From positions 930,001-994,000 of the forward strand of contig NC_015562.1 in NCBI RefSeq assembly GCF_000214415.1: a DNA stretch of 64,000 bases, written 5' to 3'. The notes under the pieces were generated by a model. That model was not told the origin of the DNA. It was given only the letters and a program-made list of their open reading frames with translations, and made no database searches. The stretch is from Methanotorris igneus Kol 5 (GTDB lineage: Archaea > AGJL01 > Methanococci > Methanococcales > Methanococcaceae). Shown here one piece after another: positions 1-64,000 of this stretch (positions are counted from its first letter, which is position 1; the number at the start of each line of letters is the position of its first letter). The translations under genes and the position numbers were made by a program.

Positions 1-315
1 TACTATTTTCTGTTTGTTAAATGGCTCAAACTGTTTTTCGGATGTCCTCACTTTAAGGCAATTTTCATACTTGTAATTATCAGCAACGTCTTTATCAATT
101 TCTTTTAATGCTTTATATACTAAATTTTTTAATTCCTTAGTTGATATTCCATTGTATATATTGTTGCAGATTTTTTCAATTACCAAATTCACTTTATCAT
201 AATCAAGCCCTGCATTCATTAGAGATTTTACCAGTTTATTTATGTTGAATCTCTCTTCTATTCCATTCCTTTTCACTACCATTACTTCTGGTTTTACGGA
301 TTTCGCGGATATCAT
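1..315 (-). CDS. ATP-cone domain protein (partial, N-terminal part)
   Basis: This is the first 105 codons of a minus-strand gene that runs off the left edge. The ATG at 315 is preceded by GGTGATTAA, a good ribosome site. The protein starts MISAKSVKPEVMVVKRNG, and VVKRNGIEERFNINKL is the opening of an ATP-cone, the nucleotide-binding regulatory domain known from ribonucleotide reductases and NrdR. A second stretch, KVRTSEKQFEPFNKQKIV, looks like the start of a second cone, so the product may be a double ATP-cone protein or an anaerobic ribonucleotide reductase. The catalytic part is outside the window, so the enzyme cannot be decided. Confidence 0.7.
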   Translation of the reverse strand, partial: MISAKSVKPEVMVVKRNGIEERFNINKLVKSLMNAGLDYDKVNLVIEKICNNIYNGISTKELKNLVYKALKEIDKDVADNYKYENCLKVRTSEKQFEPFNKQKIV

Positions 316-940
316 TTAATCACCATTGAACTTATATAAAATAATAATGAACAATAAAATTTTATGAAATACATAATGATATTCATTCGAAATTCGTTAA
401 GTTTTTTAATATTTAAATACGATTTCAAAACTCTTTATATACCAATATCAAAGGTTAGATTATACTATTGGACAAAAGTATAAATAATTTGTGATTTTTT
501 TGCTTTTAAAAAAGGAATATGCCTTATATAAAGTATTTAAAGGTCTGTAATAAGTATTCCATCAATATGAAAAAATAAAAAAATCTATCAATCTATGGTT
601 GTGTGCGTTAAAGTTTAGACAAAACCTCAATAAAATTTTTGGTTGATTTATATTTGTTTTAATTTTTAAGGGCTTATGAGAGTTTTAAAAATCTATTATG
701 CACTTTTTATGGCAAAACCAAAGGTTTTGGTATATAAGTCAACTTTATACACCTCTTGGTTTTGTTTTTAGGTGACATCATCACACCCATCCATTTTATT
801 ACAAACGACTCAAATTACACCATTTATACCATATTAATATAATATCATTCATAATCATTGTAGTAATCTATATTTAAGTTGGGTATCAAAGCATATTTTC
901 GATCAAATTATTACTCTCCATAATTTACAAAATATAGCTA
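316..940. other. Intergenic region with a degenerate inverted-repeat element
   Basis: No convincing gene is visible between the two minus-strand genes. Around 597-612 there is GGTTGTGTGCGTTAA, which matches one end of the dispersed TIR family described elsewhere in this window. It is followed at 711-732 by GGCAAAACCAAAGGTTTTGG, the hairpin motif found in other copies of that family. A decayed copy, roughly 594-780, is inferred. Confidence 0.5.
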
Positions 941-1480
941 TTACCACCAAACTTTTTTAATTTTGAGTTTATATGCAATGATATTTGATGTTAAGTGAAT
1001 TACTGGGGTAATTATACATATTGTTATTACCATATTCAATGGAATCGGTGAAAACGGATACGTAAAAAGTATAGCTCCAAAAACAAAGTTTAATTGGTCC
1101 AATATTGGCGCTGGATTACCCTGCTTTATTCCCAATCTCCTCTTTATAAAACTACCAACCATATCCCCAAAAAGTGCCCCAGAAGATAACAAAAACCCTA
1201 AAAAAGTATATTCAAATATATTCGAATAAAATACCATTGGAACGTTAACTATTTTTAAATTTAATATAACTCCCTGTAAAATTGCCGCTATAGTTCCACA
1301 TAATACTCCAGAAAAAGTTCCTTTGAAGGTTACACCATCCCCTACTAACCTTCTTCCATCTATAAAATTTTTTCCTAAATCTAATGGTGTTCCTCCCCCA
1401 AATATACATGCAGTAGCATTTGCAATATATGCTGGCAAAATATACCAAAAAGACGTAAAAACTAACCCAATAATATCCAT
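941..1480 (-). CDS. carS: CDP-archaeol synthase (CarS, DUF46)
   Basis: The 179-residue protein is an integral membrane protein of about five hydrophobic segments. It carries the family signature KNFIDGRRLVGDGVTFKG near residues 37-54 and FGDMVGSFIKRRLGIKQG near 104-121. CarS transfers CTP to 2,3-bis-O-geranylgeranylglycerol phosphate to make CDP-archaeol, the activated precursor of archaeal polar lipids, at the cytoplasmic membrane. Its length is normal for the family. It stands alone, divergent from hdrA. Confidence 0.88.
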   Translation of the reverse strand: MDIIGLVFTSFWYILPAYIANATACIFGGGTPLDLGKNFIDGRRLVGDGVTFKGTFSGVLCGTIAAILQGVILNLKIVNVPMVFYSNIFEYTFLGFLLSSGALFGDMVGSFIKRRLGIKQGNPAPILDQLNFVFGAILFTYPFSPIPLNMVITICIITPVIHLTSNIIAYKLKIKKVWW

Positions 1481-1626
1481 ACAATCCCTCTTAACACTTT
1501 GTCTTTAAAGTTCATCTAAATCCTTTAAATTTTATTACAACTAAGTTTATATAAATTTACCTCAAACAAATAGCAAATTAAAATAACCATAAATTTAAAT
1601 ATATGGATTAATACTTCATTTAAAAA

Positions 1627-1803
1627 AATTGTGAGGGGGAGGGGGCAAAAAATAGATTGGGGGGAGGGGGATTTTGAGTAAATTCTCTTGGGGGGTATGA
1701 GGGGGGTGGGAATGGTATTAGGAGGCATGCCTCCAGCACGGTGTTATCAGCAGTGAGGTGGGGGGATGGGGGATGCTCTCACTGCTATCCCACACCGTGC
1801 CGC
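1627..1803. other. GC/G-rich island with nested hairpin, possible structured RNA or repeat element
   Basis: This is a sharp GC-rich island in an AT-rich intergenic region. It begins with G-runs (GGGGGAGGGGG, GGGGGGAGGGGG). A perfect palindrome GGAGGCATGCCTCC follows at 1721-1734. Next comes a nested hairpin: outer stem GCACGGTGT (1736-1744) with ACACCGTGC (1792-1800), and inner stem GCAGTGAG (1750-1757) with CTCACTGC (1778-1785). The apical loop is G-rich. In hyperthermophiles such islands often mark non-coding RNAs. However, 16 nt (1750-1765) recur inverted at 60558-60573, which suggests a dispersed element. The function is unknown. Confidence 0.55.
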
Positions 1804-1927
1804 TATATCCATTAACATTTCTAATATATAAAATTTACGGTTAAACATCTTTGATTTAAATTAAATGTTATTTTACGCAAACCTAAAATTTATCATAAAT
1901 TAATTTTTGGGACAATTAGAAGCTCCA

Positions 1928-1942
1928 AGTATATATAATAAC
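1928..1942 (+). promoter_or_regulatory. Probable TATA box of hdrA
   Basis: AGTATATATAATAA is a good archaeal box A. It lies about 95 nt before the hdrA ATG and predicts transcription from about 1965. The hdrA ribosome site GGAGGTGA lies at 2023-2030. Confidence 0.55.
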
Positions 1943-2034
1943 CCTCATTAAAAAATTTAAGGATATACATTTTTATAATAAGGTGAGTGAATTTATAGAG
2001 TGTATTATGTCTATTTATCCATGGAGGTGAATTC

Positions 2035-4014
2035 ATGAGTAGCCCCAGAGTTGGGGTATTCGTCTGCTACTGTGGTGCCAACATCAATGGTGTGGTAGAT
2101 TGTGAGGCGGTAAAAGATTTTGCCGCCAAACTTGATGGGGTAGTTGTTGCAAAGACCTATCCATTTATGTGTGCAGATCCAGGTCAAAACCTCATTAAAG
2201 AGGCTATAAAAGAGTACAACTTAGATAGAGTCGTAGTTGCAGCATGTACTCCAAAAATCCACGAGCCAACATTTAGAACTTGTCTCGCAGAAGCAGGCTT
2301 GTCTCCATACTACTTAGAGTTTGTAAATATTAGAGAGCACGATTCATTTGTGCACATGAATGATAGAGAAGCAGCAACCAAAAAAGCTATGGAATTGGTT
2401 GCTGCTGGTGTAGAAAGAGCAAAAAGATTAGAAGACGTTCCACAAAAAACAGTTGAAGTTGATAAGAGCTGTTTGATTATAGGAGCTGGTATTGCTGGAA
2501 TTCAGGCAGCTCTTGACTTAGGAGACCAAGGATACAAGGTATATCTTGTAGAGAAGGAGCCATCAATTGGAGGTAGAATGGCTCAACTTGCAAAGACATT
2601 CCCAACCGACGATTGTGCTCTGTGAATTTTGGCCCCTAAGATGGTAACTGTTGCGAACCACCCTAATGTTGAACTCATAACATACGCTGAAGTTAAAGAC
2701 ATCCAAGGATACATCGGTAACTTTGAAGTTACCATTGAGAAAAAACCAAGATACGTTGACGAAAATGTATGTACCGGATGTGGAGCATGTGCCGCGGTCT
2801 GTCCAATTGAAGTACCTAACGAATTCGACTTAGGATTAGGTACAAGAAAAGCCATATACGTGCCATTCCCACAAGCAGTACCATTAGTTTATACAATAGA
2901 CAAAGAGCACTGTATTGACTGTGGTTTGTGTGAAAAAGCTTGTGGTCCAGGAGCAATAAGATACGACCAAAAACCAGAAGAAATCAAACTCAAAGTTGGT
3001 ACAATTATCAATGCAATTGGATACGATGAGTTTGATGCAACACTTAAAGAAGAATACGGATATGGTGTCTACGACAACGTCATAACAACACTCGAATTAG
3101 AAAGAATGATTAACCCAGCAGGACCAACAGGAGGACACGAAATAAGACCAAGTGATGGTAAACATCCACACAGAACAGTATTCATTCAGTGTGTAGGTTC
3201 AAGAGACGCAAAAATAGGAAACCACTACTGTTCAAGAATCTGCTGTATGTTCGCATTGAAGAATGCTCAATTAATGAAACAACACGACCCAAACGCAGAA
3301 GTTTACATCTGTTACATGGACATCAGATCATTCGGTAAAGGATACGAAGAATACTACAGAAGAGCACAGGAACAATTCGGTGTCAAGTTCATAAGAGGAA
3401 GACCAGCATGTATCATAGAAGATCCAAAAACTAAGAACTTGATTGTAAGAGTTGAAGACACATTATTGGGAGAAATCCTCGAAATTGAAGCTGATTTAGT
3501 TGTATTATCATGTGGATTAGTTGCAAGAAAAGACACAAAGAAACTCGCAAAGATGCTTGGAATCGACGTTGGTCCAGATGGATTCTACAAAGAATTACAC
3601 CCAAAACTTGCACCAGTTAACACAAAAGTTGACGGGGTAGCAATTGCAGGGGTTGCTCAAGGACCAAAAGACATTCCAGACACAGTAGCTCAGGCAAAAG
3701 GTGCAGCAAGTGCAGTAGCAATCCCAATGGCACAGGGACAATTTAAGATTGAAATGATAAGGGCAACAGTAAACGAAGAAGTCTGTGGTGGATGTAAAGT
3801 TTGTGCTCCAATGTGTCCATACAACGCTATAACCTACGTTGAGAAAGATGGGCACTTAGTTGCACAAGTTAACGACATCGCATGTAAGGGATGCGGTGCT
3901 TGTGCAGGAGCATGTCCAAGTGGAGCAATGCAGTTAAGATACTACAGAGACGAACAAATTATTGCTGCTATTGATGGATTGCTCGAGACACACAAAATGC
4001 TTGAGAAACAGTAA
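2035..4014 (+). CDS. hdrA: CoB-CoM heterodisulfide reductase subunit A, selenoprotein (in-frame UGA = Sec197)
   Basis: The gene is read through TGA at 2623-2625 as selenocysteine. The flanking protein FPTDDCAL-U-ILAPKMV is the HdrA context, and both flanking parts are uninterrupted HdrA. The full product is 659 residues. An FAD-binding GAGIAGIQAALDLG motif is near residue 153, and there are four [4Fe-4S] motifs (CTGCGACAAVCP, CIDCGLCEKACG, CGGCKVCAPMCP, CKGCGACAGACP). HdrA is the flavin bifurcation centre. It accepts electrons from the Vhu hydrogenase and splits them between CoM-S-S-CoB (through HdrBC) and ferredoxin. The start follows GGAGGTGAATTC. A SECIS lies in the 3' UTR (4193-4223), and the UTR also contains antisense matches to this gene. 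It heads the hdrA-vhu cluster. Confidence 0.97.
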
Positions 4015-4025
4015 ATAATTTAATT

Positions 4026-4174
4026 CTGCTTGTGGGAATGGCGCGGCACATGCTCCACTCGATACCGAGCTAACTAAACATCTAAATTCGCATAAATTAA
4101 ATCTAAACAATAAATCAAACAATATCAAATTTCGATTCAAATAAATCCGTATGAGTTCAACATTAGGGTGGTTC
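4026..4174 (+). repeat. hdrA 3' UTR segments antisense to the hdrA coding region past the Sec codon
   Basis: Three segments of the UTR are exact reverse complements of hdrA coding sequence. Bases 4150-4174 match 2655-2679 (25 nt), 4042-4058 match 2780-2796 (17 nt), and 4026-4042 match 2862-2878 (17 nt). Their order is antisense-colinear, so one mRNA could pair with itself. The 25-nt target starts 29 nt after the UGA, and its complement ends 18 nt before the 9-bp SECIS stem. The identity was checked base by base. Function as a tether is inferred. Confidence 0.85.
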
Positions 4175-4192
4175 AAGGTATAAACAGATGAG

Positions 4193-4223
4193 GCGCCATC
4201 CGAAGGCTCTGCCAGGATGGCGC
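4193..4223 (+). promoter_or_regulatory. SECIS element of hdrA
   Basis: The hairpin has a 9-bp stem GCGCCATCC (4193-4201) with GGATGGCGC (4215-4223). The archaeal SECIS asymmetric bulge GAA (4202-4204) lies opposite A4214, capped by GGC-TCT-GCC. The fold matches the methanococcal consensus for directing Sec insertion at an upstream UGA. Confidence 0.93.
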
Positions 4224-4315
4224 TGATGGGGGCTATGTGGCCCTTGGGGGATTTACCTTTACCTTTATTTCATTAAGCTTCATTAGATCTTATAAAAAGA
4301 AAAAAAGGGATTATT

Positions 4316-4723
4316 ATGAGTGAACCAATAATTGTAGCATTCGTTTGCTATCAATGAGGATACGGTGCAGCAGATTTAGCTGGAACAAGTAGAATGCAAT
4401 ACCCTGCCAGCGTCAGGCCTATAAGAATACCATGCACTGGTAAATTCGACATTACTTACGCCCTTAGGGCGTTCCAAAAAGGCGCTGACGCTGTCTTTGT
4501 TGCAGGGTGAAAACCACACGAGTGTGCATTCGAGACTGGAAACTTTAGGGCCGAAGAGAGGGTTAGGTTCACCAAAAAATTATTAGATGAATTAGGAATT
4601 GGTGGAGAAAGAATAGAAATGTACTTCATGACTGCAGCAGAAGCTGATAAATTCGTTGCTGCTGTAAATGAAATGACAGAAAGAGTTAAAAAATTAGGAC
4701 CTAACCCTCTCAAGGCCCAATAA
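4316..4723 (+). CDS. vhuD: F420-non-reducing hydrogenase delta subunit, selenoprotein with two Sec residues
   Basis: The 135-residue protein is read through two TGA codons, 4355-4357 (Sec14, context VCYQ-U-GYG) and 4508-4510 (Sec65, context VFVAG-U-KPHEC). Both sites are cysteines in the non-selenium MvhD/VhcD family, and the sequence between and after them is uninterrupted family sequence. VhuD carries a [2Fe-2S] cluster and passes electrons from the VhuAGU hydrogenase to HdrA. The start ATG follows AAAGGGATTATT. A SECIS lies 18 nt after the stop. It sits between hdrA and vhuG in the expected complex order. Confidence 0.95.
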
Positions 4724-4741
4724 GGCTAAAAAAAGGGATGA

Positions 4742-4774
4742 GTTCCACAGGGAACCGATAAGGACCTGTGGAAC
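4742..4774 (+). promoter_or_regulatory. SECIS element of vhuD
   Basis: A 10-bp stem GTTCCACAGG (4742-4751) pairs with CCTGTGGAAC (4765-4774). The GAA bulge is at 4752-4754 opposite A4764, with a CC/GG mini-stem and GATAA loop. One SECIS apparently serves both UGA codons. A T-rich run at 4804-4809 may end transcription. Confidence 0.93.
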
Positions 4775-4868
4775 AACCGCCCCTAAAGTGAGGGGTCAAG
4801 GCCTTTTTTATATGGCTACCTTCTTTTTATTGAAAATTTAAAAATTTTAAATTTCCAAAGGTGATGAA

Positions 4869-5732
4869 ATGGCAGATAAAGTTAAGGTAGCAATGATACA
4901 ATTATGTGGCTGTTCTGGGTGTCACATCTCATTGCTTGACTTGCATGACAAGTTATTAGAGGTTCTGCCAAACTTGGAGATCGTCTATGCTCCAATTGTC
5001 GCAGACCCAAAGGAAATTCCTGACGGGATAGATGTTGCGTTGTTAGAAGGAGGAGTTAGAAACGAGCACGATGAGCACCTTGTCCATGAATTTAGAGAGA
5101 AAGCAAAAATTGTAATTGCATGGGGAACTTGTGCTGCTTATGGTGGAATTCCTGGTTTAGGAAACTTATACACAAAAGAAGAATTGATAAACAGGGTTTA
5201 TTCAACAGAATCAACTGACAACCCTGGAACAATCCCATCAGAAGAAATCCCACCATTGGAAGATTACGTAAAACCAATCCCAGATGTTATAAAAGTTGAT
5301 TATATCATCCCAGGATGTCCTCCAACACCAGATATGATTGCAAGTGCAATTGTTGCATTATTGAATGGAGAAGAACCAAAATTCTCTACAAAAATTGTAT
5401 GTGACGAATGTCCAAGGAAAAAAGAAAACGTATTCCCAGAGAAATTCAAAAGAACATTTGAAGGAAAACCAGATCCGGAAAAATGTTTATTTGAACAAGG
5501 TTACACCTGCTTAGGTATGGCTACAAGAGCAGGATGTGGAGCAAAGTGTCCAAATGCAGGTGTTCCATGTAGAGGATGTTATGGAAAAACAGATGCTGTA
5601 TTGGATCAAGGAGCAGCGGCGGCAAACACATTTGCAAATGCTGGAGAGGCAGCATTGGAAATCCCAGACAAAGTTGCATTGTTGAACAGATTCAGTTTAC
5701 CTGCTGCTTTAATTTCCAAGAAGATAAAATAA
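4869..5732 (+). CDS. vhuG: F420-non-reducing [NiFeSe] hydrogenase small (electron-transfer) subunit
   Basis: The 287-residue protein is the small subunit that carries three iron-sulfur clusters. The N-terminal LCGCSGCHISLLD gives the proximal cluster ligands. CPPTP occurs near residue 155, and later Cys-rich segments CDECPRKKENVFPEKF and AGCGAKCPNAGVPCRGC follow. It relays electrons from the NiFe centre to VhuD and HdrA. The start follows AGGTGATGAA. There is no twin-arginine signal, as expected for the cytoplasmic Mvh/Vhu type. It is followed by vhuA after 69 nt. Confidence 0.95.
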   Translation: MADKVKVAMIQLCGCSGCHISLLDLHDKLLEVLPNLEIVYAPIVADPKEIPDGIDVALLEGGVRNEHDEHLVHEFREKAKIVIAWGTCAAYGGIPGLGNLYTKEELINRVYSTESTDNPGTIPSEEIPPLEDYVKPIPDVIKVDYIIPGCPPTPDMIASAIVALLNGEEPKFSTKIVCDECPRKKENVFPEKFKRTFEGKPDPEKCLFEQGYTCLGMATRAGCGAKCPNAGVPCRGCYGKTDAVLDQGAAAANTFANAGEAALEIPDKVALLNRFSLPAALISKKIK

Positions 5733-5801
5733 ACACATAATCAAACACACAATCAAGAGTAAAAAATAACCAAATAAACCAAAATTAAGGATGGTGACCC
5801 T

Positions 5802-7061
5802 ATGGGTAAGGTCGTAATTGAACCTTTAACCCGTCTCGAAGGACACGGAAAAGTAACAATTACCTTAGATGAGAATGGTAAGCCAAAGGATGTAAAATTG
5901 CACATAACTGCTTTAAGAGGATTTGAGCAGTTCGTTGTTGGAAGACCAGCAGAAGAGGTTCCAAGAATTGTTCCAAGAATCTGTGGGATTTGCCAAACAG
6001 CACACCATTTAGCAAGTGTTAAGGCAGTTGATGCTGCATGGGGCGTTGAAATTCCAAGTGCAGCAAAAAAAGTTAGAGAATTAATGCACTTAGGAAACAT
6101 GATACACAGCCACGCATTGCACTTCTACTTCCTCGCAGCACCTGACTTTGTAGTTGGGCCTGATGCTGACCCAGCAATAAGAAACATTGTTGGAGTTATT
6201 GATAAAGCTCCAGAAGTTGCTAAAAAGGCAATTGCATTAAGGAAATTCGGACAAGCGTTAGTTGAAGCGACTGGTGGGAAAGCAATTCACCCAGTGACAG
6301 GAATTCCAGGAGGAGTTTCAAAGCCATTCAGTGAAGAGGACAGAGACGCATTCTTAAAAGAAATTGACACAATGATTGAGTATGCAAAAGATGGGGTTGA
6401 ATTAATAAAATCCATCAACGAGCAGTACATGGAACAAATAAAAACACTCGGTGTAATTGATACATGGTATTTAGGTTTAGTAAATGATGGTAAACACGAA
6501 TTCTACGATGGAACATTAAGATTCCTCTCACCAGATGGAAAAGAGAAAATGGAATTCCAACCAAGTGAATATTTAGATTACATTGGAGAGCATGTTGTAT
6601 CCCACAGCTATGTAAAATACCCATACAACAAAAAAGTTGGATATCCAGAAGGACTTTATAGAGTTGGACCATTGGCAATGCTCAATGTATGTGACAGCAT
6701 GAAAACACCATTAGCAGAAGAAGCAAGAAAAGAATTCTTAGACACGTTTGGATTCCCAGCAAACCAATCCTTAGCATACAATCATGCAAGATTAATTGAG
6801 CTTTTAGCTGCATGTGAAAGAGTTAAAGAATTGTTAAATGATAGCGAAATAACCTCAGAAGATGTCAAGGTAGAAGTTGAACCAAAAGCAGGAAACGGTG
6901 TTGGAGTAGTATATGCTCCAAGAGGTGTGTTAATCCACAACTACGAAACCGATGACAATGGAATTGTTGTTAAAGCAAACATGATTGTTGCTACAACACA
7001 CAACGTTCCAACAATGGAAAAAGCAATTCAGCAGGCAGCAGAAGTAATATTTAAAGAATAA
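5802..7061 (+). CDS. vhuA: F420-non-reducing [NiFeSe] hydrogenase large subunit, C-terminally split
   Basis: The 419-residue protein shows the N-terminal nickel motif RICGICQTAHH (about residues 63-73). It ends at AIQQAAEVIFKE without the usual second nickel motif DPCxxCxxH. That part is encoded separately by vhuU just downstream, the known arrangement in Vhu enzymes of Methanococcales. The enzyme oxidises H2 and passes electrons toward heterodisulfide reduction. The start ATG follows GGATGGTGACCCT. Confidence 0.95.
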   Translation: MGKVVIEPLTRLEGHGKVTITLDENGKPKDVKLHITALRGFEQFVVGRPAEEVPRIVPRICGICQTAHHLASVKAVDAAWGVEIPSAAKKVRELMHLGNMIHSHALHFYFLAAPDFVVGPDADPAIRNIVGVIDKAPEVAKKAIALRKFGQALVEATGGKAIHPVTGIPGGVSKPFSEEDRDAFLKEIDTMIEYAKDGVELIKSINEQYMEQIKTLGVIDTWYLGLVNDGKHEFYDGTLRFLSPDGKEKMEFQPSEYLDYIGEHVVSHSYVKYPYNKKVGYPEGLYRVGPLAMLNVCDSMKTPLAEEARKEFLDTFGFPANQSLAYNHARLIELLAACERVKELLNDSEITSEDVKVEVEPKAGNGVGVVYAPRGVLIHNYETDDNGIVVKANMIVATTHNVPTMEKAIQQAAEVIFKE

Positions 7062-7132
7062 GTCTTTCCCAATTCTTAACCTTGAAAAATTTTAAAAATT
7101 TTAAAAATTAAAATTAACCCTACATTGGGGTG

Positions 7133-7273
7133 ATGTGTGTGGTAGATGAGAAAAAATTAAACTTAATAGAGATGGTTTTAAGAGCATACGACCCTTGATA
7201 CTCATGCGCAGCTCATATAATAGTTAAGGATGAAAAAGGAAACGTAATTTTAGAGATCGTTAAAGAAGAATAA
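7133..7273 (+). CDS. vhuU: Hydrogenase C-terminal peptide with nickel-ligating selenocysteine
   Basis: This 46-codon gene is easy to miss because TGA 7196-7198 encodes Sec22. The context DP-U-YSCAAHII is the large-subunit C-terminal motif (Sec22, Cys25 and His28), which completes the NiFeSe active site with VhuA. The tail after the His is normally removed on nickel insertion in this family. The chosen ATG at 7133 follows TTGGGGTG, and the codons from there are in frame with the motif. A SECIS begins two nucleotides after the TAA. Confidence 0.94.
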
Positions 7274-7274
7274 T

Positions 7275-7310
7275 CCCCTCAACCGAACCCATTTTTGGGA
7301 GGTTGTGGGG
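7275..7310 (+). promoter_or_regulatory. SECIS element of vhuU
   Basis: CCCCTCAACC (7275-7284) pairs with GGTTGTGGGG (7301-7310) with one T-T mismatch. The GAA bulge (7285-7287) lies opposite A7300, and CCC/GGG closes an ATTTTT loop. The UGA is only about 80 nt upstream. Confidence 0.93.
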
Positions 7311-7314
7311 AAAA

Positions 7315-7352
7315 CCCCTTCTATGCAGAAGGGGATTTTAAACGTTTTTTAT
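7315..7352 (+). terminator. Hairpin plus T-rich tail after vhuU
   Basis: An 8-bp hairpin CCCCTTCT-atgc-AGAAGGGG (7315-7334) is followed by ATTTTAAACGTTTTTT. It may attenuate transcription into vhuB or stabilise the 3' end of the vhuU message. Confidence 0.45.
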
Positions 7353-7376
7353 CCATTTCAAAAATTTTAAAAATTA

Positions 7377-8582
7377 ATGGGGGTTTTACGCTTGGGCGGT
7401 ATAGAGATTCAGCAGGAAGCATGTCTTTTGTGTAATGCATGTAAAGAAGCATGCCCCACAAAGGCTATTGAAATAGCACCATTTATTACTTGCAAGATTT
7501 GCAAGTCATGTGTAGAGGCCTGTCCAACTGGAGCATTGTCCGACAAGGATGGTAGAATAACATACAACCCAACAAAATGTCTTAAATGTGGAGCATGTGC
7601 AAAGGCATGTCCAACAGGAATTAAAAAGGTTGATGATGAATTCCCATACTCAAAAGGACACTGTGTATTATGTGAGAAATGTGTTGATGTCTGTCCAATA
7701 GAAATCATCTCAATTCCAGGAAAAGTTGAGAAACCAAAGAAAGAAATTGTCATTCCACAAGAACCAATTGCAGTCACTGACGACTGCGTTGCATGTGGTG
7801 TCTGTGTAGATGTCTGTCCAGTAAATGCAATAGAAATTAAAGATAACAAAGCAGTTGTTGATGAAAGCAAGTGTATTTACTGTGGAATCTGTGCTCAAAC
7901 ATGTCCATGGAACGCAATATTTGTCGCTGGAAAATTACCAAACAAAAGAAAGAAAACCATCAAAACATTCACACTTGATACAGAAAAATGTATTGGATGT
8001 GCAAAGTGTGTTGATATTTGTCCAGGAAACATGATAAAGTTTGATGCAGAGAACCTAATTGTAAAACTTCCAAAAGCATGTCCAGCATGTGGTTTGTGTG
8101 AAGGAGTCTGTCCAGTAAATGCAATAACCTTAGAAGTTGAGTATGAGCCACCAAAACCAGCATACGATGAAGGGCTTGTGTGGGTTGAGGAAAACTGTAA
8201 CTACTGCGGTTCATGTGCAATGAAGTGTCCAACAAGTGCTATAAGGGTAATTAACAAGAGAGGAATGGAACTTCCAACAAAGAGGAAAACAGAAGAGAAA
8301 GAGAAATTCAGAATGTGTGTAAGATGCGGAGCATGTACAGTGGCATGTCCAACAGGAGCGTTGAAGTTAGGTAAAATAACCATAGAAGGAAAAGAATACA
8401 ACAGAATTGAATTCAGCCCTTCATTATGTAGTGAATGTGGAATTTGTGTTGATGTTTGTCCATACAACGTATTAGAATTAACTGGCGACGATGAGATGCC
8501 ACTAAAAGGGTTCTGTGTAATGTGCTTGAAGTGTGTTGAAGCATGTAAGAAGATTAAGAGAAATGCACTTGTTGTTAAATAA
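7377..8582 (+). CDS. vhuB: Polyferredoxin with twelve [4Fe-4S] motifs
   Basis: The 401-residue protein contains twelve successive CxxCxxCxxxC motifs, from [12 protein letters not shown] at residue 17 to [12 protein letters not shown] at the C-terminus, spaced about every 30-40 residues. This is the VhuB/MvhB polyferredoxin, an electron store or wire co-purified with the hydrogenase and possibly linking to formylmethanofuran dehydrogenase. It is the last gene of the hdrA-vhu cluster. fwuB, a likely electron consumer, follows after about 520 nt. Confidence 0.95.
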
Positions 8583-8632
8583 TTCATAAAGACACAAAAT
8601 CTAAGAGAATGTCTCGCTACGTTCTTTAACTT

Positions 8633-8940
8633 AGGATGTGGGGAGTTCCGTTCTCCCCGAACGCTCCCTTGATGAAGTCCTCTGGACGGAACGGGAGAAC
8701 TCCTCAAGGTGGTTGAATATAGTTAAAAATTATAGTTGTGTGCGCTAAGAGTTTAGGCGAAAACTCCTGCGGAGTTTTCGCTACTCGAACCTTCGGTTCG
8801 ATGAACATAACTTCAATAAATTTATGGGGCATTAAACATTTAATTTCAAAATTTAAAGGAGGAAAAATGGCCACTTAAAAAATTAATGGCAAAACCCAAA
8901 GAGTTTTGCCGTATTATACTTAAGCCACCTTGAGGAGAGA
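8633..8940. repeat. GC-rich inverted-repeat region with a TIR-family insertion between vhuB and fwuB
   Basis: A GC-rich, strongly self-complementary stretch (8637-8712; GTTCCGT with ACGGAAC, GGAGTTC with GAACTCC) is followed by CTCCTCAAGGTGG (8700-8712). That sequence is exactly inverted at 8925-8937. Between them lies an element end TATAGTTGTGTGCG (8731-8744), the hairpins GCGAAAACTCC-tgc-GGAGTTTTCGC and CGAACCttcGGTTCG, and the GGCAAAACCC hairpin at 8889-8910. A truncated copy of the dispersed TIR family inside an older palindrome is inferred. No gene is seen. Confidence 0.55.
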
Positions 8941-9102
8941 ACGGAGGAACGGTAACCAGATAACATATTTTAATAACCCAAATTAGACAAACTAATACCA
9001 CAAGTATTATAAGTTGCTTTAAGTTCTCTTTATATTGATATAATTTTTTGATATATATTTGGTATATTATATAAAACTAAAACAACTAAAAGTGTGATGA
9101 AT

Positions 9103-10410
9103 ATGGTAGAAGTCGTTAAGAATGTCGTGTGTCCATTTTGTGGGACACTCTGTGATGACTTAGAAATCCTCGTTGAAGATGGACACATTGTAGGAACAAG
9201 ACATGCATGCAGAATTGGAAACGCAAAATTTATGCACTTTGAAGGTGCAGTGAGATACACAGAGCCATTAATGAGAGAAAATAAAAAAGATGAATTCAAA
9301 AAAGTTGACTACGAAACTGCAATTGAAGAAACCGCAAGGTTGTTGGTTGAAGCAAAATTGCCTTTAATTTATGGATTCTCTGCTACAGAATGTCATGCAC
9401 ACCAATATGCGGTAAAATTGGCTGAGAAAGTTAGTGCAATTATTGACAACACTGCGAGTGTTTGACACGGGCCTTCAATTCTTGGATTGCAGGACGTAGG
9501 ATACCCGGTTTGTACCTGTGGAGAAGTCAAAAACAGAGCTGATGTAATTATCTACTGGGCTTCAAACCCAATGCACGCACACCCAAGACATATGAGTAGA
9601 TACGGAGTATTCCCAAGAGGGTTTTTCAGAGAGAGAGGAAGAAAAGACAGAACATTAATTGTCGTTGACCCAAGAAAGACAGATACTGCAAAATTAGCAG
9701 ATATTCACTTGCAAGTTGAACAGCATAAGGACTACGAGTTAATCAGTGCAATGAGGGCAGCATTGAAAGGGTTTGAGTTGCAAGTTGATGAAGTCGCAGG
9801 AATTCCAGTAGAGTTGATTTATGAGGCAGTTGATATTTGTAAGAATGCTCAATTTGGACAGCTTTTCTTTGGTATGGGAGTCACAATGACAAAAGGAAAA
9901 CACAGAAATATCGACAATGCTATCCAATTGATTATTGACCTAAATGCCTACACAAAATTCGGATTAATGCCAATGAGAGGGCACTACAACGTAAATGGGT
10001 TCAACCAAGTATTAACTTGGGTAACAGGTTATCCATTTGGTGTTGACTTCTCAAGAGGTTACCCAAGATTCAACCCAGGAGAAACATGTGCAAACGATGT
10101 CTTGCAAAGAGGAGAAACTGACATGATGCTCAACATCGCTTCAGACCCAGGAGCACACTTCCCACAAAAGGCAGTCCAACACATGGCAAGAATCCCATTG
10201 GTCTGTATTGACCCACACGAAACACCAACAACACATTTGGCAAACATCATCATACCTCCAGCAATTGCTGGAGTTGAAGTTGAAGGAACTGCCTATAGAA
10301 TGGACGGAGTCCCAATTGAGTTAAAAAAAGTTGTTGAACCACCAGAAGGTCTCTTACCAGACAGAGAAATCTTAAAAATGTTAATTAAGAAGGTTGACGA
10401 AATGAAATAA
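9103..10410 (+). CDS. fwuB: Tungsten-type formylmethanofuran dehydrogenase subunit B, selenoprotein (Sec121)
   Basis: This is the catalytic subunit of the enzyme that reduces CO2 to formylmethanofuran, the first step of methanogenesis. It binds the tungstopterin and a [4Fe-4S] cluster (CPFCGTLC near residues 10-17). TGA at 9463-9465 is read as Sec121 in the context NTASV-U-HGPSILG, where Cys or Sec ligates W/Mo in the family. The reading frame is continuous family sequence on both sides, giving 435 residues. The ATG at 9103 is favoured because GTGAT ends four bases upstream, though ATG 9097 is possible. No other fwd/fwu genes are adjacent. A SECIS and an antisense segment lie in the 3' UTR. 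Confidence 0.95.
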
Positions 10411-10461
10411 ATCAAACAACCTCTATATTGGTTTATTACAAATTCCCTAAAACATGCCCCC

Positions 10462-10486
10462 ACAAACCGGGTATCCTACGTCCTGC
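10462..10486 (+). repeat. fwuB 3' UTR segment antisense to the coding region past the Sec codon
   Basis: These 25 nt are the exact reverse complement of 9489-9513, which starts 23 nt after the Sec UGA. The segment ends 18 nt before the SECIS stem. The length and spacing are the same as in hdrA. Confidence 0.9.
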
Positions 10487-10504
10487 CCCTAACACGCCTG
10501 TGGC

Positions 10505-10537
10505 TTTGAGGGGGAACCCGTTATGGGACCCCTCAAA
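10505..10537 (+). promoter_or_regulatory. SECIS element of fwuB
   Basis: The 9-bp stem TTTGAGGGG (10505-10513) pairs with CCCCTCAAA (10529-10537). The GAA bulge (10514-10516) lies opposite A10528, with CCC/GGG and a GTTAT loop. Confidence 0.93.
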
Positions 10538-10572
10538 ATTTATTTTTTGTTTTTTTGTTTTTTTATTATTTT
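10538..10572 (+). terminator. Oligo-T terminator after fwuB
   Basis: Several T-runs (TTTTTTG, TTTTTTTG, TTTTTTT) directly follow the SECIS, the usual archaeal termination signal. Confidence 0.55.
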
Positions 10573-10712
10573 CTTAATTGTTTTCATTTTCTTATTATTT
10601 TTAGGAGAATACAACGGTAGTTTTGAATATTCAAATTTACCTACTAAAACTTTTTTAATAAGTTTAATCATAAGGAGTTAGGAATTTAAAATCTCTGCGA
10701 TTGGTGAAAGCT

Positions 10713-11381
10713 ATGGAAATAATTCCTGTTTTAGATATTATGAGAGGTTTAGCAGTCCATGGAAAAAGTGGAAAAAGAGAGGAATACAAACCCCTAAAAT
10801 CCGTTTTATGTAACTCTTCCAATCCAATAGAAATAGCAGAAAAATATAAAGAAAATGGAGCAGAAACCGTATATATTGCTGATTTAGATGCTATAATGGA
10901 AAAAGGAAATAACTTTGAGATAATTAGAGAAATAGACATGAACAAAATCGTAGATGCGGGAGTTAGGGATAAAGATGATTTACAAAATGTTTTAAAAATT
11001 TGCGATAAGGCAATTATTGGAACAGAAACATTAAGAGATTTGAATTTATTAAAAGAAAAGGATATTATTTTAAGTTTAGATTTTAAAGATGGAAAATTGC
11101 TAAACTATGATTTAGATATGATTTTGAGTTATGTTGATGAAAAAACACCGCTAATAATATTAGATATCTCTTCAGTTGGAACCCAAAGGGGAATAAATGT
11201 TGAATTGATAAAAGATGTTATAAACAAAGTAAATAACCCAATCTATATTGGTGGTGGGATTAGAGATGAAGAAGATGTAAAAATTGCTTATAATTTAGGA
11301 GTTAATGGGATTTTAATAGCCACTGCCATCCATAAAGGTATTTTAAATTTGAGGGAGTTAATTGAAAAGTATGGCAATTAA
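10713..11381 (+). CDS. HisA/HisF-family TIM-barrel protein
   Basis: The protein has 222 residues. The N-terminal IIPVLDIMRG resembles the HisA catalytic Asp strand, and IYIGGGIRDEEDVKIAYNLGVNGILIATAIHKG is the C-terminal phosphate-binding barrel end. HisA itself isomerises ProFAR in histidine synthesis. This protein is shorter and more divergent (VHGKSGKREEYKP in place of the usual HisA loop), so it may be a paralogue acting on another phosphorylated substrate. The ATG at 10713 follows GGTGAAAGCT. It is not in a his operon here. Confidence 0.7.
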   Translation: MEIIPVLDIMRGLAVHGKSGKREEYKPLKSVLCNSSNPIEIAEKYKENGAETVYIADLDAIMEKGNNFEIIREIDMNKIVDAGVRDKDDLQNVLKICDKAIIGTETLRDLNLLKEKDIILSLDFKDGKLLNYDLDMILSYVDEKTPLIILDISSVGTQRGINVELIKDVINKVNNPIYIGGGIRDEEDVKIAYNLGVNGILIATAIHKGILNLRELIEKYGN

Positions 11382-11472
11382 TGTAAATTTATAGCTATTC
11401 TGCAATTAAATGACAGTTATTTCTCTTCAAATTTAAAATAATGGCATTTTCTAAAAGTTTCGAGGAGATAAC

Positions 11473-12036
11473 ATGAGTTCAATGAGAAGGATTGATATTA
11501 TAAGAATATTGATGAAGCATGTAAAGGATGAGTTAGTTATAAGCAATATAGGATTTCCAAGCAAGGAGTTGTATCATGTTAAAGATAGAGATAGAAATTT
11601 CTACATGCTCGGCTCAATGGGATTGGCTTCATCAATTGGTTTGGGATTGGCTTTATCCACAAATGAGAAGGTTGTTGTAATTGATGGAGATGGTTCAGTT
11701 TTGATGAACATGGGTTCTTTATCCACAATTGGCTATATGAAACCAAATAATTTAATTCTCGTTATTGTTGATAATAGTGCTTATGGTTCAACTGGAAATC
11801 AACCAACGCACACAACAAACACGGATTTGGAAAAGGTTGCTAAGGCATGTGGTATTGATGCTGTGACTGTAGAAACTGAGGAGGAATTGGAGGAGGTTTT
11901 TAAAAAAGCATTAAAGGAGAATAAATTAAAGGTTATCATTGCAAAGGCAATTCCATATAATGAGAAGGTTAAGGACATTGACATTCCACCAGTGGTTATA
12001 AAGTATAGGTTTATGAAGAGTTTTATTAAAAACTAA
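11473..12036 (+). CDS. comE: Sulfopyruvate decarboxylase beta subunit
   Basis: The 187-residue protein is the thiamine diphosphate-binding half of the heteromeric ComDE enzyme. ComDE converts 3-sulfopyruvate to sulfoacetaldehyde in coenzyme M biosynthesis. The ThDP signature is GDGSVLMNMGSLSTIG through VIVDNSAYGSTGNQPTHT (residues about 76-115). The alpha subunit ComD is not adjacent. The ATG follows CGAGGAGATAAC. The length fits the family. Confidence 0.85.
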   Translation: MSSMRRIDIIRILMKHVKDELVISNIGFPSKELYHVKDRDRNFYMLGSMGLASSIGLGLALSTNEKVVVIDGDGSVLMNMGSLSTIGYMKPNNLILVIVDNSAYGSTGNQPTHTTNTDLEKVAKACGIDAVTVETEEELEEVFKKALKENKLKVIIAKAIPYNEKVKDIDIPPVVIKYRFMKSFIKN

Positions 12037-12122
12037 AATATAACATAACTAAAATACGTAGGAAAATTTTAATGAACCAATATACCTCAAAATTGCAAAA
12101 AATAATTTAATTTGGTGGTTTT

Positions 12123-12920
12123 ATGTATATACTAAAAGTCGCTTATGATGGAAGATATTCCTTCCAATCTCAACCACACAGAAACACTGTTGTTGATGTT
12201 TTAATGGATGCCTTAAAAGAATGTGGTTATTTAAAGGAAGAGAAGGTCATATTCAGTGGGGGAAGGACAGATAAGGGTGTCTCTGCCTTAGGAAATTTTG
12301 TTGTTGTTGAGTTAAACAAAGAGCCGATTTTATCATTCATATATTCAAAATTGAGAGGGAAAGGCATTTGGGTTTTGGGATATAGGGAGATAGATGAGAT
12401 TCCAAAGGTAGAGTTTAGGCATTATAGGTATATTTTGCCAGATGAGGGCTATAATATTGAATTAATGAGAGAGGCATCCAAAAAATTGATAGGAACACAT
12501 TCCTTCCACAATTTATCAAAAAAAGATAGGAGTAAAGAAAGAAGTCCAATAAGAACAATTTATGATATCAAAATAGATGCAAATGAGTACTTCATAACTA
12601 TTGACGTTATCGGAGAGAGTTTTTTATGGAATATGGTTAGGAAAATAGTCACTGCCTTATCCTATGTGGGAAGTGAAAAAAAGCCAGTTGATTGGATTGA
12701 TAAACTTTTAGATACACATTATAAGGAAGGCGTTCCTCCAGCACCAGCAGAGGGACTTATTTTAATAGAGGCAAAGGTTAATGTTGAATATATATACGAT
12801 AATTATGTTTTGAGGAGGTTTAGAGAAGAATGGGAAGAGGAATATGGAAAGAGTATAATGAAATTGGGTATTTGTAAGAGTATGTTAAATTTTTTAAATA
12901 AACCCAAAAATTCTAAATAA
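12123..12920 (+). CDS. truA: tRNA pseudouridine(38-40) synthase
   Basis: The 265-residue protein has the catalytic motif GGRTDKGVSALGNF (about residues 46-59, Asp in RTD), which defines TruA. It isomerises uridines at positions 38-40 in the anticodon arm. FLWNMVRKIV near residue 174 is the second conserved TruA block. It starts after TTTGGTGGTTTT. The divergent short second half is typical of methanococcal members. Confidence 0.88.
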   Translation: MYILKVAYDGRYSFQSQPHRNTVVDVLMDALKECGYLKEEKVIFSGGRTDKGVSALGNFVVVELNKEPILSFIYSKLRGKGIWVLGYREIDEIPKVEFRHYRYILPDEGYNIELMREASKKLIGTHSFHNLSKKDRSKERSPIRTIYDIKIDANEYFITIDVIGESFLWNMVRKIVTALSYVGSEKKPVDWIDKLLDTHYKEGVPPAPAEGLILIEAKVNVEYIYDNYVLRRFREEWEEEYGKSIMKLGICKSMLNFLNKPKNSK

Positions 12921-12941
12921 GATTAATACAAATCAGCTAAT

Positions 12942-13118
12942 GTGTGATATCATGTATTACATCTCAGCAATAGGAGTGGATATATCCTCGCAACGTCGCG
13001 TCGTTGCATCCCGCACTAATACCTCCTCGCTATGCTCGGAGGTATAAAATTCTTTCTTTAATGAAGTAAATAAGTGTGATATCATGTATTACATCTCAGC
13101 AATAGGAGTGGATATATC
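12942..13118 (+). repeat. Direct 45-bp duplication of a gene start, separated by an 87-bp palindromic insert
   Basis: Bases 12942-12986 are identical to 13074-13118. They contain the ribosome site and first 12 codons of the following gene. Between them, 12987-13073 holds two hairpins (GCAACG-tcgcgt-CGTTGC, and ATACCTCC-tcgctatgctc-GGAGGTAT). Read from the first copy (ATG 12952), the frame ends at TAA 13045-13047, so that copy is a decoy start of about 31 codons. Confidence 0.85.
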
Positions 13119-13797
13119 TTCAAATGATGTCTCAACGAATCCAAAGGTAAATGAAAAAATAGACTATGAGATAAAAAAGGAACTTCCAAAAATTGGGGTT
13201 AAGGCAGCATTAACAAATATCACTGGTGACGATATTGTTATAACTTCCTTTGTTCCAGAGAATTTAATTGAGGAGACAAACAAAATAATCATTGATATAT
13301 TAAAAAAACATGCTGAAGGTTTTAATGATTTAAACGGCATCTCAGATAACCCAGAGGATGCGGGTGAGGGGATTTCTTACGCTATTGCAAAGGCCGGCTC
13401 TAAATACGGAGATGCATTGATTGTTTCATTTGACACTTATGGGGGAGAAGATATCGTTAATGAGATGGCGTTGTTTGTGGAGGAAATCGGAAAAAAGTTT
13501 GGATATGACGCCTCTTCATCTGTCTCAAATAAACCAAAGAAAATTCATGGAGTGGGGTATGTTGGGGTTTCGACAGATGATCCCGTTGTGGTTATAACTT
13601 TTAAAGAACTTAAAGAACTTCCAAAATTGGCTGGAATGATATTTGGGGGGTTATTAGGGTTTGATAGGGTCTATTTTGTAAGGAAGGGAACACCAACAAA
13701 TATTCTTCCACCCGGGGTTATATACACAATGTCTGCATTTTTAAATGGGAATGTTATCGACTTGTATGATGGAATAAAGAGGAGATTTAACATATAG
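13084..13797 (+). CDS. Conserved archaeal protein of unknown function
   Basis: The 237-residue soluble protein begins MYYISAIGVDISSNDVSTNP. It contains SDNPEDAGEGISYAIAKAGSKYGDALIVSFDTYGG and ends RRFNI. I recognise no domain with confidence. The Gly/Asp-rich central part and many alternating strands suggest a compact alpha/beta fold. Its 5' end is duplicated immediately upstream. Its stop codon TAG is formed by the left end of an inverted-repeat element (TATAGTCG, 13793 onward), so the original C-terminus may have been different. Confidence 0.75.
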   Translation: MYYISAIGVDISSNDVSTNPKVNEKIDYEIKKELPKIGVKAALTNITGDDIVITSFVPENLIEETNKIIIDILKKHAEGFNDLNGISDNPEDAGEGISYAIAKAGSKYGDALIVSFDTYGGEDIVNEMALFVEEIGKKFGYDASSSVSNKPKKIHGVGYVGVSTDDPVVVITFKELKELPKLAGMIFGGLLGFDRVYFVRKGTPTNILPPGVIYTMSAFLNGNVIDLYDGIKRRFNI

Positions 13798-13915
13798 TCG
13801 TTCTGCGAATGAGGATCCTAAATCATTACTCCAAATTTCAATCTTAGGTTTTTTAACAAACATCTAATTTAAAATTTAAGTATGTTAAAGGTCATTTAAT
13901 TGCAGAATGACTATA
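13793..13915. mobile_element. MITE-like element, about 123 bp
   Basis: The terminal repeats are TATAGTCGTTCTGC (13793-13806) and GCAGAATGACTATA (13902-13915), 13 of 14 matching. It has no coding capacity. A sequence resembling the right end, with its adjoining CAATTAAATGAC, also occurs at 11390-11413. Confidence 0.75.
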
Positions 13916-13969
13916 ATTGACTCTAAACAGAGTGTTATTTAAGCAAAAAAATAAAATGAAGGGAAAAAT

Positions 13970-14590
13970 ATGGACTATCAATTTGCATTATTGGCACTCA
14001 CGTCCCTATTTGCAATAATTAATCCAGTTGGATTAGTTCCAGTATTTATGGCTATAACAGCCCAATATACGCATGAAGAAAGATTGAGGATTATAAAGAA
14101 AACCACCATAGCAACACTCATAATACTTATTTCTTTTGCATTGTTGGGGAAATATATTTTGTTGTTTTTTGGAATATCTATCCAAGCATTTAGAATAGCC
14201 GGGGGGATATTACTATTTACCATCTCAATGGACATGCTTCATGGGAAAATTTCAAGGGTTAGACATTCAAAAACAGAACAAGAAATTGCATCAGAATTAG
14301 AGGATATAGCAATCATTCCACTTGCAATGCCACTATTGGCAGGGCCAGGAGCTATAACATCAGTTATTGTCTTAATGACAAAGGCAAGTAGTTATGATGA
14401 TAAATTGGCAGTTATCTTAGCAATATTAACATGTGTCCTCTCAACTTACGCAATTTTAAAATCAGCAGAAAAAATAGAAGATAAACTTAGCCCAATAGGA
14501 ATCAAAATAATGACAAGAATGATGGGGTTAATGTTGGCAGCCATATCAGTCCAAATGATATTAGATGGTATTAAGGATGTGTTCTTTTAA
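13970..14590 (+). CDS. MarC-family integral membrane protein (UPF0056)
   Basis: The 206-residue protein has about six hydrophobic segments. The N-terminal LFAIINPVGLVPVFMAIT and the central PLAMPLLAGPGAITSVIVL are MarC family hallmarks. MarC proteins were once linked to multiple antibiotic resistance, but the role remains unestablished and a transporter function is only suspected. ATG 13970 follows GAAGGGAAAAAT. It converges on the mscS gene 9 nt away. Confidence 0.85.
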   Translation: MDYQFALLALTSLFAIINPVGLVPVFMAITAQYTHEERLRIIKKTTIATLIILISFALLGKYILLFFGISIQAFRIAGGILLFTISMDMLHGKISRVRHSKTEQEIASELEDIAIIPLAMPLLAGPGAITSVIVLMTKASSYDDKLAVILAILTCVLSTYAILKSAEKIEDKLSPIGIKIMTRMMGLMLAAISVQMILDGIKDVFF

Positions 14591-14599
14591 AGTTAAAAA

Positions 14600-15661
14600 T
14601 TAGTTATCCCTCCTTAAATAAACCGTCTGCGTTGGGAATGCCATTTCAATACCTTCTTTTTCAAATTCTTCTTTTATTTTAAGATTTATTTCATTTAAGG
14701 CATTTAAATAGTAATCAAACCCTAAATTTTTTATAAAATACTCAACTCTCAAATTTAAACTCCAATCACCATATTCAACAAAATGTATTCTTATTGGTTC
14801 AACAACTGCAGGGTGATTTTTTAAAATATCCTTTAAAATTTCTTCTGCTTTTTTAATTTTATCTGCTGGAGTATCGTAAGTTATACCTATAGTAGTCAAA
14901 ACTCTCCTCTTCCTCATTGCTGAAAAGTTCTCTATAACATTTGTTGAGAGTGAGGCATTTGGGATGGTGATTAAAGAGTCTCCAAAAGTTCTTATCCTCG
15001 TGCTTCTAATCCCTATTTCCTCTACAATTCCCTCATAGTCAGAAACCTTAATCCAATCTCCAATTGTGAATGGCTTATCAACAATAATCAAAATTCCAGC
15101 AATTAAGTTCTCTAAAGTATCCTTTGATGCCAATGCCACGGCCAAACCACCAATACCTAAACCAGCCAACAGTGTTGTAACATCATACCCCAAATTATCC
15201 AAGATAACTACAAATCCAAACACTACAATCAATATCTTCAAAAATTTCCTGAGTGGGGGAATTAACTGGTCATCAAGTTTGCTCTCTGTTTTTTCTGTTA
15301 ATGGAACAACATACTCAAGAATGAAATCGTCAACAAACTTAATTAAAAACAATATTACACAAAGCGTAACCGCTACAACAACCCCCTCATTTATGAGGAT
15401 TGAAATGTTTTCAGGAAGTTCTAAAAAACTAAACCCTATCCAAATCCCAGATATCACCGCCAAGATTACCAATGGTTCATCTATGGCATACAAGAATATA
15501 TCATCCAACTTTGTTTTGGTTCTACTAACCATTGCTTTTATGTAGTTTTTAATTACGTAATGCAATACTCTACCAAGAAATATCCCAAATAAAATACTTA
15601 AAATGCATAAAAGGTAATTTTTTAGAGGATTTCCAAAATAAACAGCATTTAGTATTTCCAT
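14600..15661 (-). CDS. Small-conductance mechanosensitive channel (MscS family)
   Basis: The 353-residue protein has about five N-terminal membrane segments. The pore-lining helix and beta domain follow: TTLLAGLGIGGLAVALASKDTLENLIAGILIIVDKPFTIGDWI, cut here into its Gly/Ala-rich TM3 and the DxxxVGDWI-like linker. A C-terminal alpha/beta domain completes the fold. It opens under membrane tension to release solutes. ATG 15661 is chosen because GGGGATGA precedes it. ATGs 6 and 12 nt upstream are possible. It resembles the characterised MscMJ type. Confidence 0.9.
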   Translation of the reverse strand: MEILNAVYFGNPLKNYLLCILSILFGIFLGRVLHYVIKNYIKAMVSRTKTKLDDIFLYAIDEPLVILAVISGIWIGFSFLELPENISILINEGVVVAVTLCVILFLIKFVDDFILEYVVPLTEKTESKLDDQLIPPLRKFLKILIVVFGFVVILDNLGYDVTTLLAGLGIGGLAVALASKDTLENLIAGILIIVDKPFTIGDWIKVSDYEGIVEEIGIRSTRIRTFGDSLITIPNASLSTNVIENFSAMRKRRVLTTIGITYDTPADKIKKAEEILKDILKNHPAVVEPIRIHFVEYGDWSLNLRVEYFIKNLGFDYYLNALNEINLKIKEEFEKEGIEMAFPTQTVYLRRDN

Positions 15662-15785
15662 ATTCATCCCCATTTTTGTATAAAAAGTATTAAATCAAAG
15701 ATACTAAATTCTGCAATTACATAAATTTTGATGCGATACTATTAATATTTTAGTTCTTTAGTTTTAGTCTTTAGTTATTGTATAT

Positions 15786-16715
15786 TTATTGTAATTTTTC
15801 TCTAATTGGCGATAACATTTCAATTAATTCCTCTGCAACAGCATTTTTTAAGTCCATTGGGTGCAATTTTCCTTCAGTAAATATTTTTTCTAATTCCTCA
15901 TAACTATTAACCACCAAGTCCCCGCCATACTTCTCTGGTCTCTTTATTGTTAAAGGATATTCAAGGAAGTATTTTGCTATCTCCATGATTGGATTGCCCT
16001 CAACAACTTTTGCTGGACAATAAGCCTTTTTTATCTTACTTTTAATAACATCTGGTTCATCATCAACAGCTATAAAGTTCCCCTTTGATGAGCTCATCTT
16101 TCCTTCTCCATCCAAACCAGTTAACACTGGGTTGTGTATGCAAACAGGTGCTTTATAGCCCAAACTTGGCAAGAGTTCTCTTGCGAGCATGTGTATCTTC
16201 CTCTGCTCCATTCCACCAACAGCAACATCAACATTGAGATGCTTTATGTCATTAACTTGCATAATTGGGTAAATAACCTCTGCAACCTTTGGATTCTCAT
16301 CTTCTCTTGCTATAACTTCCATACTTCTTCTTGCTCTTTTTAATGTGGTTTTTAAAGCAAGTTTATAAACATCTAAGGTGTATTCTTTATCCAACTGAAA
16401 CTCACTCCCATAAACATACTCTGCCTTAACCCCCATTGCTTCAAAACATCTCTTGTTGTATTCCGCTAATTCTTTAATTTCTTCCATAGTTCCTTTCTGA
16501 TTTAAGTAAGCATGTAAATCAGCAAGCAATATAACAACATCAAATCCCGCATTCTGCAAGTCAATCATCTTTCTTATTTGCAAGTAATGTCCTAAATGTA
16601 TCTTTCCACTTGGTTCAAATCCAATGTATGCCCTCTTATCTTTCTTCTCCATAACTTCCTTTAATTCTTCAACAGATACTACTTCCAAAGTATTTTTTAA
16701 TATATCATCAATCAT
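15786..16715 (-). CDS. tyrS: Tyrosyl-tRNA synthetase
   Basis: The protein has 309 residues. [10 protein letters not shown] (HIGH-type motif, about residues 36-45) and KMSSSKGN (KMSKS-type, about 204-211) identify a class I synthetase. [13 protein letters not shown] and the short archaeal/eukaryotic form without a C-terminal S4 domain point to TyrRS. It charges tRNA-Tyr. The true start is ATG 16715 after GGGAGGGAAAAACT. An upstream in-frame extension to 16823 lies in AT-rich non-coding DNA and includes the GGCAAAACC hairpin, so it was rejected. Confidence 0.93.
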
Positions 16716-16740
16716 AGTTTTTCCCTCCCTTATATTTAAC

Positions 16741-16761
16741 GGCAAAACCCAAGGTTTTGCC
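16741..16761. repeat. GGCAAAACC/GGTTTTGCC hairpin upstream of tyrS
   Basis: A perfect 9-bp inverted repeat with a 3-nt loop. The same hairpin with different loops occurs near 711, 8889 and 30623. The latter two lie in or next to the TIR-family elements. Confidence 0.6.
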
Positions 16762-16912
16762 AAATATTTTTTGATTATGCACAATAGCCACTTATAACGC
16801 AAATGGCTATATATAAACCCCAAAAAATAAATAGGTAATGTTAATGTTTAATGTAAGGGATTATGGACGAAAATTTTTATACTCCATCTTATATATTTAA
16901 TTTGGTGAGAAA

Positions 16913-17518
16913 ATGAGAAAAGTCATTACTGCAAAAACATCATGTAGTGAAGAAATGCTTGAAATTTGCGATAGAATATCAAAATTAAACATTGACTGCT
17001 TAATAGAATCAAGAGAAAATTTGTTGAGGATTAAGATTTTTGGTTATGACAAGGATTCAATTGTTGAAAATTACAGAACAATAGTATCAATAATAGAGAG
17101 AGTCCACAGAAAATATACAAAAGATGAAGAAGGAATGTATGAATATAGTTTAAGTGATTTGAAATATCCTGTAAACAAGGATTTAATAATCGATACCTTA
17201 AAAGCTTTAGGTCATAATGTTAAGTATTTAAAGGAAGAAGGTGTTATTAAAACTTCACTTGAATTGGATAAGTTAAATGAAATTTTATGTGAGTTGAATG
17301 AAATTTATGGGGAACTTGCATTTAGAAACATTGGTTCAAAACCAGTAAAGAATGTTATTGTTCTTGCGGCCTATTTAACTGGTAAAGACGTTGATGAGGT
17401 AATTGAAGAAGGACTCGAAAAGGAATTTTTCAGGGAAGAAAATGGAAGAATCGTATTAAATAAAGATATAAAGTTGGCAAAAAAGGAACTCGCAGGAATA
17501 GAAGTCGAAAAACAATAA
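16913..17518 (+). CDS. Conserved archaeal protein, DUF2067-like
   Basis: The 201-residue soluble protein begins MRKVITAKTSCSEEMLEICDRISKL. It looks like the archaeal DUF2067 group, which has an N-terminal alpha/beta module and a C-terminal helical part. That assignment is from memory of the pattern and gene neighbourhood (next to rpoL in methanococci). It starts after TTTGGTGAGAAA and is followed by rpoL after 76 nt. No catalytic residues are evident, and the function is unknown. Confidence 0.6.
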   Translation: MRKVITAKTSCSEEMLEICDRISKLNIDCLIESRENLLRIKIFGYDKDSIVENYRTIVSIIERVHRKYTKDEEGMYEYSLSDLKYPVNKDLIIDTLKALGHNVKYLKEEGVIKTSLELDKLNEILCELNEIYGELAFRNIGSKPVKNVIVLAAYLTGKDVDEVIEEGLEKEFFREENGRIVLNKDIKLAKKELAGIEVEKQ

Positions 17519-17594
17519 ATTAAAGTTAATTTAATGTAAATTTAATTTAAAATTTTTTCTTTTAATTTTCATAAAATAAAGGAGGAGATAAATT

Positions 17595-17894
17595 ATGGAC
17601 AAAAAAATGGTAAAAATTTTAGAAAAAAAAGAAAATTTAATAGAAGTTGAGTTGTTAAATGAAGACCACTCATTGTGTAATGTGTTAAAGGATATTTTGC
17701 TAAATAAAGATGGTGTTTTGATGGCCTCCTATTCAATAGACCACCCAGTTTTAGACCCCAACACCGGAAGATATATATCAAACCCAAAGTTATTGGTTAA
17801 GACCAAAGAAGGTATTAATGCAGAAGAAGTTTTAAAAGAGGCACTAAAGGATTTAATAAAGATGTGTGACGAATTATTACAGAACATAAACTAA
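17595..17894 (+). CDS. rpoL: DNA-directed RNA polymerase subunit L
   Basis: The 99-residue protein contains the RpoL signature LLNEDHSLCNVLKDILL and YSIDHPVLDPNTGRY, related to eukaryotic Rpb11. It pairs with subunit D to form the platform for polymerase assembly. The ATG follows GGAGGAGATAAATT, an unusually strong ribosome site. The size is normal. Confidence 0.93.
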   Translation: MDKKMVKILEKKENLIEVELLNEDHSLCNVLKDILLNKDGVLMASYSIDHPVLDPNTGRYISNPKLLVKTKEGINAEEVLKEALKDLIKMCDELLQNIN

Positions 17895-18097
17895 GGATAA
17901 AATATAAAAAACATGAGGACAGTTAAAGTTAAATACCTCTTATGATATTAATTAGGCATAATATCAATCTATTAAATTTTTAGCATGCATACAAATCAAT
18001 AACAAATCTACTTTTTTCAATACATTATTTTAAAAATTAAAGAATAAACAATCACGTATGGTTAAAAATCGTAATTTTTAGCTAAGCTATCTTTGCA

Positions 18098-18112
18098 GTA
18101 ATATTTATATAA
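18098..18112 (+). promoter_or_regulatory. Probable TATA box of the L1-L10 operon
   Basis: TTTATATAATAGG (about 18101-18113) lies about 55-65 nt before the L1 ATG. The 270-nt gap from rpoL is otherwise AT-rich without features. Confidence 0.5.
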
Positions 18113-18165
18113 TAGGTTATGTATAGTAATGATGCTCTATACACTAATTAAAGGGAGGCAATAGC

Positions 18166-18807
18166 ATGGACAGAGAAAAGATATTGCAAGCAGTGAAGGA
18201 GGCTCGCCGCCTTGCGAAGCCGCGAAACTTCACACAGTCATTCGACTTAGTAGTGAACCTCAAGGAATTGGACCTATCAAGGCCAGAGAACAGGTTAAAA
18301 GAAGAAGTAGTATTGCCTCATGGAAGAGGTAAAGAAGCAAAAATCGCGGTTATCGCAAAAGGGGATTTGGCGGCTCAGGCAGAAGAATTAGGTTTAACTG
18401 TTATTAGAGAAGAGGAATTAGAAGAATTAGGTAAAGACAAAAGAAAAGCAAGAAAGGTTGCAAATGCTCATGATTTCTTCATAGCTCAGGCGGACATGAT
18501 GCCTTTGGTTGGTAGATACCTTGGTCCAATATTAGGTCCAAGAGGGAAGATGCCAAAACCAGTTCCTGCAAATATCAATTTAAAGCCATTAGTTGAAAGA
18601 CTTAAAAAGACAGTTGTTGTAAACACAAGAGATAAACCAATATTCCATGTTTTAGTCGGTAATGAAAAGATGAGTGATGAACAAGTTGCTGAAAATATCG
18701 AGGCCATATTAAACACAGTCGCTAAGAAATACGAGAAGGGGCTTTACCACGTTAAAAGTGCATATGTAAAACTCACAATGGGGCCAGCAGTTAAAATAGA
18801 AAAATAA
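18166..18807 (+). CDS. rpl1: Ribosomal protein L1 (uL1)
   Basis: The 213-residue protein is archaeal L1. [16 protein letters not shown] (about residues 123-138) is the conserved second-domain signature. It forms the L1 stalk at the ribosomal E site and in methanococci also represses its own operon. Codons 9-21 use rare CGC/CGA/GCG/CCG triplets unlike the rest of the gene, which marks an RNA structure (see operator). It is followed by L10 after a short gap. Confidence 0.95.
18196..18232 (+). promoter_or_regulatory. L1 autoregulatory operator inside the L1 coding region
   Basis: GGCT-CGC-cgcctt-GCG-A-AGCC (18201-18221) folds into a hairpin with a bulged A, about 35 nt after the ATG. In Methanococcus vannielii, L1 is known to bind its mRNA about 30 nt inside the gene, mimicking its 23S site. 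The abrupt GC-rich codon choice here supports the same control. Confidence 0.7.
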
Positions 18808-18820
18808 GGGGATGGAAAAA

Positions 18821-19849
18821 ATGACATCAGCAGTAGCAACACAACGTAAAATTGCCCCTTGGAAAATTGAGGAGGTAAAGACATTAAAGGAACTCCTCAA
18901 AAGTAAACCTGTCGTAGCAATAGTTGACATGATGGAAGTTCCTGCAAGACAGCTCCAAGAGATTAGAGATAAGATTAGAGGAAAGATGATTTTAAGAATG
19001 TCAAGAAACTCACTAATCATAAGAGCAATCAAAGAAGTTGCTGAAGAAACAAACAATCCTGAATTTGCTAAACTCGCTGACTATGTTGAGAAAGGGGCAG
19101 CAATCCTTGTTACAGATATGAACCCATTCAAGTTATTCAAAGAATTAGAAGCAAGTAAAACACCTGCTCCTATAAAAGGAGGAGCAATCGCACCTTGTGA
19201 CATTAAAGTCCAAAAAGGTTCAACAGGGATGCCTCCAGGTCCATTCCTTGGAGAGCTTAAAAGTGTAGGTATTCCAGCAGCAATTGAAAAAGGTAAAATT
19301 GTAATTAAAGAAGATAAAGTTGTTGTTAAAGCAGGAGAAGTTGTTTCACACAAACTTGCTACAATTCTCTCCACATTAGGAATTAAACCAATAAAAGTTG
19401 GGTTAAACTTACTCGCTGCTTACGAAGATGGAATTATCTACACACCAGATGTATTGAAAATCGACGAAGAAGAATTCATTTCAAAAATACAAAATGCATA
19501 CATGCATGCAGTCAACTTATCAGTTAATGCAGCAATTCCAACAAAAGCAACAATCGAAATGCTCATTCAAAAAGCATTCCTCAATGCAAGAGCAGTGTCT
19601 GTTGAAAGTGCATTCCTCACAGATAAAACAGCAAGTGACATTATTGGTAAAGCATACGCACAAATGTTGGCTCTTGCTGGAAAACTTAGTGATGATGCAT
19701 TAGATGACGACTTAAGAGAAAGACTATCGGCAAGTGCAAGTGCTGCTGCTCCAGCTCCAGCAGCAGAAGAGAAAAAAGAAGAAGAGAAAAAAGAAGAGAA
19801 GAAAGATGACACCGCAACGGCAGCAGCAGGTTTAGCATTGTTGTTCTAA
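18821..19849 (+). CDS. rplP0: Ribosomal protein L10 / P0 (uL10)
   Basis: The 342-residue protein is archaeal P0. It has an N-terminal rRNA-binding domain, an insertion with [25 protein letters not shown], helices that bind L12 dimers, and a charged tail [15 protein letters not shown] ending GLALLF. It anchors the ribosomal stalk that recruits translation GTPases. ATG 18821 follows GGGGATGGAAAAA. ATG 18812 also exists but overlaps the ribosome site. A 60-nt stretch of its tail (19753-19812) is identical to the L12 gene tail. Confidence 0.94.
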
Positions 19850-19889
19850 AACCCAAAATACCATATTTTTCTTAAGGAGTATGTCACCG

Positions 19890-19906
19890 AAAAATATATA
19901 TAAGAT
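19890..19906 (+). promoter_or_regulatory. Possible promoter for the L12 gene
   Basis: AAAAATATATATAAG in the 152-nt L10-L12 gap fits an archaeal TATA box. L12 is needed in excess over L10, so an extra promoter is plausible. Confidence 0.45.
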
Positions 19907-20001
19907 ACTGAAAAATACAAGAAAAACTAATTAAAACTTTATGTATGGAAAACATAACAACTAATTTAAGAAACACATATATAATTGTGGAGGTGTAGTT
20001 T

Positions 20002-20310
20002 ATGGAATACGTATACGCAGCATTATTATTACACGCTGCTGGAAAAGAAATTACAGAAGATGCTGTCAAAGCAGTTTTAAGTGCAGCAGGTGTTGAAGTC
20101 GATGAGGCAAGAGTCAAAGCATTAGTTGCTGCATTAGAAGGAGTAAACATTGACGAAGCTATCGAAAACGCTGCAATGCCGGTTGCTGCTGCAGCTCCAG
20201 CTGCTGCTGCAGCTCCAGCAGCAGAAGAGAAAAAAGAAGAAGAGAAAAAAGAAGAGAAGAAAGATGACACAGCAGCTGCTGCAGCTGGACTTGCTGCATT
20301 GTTCGGATAA
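20002..20310 (+). CDS. rpl12: Ribosomal protein L12 / P1
   Basis: The protein has 102 residues. The N-terminal [26 protein letters not shown] dimerisation domain is followed by an Ala/Pro-rich hinge and the acidic [15 protein letters not shown] tail ending AALFG. It is the multi-copy stalk protein that binds elongation factors. GGAGGTGTAGTTT provides the ribosome site. The gene repeats 60 nt of the L10 tail exactly (20211-20270), which implies gene conversion. Confidence 0.95.
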
Positions 20311-20454
20311 ACGAAATTTCTTTCTTTTTTTATTTTATTTTAGAGACTTTAATCCACATATTTAGATATTTTTATGTTTTTGATTTTTTGATGTAAATTT
20401 TTTAATGTGACTATTTATACATCTATGCAACTAAATTTTTTGGTATTGTTAAAA

Positions 20455-20470
20455 ACATTTATATATTTTA
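20455..20470 (+). promoter_or_regulatory. Probable TATA box of tbp
   Basis: ACATTTATATATTTTAT lies about 50 nt upstream of the TBP start, in the otherwise featureless L12-tbp gap. Confidence 0.5.
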
Positions 20471-20513
20471 TAAATCAAAAAGACTATTACTATATAAACA
20501 ACATGGTGAAATC

Positions 20514-21059
20514 ATGGAGCCAAAAATAAAAATTGTTAATGTTGTTGTCTCCACACAAATAGGCAGCGATATTGATTTAGAAGAGGCAGCATTGATATTA
20601 GACAACGCAGAATACGAACCAGAACAATTCCCAGGATTAGTTTGTAGATTATCAGATCCAAAAGTAGCTTTATTAATATTTAGAAGTGGTAAAGTAAATT
20701 GTACGGGGGCTAAAAGTAAAGAGGAGGCAGAAGTGGCAATTAAAAAGATAATTAAAGAGCTAAAGGATGCGGGGATGGATATAATCGATAATCCAGAAGT
20801 AAAAGTTCAGAACATGGTTGCTACTGCTGATTTGGGAATTGAACCTAACTTAGATGATATAGCATTGATGATTGAGGGTACTGAATATGAGCCAGAACAA
20901 TTCCCAGGATTAGTTTATAGGTTAGACGATCCTAAAGTCGTGGTCTTAATATTTGGTAGTGGTAAAGTAGTTATAACTGGATTAAAAAGAGAAGAAGATG
21001 CAGAGATTGCATTAAATAAAATATTAGAAACTTTAAGAGAAATTGAAGAAATAATATAA
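20514..21059 (+). CDS. tbp: TATA-box-binding protein
   Basis: The 181-residue protein consists of two direct repeats. EYEPEQFPGLVCRLSDPKVALLIFRSGK and EYEPEQFPGLVYRLDDPKVVVLIFGSGK mark the saddle halves (about residues 36-63 and 127-154). It binds box A and with TFB recruits RNA polymerase. It starts at ATG after GGTGAAATC. The length is typical. It is monocistronic. Confidence 0.97.
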   Translation: MEPKIKIVNVVVSTQIGSDIDLEEAALILDNAEYEPEQFPGLVCRLSDPKVALLIFRSGKVNCTGAKSKEEAEVAIKKIIKELKDAGMDIIDNPEVKVQNMVATADLGIEPNLDDIALMIEGTEYEPEQFPGLVYRLDDPKVVVLIFGSGKVVITGLKREEDAEIALNKILETLREIEEII

Positions 21060-21187
21060 AATATAAAAAACTAAGAAAACTTCAAAGACATCTATTTTCA
21101 TTTTGTTCGTATAGATTTTATCGGTTACTCTTTATTTAATGTTTATTTTTTTATTGAATTATTGAATTAATAATAGCGGGGATGTTT

Positions 21188-21784
21188 ATGATAGCAATAA
21201 TCGACTACAATGCTGGAAATTTGAGGAGTATTAAAAAAGCCGTTGAATTATATGAGAAAAATGTGGTAATTACAAATGATAAGGAAGAAATTCTAAGTGC
21301 TGATAAAGTAATTCTTCCTGGTGTTGGTAACTTTGGAGATGCAATGAAAAATTTGGAAAATTTAAAGGATGCAATCTATGCCATTGTAAAAGAGGGTGTT
21401 CCATTTTTAGGTATTTGTTTGGGAATGCAGTTGCTCTTAGAGGAAAGTGAGGAATGTAAAGATACAAAAGGTCTTGGTATTATAAAGGGGAATGTGATAA
21501 AATTTAAAAATGTCGATAAAATACCACACATGGGATGGAACAACGTAAAAAAAGTAAGAGACATTCCTTTATTTGAAAATATAAAAGATAATGAATACTT
21601 CTACTTTGTGCATTCCTACTATGTGAATCCAACAGAGAAAGATGTGATAGCAGGGACATGCGATTATGGCGTAGAGTTCCCATGTGTTATTAATAAAGAT
21701 AACGTTTATGCCACCCAATTCCACCCAGAAAAAAGCGGAAAAGTTGGATTGAAGATGATAGAAAATTTTGTTGAATTGATCTAA
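21188..21784 (+). CDS. hisH: Imidazole glycerol phosphate synthase subunit HisH
   Basis: The 198-residue glutamine amidotransferase has the nucleophile motif GICLGMQLL (about residues 75-83), GVGNFGDAM as the oxyanion loop, and the His-Glu pair in FHPEKSG near the C-terminus. It supplies ammonia to HisF in histidine synthesis. ATG 21188 is preceded by GGGGATGTTT. ATG 21182 overlaps that ribosome site. No other his genes adjoin it. Confidence 0.93.
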   Translation: MIAIIDYNAGNLRSIKKAVELYEKNVVITNDKEEILSADKVILPGVGNFGDAMKNLENLKDAIYAIVKEGVPFLGICLGMQLLLEESEECKDTKGLGIIKGNVIKFKNVDKIPHMGWNNVKKVRDIPLFENIKDNEYFYFVHSYYVNPTEKDVIAGTCDYGVEFPCVINKDNVYATQFHPEKSGKVGLKMIENFVELI

Positions 21785-21785
21785 A

Positions 21786-21844
21786 TGAAACTTTAGAAAA
21801 GTTTCATCAAAAGGGATGCACTGCCTCGCTTCGCTCGGTAGTGC
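21786..21844 (+). terminator. Two hairpins after hisH
   Basis: TGAAACTTT-ag-AAAAGTTTCA (21786-21806) is followed by GCACTGCC-tcgcttcgctc-GGTAGTGC (21818-21844). The second loop is the same mirror motif TCGCTTCGCTC found in other small hairpin inserts of this window. A terminator, or a mobile hairpin, is inferred. Confidence 0.45.
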
Positions 21845-21959
21845 CTCTTAGGGAGTTTAATATCATCTATTAAATTTCTTAATTTTGTTTTCTTGCTTTT
21901 ATATACCCCCTGTTGAATTTTGGTACTAGAAAATTGGAAAAAAGTATTACTGATTTTTT

Positions 21960-22221
21960 CAAATTAAAATTGAGATTTTTTAATTATTTTAGTTTTTTGG
22001 TTTTATTTTGTATGTTTTAAGTTTGAGTTGGTTTTGGATTGTGTAAAATCTCTGCTAATTATTGAGATTTATTGGAGTGGTTGTGCATTGGATTTATAAA
22101 TAATTTGCACAATCTTTCTTACTCTTATAAAGGGTTTGATAATCATACAGTAAGAAAATTCGGGTTGAAAAAGAAAGATTTATATAGGAGTTTGGGCATA
22201 AAATAAGGATGAAGTTATAGG
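21960..22221 (+). promoter_or_regulatory. CRISPR leader
   Basis: This AT-rich non-coding stretch precedes the first repeat. TTTATATA at 22179-22186 would start transcription about 12 nt before the array. No ORF is seen here. Confidence 0.65.
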
Positions 22222-23000
22222 GTTTGAATTACTCATCCATTAAAACAAGGATGGAAACGAACAAGAACCATACGACCTTGCGGCAATTTTTGGTGTTTGA
22301 ATTACTCATCCATTAAAACAAGGATGGAAACTCCCAACCTCCTTCTCCAAGTTCTCAAATATCTTTCTGTTTGAATTACTCATCCATTAAAACAAGGATG
22401 GAAACTATATTCAAATTCTCTGTCTGCTATCTTATCAATAGTTTGAATTACTCATCCATTAAAACAAGGATGGAAACTCAATTAACTGGTAATAGTCGCA
22501 AACTATATTTTTTCCCTCGTTTGGATTGCTTATCCATTAAAACAAGGATGGAAACATCCCTGCTTCTGTTATATAACTTCCGTAAATTCTAGTTTGAATT
22601 GCTTATCCATTAAAACAAGGATGGAAACAGATAATATTAACTCTTTGTGTCTTAATGCCAAATCGTTTGAATTGCTTATCCATTAAAACAAGGATGGAAA
22701 CCGTATGCTTCAACACCTGCTTTGTATTCATCTACAGGTTTGAATACCTCATCCATTAAAACAAGGATGGAAACAAATCTTTTCCGCTGGCGGGCTCCCA
22801 GCCAACCAGCCTGTTTGAATACCTCATCCATTAAAACAAGGATGGAAACTGAATAATGTTAAAAATTTCATCTAAATTTGTGTCACCGTTTGAATTACTC
22901 ATCCATTAAAACAAGGATGGAAACTATGCATAGAAATTATTATCTTTTATTTTTTGTATTATTGTTTGAATTACTCATCCATTAAAACAAGGATGGAAAC
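22222..23000 (+). CRISPR. CRISPR array, 11 repeats of 37 bp with 10 spacers
   Basis: The repeats start at 22222, 22295, 22369, 22441, 22519, 22592, 22665, 22738, 22813, 22888 and 22964. Each is 37 bp, starting GTTTGAATTACTCATCC and ending ACAAGGATGGAAAC, with spacers of 35-41 bp. Internal variants occur (GGATTGCTTATCC, GAATTGCTTATCC, GAATACCTCATCC). The repeat ends in a GAAAC-type 3' handle typical of archaeal type I/III systems. No cas genes lie in the window. Confidence 0.98.
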
Positions 23001-23040
23001 ATTGTTTTGTTATTTTAAGTGGTAATGATAGTAATTATTT

Positions 23041-23436
23041 ATGTGTATAATTGGAAAAATGTTATTGGTGGTATGTATAGGATTTGTAAAATATACTATG
23101 ATGTTTTTTGGTGTTGGTTTTTTATTGTCGTTAATAATATTGTATGTTGATATTTATGTAGTTAGAATATTTTTGGGTATAATACTTGCTTTATTGTGGT
23201 TTGTTTATATTTGGTATGTTGCTTATAAGATACTTGTTAGTAAGTATTGTTGGATTATTTTATTGCCAGTGTTGTTGTTAGCATTGATGAGTGGTATAAT
23301 TCCGTTTATATTATTGGTACTTTGGATATATGTTTGTAGAGTTATTACAATTTCATCTAAAAGGTCGCTTGAAAAGAAAGGCATATATAATTTGTTTGAT
23401 TTGATTAGATATATTAGAAAATCAAGTAAAAAGTAG
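23041..23436 (+). CDS. Small multi-pass membrane protein located inside the CRISPR locus
   Basis: The 131-residue protein consists of about four hydrophobic helices and a short basic tail (SSKRSLEKKGIYN... RKSSKK). It lies in the 537-nt gap between the eleventh repeat and a final isolated repeat. I recognise no family. Codon choice is extremely AT-rich and lacks a clear ribosome site, so a young or foreign gene is likely. It could be a viral or plasmid fragment or an accessory membrane protein. Confidence 0.55.
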   Translation: MCIIGKMLLVVCIGFVKYTMMFFGVGFLLSLIILYVDIYVVRIFLGIILALLWFVYIWYVAYKILVSKYCWIILLPVLLLALMSGIIPFILLVLWIYVCRVITISSKRSLEKKGIYNLFDLIRYIRKSSKK

Positions 23437-23451
23437 CGTGGGTGATAAAAT

Positions 23452-23559
23452 ATGCATGTTTATGATGAAAAAGTTTATGTTTATTATGTGGATAGGTTGA
23501 TTACCTATAATGATTTGTTTGTATTTGGTAATAAAGTGTTTGAATTACTTATCCATTAA
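23452..23559 (+). CDS. Tiny ORF ending inside the last CRISPR repeat
   Basis: This 35-codon frame (MHVYDEKVYVYYVDRL...) follows a strong ribosome site GGGTGATAAAAT. It terminates at TAA 23557-23559 within the isolated repeat, so its last eight codons are repeat sequence. It may be the 5' remnant of a larger gene cut by the repeat. It is coupled to the preceding membrane gene by a 15-nt gap. Confidence 0.4.
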   Translation: MHVYDEKVYVYYVDRLITYNDLFVFGNKVFELLIH

Positions 23560-23574
23560 AACAAGGATGGAAAC
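23538..23574 (+). CRISPR. Isolated terminal CRISPR repeat
   Basis: A full 37-bp repeat (variant GAATTACTTATCC) lies 537 nt after the main array, in the same orientation. It is probably the original distal end of the array. Confidence 0.9.
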
Positions 23575-23600
23575 TGAAAATTGTGGTTAAATGAAATACT

Positions 23601-24473
23601 TCATTCAATTAAATTATTCTCTTTTAATTTGCTCTTTGCTTTTCTTTTTAGATAAAAGTTTCCTAAAATACCAGCAATTAATGGCAAAGGAGTCGCAATA
23701 TAGATTAAACCTCCAAACATTGCAAGGAGTTTTTTGTGAAATCTTATATTCAACGTTGGATTCTTAAACATCATGGATTTTATTAGGGCTTTTTCTGACA
23801 CATAGACGATATTGTAACTCCACAGTATAATGTCAGATAGTGGCGTTGGATGTCCTCCAAAGGATGTTTTTCTCCTAATTATTGCCTCATATAAATCATC
23901 TGCACAATTTCCTTCAAAGTTAGTATATCCATTCCCAATCATTTTGGCAAGATGGGCATCACTACTTCCTATAAATGCCACAGGCTTTTTATGGTAGTTT
24001 TTAGTGACCTTTTCCAACGCAATGTTATTCACAATACCGTCTCTATGATATGCATTAAAAACCTCAACACCATCCAATTTCAGATCAAAAATTTTGTCGT
24101 TTAATGCCTTACAAATAGGACTATATGGATGGGGAGCAATTGCCAACCCTCCTTGCTCATGAATCTTTTCTATTGTTTCTTCAGCAGATAATCCGCTCTG
24201 TATTTCTTCATTTAAAAACAATCCAATAATCTCCCCATCTTTTGACATGATTTCGCTACCTACAATAACCTCAACACCAAACTCTTTTTCAAGTTTTTTT
24301 GTCTCAATGCCACCTCTTATTGTGTTGTGGTCTGTAACTGCAATAACATCTATTTTATTTTTTTTGGCATATTTCATAATTCTTCTCGGCTCTTCAACAG
24401 AATCTGGAAACTTTAACCCCATATATTTCATTATTCCAGAATATTTTGAATGTATATGCAAATCTGCCCTCAT
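23601..24473 (-). CDS. PHP-domain metal-dependent phosphoesterase with C-terminal membrane segment
   Basis: The 290-residue protein shows PHP metal-binding motifs DLHIHSKYSG (residues 4-13), VTDHNT, APHPYSP and GSSDAHLAKM. PHP enzymes hydrolyse phosphoesters such as histidinol phosphate, cyclic nucleotides or nucleic acids. A hydrophobic segment LLAMFGGLIYIATPLPLIAG near the C-terminus suggests a membrane anchor, which is unusual for plain PHP hydrolases. The substrate is unknown. It is followed on the same strand by the NAD(P)HX repair gene upstream. Confidence 0.82.
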   Translation of the reverse strand: MRADLHIHSKYSGIMKYMGLKFPDSVEEPRRIMKYAKKNKIDVIAVTDHNTIRGGIETKKLEKEFGVEVIVGSEIMSKDGEIIGLFLNEEIQSGLSAEETIEKIHEQGGLAIAPHPYSPICKALNDKIFDLKLDGVEVFNAYHRDGIVNNIALEKVTKNYHKKPVAFIGSSDAHLAKMIGNGYTNFEGNCADDLYEAIIRRKTSFGGHPTPLSDIILWSYNIVYVSEKALIKSMMFKNPTLNIRFHKKLLAMFGGLIYIATPLPLIAGILGNFYLKRKAKSKLKENNLIE

Positions 24474-24499
24474 AACGTTCCCCGCAATTAATTAAAATT

Positions 24500-25957
24500 T
24501 TAGCCAAATAACTTTAAGACATGTGGAATTTTTTCAATAATGTCTATTGGAGTGTAGTAATATCCTTTCTCCTTCAAAAGCAAATCTCCAGCATAACCAT
24601 TTATAAAGCATCCACAACATGCAGATAGGAAAGCTTCATTTTTAGCATATAATCCCCCAATAATCCCACATAAAATATCCCCAGTCCCTCCAACAGTCAT
24701 TCCACTATTACCAGTTTTGTTTATTTTTACGTTATTTTTGTTGAATATTACATCATACCTTCCTTTTAACACAATAGTTGAAGATGGGAGGTTATCAAGA
24801 TTTATTCCCATGTATTCAAACTCTCTTCTATGTGGAGTAAATATAAAATTCTCTCTAAATTCAAATCCCTCATACTCAATAACCTTTATAGCATCTGCAT
24901 CAATAACAACCTTTTTATTGCCTATTCTCTCCAAAAATCCATTTACAAATGCTTTAGTTTCTTCATTAACCCCAAGTCCATTCCCTAAAACTATGCAGTC
25001 AAATTTTTTAGAAATTTCTATTAATTTGTCTATGCATTTTTCTCCAATGTAATCCCCCTTCAATTTGTATGTTATCAATTCTGGATTGGTTATCTTTTTA
25101 ACAACATCCTTTACCGATGCCACAGCAACGAGATCCGCAATTTTTAATGCCGCTAATGCTGTTAAAATTGGTGCCCCAAAGAACTCCTTTGAACCTCCAA
25201 TAACCAAAACTTTCCCATTTTCCCCTTTGTGAGAATTTGGGTCTCTTTTTGATAGTGCCTTTAAATCTCCCCAACCTACTATATATTCTGCCTCTTTTGG
25301 GATGCCTATTGGTTTTACAATAGCGTTTTCTTTGTTTATAGTTTTTCTTTTGTGGAAAGTAATAACTTTATCAGCATTTAGATCTCCAGTTTCAACATCA
25401 ACGCTTATGATTTTTATGTTGTCATTCTTTTTCTTTATCTCATTTAATTTCTCTACCACTGTTTTGTATGGCTCCCTAAGTTCTCCTCTAATTCCAGTTC
25501 CGAGCATTGCATCAACAATGATGGCTTTATCTAAATTTTCTATTTCATTTAAAATCTCAAGAATTTCATTTTGATGTGTGACATTTTTAATACTGATATC
25601 CCCAAATTCAGCAAGATTTTTTAAAATTTTGAAGTTTTCTCTCGCCTCATAAGTTTTTATATTTTCTTCCTTGCCAAGGAGTATAACACTGCAATTGCCC
25701 AAGTGCCTTGCAGCGGCGAATCCATCTCCACCATTGTTTCCAGTTCCACAGAAGATGAATATAGGCACTTCTCCCAACTCTACTTTAAATTTATTAACTT
25801 CCTCAGCCACACATTTCCCAGCATTTTCCATCAACAATATTCTTGAAATTCCAAGATATTCACAGTTGTTGTCAATTATTTCCATTTCTTTTGGAGAAAT
25901 GATGTCTTTTTCTTTTATTTTTTTAGTTAAGATTTTAAAAAGTTCTAAATTGTCCAT
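24500..25957 (-). CDS. nnr: Bifunctional NAD(P)H-hydrate epimerase / ADP-dependent dehydratase
   Basis: The 485-residue protein fuses an N-terminal epimerase domain (YjeF_N; CGTGNNGGDGFAAARHLG near residue 70) to a C-terminal dehydratase of the ribokinase-like fold (NSGMTVGGTGDILCGIIGG near residue 435). It repairs hydrated NADH/NADPH formed at high temperature. The length equals other fused enzymes. The ATG at 25957 follows GGTGATAT. It lies four nt from the next minus-strand gene. Confidence 0.93.
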   Translation of the reverse strand: MDNLELFKILTKKIKEKDIISPKEMEIIDNNCEYLGISRILLMENAGKCVAEEVNKFKVELGEVPIFIFCGTGNNGGDGFAAARHLGNCSVILLGKEENIKTYEARENFKILKNLAEFGDISIKNVTHQNEILEILNEIENLDKAIIVDAMLGTGIRGELREPYKTVVEKLNEIKKKNDNIKIISVDVETGDLNADKVITFHKRKTINKENAIVKPIGIPKEAEYIVGWGDLKALSKRDPNSHKGENGKVLVIGGSKEFFGAPILTALAALKIADLVAVASVKDVVKKITNPELITYKLKGDYIGEKCIDKLIEISKKFDCIVLGNGLGVNEETKAFVNGFLERIGNKKVVIDADAIKVIEYEGFEFRENFIFTPHRREFEYMGINLDNLPSSTIVLKGRYDVIFNKNNVKINKTGNSGMTVGGTGDILCGIIGGLYAKNEAFLSACCGCFINGYAGDLLLKEKGYYYTPIDIIEKIPHVLKLFG

Positions 25958-25961
25958 ATCA

Positions 25962-26321
25962 TCACCATGGGGTATCTAACTCAAGTTTGTAATTTTTACA
26001 GAGAACATTTATTGCCTTTATACAATCTTCAAGTGCATACTTCAAAATCTCAATGGATTTTTCTCCATAGTCATCAACATTTATCGTAAAAGTACATGAT
26101 TCTTCATCTTTTTCTATTGTTAATTTTCCAAAGTATACCTTATCATCTTCCACATACTCAAAGTAGGTTATATAAACGTCATCCCCCTCATATCTCCATG
26201 TTAATTTCGTAGAATATCCATAGAGTTGGGGATAAGTCAAATACATATCAAATGAAAGTGGTGGTTTTAACTTTCCTACAACCTTATGCTCACTTGTCCT
26301 GTCTTCTACAAAAATTATCAT
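25962..26321 (-). CDS. Hypothetical protein, beta-rich
   Basis: The 119-residue soluble protein begins MIIFVEDRTSEHKVVGKLKPP and ends CKNYKLELDTPW. It has alternating beta strands followed by a helix (SIEILKYALEDCIKAINVLCKNY). ATG 26321 follows GGAGTGTGAAAACA. No family is recognised. It is probably co-transcribed with the NAD(P)HX repair gene, only a few nt away. Confidence 0.7.
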   Translation of the reverse strand: MIIFVEDRTSEHKVVGKLKPPLSFDMYLTYPQLYGYSTKLTWRYEGDDVYITYFEYVEDDKVYFGKLTIEKDEESCTFTINVDDYGEKSIEILKYALEDCIKAINVLCKNYKLELDTPW

Positions 26322-26494
26322 TGTTTTCACACTCCAAATTTAAAATAATACAAGATTTATTTATCGAGTTGATGGTATAAATCTTTAACTACAATCGTTT
26401 GTGAAATTTTCTACCATATGCTAAACTAAAACTATAAAAATCAGAATACAAAAAATTTTAATAGTAAATTTTCAATGGTTTTTCGAGGGGGAAA

Positions 26495-28600
26495 ATGAAA
26501 AATTTTGACGCGATTTTTAATCCAAAATCAATTGCTATCATAGGAGCATCAAAAACAGAGGGGAAGGTTGGCTATTCTATAATGAAAAACCTCATGTCTT
26601 TTGATGGAAAGCTATATCCAGTAAACCCAAAGTATGATGAGATTTCTGGGCTAAAATGTTACAAATCTGTCTTAGATATAGACGATGAGATTGACTTGGC
26701 AATAGTTGTTGTTCCCGCCCAGGCTGTTCCAAAGGTTATGGAAGAATGTGGGGAGAAAGGGGTTAAAGGGGCAGTTATAATATCTGCTGGATTTTCTGAA
26801 GTTGGAAATTATGAGTTAGAGGAAGAAGTGAAAAAAATTATAAAAAAATACAATATTGCAACAATTGGACCTAATTGCCTTGGTATAATGAATACCTATC
26901 GCAATCTAAATACAACATTTGGGAAATTATTCCCAAACAAAGGAAATATATCCATAATATCTCAAAGTGGTGCTGTATTAACAGCAATATTGGATATCTC
27001 CCCTTTATTGAACCTTGGATTCTCAAAAATCGTGAGCATTGGCAATAAAATTGACGTCCAAGAAAGTGATTTAATGGAATATTTAATGACTGATGAAACC
27101 ACAGAAGTTGTGGTTTTGTATATTGAGGGGTTAAAGGATAAGAGGTTTTTGAGTGTTGCAAAAAAACTATCGAAAGTAAAGCCCATTATTGCATTAAAAA
27201 GTGGAAGAACTGAGGAGGGGGCTAAAGCAGCATCTTCCCATACTGGAAGTTTGGCAGGAAGTGATGAGATTTACTCCGCGGCGTTTAGAGAAGGGGGGAT
27301 CTTAAGGGCAGATACATTTGAGGAACTTGTGAATTTAATGCACATCTTTTCAACACAACCACTAATGAAGTTCAATGAAATTGGTATTGTTACAAATGCT
27401 GGTGGCTTTGGAGTCATGGCCGCAGATATGTGCAAGAAGTATGGTGTGAAGTTGGCGAATTTTGAGGAGAAAACAAAAGAAAAACTAAAAGAAAAACTCC
27501 CAAAAACTGCAACAATAAGTAATCCACTTGATATAATAGGGGACGCAGATACAGAGAGATATAAAAATGCAGTTAGCACTTTAATGGAAGATAAAAATGT
27601 AAGTGGGTTGTTAGTTATTTTAACCCCCCAAGAGATGACGAAGCCATTGGAGGTTGCTGAAGAAATTGTGAAATTAAAAGAATATTACAGAGAGAATGGC
27701 ATAAAAAAACCCATCGTAACGTCTTTTGTTGGAGGAGCTTCAATAAAGGGAGCAAAAAGTTATTTAAGAAAAAATGGCATTCCAAGTTACATAACTCCTG
27801 AGGCAGGGATCGAGGCATTATCTTACCTCTACAAATACAGCAAAATGAAAACAAAAGAAGATTGGGATGAATACTTGGAAAAAATTAGAAAAGAGTTTGA
27901 AGAAATAAAAGACAATAACAAAGAGACAATTGAAAAATTATTTACTAATTTAAATGAATATACTGCAAAGAAATTTTTGAAACTCCACGGTATTCCAGTT
28001 CCAAAAGGATACATAGCAAAGAATAAAGAAGAAGCAATAAGATATGCAAAAGAACTTGGCAGTAGATTAGTTATGAAAATTGTCTCTCCAGATATATTGC
28101 ATAAGTCAGATGCTGGATGTGTAATTATTAACCCTCAAGATGTTGGGAAAGCTTATGAAACAATTATCAACAATGCAAAGAGGTACTTTGAAGATCATGG
28201 GATTGATGGAGTTATTGAGGGGGTTTTGATTGAGGAGTTTGTTGATGGATTGGAAATAATTGTTGGTGGTAAGAGGGATGAGATTTTCGGGCCTGTTGTA
28301 ATGACTGGATTAGGAGGGGTATTTGTTGAGGTATTAAAAGATGTTTCATTTGGAATATATCCAATAACAAAGGAATATGCCCATGAAATGTTAAAAGAAT
28401 TAAAATCCTACAAAATATTGGAAGGAGTTAGGGGAAGACCGAAGAGGGACATTAAATCCATAGTTGATTTAATTGTAAAACTTGGAGTAATGATGGAACT
28501 GTATGATGAGATAAAGGAGATTGATATGAATCCTGTGTTTGTAAAAGAAGATGGAAAAGGATGTTGTGTAGGTGATGCGTTGATAATACTGAAAAAATAG
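26495..28600 (+). CDS. ADP-forming acetyl-CoA (acyl-CoA) synthetase, fused alpha-beta
   Basis: The protein has 701 residues. The N-terminal CoA-binding domain starts SIAIIGASKTEGKVGYSI. The CoA ligase domain with SSHTGSLAG follows near residue 250. The C-terminal ATP-grasp domain is marked by LVMKIVSPDILHKSDAGCV and GPVVMTGLGGVFVEV. The enzyme interconverts acyl-CoA + ADP + Pi with acid + ATP + CoA through a phosphohistidine. The alpha-beta fusion is as in Methanocaldococcus. ATG 26495 follows TTCGAGGGGGAAA. Confidence 0.92.
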   Translation: MKNFDAIFNPKSIAIIGASKTEGKVGYSIMKNLMSFDGKLYPVNPKYDEISGLKCYKSVLDIDDEIDLAIVVVPAQAVPKVMEECGEKGVKGAVIISAGFSEVGNYELEEEVKKIIKKYNIATIGPNCLGIMNTYRNLNTTFGKLFPNKGNISIISQSGAVLTAILDISPLLNLGFSKIVSIGNKIDVQESDLMEYLMTDETTEVVVLYIEGLKDKRFLSVAKKLSKVKPIIALKSGRTEEGAKAASSHTGSLAGSDEIYSAAFREGGILRADTFEELVNLMHIFSTQPLMKFNEIGIVTNAGGFGVMAADMCKKYGVKLANFEEKTKEKLKEKLPKTATISNPLDIIGDADTERYKNAVSTLMEDKNVSGLLVILTPQEMTKPLEVAEEIVKLKEYYRENGIKKPIVTSFVGGASIKGAKSYLRKNGIPSYITPEAGIEALSYLYKYSKMKTKEDWDEYLEKIRKEFEEIKDNNKETIEKLFTNLNEYTAKKFLKLHGIPVPKGYIAKNKEEAIRYAKELGSRLVMKIVSPDILHKSDAGCVIINPQDVGKAYETIINNAKRYFEDHGIDGVIEGVLIEEFVDGLEIIVGGKRDEIFGPVVMTGLGGVFVEVLKDVSFGIYPITKEYAHEMLKELKSYKILEGVRGRPKRDIKSIVDLIVKLGVMMELYDEIKEIDMNPVFVKEDGKGCCVGDALIILKK

Positions 28601-28667
28601 ATAAAAAATAAATAAAAAAGCAAAAACAAAAGATTAAATAAAAATAATTAAAACTGTGGAGGGTTTT

Positions 28668-28817
28668 TATAGTTGTGTGCGAATTTTTTTAAACTTATTA
28701 TAAAAACTTATAAAATTTTAAGTTGTCATTTTTCCTCCTTTAAATTTTGAAATTGAGTATTTAATGCCTTATAAATTTTATTAAAGTTATGTTCAGTTTC
28801 TAACGCACACAACTATA
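28668..28817. mobile_element. MITE-like element, about 150 bp
   Basis: The terminal repeats TATAGTTGTGTGCG (28668-28681) and CGCACACAACTATA (28804-28817) are perfectly inverted. It is non-coding. The interior CCTCCTTTAAATTTTGAAAT is shared (inverted) with 8837-8866. Its right end lies two bases from the HesB-gene SECIS. Confidence 0.85.
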
Positions 28818-28818
28818 A

Positions 28819-28850
28819 CTAACCCGATCCCATTAGGGTTCTCGGGTTAG
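28819..28850 (-). promoter_or_regulatory. SECIS of the HesB-like gene, overlapping its stop codon
   Basis: On the minus strand, CTAACCCGA pairs with TCGGGTTAG (9 bp). The GAA bulge lies opposite A, and CCC/GGG encloses a TAAT loop. The gene's stop codon TAA (28847-28849) is inside the 5' arm of the stem. Confidence 0.92.
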
Positions 28851-29143
28851 CACCCTCCACCATAACCTTTAACTGCTAAATATTCCCCGCGAAGGAAAGA
28901 CCTCTTCAATATCAAATTTACCTCAGTTAAAAATTCTTTTGCTATCTTGTCAAGGTAAATCTTAAATTCACCATCATAGACCAGTTCATCTCCTTCGCGG
29001 GGCTCTTTCATAATCTCTACTCCAAATTTAGGCCCTCTTCAACCGAATCCTGCAAAGTATATAACTATGGAGTCGGCATTTGCCTGCTTCAATTTTTTCT
29101 TAATAAATTCCAATGCATCCTCAGATATGTTAACAGGTATCAT
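28847..29143 (-). CDS. HesB-like selenoprotein (Sec35)
   Basis: The 98-residue protein is split in naive ORF calls by TGA at 29039-29041, read as Sec35 in FAGFG-U-RGPKFGVE. The protein ends GGGC. This matches the small HesB/IscA-like selenoprotein known from Methanococcales, a family related to iron-sulfur assembly scaffolds in which Cys residues bind Fe. Its actual role is unknown. ATG 29143 follows GGTGATGGCT. A canonical SECIS overlaps the stop. The upstream 330 nt to psmA are AT-rich with no feature seen. Confidence 0.9.
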
Positions 29144-29472
29144 AGCCATCACCATGAAGGTTTGACATTAAAATCTCTAATGGTTATTAGAATTTTCTCA
29201 TATATAAATGTTATGATAAGGTTGTGTCATAAACTAACACATACGATATAAAAATAAGAGATAAAAAAACTTAAAAACCACTATCTATAAATACAGTAAT
29301 AAGTTAAAATATAGTTATAAATATTATTAAGCAAACAGTATTTGTTTTTTGGTTAATGAATTGGTGAAAAACAAAATACAAACGAAATGCTAATAATTGA
29401 TTTTCTTCAAAAATATTAAATAGTATACAAATTTAAAAAATTTGTGAATTTAAGATAATTGGAGGTAAAAGT

Positions 29473-30294
29473 ATGCAAATGGTTCCAGCATCTGCTTATG
29501 ACAGAGCAATTACAGTATTTAGCCCAGAGGGGAGGTTATACCAAGTAGAATATGCCAGAGAAGCCGTAAGAAGAGGAACTACAGCAATTGGAATAAAATG
29601 CAAAAACGGAGTAGTTTTAGCAGTGGATAGAAGAATAACAAGTAATTTAATTGAAATTAGTTCAATTGAAAAAATCTTCCAAATTGATGACCACATCGCA
29701 GCAGCAACATCAGGTTTAGTTGCAGATGCGAGAGTTTTAGTTGATAGAGCAAGAATTGAAGCACAAATAAATAGAGTTACTTATGGAGAACCGATAACTG
29801 TTGAAGCATTAGCAAAAAAAATCTGCGATATAAAGCAGGCATATACACAACATGGGGGGGCAAGACCTTTTGGTGTAGCACTTTTAATTGCTGGAATTGA
29901 CAGGCACAGTGCGAGACTATTTGAAACAGACCCAAGTGGAGCTTTAATTGAATACAAAGCAACAGCAATAGGTTCTGGAAGACCAATTGCAATGGAAATT
30001 TTAGAGAAAAAGTACAATGAAAACCTAACTATTGAAGAAGCTATGGAGTTAGCCATATATGTGTTGAGTAAAACAACAGAGGAATTGAAACCTGAAAATG
30101 TGGATATGGTTGTTATAAAAGATGATGAAAAGATGGTGGAAAGAATTCCATACGAGAAAATTAAAGAATTAGTGGATACAGTTAAAGAAAAAATAAAACA
30201 GGAAAAAGAAAAGGAAAAACAGGAAGAAGAAAATAAAGAAGAAAACGGAGATAACACTGAGGAAAATAATGAAAAAGAAGAAAATCCACAATAA
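29473..30294 (+). CDS. psmA: Proteasome subunit alpha
   Basis: The protein has 273 residues. YDRAITVFSPEGRLYQVEYAREAV (about residues 8-31) is the alpha-subunit N-terminal gate helix signature, and no Thr nucleophile is exposed. It forms the outer rings of the 20S core and docks the PAN ATPase. The C-terminus is extended by a long Glu/Lys/Asn tail (KEKEKQEEENKEENGD...), a little longer than usual. GGAGGTAAAAGT precedes the ATG. It heads the psmA-SBDS-L37Ae-rpoP operon region. Confidence 0.96.
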   Translation: MQMVPASAYDRAITVFSPEGRLYQVEYAREAVRRGTTAIGIKCKNGVVLAVDRRITSNLIEISSIEKIFQIDDHIAAATSGLVADARVLVDRARIEAQINRVTYGEPITVEALAKKICDIKQAYTQHGGARPFGVALLIAGIDRHSARLFETDPSGALIEYKATAIGSGRPIAMEILEKKYNENLTIEEAMELAIYVLSKTTEELKPENVDMVVIKDDEKMVERIPYEKIKELVDTVKEKIKQEKEKEKQEEENKEENGDNTEENNEKEENPQ

Positions 30295-30358
30295 ATTATG
30301 AAATATTTGAATTAAATAATGTTCAATATTAAGAATAAAATTGATTTTAATCCATGAT

Positions 30359-30728
30359 TTTATAGTCGTTGCGTTATAATAGCCACAGCCATCAATGAAA
30401 TGAAGGCATAAATTATGGTTTGATTTAAATTTTATACTTATTTATTATTCTTTCAAAGATTTTACTATGCCCAATTATATGAAAAGAATTACACAAACAG
30501 TTACATGCCAACTTTAAATATCTCTTCCGTTTTATGTTTTTTTGCTATTATAGTCGTGTGCGTTAGAAATTGGAAATATGCTATTGACAAAGTCATAAAG
30601 ATTTATGCCTTATTTCAATTTTTTGGCAAAACCTTTTAGGTTTTGCCGTATATTTTAAGGAAGAATAAAGATTATTTAAAAATTCATTAATGCGTAAATA
30701 CGTTTAAAAAATTTCGCACACGACTATA
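30359..30728. mobile_element. Two adjacent MITE-like elements between psmA and SBDS
   Basis: The second copy (30549-30728, 180 bp) has perfect inverted ends TATAGTCGTGTGCG and CGCACACGACTATA, plus an internal GGCAAAACC-GGTTTTGCC hairpin (about 30623-30645). The first (from 30361, TATAGTCGTTGCGTTATAATAGC) is degenerate and shares its interior CAATGAAAT...ATAAATTAT with the copy near 58200. They occupy most of the 520-nt psmA-SBDS gap. Confidence 0.75.
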
Positions 30729-30818
30729 TTTTGTATTTTGTTTGCAGTGTTAATAATATATGTTTTGATAATATCATGTATTGATAGAAAGATATATAAA
30801 TAAAAAGAAGGGATTATT

Positions 30819-31526
30819 ATGGTGTCCGTAGATAAGGCTGTTATTGCAAGATACCAATCACATGGAGAAAAGTTTGAAATATTGGTAGATCCTTACTTAG
30901 CTGCAAAACTTAAGGAAGGGCAAGATATAGACATTTCCGAGATTTTAGCCATTGAGGCCGTGTATAAAGATTCTGGAAAAGGGGAAAAGGCTTCAGAAGA
31001 TGCACTGCTTAAAGTTTTTGGTACAACAGATGTTAAAGAAATTGCAAAACAAATTATATTAAAGGGACATGTCCAACTTACTGCTCAACAAAGAAAAGAG
31101 ATGCAAGAACAAAAAAAGAAACAAATTATATCTTTAATTGCAAAAAACACTATAAATCCACAAACTGACACACCACATCCACCTAAGAGGATTGAAAAAG
31201 CTTTGGAAGAAGCTCGTGTTAACATAGATATTTACAAGAGTGCTGAAGAACAATTGCCACGTATAATAAAAGAACTTAGAAAGATATTACCAATCAAATT
31301 TGAAAAAAGGGATGTTGCTATTAAAATCCCTGCAGAATTTGCGGGAAGTGCATATCACATACTACATCAATATGGAACTGTAAAACAAGAAGAGTGGCAA
31401 TCTGACGGTTCTTTAATTGTTGTTATAGAAATTCCAAGTGGTATTGAAGCAGAGTTTTACGCTCATTTAAATAAAGTTACAAAAGGAAATGTTCAAACAA
31501 AAGTCCTAAAAAGATATGACTTATAA
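30819..31526 (+). CDS. Ribosome maturation factor SBDS (Sdo1)
   Basis: The 235-residue protein begins [27 protein letters not shown], the FYSH domain of [26 protein letters not shown] follows near residue 90, and [25 protein letters not shown] is the family-defining central motif. It helps release the anti-association factor aIF6 from the large subunit. It starts after GAAGGGATTATT. The order next to proteasome and L37Ae is the conserved archaeal superoperon. Confidence 0.95.
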
Positions 31527-31570
31527 AAACAAACAAAAAACAAAGATAAAAGAATTAAAAGGTGGTAGTA

Positions 31571-31858
31571 ATGGCATTTAGTCACACAAAGAAAGTTGGG
31601 CCAGCAGGAAGATTTGGTGCAAGATACGGTAGAAAAATTAGAGTAAGAGTTAGAGATGTTGAAATAAAAGCAAAGAAAAAATACAAGTGTCCAGTTTGCG
31701 GATTCCAAAAATTAAGAAGAGTAAGTACTTCAATCTGGATGTGCGGTAAATGTGGAGCTAAAATTGCCGGAGGAGCTTACACTCCAGAAACAGGTGCAGG
31801 TAAAGTCGTTACAAAGGCAATTAGAAGAGTAATTGAAAGCAAGAAAAGAGAAATCTAA
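31571..31858 (+). CDS. rpl37ae: Ribosomal protein L37Ae (eL43)
   Basis: The 95-residue protein has the zinc ribbon [22 protein letters not shown] (Cys pairs about residues 39-42 and 57-60). It is a basic protein of the large ribosomal subunit. ATG 31571 is preceded by AGGTGGTAGTA. It is followed by rpoP after 73 nt. Confidence 0.95.
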
Positions 31859-31931
31859 ATAAATTTAACTTAACTACTTTTTTCTCTTCCAAACTAAAAT
31901 TTTCCATAATGTTATTTTGCGGTGGGGAAGT

Positions 31932-32072
31932 ATGACAGAGTATAAATGCATAAATTGTAAAAAAGTTGTAACTTTGGATGAAATTGGTTCAAAGGCAAAA
32001 TGTCCTTACTGTAGTAGTAAAATCCTAATAAAATTAAGGCCTAAGACAGTTAAGTTAGTAAAGGCGAGGTAA
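31932..32072 (+). CDS. rpoP: DNA-directed RNA polymerase subunit P
   Basis: The gene encodes only 46 residues, with a zinc ribbon CINCKKVV...KCPYCSSKIL and the tail RPKTVKLVKAR. It is the archaeal equivalent of Rpb12 in the D-L-N-P assembly platform. The ribosome site GCGGTGGGGAAGT is strong. The next gene starts two nt after its stop, so translation is probably coupled. Confidence 0.94.
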   Translation: MTEYKCINCKKVVTLDEIGSKAKCPYCSSKILIKLRPKTVKLVKAR

Positions 32073-32073
32073 T

Positions 32074-32601
32074 ATGAACAATATGATAATAACCACATCA
32101 AGAAAACCTTCCCAAAGAACAAGAAGTTTTGCTAATGATTTGGCCAGGGCTTTAAATGTTGAATATCTAACAAGAGGAAAAACTCCTTTAAGAGAGATTT
32201 TTGAGTATTACGACAAAGTTATCATCATTGAGGAATTCAAGGGAAATCCCGGAAAGTTAAAAATCTATGATGTTTTAAGGAATAGAATATTGTCAATGTT
32301 TATATCAATTAAATTACAAAAAGAAGTTTGTGGAGAAAGGGTGACTAACGATAACGGATTGGCAGTTAAATACACTGAAAATACAAAGGAATATTGTAAT
32401 TTGTTTTTAGATTATGGATTTGAATTTGTAGAGGATAGTGATTTTGTTATGAGTTTTGAGAAGGTTAAATATCGCAATCCACCAACAGATAAAAACAAAA
32501 TGGTTCTTTTCTCCATCCAGTTCTATAAGAATGATAGAAAAGTTGGACCATTAATAAGAGTCAAATCTATAAAGACATTTGATAAAATCGATGTTAAATA
32601 A
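32074..32601 (+). CDS. Brix-domain ribosome biogenesis protein
   Basis: The 175-residue protein begins IITTSRKPSQRTRSFANDLARAL, the Imp4/Brix N-terminal signature. Brix proteins bind rRNA precursors during ribosome assembly. A second ATG lies four codons downstream. The gene sits in the rpoP-Brix-Pcc1-prefoldin arrangement conserved in archaea and overlaps the rpoP end through its ribosome site GCGAGGTAAT. Confidence 0.9.
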   Translation: MNNMIITTSRKPSQRTRSFANDLARALNVEYLTRGKTPLREIFEYYDKVIIIEEFKGNPGKLKIYDVLRNRILSMFISIKLQKEVCGERVTNDNGLAVKYTENTKEYCNLFLDYGFEFVEDSDFVMSFEKVKYRNPPTDKNKMVLFSIQFYKNDRKVGPLIRVKSIKTFDKIDVK

Positions 32602-32632
32602 ATTAATAATGAAAATATTAAAATGGGAAAAA

Positions 32633-32884
32633 ATGTCAAAGATAAATTCTTTTTGCCTGGAGATTGAGTTTGATTCTCCTGAGGAAGCCGAGGTTATTTA
32701 TAAAGCTATACTATTGGATCATTTAGAATCTCAAATAAAATCAAAAGCAGATATGCAATTAAATGCCAATATTTTAAACATTCAGATTTTTGCCGAAGAT
32801 TTAAGTATTTTAAGAGCGGCATTATATTCTTATTTAAGGTGGATAAAAGTTTCAGATAATATCTATAAAATCTGTAAAGGATAA
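32633..32884 (+). CDS. KEOPS complex subunit Pcc1
   Basis: The protein has about 83 residues. LEIEFDSPEEAEVIYKAILLDHLE and LRAALYSYLRWIKVSDNI are typical Pcc1 segments. Pcc1 is the small dimerising subunit of KEOPS, which makes N6-threonylcarbamoyl adenosine on ANN-decoding tRNAs. The start is uncertain. ATG 32633 fits the family length, but in-frame ATGs at 32609 and 32579 (overlapping Brix) are possible. Confidence 0.78.
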   Translation: MSKINSFCLEIEFDSPEEAEVIYKAILLDHLESQIKSKADMQLNANILNIQIFAEDLSILRAALYSYLRWIKVSDNIYKICKG

Positions 32885-32947
32885 ACTATTTTAACCATTA
32901 AACATAAAGATAAATAAACAAATCAAAAAATAATTTTGGGTGAAAGT

Positions 32948-33295
32948 ATGGAATTGCCACCAAGTGTACAAAGTCAAATTTTACAGTTCCAACAACTTCA
33001 ACAACAATTACAAATGATTGTTATGCAAAAACAGCAAATAGAAGTGCAAACAAAAGAGATTGAAAAAGCTTTAGAAGAACTCGGAAAAGCTACAGGAGAT
33101 GAAGTATATAAAATGGCTGGGGGCATTTTTGTCAAAAGAAATAAGGAAGATGTTAAAAAAGAATTAGAAGAGAAATTAGAAACTTTAAAATTGAGAATAT
33201 CAACATTGGCTAAACAAGAAGAAAAAATGCAAAAAAGATTAAGCGAGTTGCAAGAAAAATTACAGCAGGCAATGGCATCCACTGCAGCACAATAA
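32948..33295 (+). CDS. pfdB: Prefoldin subunit beta
   Basis: The 115-residue protein is a long coiled coil. The N-terminal helix is rich in Gln ([19 protein letters not shown]), there is a central hairpin [13 protein letters not shown], and the C-terminal helix ends STAAQ. Prefoldin alpha2-beta4 captures unfolded protein for the thermosome. ATG 32948 follows TTTTGGGTGAAAGT. A T-rich terminator-like stretch follows. Confidence 0.93.
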
Positions 33296-33329
33296 GAATT
33301 TAAGTTTTTCTAAGCTTAAATTTTGTTTT

Positions 33330-33375
33330 AATTATTATCTTTATTTATTTTTGTTTTTTTATTTTATTTTTTTTA
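33330..33375 (+). terminator. Oligo-T terminator after pfdB
   Basis: A run of T-rich clusters (TTTTTGTTTTTTTATTTTATTTTTTTT) closes the superoperon. Confidence 0.5.
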
Positions 33376-33473
33376 TTCATTTTAAATTTTTTGAATATTG
33401 GGCCATTTTGCTTTATATGAACACAAACCCAATAAAATTAAAAATATAACGACTTTATTTTTTGGTGACTACC

Positions 33474-34484
33474 ATGGAGCCGCTCCAAGAAAACATCGAG
33501 AATCTACTAAAATTCTTAAAGAATGACGAAATTCTATTTTTATGCCACCACAATGCAGACCCTGATGCTGTAGGGGCGAGCATTGCATTGAAGTATCTTG
33601 CAAAAACACTAAATCCATCTGGGAATTTCAGAATATCAGCCAATTCTATAAGCAAACTGTCAAGAAATATTTTGGAAGAGGTTGATGAAGAAGTTGAAAT
33701 AGTTGAATACCCAAAATTACCAAAAACAGTTGTTTTGGTAGATACTTCATCAACAAACCAGTTGAGCGTTGATGAGGATAAGTTAAAGGAGTGTGATGTT
33801 GTTTTAATTGACCACCACAAAAAGACAAACTTGGTTAATTTATGTAAATTTTATATTGTTGATGAAAAATCGCCATCCACATGCGAAATTGTCTCTGAAA
33901 TTTTTAGGAAACTTGGCATCTATCCTCCAAAAAATATAAGGATTGCATTATTGTGTGGAATTTTGTATGACACAAAACACTTAAAACTTGCAAATGAAAT
34001 GACATTTAGCATATTGGCGTGGCTTATAAAAGGCATAAGTTTCCAAAAAATCCTCTATCTCTTATCCCAAGAGAGTGATAAGAGTAAGAGAGTGGCTCAT
34101 TTAAAGGCATGTAGTAGGATGGAGATTAGAGAGGTAGATGGCATTACTGTTGCTTTGTCTCATGTAAGTTCCCATGAAGCATCATCTGCAAAAACCATTG
34201 TTAGTATAGGGGCAGATATTGCATTTGTTGTAGCAGTTAGGAAAAGAGAAGAAGAGATAAGGGTTAGTGCAAGGTGTAGAAAGAGTGTCTCAAAAAAAGT
34301 TCATCTTGGCTCTTTAATGGAAAAAATAGGGAAAGAACTTGGAGGAGAAGGAGGAGGTCACGCAGAAGCGGCGGGTTTAAATGCACCTTATGATAAAAAG
34401 AAGAAAAATAAGGATGATGTTATAAAAGAGGTCTTAAATTTATGTTTTGAAATGTTTAAAAAAGAGTGGGAAAATATTCAATAA
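33474..34484 (+). CDS. DHH-family phosphoesterase
   Basis: The 336-residue protein has DHH motifs CHHNADPDAVGAS (about residues 22-34), VDTSS and DHHKK, plus the C-terminal DHHA1 motif GGEGGGHAEAAG. Such proteins act as oligoribonucleases, pAp phosphatases or RecJ-like exonucleases. This one lacks extra domains. ATG 33474 follows TTGGTGACTACC. In-frame TTG and GTG codons lie just upstream. Confidence 0.85.
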   Translation: MEPLQENIENLLKFLKNDEILFLCHHNADPDAVGASIALKYLAKTLNPSGNFRISANSISKLSRNILEEVDEEVEIVEYPKLPKTVVLVDTSSTNQLSVDEDKLKECDVVLIDHHKKTNLVNLCKFYIVDEKSPSTCEIVSEIFRKLGIYPPKNIRIALLCGILYDTKHLKLANEMTFSILAWLIKGISFQKILYLLSQESDKSKRVAHLKACSRMEIREVDGITVALSHVSSHEASSAKTIVSIGADIAFVVAVRKREEEIRVSARCRKSVSKKVHLGSLMEKIGKELGGEGGGHAEAAGLNAPYDKKKKNKDDVIKEVLNLCFEMFKKEWENIQ

Positions 34485-34608
34485 CAAAACTTTTTAAAAT
34501 AGCTGTGTGCGTTAAGAATTTGAAATACAAGACTGTAAAATTAACTTAACATCATACCAACTACGAAGATTTTGAAGCTGAGATTTGAAAACAATATTAC
34601 ATTTTAAG

Positions 34609-34885
34609 TTAAATTTTTGAATCGATTATCATTACTAAAATGTAATTATCAATGTTTTTTATAATTATCTCACCAAAGCTTGTCCCAACACCCAAAAATT
34701 TAAAGTTCCCATTATATTTTATTAATAATTCGATATCTTTGGTTATCTTTAATGCTGTTGCACAAATCCCAACTACGTCCAAATTTTGAGAACTCCAATC
34801 ATATACAATATCTCCCCCCCACTTATCAAAAATATACCCTTTATTCCATCAATTTTTTCAATTTTTCTAAATTTTTCACGTTCAT
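34609..34885 (-). pseudogene. Frameshifted roadblock/LC7-like protein
   Basis: On the minus strand, ATG AAC GTG starts MNVKNLEKLKK. Frame shifts are needed near an A-run and at a G7 tract to recover GIKGIFLISGG then GDIVYDWSSQNLDVVGIC and FKFLGVGTSFGEIIIKNID. This resembles the roadblock/LC7 fold (compare the intact MglB-like gene at 62618, with [18 protein letters not shown]). Each frame alone is short. A homopolymer sequencing error cannot be excluded. A TIR-family end (GTGTGCGTTAA) lies at 34505-34515. Confidence 0.65.
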
Positions 34886-35088
34886 ACTTATAGCTCCTTT
34901 TTTTGGTCGACCATTAGTATGATTGTATTAATTTAATTTATTAAAGTTTTGATAACTTAAAAGTGCTACACATATTCCTATAGCGTTATCATATATAAAC
35001 ATTATACCTTTTTTAAATCCGAGTTAAAAATTTATAAAATTGAAAAACAATAAAATGTAGTTTTTAGAGATAAAAAGGAGGGATTTTT

Positions 35089-35469
35089 ATGGCAAATATA
35101 AAAAAATTGGAAGAAAGTGAGGTATTTAAGAGCTACTTTAAAAATTTAACTGATAGGGAAAGGGCTGTTTTTGAGGGAGGAATTACTTTGGGAGCTTTAT
35201 TTCATCAATTTGTTGGGACACCAGTGAGCTTAAATAACAAAGAAAGTTTGGAAAAAGCAATTGAAGAAGCAATGAAAAACCAACCGTGTGTGGAAGATAT
35301 TGAGGTTAAAATAGTTGGGGACTTTGAAGAAGGAAAATACGTATCCTTAACTGGTGAAATGTTAAATGTTAAATTAAAAATAAGGGTAAATGAAACTATT
35401 GCTATTTTAAGGCTAAGATATATTGAAGAGTTAGATTATCCTTTGATGTATGTTGAAAAAATTGAATAA
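35089..35469 (+). CDS. mptD: Archaeal dihydroneopterin aldolase (MptD-like)
   Basis: The 126-residue protein with FKNLTDRERAVFEGGITLGALFHQFVGTPVS resembles the archaeal MptD (DUF381) family. MptD converts 7,8-dihydroneopterin to 6-hydroxymethyl-dihydropterin in methanopterin synthesis. It is unrelated in sequence to bacterial FolB. ATG follows AAAGGAGGGATTTTT. The assignment rests on family recall. The size is right. Confidence 0.75.
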   Translation: MANIKKLEESEVFKSYFKNLTDRERAVFEGGITLGALFHQFVGTPVSLNNKESLEKAIEEAMKNQPCVEDIEVKIVGDFEEGKYVSLTGEMLNVKLKIRVNETIAILRLRYIEELDYPLMYVEKIE

Positions 35470-35490
35470 ATTATTTTTATATTTTTAATT

Positions 35491-37047
35491 TTATTCCACT
35501 AACTTTATGCCGTATCCCCATGTATTTTCATTCTTTCCTGCTAACATGTCTATTATCGATGGTGAGTTGCTATCTTCTACAAAGTTTGAAGGCGAGATGT
35601 AAATGAGTGTTTGATTGCTTATATTCACAGTTGGTTCTGGATTGGTGTATTTTCTTATAATTATATTATCCCACCAAGTAGTTTCGTTATGTCCTGCCAA
35701 TCCAATATATCCACCATTATTTGAAATAGTGTACATCCCATTAGTATTAGCAGGTAATTCTGGACTGCTATCCGTAGTTTGTTCATAATATAATGTTGCT
35801 TTTGTTTCATTTATTACAATTCCAAATTTATACCACGTGTCGGACATTGCATTAAAACCATTTGAAGGTGTATCTCCGACTGTCCATGATGTTGTGTTTG
35901 CAAATCCTGATATGTAGTTACCTCCTAAACCTATAGTGTACTTTTGTCCTCCACCTGTATTATTACAAAGGAAGTAAAAGTCCCCAGATCCGTTTGTTTT
36001 TACATTAAAAGTTATTATTTTATTTGTTGTTAAATTCACATTCTTATACATGTAGGAATTTGCATACGCATAATAGCTTGGTGCTGGATTTCCATCTGAT
36101 TGATTTTCTCCAGCAGAAGAATTAACATTCCATGTTGATACTTTAGATCCATTATCAAAGTAATCAAATACTACGTCGCCATTACTTTCATTCGTTGCCT
36201 CTGAATTTCCATAATATATGTAGATTATTGCATCCCCATTTGCAGGAATGTAAGGCACTTTTATCCATATAGACGCATTTTCGGATGTTGAATTCCAATA
36301 TTCAATCCAGTATGAAATATTTTTTTCCGTATTTGTGGTAGTGTTTAAATAGGTAAATCTAATGTCACTTCCATCTGATTTTGCCTTTGAAAAATTAAAG
36401 TTTGAGGAATTTAACTTTATTAAAACTTGATAATCCGTTAAGTTTTTCCCTGAATTTTCGTGTATTATTATCATTTTTCTATAATCCCAATCCTTTAAAC
36501 TCCAACCACTTAACAAAACATAATGATATGCATCTAAAATTGTTTTTACAGTGCAATATTGATAGGAATTCACATCCTTTGTTTTAAATACTCCATCTTT
36601 TGAAAGATTATAGCTAAATGTATAATTAATCTTAAATGTAAATCCATCAACCATTGTTATATTTGTTATTTTAATGGGGGTGTATTCAAAGTTATATCCC
36701 ATTTTACTATACTCTTCACTTATATTTTCCAAATAAGCGTTGGTTAAATTTTCTGTTCTCTCTTTTATGAAATTTAATGCATCACTTACATTATTAAAAA
36801 ATGGATTTTGTGCCCCATTGTTGTATCTTTCAATAACTTCAAGTTCCGCATCATTCAACGCCTTGTTGAATATTTTAGGAAGTGCAACATTAACAACATG
36901 TTCAACTGTTGAAGATTTCAAATCAACAGAAGATGCTTTCATCTCGTTCAATACCATTTCTCTATGGATGTCTATTGTTTGATAAACCAAAGTTCCAGTT
37001 AAAAGCAACAATAGAGTTAGCGTAATCATAGTTTGAGATAGATACAT
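35491..37047 (-). CDS. Secreted/anchored protein with DUF2341 domain and pilin-like N-terminus
   Basis: The 518-residue protein has an N-terminal hydrophobic helix (LSQTMITLTLLLLLTGTLVYQ). A central segment WDYRKMIIIHENSGKNLTDYQVLIKL with YIPANGDAIIYIYYGN is the DUF2341 domain. A concanavalin-like C-terminal part (DTWYKFGIVINETKATLYYEQ) may bind sugars. It is rich in Asn/Thr/Ser, with many N-glycosylation sequons. It is the last gene of the surface operon, two nt after the previous gene. An exported appendage component or adhesin is inferred. Confidence 0.7.
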   Translation of the reverse strand: MYLSQTMITLTLLLLLTGTLVYQTIDIHREMVLNEMKASSVDLKSSTVEHVVNVALPKIFNKALNDAELEVIERYNNGAQNPFFNNVSDALNFIKERTENLTNAYLENISEEYSKMGYNFEYTPIKITNITMVDGFTFKINYTFSYNLSKDGVFKTKDVNSYQYCTVKTILDAYHYVLLSGWSLKDWDYRKMIIIHENSGKNLTDYQVLIKLNSSNFNFSKAKSDGSDIRFTYLNTTTNTEKNISYWIEYWNSTSENASIWIKVPYIPANGDAIIYIYYGNSEATNESNGDVVFDYFDNGSKVSTWNVNSSAGENQSDGNPAPSYYAYANSYMYKNVNLTTNKIITFNVKTNGSGDFYFLCNNTGGGQKYTIGLGGNYISGFANTTSWTVGDTPSNGFNAMSDTWYKFGIVINETKATLYYEQTTDSSPELPANTNGMYTISNNGGYIGLAGHNETTWWDNIIIRKYTNPEPTVNISNQTLIYISPSNFVEDSNSPSIIDMLAGKNENTWGYGIKLVE

Positions 37048-37049
37048 AT

Positions 37050-37583
37050 TTAACCACCATACACTTTAAGTTTAACCTCAATAGGTTTTGATGTGTTGAA
37101 GTAATAAAATGCTCTCTTAAATGTACTATTATTATATGTTTCATTTAAATATTGCATTGCAGCACTTTCAGATAAAAAATACTCCTGAGTAATATTTAAT
37201 TTTGTTTCATTCCCATAAATCCCATACCAACCTTCAGTTCTATTTAAAAGTATTGTAGATGAGACAACTACTTCATTTCCCGTAGGTGAACCTTCTTTTA
37301 TAGTTATATTCCCTATTGTCAATTCATAATTTTTAAAATTTATTCTATTTCTTAGAATATTATTTGCAATATCTTCACATTCATTATTATACAAAATAAT
37401 ACAAGATTCTAAGGTCCCATCGGAAACTAAATCCAATAAAGTGTGTGATGCTTTATCATACAATATATTGGTCTTAACAGCACTTGTATATGAATGAACA
37501 TGTTCAGATAAAGATGCAGCATAAAAACTCAATCCAACCAATAAAACAATAACTGCAATAACGATATCTGAATCAAATATCAT
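37050..37583 (-). CDS. Pilin-like exported protein with N-terminal hydrophobic helix
   Basis: The 177-residue protein begins MIFDSDIVIAVIVLLVGLSFYAASLSEHVHSY, one hydrophobic helix, followed by a Ser/Thr/Asn-rich domain with several NxT/S sequons. It starts immediately after its upstream neighbour's stop, so co-translation is likely. It resembles minor pilins of archaeal type IV pilus-like systems. No specific family is recognised. Confidence 0.65.
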   Translation of the reverse strand: MIFDSDIVIAVIVLLVGLSFYAASLSEHVHSYTSAVKTNILYDKASHTLLDLVSDGTLESCIILYNNECEDIANNILRNRINFKNYELTIGNITIKEGSPTGNEVVVSSTILLNRTEGWYGIYGNETKLNITQEYFLSESAAMQYLNETYNNSTFKRAFYYFNTSKPIEVKLKVYGG

Positions 37584-38402
37584 TTAACCACCATTATAAT
37601 TTATAATTATAGATATATTATATGGTTTAAATTTCGCAACATAGATAGTTGATGGTTGATTGTAGGTAATATTTAAATAAACTATAGCATTGTTTGAAAC
37701 ATCCAATACCCTAATTTCATTTGGTTCATAACTACGAGTTGAAATTACTTTCCCAAATCCAGTAATTTTTGGAGTTTGATTCAATGTCAAATTAAATGTG
37801 ACACCATTAACCAAAAATACTGCATCTGTTGTGGTGTTTGAAGATGCCGTTATATTTGCCAATCTAGAGAAATCCCATACAGCAAAATACAACCTCTCTC
37901 CACTTGTTAGATTTTCAACAATTGATTTTTCATTAGCATATCCCCAAGTTCTTACAGGAACAAGAAGATTCTCTGTTCTTACGTAGTTGTTATTACTTAT
38001 TATGTAAGTATAATTTATGGACGTTGTATTAACATTAGAGGTTATTTCCAAATTTTCTGGTCTAAATCCTACATAAGTTGAATTATTTTTTTTTATATTA
38101 AATGGATCAAATGTTCCCCTAGCTTTTTCTCCACCAAAGTATTTCTCAGAAACTTTCTTAGCAAAAGTATGATAATCTGCAACATAATTATTTGAAGGGA
38201 ATTCCATATCTTTTAAAATTTTATCTGCCAATAAATTGGCGTGATGTATTTCTTCAACGTTTCTCTTTTCTTCATGAAACGTTAAAAAATTGTGTGTATA
38301 TGCCATATAACCAACATAAAAAATACTAACAAACGTTATAACCATTATTACTGCCTCATAGGTAATAATAAATCCTCTTTTCGAGAGTATTTTTTTAATC
38401 AT
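37584..38402 (-). CDS. Pilin-like exported protein
   Basis: The 272-residue protein begins MIKKILSKRGFIITYEAVIMVITFVSIFYVG. This is a basic segment followed by a hydrophobic helix with Glu at about position 5 of the mature part, reminiscent of class III/type IV prepilin signals though not the canonical KGQISLEF. The rest is a Thr/Asn-rich beta-strand region. It overlaps the archaeosortase-like gene by 4 nt (ATGA). Confidence 0.65.
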   Translation of the reverse strand: MIKKILSKRGFIITYEAVIMVITFVSIFYVGYMAYTHNFLTFHEEKRNVEEIHHANLLADKILKDMEFPSNNYVADYHTFAKKVSEKYFGGEKARGTFDPFNIKKNNSTYVGFRPENLEITSNVNTTSINYTYIISNNNYVRTENLLVPVRTWGYANEKSIVENLTSGERLYFAVWDFSRLANITASSNTTTDAVFLVNGVTFNLTLNQTPKITGFGKVISTRSYEPNEIRVLDVSNNAIVYLNITYNQPSTIYVAKFKPYNISIIINYNGG

Positions 38403-38857
38403 ATTTTCACAACTTTAATTTTTAACAATATTTTTACCCATATAGTATTTAAAATTAAAGTTACTGGGAAGATGATGAAACTTATTGCATCATGAATTAA
38501 ATGATAATCTGCTAAATTTGAGTTTTTTAAAATAAAAATTATCCTTGATATGTTTGTGATATTTATTATCAAAATTCCAAAAATTACATACGCCAATTTG
38601 TATTTTAATGGGGCTTTGGGCGTTGCAAAAACATAAGATAAGAATAATGCCAATTCAAATAAACATGTGCATGCGGATGTTATTGAGAATACCTTGCCAT
38701 TGTAAATAAGATTATTTTCAAAGTAAGGAATATTTAGGATATTTCCAACAACAAAGGATAACAATTTAGCAATTTCCATTTCGAAATTTTTTAAAAAAAG
38801 GTATATTAAAATTAATAGGACAAAAAAATTTAACAAATATTTTTTATTGTCCCTCAT
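38399..38857 (-). CDS. Archaeosortase/exosortase-family transpeptidase
   Basis: The 152-residue protein has about five hydrophobic helices. The family's presumed Cys-Arg-His triad is visible: SACTC (about residues 57-61), NISRI (about 101-105) and IHDAISF (about 119-125). Such enzymes cleave a C-terminal tripartite signal and may transfer the protein to a lipid anchor. The 777-residue surface protein just upstream ends with a fitting signal (SIPIPP, hydrophobic helix, Arg). Length is short for the family but the core is intact. Confidence 0.82.
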   Translation of the reverse strand: MRDNKKYLLNFFVLLILIYLFLKNFEMEIAKLLSFVVGNILNIPYFENNLIYNGKVFSITSACTCLFELALFLSYVFATPKAPLKYKLAYVIFGILIINITNISRIIFILKNSNLADYHLIHDAISFIIFPVTLILNTIWVKILLKIKVVKI

Positions 38858-39071
38858 TTGTAATAACCTCTTCTATACTATCCACCAACTCCATATCTTT
38901 ATTACTGGTGGTTGTAGAACCTTTAACACTTGATTTTTCTGATGTTATTGATGATGATTTTGTAGATTTAACATAATAAAATCCAGCAATTGCGGCTACA
39001 GATACTGCAACTGCAAATAAGAGGGCAAATTCTAAGCTAATTTGTCCCTTATTTGAGATTATTTTTTTCAT
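38844..39071 (-). CDS. Class III signal-peptide pilin-like protein
   Basis: The 75-residue protein begins MKKIISNKGQISLEFALLFAVAVSVAAIAGFYYV. KGQISLEF is the class III signal recognised by the EppA-type prepilin peptidase. The mature part is a hydrophobic helix and a short Ser/Thr/Lys tail. It overlaps both neighbours by a few nt. A minor pilin is inferred. Confidence 0.8.
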   Translation of the reverse strand: MKKIISNKGQISLEFALLFAVAVSVAAIAGFYYVKSTKSSSITSEKSSVKGSTTTSNKDMELVDSIEEVITNEGQ

Positions 39072-41395
39072 TCTAATCCCCTCATTATATATCTTATGCT
39101 TATTAATGTAATGATTAAGGTTAAAATTTGAATTTGTGGTGGAATCGGGATACTTTTTGATGATTTTTTATTCGGTAAAACAAATCTTATAGTTGAATCT
39201 GTATTTCCATCATCATCTACAACCGTTAATCTAACCGTATATGTTTTAGATTCTTTATATTTATGTGAAATTATTGGGCTCGTTGTGTTGGTTATATTAC
39301 CATCCCCAAAGTCCCAGACGTACCTTACAATATGCCCATCTATATCATAAGATTCGGAAGCATTAAAGGTTACATTCATCCCGTTGGTTGTGAAGGAAAA
39401 CTTTGCAATTGGTGGGTAATTTGACTTTTCAGATATTATGAGCACATGAGATACTGAAATATTAATTCCCATAATTGCAGCAGTTAGTGTTACGGTATAG
39501 TCTCCAACATCATTGTATTTGTGAACTACTTTATTTGGATATGTGCTTTTGATGCAAGAACCATCTCCAAAGTCCCATATTAAGTCAATATTTCCAACAT
39601 TGGTAGTGTTAATTCCGCTTATAATTGGAGTAAATGTTATGTTTTTGTTTATTACTGTTGGTCTTGTATAGTTAAAATCCAAGGTTATATTTACCACTTC
39701 AACAGTTATTTCTTTTTTATTATTATCTTCGTTACTTTCATTTATTTTATTATCATTATCTACAAATCCTTTTAAAGTATAAATTCCTGTGGCTATTGGC
39801 GTCCAATATAATGTGACTGTTTTAGTGCCACCTGCGTTTATGTTGATATATGTGTTATCAATTAGTGAATCATTGCTGTACAATCCAACACTAATGTTGC
39901 TTTCATCCACATTTCCATTGTTTCTAATCGTTAAGATTATGGCGCAAGGTTTATTTTGGTATATAATCAAGTATTTTCCGTTGCTGATAATGTATTTTTC
40001 TGGAGAAATATCCACCATCTCTAAATCATCTCTATTTATTATACTTGGTTTTCCAATAAGAGGGTATTCATCTAATACTTTTCTATTATATGTGTAATTT
40101 TTATCATCAATAATTCCATCACAATTTGTGTCGTTTCCTGTTAATCCATTATATTGGTTACCTAAATAATTTGTATATTTTTTTAATCCTGAAGTACTTA
40201 TGCCATAATGTTCAACATCTTCTTCTGGAATTATTATTTTGAATAAATCTTTCTCTCCGTTGAAATAAGCAGTTTCATTTAAGTAATATGTTACTTCAGA
40301 TTTTGAATGTATTTTGTCATTTTTAGTGTATATTATATTGTTATCAATGTAGTTGTAGTATGCTGTAAGGTAAGAGTTAGAATATACTGAATAAGTTCCT
40401 CCATATATTCTACAGTGATATATTAAATTACCATTGGAATTATATCCTGATGATGGTATATAATCTACTCCACTTATTGTATTGCTACTTCCTTTATATA
40501 TACAAATTCCATACCGTCCTCCGCTGACCTTAGATATACTACCAGAGATTTTATTACCACTACCCCTGTAAATACGAATACCGTCTTCTTTTGTTCCAGT
40601 CACTTCCCCACTTACATCACTTATTACGTTATTATCCCCATAGTATATGTAAACCCCATACCCCCTTCCACTAACCTTAGATATATTACCTATGATTTTA
40701 TTACTACTTCCGTAGATGTAAATACCATTATTATTTTTCCCAATTATATCTCCATTAATACCATCAATTACATTTTCCTTCCCTTCTATATAAATACCTG
40801 TTCCTCCACTCCCCACTACCGACATATTTCCAGCGATTATATTATTATTCTTATAAACATAAATCCCGTGTCTTCCTCCACTAACCTTAGATATACTACC
40901 AGAGATTTTATTACTACTTCCGTAGATGTAAATACCATCATATTTTGCCCCACTTATATCTCCATTCACTTCGCTTATTGTATTGCTACTTCCTTTATAT
41001 ATACAAATTCCATACCGTCCTCCGCTGACCTTAGATATACTACCAGAGATTTTATTACCACTACACTTGTAAATATAAATTCCATACTGTCCTCCAGAAA
41101 TATCCACATTACTTAAATTTATTTTGTTATTGTCATATCCCTTTATATATAATTCTTTCATGGTTAGATTAACTATTGTAATGTTTTTTGAGTCAGACAA
41201 TTTTATATAAACTATACCAATATTTTTACCATTCCCTATAATATGAACATTATCTGTTTTTATATGCACATCATCCCCTTCGCTAATATTAACGCCGACT
41301 TCATAAGTTCCCGGACTCGTTATGATGTATCCACAAACTCCGCAAGTTATATATGCTAAAAATAATAATCCCAATACTAACACTTTTAAATTCAT
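39068..41395 (-). CDS. Surface protein: right-handed beta-helix, CARDB and two PKD domains, C-terminal sorting signal
   Basis: The protein has about 775 residues. After a signal peptide (LKVLVLGLLFLAYITCGVCG) come about ten degenerate repeats of GSSNKISGSISKVSGGRYG type, forming a NosD-like parallel beta-helix (residues about 60-330). A CARDB-like segment VDESNISVGLYSNDSLIDN follows near 490, then two PKD domains (WDFGDGSCIKST, WDFGDGNITNTT). The C-terminus SIPIPPQ + hydrophobic helix + RYIMRGLE resembles a PIP-type CTERM. A 91-nt repeat is perfectly duplicated within it. ATG 41395 follows GGAGGTCGTGGTT. An archaeosortase-processed adhesin is inferred. Confidence 0.8.
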   Translation of the reverse strand: MNLKVLVLGLLFLAYITCGVCGYIITSPGTYEVGVNISEGDDVHIKTDNVHIIGNGKNIGIVYIKLSDSKNITIVNLTMKELYIKGYDNNKINLSNVDISGGQYGIYIYKCSGNKISGSISKVSGGRYGICIYKGSSNTISEVNGDISGAKYDGIYIYGSSNKISGSISKVSGGRHGIYVYKNNNIIAGNMSVVGSGGTGIYIEGKENVIDGINGDIIGKNNNGIYIYGSSNKIIGNISKVSGRGYGVYIYYGDNNVISDVSGEVTGTKEDGIRIYRGSGNKISGSISKVSGGRYGICIYKGSSNTISGVDYIPSSGYNSNGNLIYHCRIYGGTYSVYSNSYLTAYYNYIDNNIIYTKNDKIHSKSEVTYYLNETAYFNGEKDLFKIIIPEEDVEHYGISTSGLKKYTNYLGNQYNGLTGNDTNCDGIIDDKNYTYNRKVLDEYPLIGKPSIINRDDLEMVDISPEKYIISNGKYLIIYQNKPCAIILTIRNNGNVDESNISVGLYSNDSLIDNTYININAGGTKTVTLYWTPIATGIYTLKGFVDNDNKINESNEDNNKKEITVEVVNITLDFNYTRPTVINKNITFTPIISGINTTNVGNIDLIWDFGDGSCIKSTYPNKVVHKYNDVGDYTVTLTAAIMGINISVSHVLIISEKSNYPPIAKFSFTTNGMNVTFNASESYDIDGHIVRYVWDFGDGNITNTTSPIISHKYKESKTYTVRLTVVDDDGNTDSTIRFVLPNKKSSKSIPIPPQIQILTLIITLISIRYIMRGLE
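40473..41064. repeat. Perfect 91-bp internal duplication within the beta-helix coding region
   Basis: Bases 40473-40563 equal 40974-41064. The 501-bp offset is a whole number of codons, so the frame is preserved. Shorter shared blocks (CCACTAACCTTAGATATA, ACTTCCGTAGATGTAAATACC) also recur. Recent gene conversion or slippage among beta-helix repeats is inferred. Confidence 0.9.
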
Positions 41396-41429
41396 AACCA
41401 CGACCTCCTGCCCATATTTAAGATAGAAT

Positions 41430-41579
41430 GCTCATCCTCAAGTAGGGTTACTTGGTGTTTGTGTTTTTCATTGGGGTGGTTATTTATATACCATTTATAG
41501 ACCCATTTATATATCTCAACCCCGCAACCACAAATAAAACATGTCTAATCCACACAAGTAACCCAAAATGAACATGAGC
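41430..41579. mobile_element. MITE related to the IS1595-like element, about 150 bp
   Basis: The ends GCTCATCCTCAAGTAGGGTT (41430 on) and, inverted, GCTCATGTTCATTTTGGGTT (from 41579 back) match at 20 of 25 positions. They resemble the ends GCTCATCTTCGTTTAGGATT of the element at 51690. There is no coding capacity. It lies between two genes of the surface operon. Confidence 0.75.
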
Positions 41580-41609
41580 GATGCGAACAACTATAAATGA
41601 ATATAAGCG

Positions 41610-42059
41610 TTACTGAATTTCAATTGAGATGTTCTTCAAAACATAAAATTCATTATTGCCGTAGGTTATGTTTATTATATTACTTAGATTTTGTCCAGAA
41701 GGTTCTACATCCCCCTCTACTCTAACCCCCCCACTGGTTGGAATAAAGACTATGGTCTTTGTCGTATCAACAACTATTTTTTTATCCCCAAAATAAATAG
41801 TATAATTTTTAAGTCCAATTGGCTTTAATTCAGTAGTTATATTTACATTCTTTGAATAACTTAATAAGGCATAATTTTCAAACACATCTGCAATAACATA
41901 AACCCTATCAACAATCTCAGCATCTTTTAAATGACTAACTGTATTAGATACATTGTAAAATATAAATGCAGAGACCAATAAAAGAAACATAACTGCGAGG
42001 ATAGCATCAAGTGTTATCTGCCCCTTATTGCGTGATATTAATGACAACCTTATCACCAT
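41610..42059 (-). CDS. Class III signal-peptide pilin-like protein
   Basis: The 149-residue protein carries RNKGQITLDAILAVMFLLLVSAFIFYNV, a class III-type prepilin signal with Asp in place of Glu. The rest is a beta-rich domain ending YVLKNISIEIQ. It overlaps its upstream neighbour by about 35 nt. The start could instead be a TTG 12 nt downstream that has GGTGAT in front. Confidence 0.72.
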   Translation of the reverse strand: MVIRLSLISRNKGQITLDAILAVMFLLLVSAFIFYNVSNTVSHLKDAEIVDRVYVIADVFENYALLSYSKNVNITTELKPIGLKNYTIYFGDKKIVVDTTKTIVFIPTSGGVRVEGDVEPSGQNLSNIINITYGNNEFYVLKNISIEIQ

Positions 42060-42450
42060 CTCTTGTCAGTTTACACCCAATTATAGACATTGTTGGGACG
42101 GTAAAGCTGTTTTTCTCTGTACCATTCACTATCAATTTTAATCTTTTACTACATATAGTACTTACATTATAATCATTTCCAATAAATGTTATGTTATTTC
42201 CATCAACTGTCCAATTACCTGGTGGGGACTTTATATATACTATTTTTGAAGAACCTTCATCAGCTACCGCCAACAATTCAATATTTGTTTTTAATTTGGA
42301 CATTGCAGCATGGGCTAAACTTGCGGATGCAGTTTTAACACTCTTATCCATCCCAAATAATCCCGGCCCCATGGTTGTTATAACCATCGCAATAAGAAAT
42401 GCAAGAATTATGATGGTGAATTCTAATGATATTTGCCCTTTTATTTGCAT
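42025..42450 (-). CDS. Class III signal-peptide pilin-like protein
   Basis: The 141-residue protein begins MQIKGQISLEFTIIILAFLIAMVITTMG, the canonical class III signal. The mature domain contains a few Cys and NxT/S sequons. ATG 42450 is chosen because GGGGATGGAACTT precedes it. Processing by the EppA-type peptidase encoded at 45590 is likely. Confidence 0.78.
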   Translation of the reverse strand: MQIKGQISLEFTIIILAFLIAMVITTMGPGLFGMDKSVKTASASLAHAAMSKLKTNIELLAVADEGSSKIVYIKSPPGNWTVDGNNITFIGNDYNVSTICSKRLKLIVNGTEKNSFTVPTMSIIGCKLTRDGDKVVINITQ

Positions 42451-42508
42451 AAGTTCCATCCCCAATTAAGATTTGGAAAAATAAACTTAAAATATCCTTA
42501 ATAAATAT

Positions 42509-43303
42509 TTAATCACCATACATAACATAAGAAAACTCTATTGGTTGGGTTGATGATGTTGTAAATGCAATGGCAGGGACATCTAATACTTCAATATCTA
42601 CACCAACATCATAATCCATTCTTGGAATTAGTGGATCATCCATATCTAAATTAACATCATCTGTCTTTTTAACATGTTCTTTAAACCATTTGTTGTATGA
42701 GGATATCCAAACATCGGGATCATTTTTTCCAACGATTTTGTAGAATCTATTGTAATTATCCAATATTAATGGGGTTGGAAGTACAATACTTAAAACACCA
42801 GCATCATCATCCTTTATTATAGACCCCCATACATATAATTTGAAATTACTTATTTTTATTCCTTTTCTCTTAGAAAGTGGAAAATTCTCCTTTAGATTTA
42901 TAACTTTGATGCTATTCACTACTGCAGGACCAACAATATCATAACCCTTTTGAGAATCATCAACATTAAGTGCATAAATTTCGGGCTGTACCCCATATAT
43001 TGTAATTTTTACGGTTGTATAAGGTGGTATCCAATACCCTATTTTTCCATTTAGTATTGATGTTCCAAAAGTAATTAATTCACTTTCATTAATAGTTTCA
43101 ACACTCACCTTTGTAACGTCTCCAGAAGTTGGCAAGGTTTTTTCTGTGTAGGTTATGTCATCTGGAATTGCAACAAAAATGGAATATGGATTAAGGTTTG
43201 TTATTTCCCCAGTAAGTTTATAATCAATCTGCATAGTTGCAATCTGACCTGCAAAACTCAAATTTAAAAAAGTTAAAAGCAAAATTAGCAGTAAAAATCT
43301 CAT
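42509..43303 (-). CDS. Secreted protein of unknown function
   Basis: The 264-residue protein has a Sec signal peptide (MRFLLLILLLTFLNLSFAGQ) and a beta-rich exported domain ending AFTTSSTQPIEFSYVMYGD. It has no cysteines and no further membrane segment. It sits between pilin genes and the transglutaminase-like lipoprotein gene, so it is probably an appendage or envelope component. No family is recognised. Confidence 0.68.
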   Translation of the reverse strand: MRFLLLILLLTFLNLSFAGQIATMQIDYKLTGEITNLNPYSIFVAIPDDITYTEKTLPTSGDVTKVSVETINESELITFGTSILNGKIGYWIPPYTTVKITIYGVQPEIYALNVDDSQKGYDIVGPAVVNSIKVINLKENFPLSKRKGIKISNFKLYVWGSIIKDDDAGVLSIVLPTPLILDNYNRFYKIVGKNDPDVWISSYNKWFKEHVKKTDDVNLDMDDPLIPRMDYDVGVDIEVLDVPAIAFTTSSTQPIEFSYVMYGD

Positions 43304-43336
43304 TATTCACCACCCGACTTCATAAGAATTAATTTC

Positions 43337-43966
43337 TTAAATATTAAATATTTTTTTCTTAATTTTAATATTTTTTGGATGATTCCACCAATCCAACTGA
43401 GTAATTAACATTCTTTTGTTGTTGTGGGGTATTAAAAACATATCTGGCGTATCCGCATAAAATTCTGGATGATAGTAGTAGTTTTCATATCTTATTGCAC
43501 AATCTGGATTGTAATTATTTTCACATAGTAATGTGCTTTCTACTGCCACCATTTCTCCACTATCTAATTGAACTAAGAGCCACGTATGCCTCGTGCCAGA
43601 TGCAAGATATACTTTAAACCCATAACCTTCTAAAATCCACTCTAATTGACATGATGCTTCTGAGCAATCATAATAATTTTTCTCGTATGGGGGTAATTTA
43701 ATGGTATTTAAAATATATTTTAATGTGGGTAAATCTCTTTTTTTAACATCTGGATACATTTCATCGGAAATTTTGTAATAATTTTTTGGAAATCTATACA
43801 TATTTGGATAACTTTTTGGTCTGTCATGATCTAAAAACATATTATTATGTATCACATTATTATTAATTATTGTGTTATGGTATTCAAGTTTATTATATGG
43901 TTTTTCATAACATCCGCAAAACAAAACGATGAAAATGCATATTAAGAGAGATGTATAGTATTTCAT
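43337..43966 (-). CDS. Putative lipoprotein with transglutaminase-like fold
   Basis: The 209-residue protein begins MKYYTSLLICIFIVLFCGCYEKP, a lipobox-like signal (LFCGC). YDCSEASCQLEWILEGYGF, then RHTWLLVQL and VAVESTLL, give a Cys-His-Asp/Glu order like transglutaminase/cysteine-protease domains. It could crosslink or trim envelope proteins. ATG 43966 follows GGGAGATTTACC. A longer frame from 43999 would disrupt the signal peptide. Confidence 0.68.
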   Translation of the reverse strand: MKYYTSLLICIFIVLFCGCYEKPYNKLEYHNTIINNNVIHNNMFLDHDRPKSYPNMYRFPKNYYKISDEMYPDVKKRDLPTLKYILNTIKLPPYEKNYYDCSEASCQLEWILEGYGFKVYLASGTRHTWLLVQLDSGEMVAVESTLLCENNYNPDCAIRYENYYYHPEFYADTPDMFLIPHNNKRMLITQLDWWNHPKNIKIKKKIFNI

Positions 43967-43998
43967 GGTAAATCTCCCTACCCCATCCCTTTGAATCA

Positions 43999-45132
43999 TT
44001 ATGATTTTACAACAATAACCATATCTTTAGGGTCAATTTGTATAATGTCAGGGATTTTGTCACTAGGGATGGAAATAATAAGGAAATAATCTACATTTTC
44101 GTCAAATATTTGGGTTTCATCTTCAATCTTATTCAATTTTTCTCCATACTTTCCGAATTTTTCTTTTATTGCATTATAATCAAGTCTGTCTATAACAGTT
44201 GCATGCAATATGCCCGGTAAGTTATTCAATGAGTAAGAGATACTTGAAGTTGACGATGATGAGTAGCTATCTCCATATTCGTTAACACTACTTGATGCTG
44301 ATTTATCCTCACTATAACTTATCGCTGGCAAGATAACATAGGATGAATTAACAATACCATAACATATAAAAGACCCATCTTTACTATATATTGAAATAAT
44401 ATCCTTTTTGTGGGGTATTTTACCACATTGCTTTGCAGATATTTTAATTGCTACCTTACTTAGTTGGGATACTGGTTCTATATATAGTGTTTTAAGTTCT
44501 GATAAACTCCATATATTTCTGTATTTTTCAATTTCTTCTCTTGACATGAATTCTGATTTATTATCCTTAACTACATAGTAGTACTCATCACCAGATGCTA
44601 AAACCTCGTCTATTTGCTTATTTATTATATTTTTTATATCTTCTTTAATATTTGCAGATTTAAATAATCTATCAACTTCTTCTTTGGACTTTGCCCCACT
44701 TATCTTACGCACAAGTTCTTGAGCCTTCAAACTTTGTGAGAAATAATTGCCATACATATCTTTGATTTGTTGAATAGTTAAATCCTTATAATTTTTTAAT
44801 TGCAAATATGCCCTGGCTTCATCTAAAACCTTATCAATCTCTTCTGTGGATTTAGAATGTTGTATCTTTTTAACAAATACAATTTTTTCAGGATCTCCGG
44901 GATAATTAGCAAATAACTTATTTAAGGTATCTATTGCCGTCTGTTTCTCATTTTCTAATTTAAGTAGTTCTCTTGATTTTGAAGTAATATACACATTATA
45001 TCCAGCAAAAGCAATAACAACAAAAATAAGCACTACTAACACAAGTTTTAACCCTTCTGTTGGAATTTTTGTAGATTTTTTTGTTTTTGATTTCAATTTT
45101 TTAATTTTACCGGTAAATTCTCCTGTAGCCAT
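43999..45132 (-). CDS. Membrane-anchored protein, DUF515-like
   Basis: The 377-residue protein has a basic N-terminus (KIKKLKSKTKKSTK), one membrane helix (LKLVLVVLIFVVIAFAGYNVY) and a long helical and beta extracytoplasmic part with a Ser-rich linker (SYSSSSTSSISYS). It resembles the DUF515 proteins of methanococcal pilin loci. That match is from memory of gene context. ATG 45132 follows GGTAGGTGGATATC. A structural or assembly role is inferred. Confidence 0.65.
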   Translation of the reverse strand: MATGEFTGKIKKLKSKTKKSTKIPTEGLKLVLVVLIFVVIAFAGYNVYITSKSRELLKLENEKQTAIDTLNKLFANYPGDPEKIVFVKKIQHSKSTEEIDKVLDEARAYLQLKNYKDLTIQQIKDMYGNYFSQSLKAQELVRKISGAKSKEEVDRLFKSANIKEDIKNIINKQIDEVLASGDEYYYVVKDNKSEFMSREEIEKYRNIWSLSELKTLYIEPVSQLSKVAIKISAKQCGKIPHKKDIISIYSKDGSFICYGIVNSSYVILPAISYSEDKSASSSVNEYGDSYSSSSTSSISYSLNNLPGILHATVIDRLDYNAIKEKFGKYGEKLNKIEDETQIFDENVDYFLIISIPSDKIPDIIQIDPKDMVIVVKS

Positions 45133-45222
45133 GATATCCACCTACCAAATAATAAAACAATAGCAACACTATAAAAAATATTAATTTTATTTTCATTGAA
45201 TTTATTATATATAATTTATTAT

Positions 45223-45600
45223 TCAATAGATACTTATATTATATTTTGATCGGTTAATGTGTTGGTTGTCATATATGTAATTAATTATGAAATCCCCAAC
45301 ATCTTTATTAATGGCATTTTTTGGTATTATATGAATAGTTACATAAACACTGCCATTAGATTCATTATAGGTCAAGCCAGTATATATTAAAGTTTCATTT
45401 GCATAAGTTCCATTATAATGAGAATTCACCAAAGAAACTGCTGTCTTAGCAGCAATATCTATTTTGTCTATGATTCGCTCTTCTTCATTAAACAAATCGT
45501 TCATAATATTCACTATTAAAGACATAGACACTACAAGAACAACAAGCACCAATAAAGAAAATTCAAGAGATATTTGCCCAGCCATTCTTTTAAATAACAT
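45223..45600 (-). CDS. Class III signal-peptide pilin-like protein
   Basis: The 125-residue protein begins MLFKRMAGQISLEFSLLVLVVLVVSMSLIVNIM. GQISLEF matches the class III cleavage motif. It is followed by a beta-rich domain with NYT/NES sequons. ATG 45600 follows GTGGGATATT and overlaps the prepilin peptidase gene end, which suggests coupling to that gene. Confidence 0.78.
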   Translation of the reverse strand: MLFKRMAGQISLEFSLLVLVVLVVSMSLIVNIMNDLFNEEERIIDKIDIAAKTAVSLVNSHYNGTYANETLIYTGLTYNESNGSVYVTIHIIPKNAINKDVGDFIINYIYDNQHINRSKYNISIY

Positions 45601-46624
45601 AATATCCCACATTCATTTTATACATAATGATTAGGATGATCAAATATGCTAAAAATACAAATGGAATAAAAGGATAAGTTTTTAAAACATTCAGTTCATT
45701 TGGGATCTTTCCATTCTTATGTAGTTCTTTGAGTAATTTTATAGTTTCCTCTGATAATCCTTCCCCATCAGTAAATATTAACTTATAATCTTTTTTTCCA
45801 CCTTTTTCATAATCTATAAGGAATTTTATCCTTTTTATTAAGTTGGCATTCTCAACAACAACATCCCCATTATCCTTCAATACAATAATATCCCTTAGAA
45901 TATCTCCCTCTTTTAACTCACCTATTGCCTTTTTATCTGAAACCTCAGCTCCCATTAATGCGTAGATTACAATAGAAATCAGCGTTAATTCCCCAACATA
46001 GATTAGAGATGACAAAAACACATTATTTGAAATGAAGTAATTTGTATCAACAAAATACAACCCAACCAAATAAATTGGAAATAAAAATCCAAGTTTTTTT
46101 GTTATTTCCTTATAGTTTGGAATTTTTTTAGATAGGATTATTGATAGTATAATATAACCCCAAACCACTATTGTTGCATAGGGGATATTGTATATTTGAG
46201 TAATATACACCAAAATTCCCAAAACTGTTGCGAGGTAGAGTGATGAAGGTAATATATCTCTCCAATAAACCTTCAAAATCTTAAGCATTGGGAAAAATAC
46301 CGCCAAACCTGCACTTAAACCAATGAGGACTAATATATATTTTGGGAAATAATAGACCAAATCAAAGGCAAATAGGGGAGCTAAGGCAGAGAATACCTTT
46401 ACATCCCCGCCTCCCATACCTACACTCAATATTAGGCATAAAATCAACGTTGAGAAGAAGGCAATTATTGCATCAGTTCCAAAGTAATAATATCCAACAG
46501 TGAGATTTAGGATTAACATTGCAATAACGTATTTATGTGGGATTATTCTTTCTTTTATGTCGGTTAAAGATGCAAGAAGTAAGAGAATTGCATTAACTAC
46601 ATACGCAATTGAAAGAAAAAGCAT
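45590..46624 (-). CDS. eppA: Prepilin peptidase, A24/EppA type
   Basis: The 344-residue polytopic protein has two aspartates in TDIKERIIPH (about residues 21-30) and GMGGGDVKVFSALAPLF (about 69-85), the catalytic pair of A24 aspartic prepilin peptidases. A hydrophilic insert (residues about 225-310) separates the last helix. EppA in Methanococcus cleaves class III pilin signals, and several such substrates are encoded downstream. ATG 46624 overlaps the upstream stop (TAATG). Confidence 0.82.
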   Translation of the reverse strand: MLFLSIAYVVNAILLLLASLTDIKERIIPHKYVIAMLILNLTVGYYYFGTDAIIAFFSTLILCLILSVGMGGGDVKVFSALAPLFAFDLVYYFPKYILVLIGLSAGLAVFFPMLKILKVYWRDILPSSLYLATVLGILVYITQIYNIPYATIVVWGYIILSIILSKKIPNYKEITKKLGFLFPIYLVGLYFVDTNYFISNNVFLSSLIYVGELTLISIVIYALMGAEVSDKKAIGELKEGDILRDIIVLKDNGDVVVENANLIKRIKFLIDYEKGGKKDYKLIFTDGEGLSEETIKLLKELHKNGKIPNELNVLKTYPFIPFVFLAYLIILIIMYKMNVGYYVI

Positions 46625-47007
46625 TAACAACCACCAGTATCATCTTTTTTTTCTTTTTTGAATTTTTCAAGAACTTTGTTTCTAATTTTTAGCAACACCT
46701 CCCTATCGTCCAATAGTCCAATAGCCTCATCTATACTTTTATCTTTTGTGAGTTCAAGGATTTCTTTCAAAACTTCACATGCAACCTCTGGCTTATGTAT
46801 CCAATGGCAATTCATACAACTCCAAACTTTTGTTCCATCTTTTCTCTCTATCCATTCTCCAAAGTTTTCATCTTCACATGGGTAAAACGGACAATAACAC
46901 CATAAACAAACCTGTCCATCAAAGTGGCAAGGGTAGTATTCACAGTTTCTATTAGCTCCGCAAACTTCAAGAACCTTTTTAAGATGCTTCTTTGCAAGTT
47001 CAATCAT
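46624..47007 (-). CDS. Cysteine-rich small-domain protein
   Basis: The 127-residue protein has CEYYPCHFDGQVCLWCYC, then PFYPCEDENFGEW and KVWSCMNCHWIHKPEVACEVL, the pattern of the cysteine-rich small domain found next to corrinoid and methanogenic genes. Ten or more Cys probably bind metal. The function is unknown. ATG 47007 follows GTGTGATGGTT. It precedes eppA with overlapping stop/start, though the functional link is unclear. Confidence 0.72.
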   Translation of the reverse strand: MIELAKKHLKKVLEVCGANRNCEYYPCHFDGQVCLWCYCPFYPCEDENFGEWIERKDGTKVWSCMNCHWIHKPEVACEVLKEILELTKDKSIDEAIGLLDDREVLLKIRNKVLEKFKKEKKDDTGGC

Positions 47008-47140
47008 AACCATCACACAAATATTTATACCAATTTTTAAAATATTAATTTATGTTTTTATTTATATCATCGTTTAAATTATTTTTTATTTAATTTTATT
47101 TTTAATTAATTTTTAAAAGTGCTTAGTATCGGTGATTGAA

Positions 47141-47893
47141 ATGGAAAAACTTTTGGAATTGGCAAATCAAATAAAAGATGAAAAGTTGAGAGAAAAGGTC
47201 ATAGAATTCTTAAAAAATCCAATTCCCACACATAAAGAGATAGAAGACACAAAAATTCCTCCAGAGTCATCTCCAGCGAGTATAAAATGGCACCATAAAT
47301 ATGAAGGTGGATTAATAGAGCACACCATTGCAGTTACAAAGTTGGCATTAAAAATGGCAGATGTTTTAGAGGAGGTTTATGGAATAAAGGTGGACAGAGA
47401 TTTGATTATCGCCGGTGGTTTGTTGCATGATATTATGAAACCTTTCAATTACATAAAAGAGGATGATAAATTTGACCATATTGAAAGATTCCACTTAGAC
47501 CACTTAACCCTTGCTGTTGCTGAGCTCTACAAGAGGGATTTCCCACTTGAAGTTATAAAAATTGTTGCTTCCCATCATGGGGATGCTTCACCTTCAAGAC
47601 CAAACTCTATAGAGGCATATCTTATCTACTTTGCAGATACCTTCGATGCCCAGTTGAATGACGTTGCGATTAGAGTTTGTCAGGCAAGAAGTAAAGATTT
47701 GGGTATTGATGAGGGTGAAATATACAAGAGAATTACACCTTTAAAAGTTTATGAAATTAGAAGCAAAGAAGGTAAGAAAAAATTGATAGAATACTTAAAA
47801 GAGTTACTTGGAATTAAAGAAGAGCAAACAGAAGAAGAGATAAGCGAAGAAAATCATGAAGAAAACAACAAAACAGAAAATCAACAAGAATAA
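47141..47893 (+). CDS. HD-domain metal-dependent phosphohydrolase
   Basis: The 250-residue protein has HD-superfamily residues WHHKYEGGLIEHTIAVT (about 51-67), GGLLHDI (about 90-96) and ASHHGDASPS. The C-terminal tail is acidic (EEQTEEEISEENHEENN). HD enzymes hydrolyse nucleotides, and the substrate here is unknown. ATG 47141 follows GGTGATTGAA. It is divergent from the minus-strand surface operon. Confidence 0.82.
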   Translation: MEKLLELANQIKDEKLREKVIEFLKNPIPTHKEIEDTKIPPESSPASIKWHHKYEGGLIEHTIAVTKLALKMADVLEEVYGIKVDRDLIIAGGLLHDIMKPFNYIKEDDKFDHIERFHLDHLTLAVAELYKRDFPLEVIKIVASHHGDASPSRPNSIEAYLIYFADTFDAQLNDVAIRVCQARSKDLGIDEGEIYKRITPLKVYEIRSKEGKKKLIEYLKELLGIKEEQTEEEISEENHEENNKTENQQE

Positions 47894-47942
47894 TTTTATA
47901 GTTTCACATGAGAATTAATTTTTAATTAATTTTTAACAGCTG

Positions 47943-49061
47943 TTAGTCTGTTGCTTCCAAAATAACCTCTATTATGTCAGATAATTTAGCATCACTTTTG
48001 ATGCCTTTTGGGTTGTAGTGAACTCTTGATACTTTGAATCCTCTTTCTTTTAACTTCTCAATTATGGTCGTCATTGGAGGTGCTGATTTTTTGATATTAC
48101 TACAGATTTCATGGATGTCATAACATCCCAACTGGTTAATATCACACTCATCACAGAGAACTTTTAATATATTCTTTGCCTTTTCGGAGTAATTTCTTTC
48201 AACTGCTATTTTATATACCTCATTAACGATTTCTTTATCATATATTTCCCCCAAATATAAAGGCCCTCCAAAGCCCTTCTCATAACCCTCATAAAGGGAT
48301 TTTATTACTTTATCCCCCCCAATATCTTTAACATATCCAAGTTTTTCTAATGCCTCATCCGCCTTTTTTGCCCCTCTTTGAGTTAGGAGGTAGGTTCTAA
48401 CATAGTGATCAGTGGCATGAGAGAAAATTGGTTTCAATCCAATGTCATACTTAGCAGCAACCCTTATAGCATAGCCAATTAAAATTCTTATTGCCATCTC
48501 GTGACAATCTTTACTATTTATTGGGAATGCGTTGTATTTTCTCACGCAAGGTTTTTTAAACCTCCCACATAAAACAGCAGTATCTGTTGCCGTTAAGCAT
48601 AAAAGACCATTTTTTGTTATAGTTGCCCTAATCCCACTATCCAAATAAGGACTTGGAGAACCGAATGGATCTAAATCAACCACATTAAACATTCTGAAAT
48701 TTTTTGATAAAATAACGTTTGCATCACCTTCATAAACTTCAACATTATCTAAATTATTCAATTTTATATTTTCTTTGATTAATTTCACGGCTTTTGGGTT
48801 GATATCGTTGATAACAACCTTAACAATCCCATTCTTAAATTCCAACTCATTTGCATATCTTAACCCTCTCGCCCCACTACCCCCTAAAGGATCACAAATT
48901 AAAAATTCTTCTCTTTTGTAATTTTTGAGAAAAGTTTGGATAACACACACTGATATATCCCTATTAGCCTCCATTTTTGGGTTATAAAATACCTCATCCT
49001 TCTTAGTTATTGTTAAAGTGTCTGGAACGGTAATTTTTGTTTTTCCTTCTACAACAATCAT
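47943..49061 (-). CDS. trm1: tRNA (guanine26-N2)-dimethyltransferase
   Basis: The protein has 372 residues. The SAM-binding LICDPLGGSGARGLRYANE and catalytic DLDPFGSPSPYLDSGIRA motifs define Trm1. A Zn-binding Cys cluster (CDECDINQLGCYD) and the C-terminal HYNPKGIKSDA follow. It makes m2,2G26 in tRNAs. ATG follows GGTGAAAAA. Its 5' flank holds the tRNA-Sec gene, divergent. Confidence 0.94.
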   Translation of the reverse strand: MIVVEGKTKITVPDTLTITKKDEVFYNPKMEANRDISVCVIQTFLKNYKREEFLICDPLGGSGARGLRYANELEFKNGIVKVVINDINPKAVKLIKENIKLNNLDNVEVYEGDANVILSKNFRMFNVVDLDPFGSPSPYLDSGIRATITKNGLLCLTATDTAVLCGRFKKPCVRKYNAFPINSKDCHEMAIRILIGYAIRVAAKYDIGLKPIFSHATDHYVRTYLLTQRGAKKADEALEKLGYVKDIGGDKVIKSLYEGYEKGFGGPLYLGEIYDKEIVNEVYKIAVERNYSEKAKNILKVLCDECDINQLGCYDIHEICSNIKKSAPPMTTIIEKLKERGFKVSRVHYNPKGIKSDAKLSDIIEVILEATD

Positions 49062-49165
49062 TTTTTCACCATCATTGTAAGTTAATTTAATTTATTTTAA
49101 TTTTTAAATTTGCGTTGTGTATTATGTTTTCTAATAAGGCATTTTAAAATTATTCGCAATAATGT

Positions 49166-49174
49166 ATTTATATG
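49166..49174 (+). promoter_or_regulatory. Probable TATA box of tRNA-Sec
   Basis: TTTATATG lies about 36 nt before the tRNA 5' end, consistent with a short-leader archaeal tRNA transcript. Confidence 0.5.
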
Positions 49175-49208
49175 AGGTTTTTAATAAGGTATTTTGCTAA
49201 GTTATAGT

Positions 49209-49299
49209 GGCGCAGGGTACTGGGCTTGGTAGCCCAGGGCGGACTTCAGATCCGTCGAGTTCCGTTGGGAACTCGGGGTTCGATTCCCCCCCTGCGCCG
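49209..49299 (+). tRNA. tRNA-Sec (anticodon UCA)
   Basis: The 9-bp acceptor stem GGCGCAGGG/CCCTGCGCC and the 7-bp D stem CTGGGCT/AGCCCAG with a four-base loop are selenocysteine-specific features. The anticodon TCA is at 49246-49248, a long variable arm (GAGTTCCGTTGGGAACTC) follows, and the discriminator is G. It reads the in-frame UGA codons of the selenoprotein genes in this window. CCA is not encoded. Confidence 0.97.
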
Positions 49300-49391
49300 T
49301 TTTTAATCTAAAAACTATCATTTTTAAGTTATTTTTTATTATTTTATTATTTTCGAATTATTATTTCAAAAATAATCAAAATTCGGATACT

Positions 49392-50324
49392 ATGGAGAGA
49401 ATATACTCAAAATATGGGAATATCTCGACACTTAAAGAAGTAATTTCTTTTTTAGATAATTTTACTGGCATAATTAAAATAGACAATGCCAAACTCTTTT
49501 ATAAAAACTCAAAGCTTATTTTGTCAACTTACAACGACAGAGAAAAAGATTTGGAGGAGATTATAAAAAAATTGCCAAAATTTTTTTTAATTGAAATTTA
49601 TAGAACATCCTCCAACGAAATTGAGGAGTTAATTAGCCATAACAAACTCATTGAAAAAGATCATAGCGTTATTAATTTTGTAGAGGTTAATAAATTAGAT
49701 ATCAACTATGGTAACGGCATATTGATAAATGCATATAAAAACATATTTAACTATATCAATGGATTGTGTAAAGTTGAATTCAGATTTAAGAAATATAAAG
49801 GAGATGAAGGAACCATAGTGTACAAAGATAATGAAGAAATCTTAGCAATATATAAACAAAAAGACAAAATTTTAGAAGGAAAAAGAGCACTAAACAAAAT
49901 AAAAACCATCTTTGCAGTAAGCGATGTCTTTGCATTTATTGATAAGATATCTGAAGAGGAGCTAAACAAAATAATAGACAAGCATCCAAATGCCGTTTTG
50001 AAAGTAGTAGTTTCGTTTGATGAACTCATTAAGAACATAAAAAGCAAAGAGTACAAAGTTGTTGAAGATGATAGTTTGTTGGAAGTGCTTACTGAAGAAC
50101 CATCACTGATTGAAATTGTTGGAGAAAATGCCTATATTGTATCAAAAAACAAAAATGCAATGTATGCTTTTTTAAATGATTATGATGGTGATAAGGCATT
50201 TAGAATAATAAAAAATATCTGCATTTTGAACAAAATTACATTCAAAATATATCCTTTAACAGAAAAAGAATTTGAAATGTTTAAAGAATTTAAAAAGAAT
50301 AGAGTTAAAGTTTCTCTTCCATAA
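49392..50324 (+). CDS. Conserved methanococcal protein of unknown function
   Basis: The 310-residue protein is Lys/Ile/Asn-rich and begins MERIYSKYGNISTLKEVISFLDN. FTGIIKIDNAKLFYKNSKLILS and VEFRFKKYKGDEGTIVYKDNEEILAIYK suggest paired beta modules. It may belong to the archaeal DUF2226 group, which I cannot confirm. No membrane segment or catalytic motif is seen. It overlaps the convergent minus-strand gene by 20 nt. Confidence 0.65.
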   Translation: MERIYSKYGNISTLKEVISFLDNFTGIIKIDNAKLFYKNSKLILSTYNDREKDLEEIIKKLPKFFLIEIYRTSSNEIEELISHNKLIEKDHSVINFVEVNKLDINYGNGILINAYKNIFNYINGLCKVEFRFKKYKGDEGTIVYKDNEEILAIYKQKDKILEGKRALNKIKTIFAVSDVFAFIDKISEEELNKIIDKHPNAVLKVVVSFDELIKNIKSKEYKVVEDDSLLEVLTEEPSLIEIVGENAYIVSKNKNAMYAFLNDYDGDKAFRIIKNICILNKITFKIYPLTEKEFEMFKEFKKNRVKVSLP

Positions 50325-50772
50325 TTTTTTTAGCCATTTCATAGGCCTTTTTCAAATCACCTGTTTCTAAGATGCACTTCTCAGCAATGTCCTTTGGAAT
50401 GCCATACTTTTCAAATACCTTCAAACTTTCTTCAAAGAATTTTGATTTTCTAATTATCTCCTCCGCAAGTTGTTTTTTTAACTTCATGTATTCATCTGCA
50501 CTCATCTTTATTCTTCTCATTTCCCCGTCTCTAAATGGGCATGGTTTTGTTATCTTACAACACCAAACTAAACTTCCAAAACACGTATTCTTTCCTTTCC
50601 CTAAGCGTGTTTTGCTTGCAAAATCTTGCTTAATTTTTATAAACTCTTCTGGACTCATTTTTAAAATAGCAAGTGCGTTATGTATTGGGCAGTGCTTTAT
50701 TGGTGGACAGCAAAATGCTAAACCTCTCAGATCTCCTCCTCTACATATATGTGATGGAGCATTCTCCCACAT
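50305..50772 (-). CDS. Cys-rich methanogenesis-marker-9-like protein
   Basis: The 155-residue protein begins with the dense Cys segment HICRGGDLRGLAFCCPPIKHCPI and a second set CFGSLVWCCKITKPCPF, probably metal or Fe-S ligands. This arrangement fits the methanogen-restricted marker 9 family, whose function is unknown. The start follows AGGAGAATGATAAC. It converges on the gene at 49392. Confidence 0.72.
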   Translation of the reverse strand: MWENAPSHICRGGDLRGLAFCCPPIKHCPIHNALAILKMSPEEFIKIKQDFASKTRLGKGKNTCFGSLVWCCKITKPCPFRDGEMRRIKMSADEYMKLKKQLAEEIIRKSKFFEESLKVFEKYGIPKDIAEKCILETGDLKKAYEMAKKIMEEKL

Positions 50773-50835
50773 GTTATCATTCTCCTTCCTAAGTTATTTT
50801 CTAAACTTAAAAAACCAAACCAAAAATATCACATA

Positions 50836-51588
50836 TTACTTTATTAAGTTTTTTAGCTTTGAAATACAATCATCTATGTATTCAAAACTTTTATGCTGCA
50901 GTTCTATCATTTTAATACCTTTGATATTCTTTAAACTATCTTTAAAATTATCAAAATTAATTTTTCCCATTCCTATTGGCAAATGCTCGTCAAATTCTCC
51001 ATTGTTATCATGTATATGTGTGTGTATAATACTATCAATCTTTAAAAACTCATCAATATTCCCATTTAAAAATGAATGTCCTATATCAAATGTTATTTTA
51101 ACTTCATCAAGATTATTTATAATATACTCATCAGGATGTCTGAACATAAACATGTCGTAAGAAGGCATATTTTCAATAGTTATATCTATGCCATATTCTT
51201 CTTTTAATTTATTCAAATCTTTCAGTGAATTTATTAAAGAGTTCAAATTCCTTTCATAATCATGTTTAAATATGGAATACCCAGGATGGACAACTATGAG
51301 ACGAGCATCTACCTTTAAAGATGTTTTTAACACATCTTCAATAATCTCTATGCTCATTGTCCTAACTTTCTCCCTATGTGAAGAAAGGTTGATATCAGTT
51401 ATTGGAGAGTGTATGGTGTATTTTAAATTATATGTCTCAAGGTCTTCAAATTTCTCCATTATATCCATATTTCCATCACATATAAGCTCTACATACCTAA
51501 CCCTACTCTCTAAAAACTCTAATGCATCATTTAGGGAATATTCACTATCTAAAAACACACTCATTGAAACTCCTATTTTTGCAACCAT
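50836..51588 (-). CDS. Sugar-phosphate isomerase / AP-endonuclease-2-like TIM barrel
   Basis: The protein has 250 residues. YTIHSPITDINLSS, RLIVVHPGYSIF, ITIENMPSYDMF, VKITFDIGHSFLNG and IIHTHIHDNNGEFDEHLPIGMGKI carry the His/Glu/Asp metal ligands of the xylose isomerase-like family. Members are sugar isomerases or endonuclease IV, and the substrate here is unknown. ATG 51588 fits the family N-terminus (MVAKIGVSMS). Confidence 0.78.
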   Translation of the reverse strand: MVAKIGVSMSVFLDSEYSLNDALEFLESRVRYVELICDGNMDIMEKFEDLETYNLKYTIHSPITDINLSSHREKVRTMSIEIIEDVLKTSLKVDARLIVVHPGYSIFKHDYERNLNSLINSLKDLNKLKEEYGIDITIENMPSYDMFMFRHPDEYIINNLDEVKITFDIGHSFLNGNIDEFLKIDSIIHTHIHDNNGEFDEHLPIGMGKINFDNFKDSLKNIKGIKMIELQHKSFEYIDDCISKLKNLIK

Positions 51589-51689
51589 GGTATTTACCAT
51601 TAGTTGTCGCTAAGAAAGCACTGCTTTTAGGATAGTGATGAATTAGGGGAGGTGGGTGGGACAAGCATAAGCTAAATATAATCGAATTC

Positions 51690-52702
51690 GCTCATCTTCG
51701 TTTAGGATTACATATATAAATGATAAACTTAATATTGTAATCTTATGAGCGTCGAGGTATATAAATTATTCATACCAAAGGATGAAGAATGTATTGAAGT
51801 TATAAGAAGGGTTCGATGGGGTAATGGATATATTTGTCCATACTGTTAAACAAAAACCTTCGGTTTTTGTAGCTCTACGCTTCGCTCCGATGGTTCGAAA
51901 GATGTTGTTTTAAAAGGTAAAGAAAGACGCAAACCCTACATCCAAAGATACAGATGTAACTCGTGTAAAAGACACTTCAACGATTTAACTGGAACGATAT
52001 TTGCTAAAAAACGAATAACTTTGGGAGAAATGTTTTATATAGCCAAAAATTTAGGAAACTCCTCAATCAATCAAATGTCTAAGGAATTGGGAAGAGATTA
52101 TAGAACAGTTCATTCGTTTGCAAAAGAAATTATGGAGTTATCTGAAAAGGACAATCTTTTAAAAAAATTACTGGAAAAGAATTGGAGATAGATGAATTCT
52201 ACGTTAATGCTGGAGATAAAGGCATTAAAAAAGAAAATAGTCGAAAAAGAGGCCTAAAAAGAAAAGGCAGAGGTACGTATAAAAGTGAAAGGCCTCCAAT
52301 AATAACCCTATATAATCGAACGGACAAAAGAGTACTTACCTCCGTTGAAACGAATTTAAGCAAGACCAAAATTTGGAAAATGATTAGCGAGGTTAATTCA
52401 GACGATTTAATTGTTAATACAGACGAATATACCATTTACGAAAATTTAGAATCTCATCCAAAAGTATTTAAACATTTGACAGTTAATCATGCATCGAAAG
52501 AATACTCTAACGGCATCTCCCACGTTAATAACTGCGAATGCTTCCATTCGATAATCAAACCCCATTTAAGAAAACATCGAGGCATTAGTCGAAGAAATCT
52601 CCACTTATATGTAAGCTTCTATACATTTATCTATAACTATAAATCGAACTGGTTCTCTAAATTACTATCGCTTATATTATGTAATGATACTTGAAGATGA
52701 GC
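51690..52702 (+). mobile_element. IS1595-like insertion sequence (decayed), about 1.0 kb
   Basis: The ends GCTCATCTTC....ATTACATA are inverted at both sides (left from 51690, right ending 52702). They enclose one transposase frame broken by an insert and a frameshift. No convincing target duplication is visible. A 150-bp MITE at 41430 shares these ends. Confidence 0.8.
51745..52694 (+). pseudogene. IS1595/ISXO2-like transposase, disrupted
   Basis: The frame from ATG 51745 shows a zinc ribbon (YICPYC ... YRCNSCKRHF). It is interrupted at 51847-51891 by a 45-nt hairpin insert that brings an in-frame TAA immediately after CPYC. Without the insert it would read CPYCGSKDVV. A second lesion near the A-run at 52156-52165 shifts the frame. 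The remainder from about 52182 carries the catalytic DDE-type blocks EIDEFYVNAGDKG, NTDEYTIYEN and the final CECFHSIIKPHLRKHRG. It is inactive unless recoded. Confidence 0.85.
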
Positions 52703-52758
52703 GATCCATAATCCCCACCTCAACATTAATAAGATTACATGGAAGAACATTATAATAT

Positions 52759-53529
52759 TTACATAAACTCATCTAATGATTTTATAGATAATATTTTAAG
52801 ATCTTCTTTTTTAGGATATAATACTGAAACAATAAGCCATGTATTCCAACGATTATGTGTTCCAACAATAAAATAAGTATGACCCTCATAATAAATTTTA
52901 TTTAAAAATTTATCTCTAACTAAATTACATGCTTTATTTTCATCATACTTCTTTTTTAGTTTTCTATATAGTTCTTCAATTTCCCAATCTTCACACATAA
53001 TCTTATGTTCGGTTGGGCAAGTGGGTGAGCATTTAAATACATATTGGAATTTTTTATCAAGTGGCTCTAATCTAATAAATTCGGTTCCATCCAATGTCAA
53101 TTGTGTTACATCATCCTTAGATGATACTTCTCTATCTGTCCATACCATATCTTTAATAATTGGTTTTACAACACCTAATGAACATTCTTGTCGTTTTTTA
53201 TTTTGCAAAGTTTCCATATCTGTAAGTCTTTCTTCCAATAACTTTTTAATAGATTTATAGCTCTCAGTGTGTAAAGGAGTAATACTTTGTTTTTTAATTT
53301 TTCTACTCTCTGGACGACCATCAGGGCTTTTATCTTCTACAAGTTCATATTCTATCCACTGTTTTTTCGTAAATTTATTTTTACTTTTTCCACTAAATAC
53401 TTCCCAAGGTATTGGAAATATTCTCCTCCATTCACCTGATTCGGTAATCCCTGCCACACATACTAAATAACGATACTTAGCACTTTGAACAGGTGCGGCT
53501 TTTGCAAGAACCAACAACCGTTCTTTCAA
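52759..53529 (-). CDS. Protein of unknown function, partner of a DUF488 protein
   Basis: The 256-residue soluble protein begins MKERLLVLAKAAPVQSAKYRYLVCVAGITESGEWRRIFPIPW. It has a small Cys/His set (KCSPTCPTEHKIMCEDWE) near residue 170 and a C-terminal HTYFIVGTHNRWNTWLIVSVLYPKK. I do not recognise a named domain. Its start overlaps the DUF488 gene stop by 4 nt (ATGA), so the two are co-translated. It may be an accessory or defence-type cassette next to an IS. Confidence 0.65.
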   Translation of the reverse strand: MKERLLVLAKAAPVQSAKYRYLVCVAGITESGEWRRIFPIPWEVFSGKSKNKFTKKQWIEYELVEDKSPDGRPESRKIKKQSITPLHTESYKSIKKLLEERLTDMETLQNKKRQECSLGVVKPIIKDMVWTDREVSSKDDVTQLTLDGTEFIRLEPLDKKFQYVFKCSPTCPTEHKIMCEDWEIEELYRKLKKKYDENKACNLVRDKFLNKIYYEGHTYFIVGTHNRWNTWLIVSVLYPKKEDLKILSIKSLDEFM

Positions 53530-54023
53530 ATATGAATCACCTCAAACCCTGCGTTTCTCATATATTCAACTATTATCCTTCTATGGCATACTTTCCAATC
53601 CCTCTCATAACACATTAACACGCAGGATTTGGATAATGCATATTCAAGCAATTTTTTCAGACTATCTGCCTGTTCATTTAGGTGTTTCTTATATAGTATT
53701 GAAAACTCTTTATATGTCATTTTTTTAGATTTAAGTCCGTTTCTTAATTCCTTAGGAGCCCCAAGATTTTTCATGTGGGTGTATTCAATACCATTATTAT
53801 TTAAAATGTTTGATAGTCTTGTTTTTGAAAACCCTTTTTTCCTACTTAGTGGAAGTTCCCTAACATCTACAACGGCGTGAATGTTATGCTCTTTCAATGT
53901 TTGTATAAACTCATCCAACGATCTTCCTTCATAACCAATGGTATGTATAATAGGAGTTTTAGCATTGATTAATTTGCCATGTGTTTCAATAAACGATTCA
54001 ACAATACAATCAATGGGGGGCAT
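53526..54023 (-). CDS. DUF488 family protein
   Basis: The protein has 165 residues. HTIGYEGRSLDEFIQTL, VVDVRELPLSRKKGFSKTRL and the C-terminal CYERDWKVCHRRII are DUF488 signatures, with conserved Arg/Cys/His residues. Its biochemical role is not established. The first about 25 residues precede the domain, so an internal start is possible. It is coupled to the gene at 52759 by a 4-nt overlap. Confidence 0.82.
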   Translation of the reverse strand: MPPIDCIVESFIETHGKLINAKTPIIHTIGYEGRSLDEFIQTLKEHNIHAVVDVRELPLSRKKGFSKTRLSNILNNNGIEYTHMKNLGAPKELRNGLKSKKMTYKEFSILYKKHLNEQADSLKKLLEYALSKSCVLMCYERDWKVCHRRIIVEYMRNAGFEVIHI

Positions 54024-54145
54024 AGTAACACCTTTTTTGTTATTTTTAGTTATAACATATATCTTTGATAGTACATAACTATTGTTGTTGGTATGTGTGT
54101 AAGGAAATAGTACACATATGCTAATTATTGTTTTGAAATATAAAA

Positions 54146-54829
54146 TTAGCAGCCATTCCCTTTAACAACCCATAATTTAACAATTTCAACACATTCTTTA
54201 ATAGTTTGGTTTAAAATTTTCTCTCCAAGTTTTTTGTCTATTTTAACACCCTCTTTCTCAACAACCTTTGCCTCCTCATCTATAAATTTGTTATTTTCCC
54301 TCGCCTCTTTTAATCCAACCATGCCAATTTCAGGGTATTTATTGAAAGTATGCTCATCCAGTTTATTTTCATCAACTATTCCAACAACATAACCAACAGA
54401 AACCTCCTCAGTTGCGGCATGGGTAAATGTTATGTTCTTCATCTTTATCTCAACATCAAACTCCTTTTCTAAGTTTTCCAAAAACCCTTTAATTAAAACG
54501 TTCCCTCCATGACAATTAACAATCAAAAACTTCTTTATACCTATTTTTTTACCCTCCTTTACCAAAAATTTTATAAAATCAACAACTTCCTCTGGTGTAT
54601 TATGTATTCCATGTTTAACATAATGATATTCTGTTGAAGGAATAACTACCCCTAAAAACTTTGCTCCTGTCAAAATAGCAGTTTTTAAAGCAATATATGA
54701 GGCAATCTTTGCATCTGTGTCTATTGGTAGAGCAGAACCATGATTCTCCAAAAAAGAGCCAAGTGCAATTATGCCAATTTCATGAACCTTCTCATCTATT
54801 ATTTTTCCAGAAGATAACCTCAACTGCAT
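54146..54829 (-). CDS. arfB: Creatininase-family deformylase (ArfB-like)
   Basis: The 227-residue protein shows [21 protein letters not shown] and [12 protein letters not shown], the creatininase-family metal-binding motifs. In methanogens this family includes ArfB, which removes formyl from the ring-opened GTP product in flavin and F420 synthesis. The size and sequence fit that member. The start follows a TGGGATAAG context. Confidence 0.83.
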
Positions 54830-54843
54830 CTTATCCCAAAAAA

Positions 54844-55008
54844 TTAATTTTTATTCTTTAAGGATTTTTTAAGCATCCTTCTATATTTTCCGTATCTATC
54901 CTCCAGAGAAAACTTTGGAGGCTTTGGAACCATAGTCTTTTCTCCACAATTGGGACAAAGTTCTTTTAAAGTATATCTCCCACATTTTAAGCATTTTTTC
55001 ATTCTCAT
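54844..55008 (-). CDS. nop10: H/ACA RNP protein Nop10
   Basis: The protein has 54 residues. [19 protein letters not shown] is the Nop10 zinc ribbon, followed by [20 protein letters not shown]. It binds Cbf5 in pseudouridylation complexes. ATG 55008 is chosen because GTGA lies four bases before it. ATG 55002 is the alternative. It is followed on the same strand by arfB. Confidence 0.92.
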
Positions 55009-55092
55009 TGTCTCACATTTTGAACTTATTAAAAACAAGACAAAAAGCAACTAAAATCAATTAAAATAAAAATAAAATTAATTATGATTTTC

Positions 55093-55875
55093 TTATTCTC
55101 TATAGAATTTTCCTTCCCCACCGTGTTTTTCCATGTATTCTATTGCCTTATCAGCAACCTTCTTTAAAACTTCTTCCCCACTCTTATAATCTGGAGCGAT
55201 AACCTCTATTCTATATTTTGGTGAACCAACATAGGTTATCTTAACCTCAACGTCCTCGTATGGATTTGCTTTTAAAGCATTTGTTAATGCCTTTTTAATA
55301 ATTTTAACTCCATTCGGTGCTAAGGATTTCAATTCAACAAACCCTTCAACCTTAACGTTTGTTAATTCAATGTTTTCTTTTGCAATCTCATATAATACAT
55401 CTACCCACTCTTGTGGAATATCCAAATCAGCCAATAAATCCTTACCCTCAATAACAAGGCCCTCAAAAGCACTGTAAAGTTCTCCAAACTCTTCCTCCAA
55501 CAAATAACCAACCTCTTCCCAAGCCTCTTCTAAACTTTTTCCTAACTTCTGTGCAGCCATTTCGAGCATTTTTTCTGCTCTTTGGAACCTCTTCCATTCT
55601 TGTACTTTTGCCCTTTTCTGTTGTTCAGTGACTCTCTTTAATGATAAATCTATCTGCCCTTTTTCTTTATTGACTCTCATTACTTTTGCCACAACCCTCT
55701 GGCCTTTTTTAATGTAATCCCTAATATTCTTAATCCAACCTGATGAAACTTCTGAAATGTGTACCATCCCTTCCTTCCCAGGGTATTCTAAGAGCTCAAC
55801 AAATGCCCCAAATGGTTTAACATCAATAACTGTTCCAATGACTATATCTCCCTCTTCTGGAAAATCTCTTCTCAT
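55093..55875 (-). CDS. eif2a: Translation initiation factor aIF2 subunit alpha
   Basis: The 260-residue protein begins RRDFPEEGDIVIGTVIDVKPFGAFVELLEYPGKEGMVHISEVS, the S1 domain. A helical domain and the C-terminal alpha/beta domain that contacts the gamma subunit follow. It is part of the aIF2 trimer that delivers Met-tRNAi. ATG 55875 follows GGAGGTGTTTTT. The GTG upstream at 55917 was rejected. Confidence 0.94.
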   Translation of the reverse strand: MRRDFPEEGDIVIGTVIDVKPFGAFVELLEYPGKEGMVHISEVSSGWIKNIRDYIKKGQRVVAKVMRVNKEKGQIDLSLKRVTEQQKRAKVQEWKRFQRAEKMLEMAAQKLGKSLEEAWEEVGYLLEEEFGELYSAFEGLVIEGKDLLADLDIPQEWVDVLYEIAKENIELTNVKVEGFVELKSLAPNGVKIIKKALTNALKANPYEDVEVKITYVGSPKYRIEVIAPDYKSGEEVLKKVADKAIEYMEKHGGEGKFYRE

Positions 55876-56120
55876 AAAAACACCTCCAATAATAACAATT
55901 TTTGATAACAAAACCATCTAATTACCAATTAAATTTAGTTTTTGATTATACTTAAATTTTAAAGCCAAACATATATAAATATTTCTTAGATTTTTTATTT
56001 TCTCAAAATGTACTTCAAAAAAACATGATTTCCAAAAATACAGCAACAACAACCAAAAATAAAAGAAAAACCTTTAAATTTCTAATTAAAACAAAAGAGC
56101 CAAATAAAAAGATAAAAAAA

Positions 56121-56306
56121 TTATCCTAAGACTTCTAAAATTTTTGCCTTGATTAATCCTTTTGATGCTCTTGGCTCTGCTAATACTTTACCGCAAACTA
56201 AACATTTTACAACTGTTGAAGGGCACCCAAATATTACTTGCTCGTTGTTGCACTCTGGGCATTGGACTTTTAAAAATTTACTTCTTGGTGTTGGTATCAA
56301 GTCCAT
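56121..56306 (-). CDS. rps27e: Ribosomal protein S27e (eS27)
   Basis: The 61-residue protein has the zinc ribbon [20 protein letters not shown] plus LVCGKVL. It is a small-subunit protein. It lies directly after L44e in the usual archaeal L44e-S27e-aIF2-alpha-Nop10 order. The start follows AAGGTGGGAGC. Confidence 0.95.
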
Positions 56307-56360
56307 GCTCCCACCTTGTTTAATTTAATTTTTAGTGTTTCTACATATTAAATTACAAAT

Positions 56361-56642
56361 TTACTCTACTAATTCAAATTTACTTACCCTAAATCCACCA
56401 TTTGCTCTTGTGTGCATCTTACCGCAAACTGTACATTTGTATCTTAAGTCCAACTTCTTTGTTGGCTTAGCGTTGTCTGGTAAAGGTCTTGGGTAACCTC
56501 CATAACCTCTTAAAACTCTTCTGAATTGTCTTTGACCCCAAGTTAATTCACTTGCTTTTCTCTTTTTTGCTCTCTCTACAATGTGCTCTGTGTGTTTTTT
56601 ACAGTATGGACAGTATCTTCTTATCCTTTTTTTCATTTTCAT
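56361..56642 (-). CDS. rpl44e: Ribosomal protein L44e (eL42)
   Basis: The 93-residue basic protein has zinc Cys pairs YCPYCKKHT (about residues 10-18) and [10 protein letters not shown] (about 69-78), plus the family motif [16 protein letters not shown]. It sits near the ribosomal E site. ATG 56642 follows GGTGAATGTTT. The 56648 ATG touches the ribosome site. Confidence 0.94.
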
Positions 56643-57252
56643 AAACATTCACCTTCTTCACTATATTGTGTTTCTCCAAAATCGTTGCTATCTCCCTGTT
56701 TAATGCTACAACATCATTCTTCTTTAACATATAACAATAATCCCCATCTGTAAAAGCAGGGAAGTTATGAATAACCCTTACAACATCAATATCTTTTTTT
56801 ATATTTATATGTTTTGGTTGTGCATTTACATTCTCAATATCCCTACTAACATCCTCACCAACTTCTTCGTTTTCTCCATCCTCAAAATTTTCATAACTTT
56901 CTTCTATGGTATCATCAAACCCCAAATCCTCCCCTACAACCTCATCTTCAACATTTTCTTCAATCAAATCCTCAGTTTTAGGAACTTCTTCTTCCTTTTT
57001 ATACTCGATATCTTCAATGAGACTTAAAATCTCCCTCTCTTCTTCCAACAAATTTGTTCTGTCTCCATAAAGTGCCTTATATATCCTTAATTTTCTCAGT
57101 TCCCTTAGATAATATTTGGCCCTTTCCACCTCTTTTTCATCATCATTATTTTTTAGATACTCCCTTGCATCTTCATAAAAATTTTCGGAAAGATTTAGCA
57201 AATCATCAGATTTTATCTCCTCAAAAAATAAATTTTTTATTTTTTCATACAT
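56599..57252 (-). CDS. Archaeal GINS complex subunit (Gins51-type)
   Basis: The protein has 217 residues. The N-terminal helical part ([32 protein letters not shown]) is followed by an acidic linker. A C-terminal beta domain [24 protein letters not shown] is typical of archaeal GINS. It bridges MCM helicase and polymerase/RecJ at forks. Its 3' end overlaps L44e by about 44 nt, and it lies next to PCNA, both at the replication fork. Confidence 0.85.
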
Positions 57253-57293
57253 AACAACCACAATTTGGATTTATATAAAAAAGGTAAAAAGGA

Positions 57294-58037
57294 TTATGAT
57301 TCGATCCTTGGAGCGAGTAAAAATGTCAAATTAGCTCCAGCAACATCATACTCAATCTTAACAGGCATGTCTGTTCCCAAGTATATTTTTAAAATATCAC
57401 TTGATGATGCTGCCTTTGTCATATCTCTTAAATACTCAAGGTTGAAAGTGCTCTTTGCATTTTCTCCAATGTTCATGCTGATAATACTCTCACTATCTTC
57501 CTCAAAGATTGTCTCACTCTCGTTCAAATCCCCTTTTGCATAAACAATGAACTTACCATCCTCAACTTTTAAAGTTACATGGTCATTTACCAAATCCGCA
57601 TCCTTCAACGCATCAACAAATGGACCTGCTTTAATTAAGATTTCATTTGGATACTCAATATCTGGAACTTGGAGGTTTGATGATGAGACATCATACAAAG
57701 CGAGGGCAAATTTTCTTGTAGCAGCCCCTTTAAATATCACATTTAATTTATTTTTCTCTTCATCCAACTCCAAAATTAACTTGTCTTTTGCCTTTGCCCT
57801 ATTCATTATCTTTTTAAATGCCTCTAAGTCAACACCGATATCATGAACGTCTGCCTCATATTCCTCAAATGCCTCTTTTGGTATATCTATACTTACTAAG
57901 GCAACATGACTTGGATCCATTGCCCTCGCTTTTATACCCTCTTCATTAACTTCAAAGCAAATCTCATCTAAAAGATTGCTTGCGGCATCTATAACCTTTT
58001 TGAATTCCTTAGCTTCACTAATTACTGCCCTAAACAT
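57294..58037 (-). CDS. pcn: DNA polymerase sliding clamp (PCNA)
   Basis: The 247-residue protein has the PCNA fold. [34 protein letters not shown] opens it, followed by the [14 protein letters not shown] loop and the C-terminal [11 protein letters not shown]. It is a homotrimeric processivity clamp for replicative polymerases. Its start follows TAGGTGAGATT. It is transcribed toward the GINS gene. Confidence 0.96.
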
Positions 58038-58169
58038 AATCTCACCTATATCACTAAGACTAAAAGAAATTGACTATATTTTTAGTTTTTACTTAATTTT
58101 TTAATACTTAGTTTTTAATATAATAATTCCACAACACACTTTTATATGTTTTTGTTTTTTGAAAAATAT

Positions 58170-58412
58170 AGGGTAGTTTGCATTTATAAATGACCACAAT
58201 TTTCAATGAAATAAAAAGATAAATTATTCTCTAACACCTTTAAAAAAGGTTCGAGCAGCGAAAACTCCACAGAAGTTTTCGCCTAAACTCTTAGCGCACA
58301 CAACTATAAATGACATTTAGCATAACTCAAATTCAAATTAGAATTTTATTAAATTTGCTTAGAAATTGAAATTTAAGATTTGTGGATGTGTTATATTTCG
58401 TAGAACGACTAT
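58170..58412. mobile_element. MITE-like elements between lysR and PCNA gene
   Basis: CTTAGCGCACACAACTATAA (about 58290-58309) is an inverted-repeat-family right end. Next to it, GCGAAAACTCC-acag-AAGTTTTCGC and a GGTTCGAGC hairpin match, inverted, the element at 8731. CGTAGAACGACTATA (58398-58412) is another end of the TATAGTCGTTCTGC subtype. Nested or fused copies are inferred. No gene is present in the 486-nt gap. Confidence 0.65.
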
Positions 58413-58523
58413 ACTTTATTAGATTAGGAACACTATAAAATTTTATGCATAATTATTGTTTTTTAAAAATTTTATTATTGTAGTTAAATAAGTGTAAAAA
58501 ACTACAAACGGACTATAATAATG

Positions 58524-59411
58524 TTATTCAGATACAAAATCCCAGAAAGATTTAACAGCACTTGGATTTTTTGGTCTCTTTCCTTTTACTAAGTATAGAT
58601 ACCTTGTTAAATCCAAATCTTCAACAGGAACTATTTTAACCAATCCTGCCTCTGCGGCTTTCTTTGCAGCAATCTCTGATATTATACTTATTCCATAACC
58701 TTCTGAAACAGCAGTTATAACAGAAGAAGTACTACCCAAACTCATAACAACATGCAAATCCATTATTGAATATCCTCTATCTTGGAGAGCATTTATTATC
58801 ACTTCTCTTGTACCAGAACCTTTTTCTCTATCTATATAATCCTCTTTTAAGATATCAGATAATGTTGCCACTCCTTTCTTAGCAAGTGGATGATTTGGAG
58901 GAACAATTAAAACAAGCCTATCCTTCCCTATAACAACATAATCATAATTTTTATCATATAAATGCCCAACAGCAGCAATATCTGCACTACCTTCTTCAAG
59001 CATTTTGAAGCATTTCTCTGAATCAGTTATGGTTATTTCGAAGTCAACATCCTTAAATTCTTTCCTATACTCTCTTATAATACTTGGAAGTATATGTTCT
59101 CCAGGTGTTGTACTTGCTGCAACCCTTATTGTTCCCTCTGGATGCTCATGTAAAATTCTCATCTGTTGCTTAGCATTGTTTATGTAATCCAATATCTTTT
59201 CAGAGTGTTCATACAATATTTTTCCTTCTGGAGTTAAATCCACACCTTCAGGTGTCCTTAAAAATAACTGAGCATCAAAAAACTTCTCCAATGCTGCTAT
59301 ATGATTACTTACAGTCCCTTGCGTAACCCCAAGTTTCTTTGCGGCCTTTGAAAAGCTTTTTGTCTTAGCAGCAACAAGGAATGTTTGGAAGTAACTTATC
59401 TTTGGATCCAT
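58524..59411 (-). CDS. LysR-family transcriptional regulator
   Basis: The protein has 295 residues. The N-terminal winged HTH SYFQTFLVAAKTKSFSKAAKKLGVTQGTVSNHIAALEKFF spans about residues 5-44 and is followed by the two-lobed effector-binding domain (RVAASTTPGEHILPS, DREKGSGTREVI). LysR proteins bind a small ligand and control nearby promoters. The divergent PLP-enzyme gene at 59510 is a candidate target, with about 100 nt between starts. ATG 59411 follows GGTGGTTAAA. Confidence 0.9.
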   Translation of the reverse strand: MDPKISYFQTFLVAAKTKSFSKAAKKLGVTQGTVSNHIAALEKFFDAQLFLRTPEGVDLTPEGKILYEHSEKILDYINNAKQQMRILHEHPEGTIRVAASTTPGEHILPSIIREYRKEFKDVDFEITITDSEKCFKMLEEGSADIAAVGHLYDKNYDYVVIGKDRLVLIVPPNHPLAKKGVATLSDILKEDYIDREKGSGTREVIINALQDRGYSIMDLHVVMSLGSTSSVITAVSEGYGISIISEIAAKKAAEAGLVKIVPVEDLDLTRYLYLVKGKRPKNPSAVKSFWDFVSE

Positions 59412-59509
59412 TTTAACCACCATGATGATCTAATTAGGATATGAATGTAACATTAATATTGTTGTATTCATTATTAGAAAAACTAATATATAAACTTATG
59501 GTGATAATT

Positions 59510-60475
59510 ATGATAATACCTCACAGAACCCCATGTTTAGAAGGTAAAATAAATGTAGAGGGAGAGGAAGAGCATTTAAAATTAGTTTTGTCTCATTTAC
59601 TAAAAAAAAGGAAAAATGAAGATAATATAAAAATTTTACCTTCTGGAAATGCTGCTATTTTCATAGCATCAAAAATAGTAAAAGATATTCTTGGAGAAGG
59701 AAACATCCTTATTCCCGACATGGGTGGTTGGAGAGGATTCCTAAGATATCCAAAAATGCTAAACCTAAATCCCATAAAAATAAAAACAAATCTTGGAGTT
59801 GTAGATATTGAAGAATTAATAAGTAGTATTGAAAAATACAATCCAAAAGCACTATTTTTAACATCTCTTGCTGGATATCTTGCACCCCAACCATTAAAAG
59901 AAATAAAAAAGGTTTGTGAAGAGTTTGGAATTTTGTTTGTGGAGGATGTCTCTGGAAAAATAGGGGATGATTGTGGGTATGGGGACATAGTTGTATGTTC
60001 AATGGGAAGTCCAAAAATTATAAACTGCGAGTATGGTGGATTTTTGGCATTTGATGAAGAAATAAAGGAAGAATTAAAAAAAGTAAATAAATTAGATGAG
60101 CTAAATGCATTGATTAAAACATACAAAGTCCCAAATTTCTTTGGTTTGATGAAAGAAGAGGCAAAAAATGCAAAAAAAGTATATAAAAAATGCGTCTATT
60201 TCTCAAACATCATAAAAAGTGAAATGGAGAATGCATACTTCAAAGATAAAGATGGGGTCTGTGTATTCTTAGAATATGAAAATCCTCGCGAGGTTGCAAA
60301 ATTTGTAGATAGTCGTGTAAAATTAGACAATGGAAAATCTATAATCACAAAATGTCCACTATACGATAGAATCCTTAGAAATGGAATTGTTGTGGAGATA
60401 AAAAAGATGGATGTTTTAAATATTGATAAAGATAACATCATCGAAATTGTAAACATACTAAAAAAGCAAATCTAA
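59510..60475 (+). CDS. PLP-dependent (DegT/aspartate-aminotransferase fold) enzyme
   Basis: The 321-residue protein is a fold-type I PLP enzyme. IKILPSGNAAIFIASKIVKDIL binds the phosphate end, LFVEDVSGKIGDDCGYGDIVVCSMGSPKIINCEYGG holds the cofactor Asp and the likely Schiff-base Lys (in GSPK). This resembles DegT-type aminotransferases, but the reaction is unknown. ATG 59510 follows ATGGTGATAATT. An upstream extension to 59441 was rejected. It is divergent from lysR. Confidence 0.75.
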   Translation: MIIPHRTPCLEGKINVEGEEEHLKLVLSHLLKKRKNEDNIKILPSGNAAIFIASKIVKDILGEGNILIPDMGGWRGFLRYPKMLNLNPIKIKTNLGVVDIEELISSIEKYNPKALFLTSLAGYLAPQPLKEIKKVCEEFGILFVEDVSGKIGDDCGYGDIVVCSMGSPKIINCEYGGFLAFDEEIKEELKKVNKLDELNALIKTYKVPNFFGLMKEEAKNAKKVYKKCVYFSNIIKSEMENAYFKDKDGVCVFLEYENPREVAKFVDSRVKLDNGKSIITKCPLYDRILRNGIVVEIKKMDVLNIDKDNIIEIVNILKKQI

Positions 60476-60551
60476 AAAAAGCAAATTTAAATTAATTTTA
60501 AATTGTGATAAAAATGAAGAGCAAACATTAATATTGCAATATCGGTGTAGG

Positions 60552-60573
60552 ATAGCACCCCCCACCTCACTGC
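60552..60573. repeat. Copy of part of the GC-rich island repeat
   Basis: ATAGCACCCCCCACCTCACTGCC includes 16 nt that are the exact reverse complement of 1750-1765. It lies in the convergent gap between the PLP enzyme and FIST gene, which otherwise shows nothing. Confidence 0.6.
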
Positions 60574-60706
60574 CAAATTAAAAAATTGAGCACCCCCATA
60601 TTATACATAACCCTATTTTTCGTATATATACTTTTCTATTTTTTTTCATTTTCGTAAAATCTGAAAAATGGCGACAATGTAATAAACATTAACAAAACTA
60701 AATATA

Positions 60707-62305
60707 TTATAATTTAGATAATAATTCCTTTCTTTTTTTCTTTTTGAAATGATATTGATTTTCCAACTCTAAGTGTATTCGTTCTAAAACCTCTTTTAAA
60801 TTGTCAATATAAAATTTTTTTGGTTTTCCTTCATCTGAACGTATTATACCCCTATTTTCCAATTCATTCAGGATTTGATAGAGTTTCGTTTGGGATATAC
60901 GAACTTTTTCCAACATTTCCTTTGCTGTTAATTTTTTGCCAATAAGCAGAGAAATTACTTCAACTTCATCATCCGAAAATTCAAAATATTTTAACTCTTC
61001 TTTCCAATTTATTCTTTCATCAGCCGAATCTATTACCAACCCCACGAAAGTTAAAGTATTATGGTAAGACAACGTGCCTTTTATTATGCTCTCACCATAA
61101 CTCAAAAATCCAACACTACACTGTCCCCACAAATTTTCCTTAATATTTAGTGATGGCCGCTGAAAAATACTGTTATTTTCAGGGGGCTGTAAGGTATTTC
61201 CGCTTGTGGTTTGAATCCTACAAATTCTTCCACTTATAGAATTTTCTATAACCCACCTACATGCACAATCAATTACAAATATTATTGGGTTTTTAAATTT
61301 GTTTTTTATTTTTTCTATGGCTTCTTCTCGAGATTTTCTTGTATTTTCTGGGGTAGTCTCCATCATAACCAAAAAAGTTCCTTCTTTAACCTTGTGCATC
61401 AAAACAAGGGCATTTCCTTCAACGCTCTTTAAGAATTTTATGTGGTAGTTCCCATAAGTGTCATGAACACCTAACGGATACAACAAGGCAAGATCAAGAT
61501 TTTTGAAGTTTTGTGGTTTAAATTTTTTAACGATCTCTTCATAGGGGATTTTCGTATGGTCACTTATCATTTTTGCATATACTTCAAATGCAGGTTTTCC
61601 ATCAAGTTCATATACAACATTTCCTTCAGCTTTTGTAACTCTCGCATAGTATTGTGTTGGTTTATACCCATGTCCGTATATAACATCCATTTTTTTGGAA
61701 CATATACCCAAAGCCATAACTACCGAGTTTTCTAAGACCTTATCTTGGTATATTTGGAATGTCTTCTCAAACTTAAAACAATCTCCAGATGTGCCTCCAA
61801 TAATTGGGACACCACTTAAAACATTACTTATACCACCTATAATTTCATTTTCACTGTCTGAATTCCAATCAAAAAACACAAAACCAACTAATTTCTCATC
61901 TAACGAGATTCTTGAACTGATATTCTTTAATTTTTTTAATACGCTCTTTGCCAAAGAAATTCCAAGATTTTTTGAATCATTATTATTAATTTTCTTATAT
62001 TCAATAGCCATTTTACAATATTCATCAAACACTATTAACAATGCCCCATTTTGGGTAAATTTATGTTCAGAAAATTCTCCAGCAGTGGTGCAACCAATCA
62101 ACTTTGAAACATCTATCTTAGATTTTAACCCATTTAATAACTCAGCAATATCTTCTTTTTTTGTGAGTGATGTTAATAGAATCATTAGAGATGGATTTTT
62201 TATTTTGTTAGACACTTCATACGCCATATCTAATCCTGTCTTGTACGGATCTTCAATTTCTTTGTGGACGTAATACACAATCTCCCCCCACAATACTTCA
62301 AACAT
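60707..62305 (-). CDS. FIST-domain sensor with C-terminal winged-helix
   Basis: The 532-residue protein has an N-terminal FIST domain (KLIGCTTAGEFSEHKFTQNGALLIVF, GVPIIGGTSGD near residue 160), the FIST C-terminal part (YARVTKAEGNVVYELDGKPAFEVYA; CSVGFLSYGESI) and a winged helix of TrmB/MarR type (residues about 440-510, LTAKEMLEKVRISQTKLYQILNELENRGII). FIST domains probably bind small ligands such as amino acids. Linking one directly to a DNA-binding domain makes a one-component regulator. The intergenic stretch 62306-62617 shows only AT-rich sequence. Confidence 0.82.
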   Translation of the reverse strand: MFEVLWGEIVYYVHKEIEDPYKTGLDMAYEVSNKIKNPSLMILLTSLTKKEDIAELLNGLKSKIDVSKLIGCTTAGEFSEHKFTQNGALLIVFDEYCKMAIEYKKINNNDSKNLGISLAKSVLKKLKNISSRISLDEKLVGFVFFDWNSDSENEIIGGISNVLSGVPIIGGTSGDCFKFEKTFQIYQDKVLENSVVMALGICSKKMDVIYGHGYKPTQYYARVTKAEGNVVYELDGKPAFEVYAKMISDHTKIPYEEIVKKFKPQNFKNLDLALLYPLGVHDTYGNYHIKFLKSVEGNALVLMHKVKEGTFLVMMETTPENTRKSREEAIEKIKNKFKNPIIFVIDCACRWVIENSISGRICRIQTTSGNTLQPPENNSIFQRPSLNIKENLWGQCSVGFLSYGESIIKGTLSYHNTLTFVGLVIDSADERINWKEELKYFEFSDDEVEVISLLIGKKLTAKEMLEKVRISQTKLYQILNELENRGIIRSDEGKPKKFYIDNLKEVLERIHLELENQYHFKKKKRKELLSKL

Positions 62306-62617
62306 TCAAACTACTATTTTACTTTTTGATTTTCGCTTTAATAATTCTTAAGTATAATGTCTTTTATCTAAATATCATAAAATAAATTAAATATTAATAA
62401 CAATACAAGCCAAACCCAACTTTTAAAATTTTAAAAAACAATTAATAACAATCACCTAATTTCTTAACTATGATAACAACAAAAAACAAAAATTATACTC
62501 AATAAACATAGCCCAGAATGATATTACAATAAGGATATATAAAATTTACCTTAAAAATAATATATTTATATGTTTCAAGATTATAATACTGTAGAAGGTA
62601 AAAATTAAAACTTTTAT

Positions 62618-62962
62618 TTAAAATGCATTTTTGATTTTTTCAGCTGCTCTTTTCATAGATATCCTAATTAACCCCAAATTTACTTTTGCATCAGTTAAAA
62701 CTACTAAAATTCCTTCCCCAGCATCAGTCATTAAGGTTTTTCCAAATTCGCTCTCAATCATTGCTTGCTCTAATTTTCCTTGTCCAATCTCTGCAGCAGT
62801 TCTTTCCGCAGCCCCAAATGCAGCAGAAGCCATAGCACCAACTAATTCACTGTCTATGTTTGAGGGTAGTTGGGCTGCGATTACTAAACCATCCTTACCA
62901 ACAACCATAGAACCTTTTATACCCTCTGTTCTATTTAAATCTGCTAATATTCTATCAATCAT
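62618..62962 (-). CDS. Roadblock/LC7 (MglB-like) protein
   Basis: The 114-residue protein with [43 protein letters not shown] is a roadblock/LC7 domain, the partner and regulator of small Ras-like GTPases. ATG 62962 follows GAGGTGAAACGA. The GTPase gene lies 83 nt upstream on the same strand, so a GTPase-regulator pair is likely. A frameshifted relative lies at 34609. Confidence 0.88.
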
Positions 62963-63045
62963 TCGTTTCACCTCAAAAACAATTTTGTATATAAATATAT
63001 TTTATTTATTTATTTTTAATTTTTTATTAAATTTTTTATTTAAAG

Positions 63046-63534
63046 TTAATTAACTTGCGATAAAATACAACCTACAATTTTATCAATGCCTTCCCTATTT
63101 AATGCAGAGCCTTCAAGAATATCCACATTTAAGGATTTTAATTCATTCTTTATTTCTTCTATTTTTGATTTCTCCACGAGGTCCGTTTTATTTATAAATA
63201 TTAGATATGGAATGCCCTTATTTTTTAATGCGTCTATAATCTCTCTATCAACACCCCCCAAACTAACTGTGGCATCAATAACAAGCACAACAAAATCTGC
63301 TCCATTCAAAGCTATATCCCTCATGAACTCAAATCTCTTCTGACCGGGAGTTCCAAAGAAATGAATTTTCTTATTATTTATCTCAATAGACCCATAATCA
63401 ATTGCTACTGTTGTTCCTTTATACTCAACCTTACCAATCTTCCCTATAAGATTTTCCATCAGTGTTGTTTTCCCGACATCACTTGAACCTACTACAACAA
63501 CTTTTATTTCATTTTTTCTTTTTTCTTTTGACAT
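63046..63534 (-). CDS. Ras-like small GTPase (MglA-type)
   Basis: The protein has 162 residues. The P-loop GSSDVGKTTL (residues about 16-25), the switch II region FFGTPGQKRFEFM in place of DTAGQ, NKTD (G4) and EGSAL (G5-like) identify a small GTPase like prokaryotic MglA/SRPRB types. It probably works with the adjacent roadblock protein in polarity or signalling. The third gene upstream (63552) is 17 nt away, so they are co-transcribed. Confidence 0.88.
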   Translation of the reverse strand: MSKEKRKNEIKVVVVGSSDVGKTTLMENLIGKIGKVEYKGTTVAIDYGSIEINNKKIHFFGTPGQKRFEFMRDIALNGADFVVLVIDATVSLGGVDREIIDALKNKGIPYLIFINKTDLVEKSKIEEIKNELKSLNVDILEGSALNREGIDKIVGCILSQVN

Positions 63535-63551
63535 AATTTCCCGCTAAATTG

Positions 63552-64000
63552 TTATTCAAAAAGTTTTCTCATACTCCTTTTAATTGCTCCTTTTGCTGCA
63601 GCCCCACCCATTAACGTCTCAAGTTCTTTAACAAGGGACTGTGCAGCGACCAATGTTGTTGGTTTTATCTCAGCATTTTCCATTTCTTTTTTCAAATCAT
63701 CATTTAAATTAGATAATATTTCCAATGCAGCATCTAAGTCCTTTTGATCTTTTAATAGATGCATTGATGAAGCTGATCTTATCAATAACTCTGGATTTAG
63801 AGCTTTTAGCAATCCTTTTACCCCTGAAGTTTCAACAAGGGAAGCCATAGTTTGCAATGTCATAATGATCTGCTTTTCTATCATTTTTTCTGGAGCATTT
63901 ATGATTTTCTTACCAACTGTATAGTAATCCAAAACTCCTGCAAGAGCAACGGCTGTAACGAGAGATCCCATATCAGCAACAGTTGATGAAACATCCGCTG
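63552..64000 (-). CDS. Conserved protein of the GTPase/roadblock operon (partial, N-terminus outside)
   Basis: The C-terminal 149 codons are visible. The frame continues through ATG 63971 upstream as ADVSSTVADMGSLVTAVA, so that ATG is probably internal. It is helical, with PEKMIEKQIIMTLQTMASLVE and a C-terminal LVKELETLMGGAAAKGAIKRSMRKLFE. No family is recognised. Its position before the GTPase suggests a role in the same signalling module. Confidence 0.7.
   Translation of the reverse strand, partial: ADVSSTVADMGSLVTAVALAGVLDYYTVGKKIINAPEKMIEKQIIMTLQTMASLVETSGVKGLLKALNPELLIRSASSMHLLKDQKDLDAALEILSNLNDDLKKEMENAEIKPTTLVAAQSLVKELETLMGGAAAKGAIKRSMRKLFE

Follow-up and report, generated by a model that had tools for sequence, protein, structure and literature searches.

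Selenocysteine redefinition elements, RNA structures located just past the UGA, occur locally in eukaryotic selenoproteins and may aid recoding. These elements are local hairpins, which distinguishes them from the putative long-range, SECIS-carrying duplexes that we describe here. The bacterial SECIS (fdhF type) is a recoding hairpin just 3' of the UGA, the position that a docked archaeal SECIS would take. It differs in that it forms an unbroken part of the coding sequence and is recognised by the C-terminal domain of SelB, whereas the archaeal SECIS is of the GAA_A type and has another binder (PMC9499178, PMC2933860). How the archaeal SECIS communicates with the ribosome at a distant UGA is stated to be unknown (PMC9499178). 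Tombusvirus readthrough elements show a distant RNA element pairing beside a recoded stop codon to stimulate readthrough, much as is proposed here (PMC3234231); being viral, with a eukaryotic host and with neither a SECIS nor selenocysteine, they offer an analogy only.

The closest system is the fdhA1 5'-UTR SECIS from the Rother group in 2025, whose flanks can pair with the ORF just beyond its Sec UGA (PMC11881835). These flanks are reported to be conserved in Methanococcales and longer in thermophiles, and the SECIS is calculated to lie 43 nt past the UGA; the main text describes complementary flanks for fdhA1 only (PMC11881835). The idea of a complement-flanked SECIS is not wholly new, and this 5'-UTR case is the sole published one that we found. 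In the openly available literature that we searched, including a 2026 review and older reviews, no mention of 3'-UTR clasps was found, and priority is uncertain.

We analyzed a window of 64,000 nt (the whole stretch of DNA, contig NC_015562.1, positions 930,001 to 994,000) from the 1,854,197-base genome of Methanotorris igneus Kol 5. The fwuB locus has the following features.

9103..10410, forward strand: fwuB ORF, Sec-containing formylmethanofuran dehydrogenase subunit B, read through the UGA
9463..9465, forward strand: fwuB Sec UGA codon, TGA followed by HGP, conserved in Sec relatives
9466..9472, forward strand: accessory target CACGGGC, directly after the UGA, pairing with 10496-10502 in the 70 °C fold
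9489..9513, forward strand: putative docking target in the ORF, exact complement of 10462-10486
10462..10486, forward strand: putative docking complement in the 3' UTR, from complementarity, z 16.3, covariation and the minimum free energy (MFE) fold
10496..10502, forward strand: accessory complement GCCTGTG, adjoining the SECIS, pairing with 9466-9472
10505..10537, forward strand: fwuB SECIS, GAA_A type, with the GAA/A motif as defined in PMC11881835

The fwuB product has 435 aa with a single in-frame TGA, U121. The original prediction of an exact 25-nt reverse complement near this UGA is confirmed: 23 nt separate the UGA from the target, and 18 nt lie between the end of the complement and the SECIS. 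The SECIS (TTTGAGGGGGAACCCGTTATGGGACCCCTCAAA) shows the two stems around a GAA_A bulge and the G-C rich upper stem of an archaeal GAA_A element. None of 400 dinucleotide shuffles reaches the native helix (z 16.3). In MFE folds of the whole mRNA, which are predictions that ignore ribosomes, 25/25 helix pairs are present at 37, 70 and 85 °C. The accessory helix adjoining the UGA was rejected as a general feature, as its 7-8 pairs occur only in this genome, the congener L039 and L041.

Upstream of fwuB, the window contains three further Sec genes.

2623..2625, forward strand: hdrA Sec UGA (ORF 2035-4014)
2655..2679, forward strand: hdrA putative docking target 1, exact complement of 4150-4174, 29 nt past the UGA, z 17.7
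2780..2796, forward strand: hdrA putative docking target 2, +157 of the UGA, complement 4042-4058
2862..2878, forward strand: hdrA putative docking target 3, +239 of the UGA, complement 4026-4042
4026..4042, forward strand: hdrA putative docking complement 3, inverted repeat with 2862-2878, in the MFE fold
4042..4058, forward strand: hdrA putative docking complement 2, inverted repeat with 2780-2796, in the MFE fold
4150..4174, forward strand: hdrA putative docking complement 1, 3' UTR, 25 nt, 17 nt before the SECIS
4192..4224, forward strand: hdrA SECIS, within the Rfam flpD match 4184-4229
4508..4510, forward strand: vhuD second Sec UGA (first UGA at 4355-4357)
4556..4570, forward strand: vhuD putative docking target, 45 nt past the second UGA, 15-nt helix, z 7.3
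4697..4711, forward strand: vhuD putative docking complement, within vhuD's own last codons
4742..4774, forward strand: vhuD SECIS
7196..7198, forward strand: vhuU Sec UGA, a natural control with its SECIS ~80 nt away and no docking complement

hdrA shares the architecture of fwuB, as had been predicted, and again 0/400 dinucleotide shuffles match its helix. A spacer of 18 nt had been expected in both genes; this stands for fwuB, but the hdrA spacer is 17 nt by the SECIS stem placement used here. The outer hdrA arms have targets progressively further 3' in the gene and complements progressively further 5' in the UTR, and the arm 3 helix extends to 20 nt once one wobble pair is counted. Nearly all pairs of the three arms are present in the MFE structures from 37 to 85 °C. 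Like the fdhA1 type, these genes have a SECIS flanked by a complement of the ORF downstream of the Sec UGA (PMC11881835). Unlike fdhA1, as its main text describes it, where the SECIS lies in the 5' UTR and is clamped on both sides, fwuB and hdrA have a 3'-UTR SECIS with one-sided pairing (PMC11881835). The clasps found here, in fwuB, hdrA, a fmdB-like gene, selD and vhuD, also differ from fdhA1 in that they may have several arms or sit in the last ORF codons.

The Rfam flpD RNA (RF01737) match at window positions 4184-4229 covers the hdrA SECIS, and the RF01737 family is therefore at least partly a SECIS. A repeated intergenic unit, TTATAGTTGTGTGCG, some copies of which form inverted pairs, is present at window positions 8729-8743, 28667-28681, 28804-28818 and 30549-30569.

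Among inverted repeats spanning up to 4 kb, none in the window is longer than the fwuB and hdrA 25-mers. The best helix score between an ORF and its own 3' flank is 64 for fwuB and 60 for hdrA, versus at most 34 (median 24.5) in 46 other window genes, the background for such scores being the window genes and the relatives' loci only. Eight Cys paralogues have no complement in the shuffle test (z -0.8 to 2.0). Exact 25-mers seen in a single genome do resemble an inverted duplication, and a functionless origin by duplication or chance was considered. We find this almost inconceivable, as the pairing occurs in five genera of two families at a fixed position, shows compensatory changes, and persists in selD where the partner has moved into codons. 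It is ruled out by the position and the covariation, and by the comparison with shuffles, with Cys paralogues and with genes from the whole window. The enrichment test proposed with the original prediction gave the same result in 36 Methanococcales genomes, in which such complements are hugely overrepresented, at one fixed place, in Sec genes whose SECIS is distant but not in Cys paralogues.

We compared the hdrA-vhuDGAUB-fwuB region from 30 places and found fwuB homologues in 34/36 Methanococcales genomes, those in the alignment being 59-90% identical to the window fwuB. We scanned the entire ORF of 27 fwuB genes that have a SECIS, and in every one the best target begins at +24 to +34 from the U of the UGA. 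The shuffle z is 4.6-19 in 25 of the 27 and 2.4-2.8 in two g2 genomes. The three fwuB genes without a SECIS have no complement either, and no 5'-UTR SECIS was found when we looked for one in the three that lack a 3' SECIS. The complement varies between lineages in step with the target codons: 8/21 pairs have changed on both sides (covariation 0.217 against 0.107 in shuffled alignments; 0/500 shuffles reach this score). Sliding the partner by 1-3 bases lowers the paired cells from 87% to 27-43%. Each gene's best helix was used to assemble the fused alignments, which biases them to pairing; the controls with shuffled and slid partners are intended to take this into account. Synonymous variation is reduced in the fwuB target, and likewise in the selD target.

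The fwuB pairing is conserved in Methanococcales and longer in thermophiles, as for the fdhA1 type, with growth temperature taken from the genus. The run length is 9-11 nt in g2, presumably the mesophilic genus Methanococcus, versus 14-26 nt in the thermophilic groups, but 11 nt in L055. Pairing in g2 is short overall (9-13 nt) and absent from selD, and the Methanopyri-like Sec fwuB, L231, shows no significant pairing; because of these cases, the clasp is not universally required. In the original prediction, the equal duplex lengths (25/25) and spacers (18/18) were taken as meaningful. This does not hold, because the lengths vary among relatives (9-35 nt, with a spacer of mostly 10-23 nt), and the equality is a coincidence of one genome. 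The constant feature is the geometry: the target lies just 3' of the UGA, and the end of the duplex that carries the SECIS is the UGA-proximal one.

Three Methanocaldococcaceae genomes (L066, L067 and L068) have a fwuB with a Sec UGA, but no SECIS could be recognised in the 300 nt flanking it on each side. In L042, Cys replaces Sec in fwuB while a SECIS-like stem is still present in the 3' UTR, probably because Sec was lost recently.

Formylmethanofuran dehydrogenase is also encoded by a second Sec gene, fmdB-like, which is 43% identical and has its UGA at genome position 329933. It has a 17-nt pairing (genome 329965-329981 with 330934-330950), and two relatives have one of 19 nt; the shuffle z is 10-14. 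The fmdB-like Sec copies L070, L071, L073 and L075 have an in-frame UGA, and no SECIS is seen in their 250-nt 3' flank.

Helix scores of at least 30 are seen for hdrA in eleven genomes. In most of them the pairing covers 14-35 nt and starts 28-53 nt from the UGA, and z is 8-23 in the ten that went through the same shuffle test. The pairing is weak or absent in L057 and L062, and synonymous constraint in the hdrA target is not significant (67/453 windows are as low). Arm 2, which also occurs in hdrA of L039, L058, L060, L061 and L063-L065, lies near +153 in eight g1/g5 genomes and mostly fits its own species or close kin best. In hdrA of L062, L066 and L067, only a short AUGA...GA hairpin stands in place of the GAA_A SECIS.

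The selD pairing (16-27 nt; shuffle z 10-16) starts 9-13 nt from the U of the UGA. Its partner lies in the 3' UTR in g1 and g5, and in this genome it runs through the stop codon. Both sides have changed in 7/21 pairs (covariation 0.269 versus 0.106 in shuffled alignments; 0/500 shuffles reach this score). In g3/g4, most of whose genomes have the selD SECIS close to the stop codon, the same target pairs with codons 37-53 nt before the stop and not with the UTR (z 3.9-6.9; 2.4 in L080). This partner was detected by scanning 120 nt of the ORF tail and was missed with 30 nt. No pairing was found 3' of the selD SECIS, where we also looked. In L105 selD, the tail changes from GTT to ATT together with a change of the target from AACACC to AATACC. 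The exchange, a conservative Val to Ile replacement close to the C-terminus of SelD, preserves the pairing with the UGA-proximal target, and it is possible, judging from the codons, that RNA structure steers the protein sequence here.

The vhuD helix, 15-16 nt long with z ~7-9, has as its partner the last codons of vhuD itself; it is present in both g1 genomes (the genus of the window) and in nearly all g5 (family f2) loci. In fdhA of this genome, we recovered the 5'-UTR arrangement: the 3' flank pairs with +28..+43 and the 5' flank with +45..+53, and the SECIS is held between two helices.

Altogether, six genes with a distant SECIS (fwuB, hdrA, fmdB-like, selD, vhuD and fdhA) carry the clasp, whereas the two genes with a near SECIS (vhuU and fruA) do not. 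The median linear distance from UGA to SECIS is ~1,035 nt in fwuB, 1,525 nt in hdrA, 1,013 nt in fmdB-like, 1,028 nt in selD and 234 nt in vhuD. Docking would reduce these medians to 35, 53, 45, 45 and 78 nt, respectively, within an overall range of 20-102 nt. The undocked medians of vhuU and fruA are 79 and 80 nt, and these genes have almost no room for a complement before the SECIS. The SECIS always lies 3' of the complement and the strands are antiparallel; it therefore emerges at the UGA-proximal end of the duplex.

On this basis, we propose that a cis-acting long-range RNA clasp probably docks the SECIS before the ribosome halted at the UGA. A stretch upstream of the SECIS, in the 3' UTR or the last ORF codons, would pair with coding sequence ~10-70 nt past the UGA, moving the SECIS from hundreds to 1,500 nt away to ~20-100 nt. 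The docked SECIS would face a ribosome with the UGA in its A site, in a bacterial-like local position with a spacing near that of vhuU and fruA, and the outer hdrA arms may pre-align the two strands. The sequences show complementary stretches in a defined and conserved place that have undergone compensatory change, and a division of the genes according to whether the SECIS is distant or near. Compensatory change, the mark of a long-range recoding stimulator, is found across species in fwuB and selD. Enrichment, the fixed position beside the UGA and the joint change of target and complement thus support the original view of a selected RNA device over an accident of duplication. The duplex would form in cells and raise UGA recoding by proximity, with a need that may rise with growth temperature.

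The duplex might instead stimulate ribosome pausing or stop readthrough past the UGA, giving Sec-tRNA time against release, with SECIS proximity incidental; eukaryotic redefinition elements offer a local precedent. We regard this as unlikely. The helices do begin close to where the ribosome enters, at 7-50 nt beyond the UGA, and tombusvirus stop readthrough is driven by long-range pairing with a 3' element (PMC3234231). Yet vhuU and fruA need recoding and have no helix; it is just the genes with a nearby SECIS that lack one. The constant UGA-proximal place of the SECIS and the two helices holding the fdhA SECIS also speak against it.

Several observations weigh on the docking model itself. Every translating ribosome has to melt the duplex, and docking alone is insufficient to explain hdrA arms 2 and 3, 157-255 nt past the UGA. 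In an M. maripaludis Bla reporter, a SECIS 520-679 nt from the UGA is functional without a clasp (PMC9622424). In the reporter results presented in PMC11881835, ORF-complementary flanks on a 5' SECIS leave Bla activity unchanged while mRNA is ~three-fold lower; in favour of the model, activity per mRNA is ~two-fold higher with fdhA1-type flanks. These published flank tests used a mesophile, M. maripaludis, and short flanks, and clasps in its presumed genus are also weak.

The lower bla mRNA would also fit a switch in mRNA stability or selenium sensing, in which ribosomes stop at the UGA under low selenium and the bare ORF pairs with the 3' end, deciding between decay and storage. The targets always lie downstream of the UGA, in the stretch left bare after termination, and the extra hdrA arms could be accommodated as well. 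We consider this slightly less probable than pausing, as it leaves unexplained the link to SECIS spacing, the absence from vhuU and fruA, and the 5'-UTR form. Another idea is that the hdrA-vhuDGAUB-fwuB Sec genes may share a transcript, in which the clasp would match every UGA with the proper SECIS. Some 8.5 kb of the window do contain four SECIS and five UGA, and in hdrA and selD a complement is mostly best matched to the gene of the same species; however, selD, fdhA and fmdB-like carry clasps and lie elsewhere in the genome, making such addressing very improbable.

Under the docking model, a covarying duplex in six gene families, bringing the SECIS from up to 1.5 kb to 20-100 nt, would give thermophiles a concrete and testable answer to how a distant SECIS acts. 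The clasp can be used to find and verify Sec genes and their SECIS, and it constitutes an RNA constraint within coding sequence, including the C-terminal codons of SelD and VhuD. More tentatively, and with somewhat less than even confidence, we suggest that in hyperthermophilic archaea an RNA-RNA clasp may deliver the SECIS to the ribosome, so that a eukaryote-like 3'-UTR element comes to act locally, as in bacteria. If true, this would help explain why an archaeal SBP2-like adaptor has not been found. Selenoprotein mRNAs would then be governed by the rule that no Sec UGA occurs without a SECIS within ~100 nt, by sequence or by clasp, and this rule would shape codon choice and even C-terminal residues.

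Follow-up and report, generated by a model that had tools for sequence, protein, structure and literature searches.

Target duplications left by prokaryotic transposons usually measure from a few to some twenty bases. In CRISPR spacer acquisition by Cas1-Cas2, a short piece is inserted and a whole repeat of about 30–37 nt is duplicated by way of two distant nicks; REP/REPIN elements, which go with a Y1 transposase, are dispersed GC-rich hairpins. The YPAL/RU-2 element of Yersinia, about 168 bp in size, has targets at or near dyad symmetry and target duplications of variable length, 3–26 bp, according to the available part of its description (PMC2229807). The same partial account gives the target duplication of the RPE of Rickettsia as '?' and refers to palindromic repetitive elements of Methanocaldococcus jannaschii (Suyama, Lathe and Bork, 2005), some of them in coding regions (PMC2229807).

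The locus described here lies in the genome of Methanotorris igneus Kol 5, a single contig of 1,854,197 bases with one sister genome (G001) in the genus; the window is the whole stretch of 64,000 nucleotides that was analysed (positions 930,001 to 994,000 of NC_015562.1). An earlier reading of the window, made from its letters and here called the sequence-only reading, had reported a gene start perfectly duplicated around a hairpin insert. The duplication is real: positions 12942–12989 and 13074–13121 are direct copies, spaced 132 nt start to start, which are identical over the first 45 nt and at 47 of 48 positions over their full length (one mismatch), the 48-nt left copy finishing exactly before 12990, the first base of the hairpin part. 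The features of the locus, with the second copy of the element in the window, are the following.

12123–12920, forward strand: TruA, tRNA pseudouridine synthase, intact; upstream neighbour of the gene with the duplicated start.
12942–12989, forward strand: vestigial left copy of the gene start, 47/48 identical to 13074–13121 and abutting hp1.
12952–13047, forward strand: frame opened by the left copy, MYYISAIGVDISS, followed by the element-encoded QRRVVASRTNTSSLCSEV; stop at the end of hp2.
12990–13007, forward strand: hairpin hp1, which marks the element's exact end, with 6-bp stem GCAACG/CGTTGC and 6-nt loop (fold and structure catalogue).
13008–13018, forward strand: linker ATCCCGCACTA between hp1 and hp2, with ATC at its start in most aligned relatives (alignment).
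13019–13045, forward strand: hairpin hp2, 8-bp stem ATACCTCC/GGAGGTAT and 11-nt loop TCGCTATGCTC (fold and structure catalogue).
13046–13073, forward strand: 28-nt AT-rich stretch from hp2 to the right copy, variable among other copies of the element.
13074–13121, forward strand: right copy with the intact gene start (direct-repeat comparison).
13084–13797, forward strand: gene with the duplicated start, 237 aa, with no Pfam or NCBIfam match.
21786–21844, forward strand: second member of the element family within the window, for which no flanking duplication was found.

The insert had been called GC-rich as a whole; this holds for its first two thirds and fails for the rest, since the last 28 nt are AT-rich. 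The fold of positions 12980–13060 beats 200 of 200 shuffles of the same stretch (z −4.53), and, at 45.5, the flank score of the locus is higher than at any of 2,501 random sites taken from the same genome sample, for which the 99% level is 15.5 and the maximum 39. The supposed resemblance of the insert loop to other hairpins nearby is borne out by the pattern TCGCTNNGCTC, which, with at most one mismatch, occurs nine times in the window against 2.04 expected; two of the nine have the exact loop, one of them inside the element copy at 21786–21844. The frame entered from the upstream copy comprises 31 residues and ends with hp2; judged from the letters, it is only possible that this copy offers a competing ribosome start to the gene at 13084. 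The plasmid collection contained no match for 12900–13200, which ruled out a plasmid origin of the locus. Rfam searches at the gathering score gave 14 matches in the window and none on the hairpin element, and the element was accordingly discarded as an Rfam RNA family. An flpD RNA (Rfam RF01737) scores above this threshold at 4184–4229.

The architecture of the element, about 55–60 nt in all, consists of hairpin hp1, the ATC-linker and hairpin hp2. Seven places in the host genome match window positions 12930–13130; a covariance model, R1, gave 33 matches there at E <= 0.01, and a wider model, R2, in which only the base pairs of hp2 were modelled, gave at least 74 at E <= 0.001. R2 matches, some of them weak (e.g., in genome G007), were found in at least 21 of the 36 genomes of the class, namely in at least 8 of 22 of the host's own family and at least 13 of 14 of a second family, and this distribution covers the class alone, because the phylum-wide search set consisted of the same 36 genomes. 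The architecture is constant and the sequence changes: hp1 stems include GCAAC, GAAAC, GAACC, CCAAC and others, and hp2 mostly has a stem of 8 bp and an 11-nt loop of the TCGCTTCGCTC type, the stem being kept while its letters vary among subfamilies. The conservation of stems in the regular-expression catalogue of element copies is in part a product of its construction, since perfect stems were required. Covariation in hp1 is limited to two pairs changed on both sides, a value reached by 20 of 500 shuffles. A pattern scan of named genomes gave no matches; a second pattern scan gave three stretches, two of them in a Methanocaldococcaceae MAG, where a duplication can be made out by eye, and the third, apparently unrelated, in a Flavobacteriales MAG. 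By its size, copy number and filled and empty sites, the element is short, non-autonomous, multicopy and mobile, as MITEs are; its ends are two separate hairpins and do not form the terminal inverted repeats that MITEs share. The literature search found no paper on the two-hairpin element, a weak negative, as most subscription papers lay outside its scope.

Several other repeats occur nearby. A CRISPR array of 12 repeats (Rfam CRISPR-DR7) occupies window positions 22222–23574, and the element copy at 21786–21844 ends 378 bases before its first repeat; other element copies also lie beside CRISPR repeats (L105, L111, L116–L118, L124, L126, L127, L132). A second, MITE-like repeat type with ends like TATAGTTGTGTGCG / CGCACACAACTATA is found at 28666–28818, 8730–8793 and 58246–58309, the repeats at 8730 and 58246 being 95% complementary over 64 nt. 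At 51780–52000, a coding-looking stretch, which by eye resembles a transposase, is broken by several small hairpins in a row. Yet another repeated hairpin, GGCAAAACC...GGTTTTGCCGTATAATTTGG, lies beside or under the two-hairpin element at L128, L133 and L123.

The frequency of flanking duplications was assessed in two ways. An unbiased repeat scan over 464 kb, equal to 25% of the genome (the window and 20 regular 20-kb samples), left 139 pairs, 125 with CRISPR-repeat motifs and 14 without; five of these 14 flank two-hairpin elements (109179, 942942, 576290, 1658787 and 1757735), and the other nine are repeats in genes or are CRISPR-related. For the structure catalogue, comprising 45 distinct copies, left and right flanks were aligned with the 2,501 random sites as the null. 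The flank alignment exceeds the 99% random level in 24 copies, and in 18 the duplication above this level has its inner end at most 10 nt from hp1 (17 once a match to a CRISPR repeat, L117, is dropped). Duplications were found in 19 of 38 further R2-ranked copies, 35 of which come from the second family (P < 0.01, inner end at most 12 nt from hp1), and five more of the 38 have larger gaps, mostly with extra hairpins in between. The pooled set of 37 duplications, whose rows are not all independent owing to common targets (L109 twice, L192/L219, L180/L217, L207/L222), ranges from 25 to 99 nt in length with a median of 41; the inner end is at most 3 nt from hp1 in 29 of the 37, and the gap on the hp2 side varies from −3 to 104 nt. 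The regular-expression hits L045 and L006, repeat copies of one site and, before pooling, L117 were left out; L181–L186 and the own-genus copies L167, L168, L187 and L188 stand outside the 38-hit test. Further duplications noted in the scan or by eye are outside the counts (L135, L145, L149, L151, L152, L155, L156, L159; L165, L166). The suggestion that the outer edge of the duplication stops at a start or stop codon was given up, the alignment of L003 suggesting that the outer part has decayed.

The element is dispersed among heat-loving methanogenic archaea, joined precisely at its hp1 end and variably on its hp2 side, with many duplications of 25–99 nt. The search for further long duplications around related hairpins, proposed along with the idea of a hairpin element that duplicates long targets, has yielded numerous cases, and that idea has gained accordingly. 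Of all the readings, a local duplication that arose only once, or an error of assembly, is the least probable, as 37 sites in several genomes show the pattern; an assembly error behind the window duplication is unlikely, since the same pattern is present in several separate assemblies and one insertion is common to both sister species.

We regard the insert as probably a non-autonomous mobile two-hairpin element with long and variable target duplications. Against this reading stand the copies that lack such a duplication by the threshold used, 27 of the 45 catalogued and 19 of the 38 model hits. Several duplication-free copies adjoin CRISPR arrays or sit in strings of hairpins, and the missing duplications may in part be due to such surroundings or to age. 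The lengths of 25–99 nt are also incompatible with one fixed stagger, and an identical product would be obtained by template switching during replication or break repair, where a polymerase would halt in a gene end, copy a distant hairpin element and resume 25–99 nt back, needing no dedicated enzyme. Template switching, which we hold to be unlikely though a serious contender, agrees with the variable duplication length and the variable filler on the hp2 side, which sometimes contains more hairpins, as well as with the absence of both Y1 and RVT_1 matches from the host genome. It agrees less well with the exact hp1 end, since the copied stretch would nearly always have to begin at one particular base of a recurrent element; the exactness of this end therefore favours a defined element end.

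Empty sites were sought in the sister species, as had been advised for the window locus, where only one copy of the duplicated piece was found. In all, four filled sites, the window included, are single-copy in the sister genome: the duplicated pieces of the window, L048 and L003 have two matches in the host genome and one at the G001 locus, and that of L025 (HisB, G001) has two matches in G001 and one in the host genome (G000). The window insertion is younger than the species split, since its copies differ at 1 of 48 positions and comparison with the sister's single copy gives 8 and 9 differences in 45, so the event was rightly called recent. Both sister species have an insertion at the start of ilvN, the gene for the acetolactate synthase small subunit, and one hp2 pair differs between the two through changes on both sides; in each species, the two copies have species-specific letters in common, which suggests homogenisation between them. 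At L048 (G000:C1:1658787), the copies are 99 nt long with 83 identical positions, differ largely at codon third positions, and the left copy is closer to the sister at several of these; this seems to be an old insertion whose functional copy has moved on. At L141 (G001:C36:15000-15760), one gene end is present in three copies with two different hairpin elements between them, apparently two successive insertions at one site.

The insertion sites show a clear orientation. With hp1 placed before hp2, 26 of the 37 sites have an open frame that continues out of the right copy and 6 have one that enters the left copy from the left, 5 sites having both; the hp1 junction lies inside a gene, with the copy reaching outward past the gene end, at 21 sites, and the mirror case was found once (P 1.1e-5). 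Random positions are unbiased (1243 and 1235 of 2000), and the bias is not a product of the gap filter, as ten more sites taken without the filter give 5 versus 0, with 1 both and 4 neither. Simple survival would permit both directions; we therefore infer that the one-sided bias is a property of the reaction, e.g., a first cut in intergenic DNA. Family models indicate that the junction genes, among them those of the acetolactate synthase small subunit, HisB and others, are complete. Insertions in tRNA genes number seven, and each of these loci is predicted to contain an intact tRNA; the junction lies in the T-arm, 16–24 nt from the tRNA 3' end, at the five measured sites, and the other two junctions were assigned to the T-arm by motif. 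L192 and L219 may stem from a single event. Targets in protein genes showed no dyad preference (32 sites, 160 controls, P 0.19 and 0.54) and are not more hairpin-prone than neighbouring positions. One copy, L004 (G000:C1:616855-616917), is inserted in frame in the gene of a DASS-family anion transporter, with no flanking duplication.

These sites also bear on the possibility that the copy and its hairpins form a selected control device, kept as a gene leader with a short frame, terminator or attenuator. The left copy indeed reads in frame into the element and stops there at both the window gene and ilvN, and both sister species have the ilvN insertion and its frame in intact form. A leader is impossible, however, for the many insertions at gene 3' ends or in tRNA genes, and the four sites are empty in the sister, so that we judge such a device very improbable.

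With the mobile two-hairpin element retained as the preferred reading, an insertion could proceed as follows. The target would be opened by two distant nicks on opposite strands, or by an equivalent gap; hp1 would be joined at the nick lying inside the gene, and the long single strands would be filled in, giving the duplication. In a protein gene the duplicated piece would hold the end with the start or the stop, in a tRNA gene the 3' part, and for this reason the gene would stay whole and the insertion would survive. A tentative possibility is that this amounts to an undescribed transposition, in which an archaeal enzyme or a dedicated repair route joins hairpin-ended DNA inside a gene end or a tRNA T-arm and makes the second joining 25–99 nt away; as the second joining would fall outside the gene, each insertion would rebuild the gene hit. 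If this route were true, the 21-to-1 bias would be a built-in property of the reaction.

Searches for a mobiliser of the element gave negative results, which count against its mobility. The Y1_Tnp model (PF01797) had no match in the host genome, while the control was positive in 5 of 14 genomes; RVT_1 (PF00078) had no match in the host genome and matched 1 of the 36 genomes of the class (G021), and a direct-repeat search to 8 kb in the 464-kb sample found no hairpin-flanked gene that could act as mobiliser. The sole RVT_1 match, L226 (G021:C1:26095-26718), lies in an open frame of 1,116 codons. The GC-rich hairpins with conserved loops, dispersed between genes, recall REP or IS200-like hairpins, which a Y1 (HUH) transposase moves in single-stranded form. 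Such an identity was rejected on the absence of Y1 from the host and is highly improbable; to our knowledge, elements of this kind also make no target duplication. In SINE-like retroposition, an RNA ending in hp1 would be reverse-transcribed at a nick (target-primed), which would match the one exact structured end, the variable other end and the long, variable duplications. A known reverse transcriptase as the mover was nevertheless rejected, RVT_1 being absent from the host and found in one class genome against at least 21 with the element; retroposition is quite improbable, though a reverse transcriptase outside the RVT_1 model is possible as a source. The mobiliser is probably neither a Y1 transposase nor an RVT_1-family reverse transcriptase. 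This leaves, as candidate mechanisms, template switching and a joining enzyme that nicks the target at distant points.

Long duplications make insertions at gene ends harmless, which would let the element spread in a compact genome, leaving behind gene-end copies and new short frames. The system offers many dated insertions, empty sites in the sister, an exact hp1 end and no obvious enzyme; if the mobiliser were found, a joining chemistry that is possibly new could be tested directly.

Among known systems, REP/REPIN elements differ from the present one in that its host has no Y1_Tnp match and its flanking duplications are long. The combination of a short insert and a long duplication is common to Cas1-Cas2 acquisition, where the duplication is fixed in length and site, whereas here it spans 25–99 nt and may involve any gene end. 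The palindromic repeats of M. jannaschii come from the same archaeal order and, going by the partial description, share the palindromic character (PMC2229807). RPE, as far as the accessible parts of the sources describe them, are likewise palindromic, contain open reading frames and insert in protein and RNA genes, but they extend genes, whereas the junction genes of the present element are mostly rebuilt by duplication (PMC10969869, PMC2229807). The RPE-like mode, insertion in frame within a coding sequence, is represented here by the single copy L004, insertion at gene ends being otherwise the rule. The nearest described behaviour appears to be that of YPAL/RU-2, likened to the present element by description only: in the available part of the account, it is a small mobile palindromic repeat with no terminal inverted repeats at its ends, with empty and filled sites in sister genomes and target duplications of variable length, and its dyad targets are comparable to the tRNA T-arm targets found here (PMC2229807). 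That element is bacterial, larger at about 168 bp and makes shorter duplications, and the same part of the account does not mention an exact single-hairpin end with a gene-end bias, which the present element has (PMC2229807). At 25–99 nt, the target duplications described here are far longer than those usual for prokaryotic transposons and than the 3–26 bp that the partial account gives for YPAL (PMC2229807).
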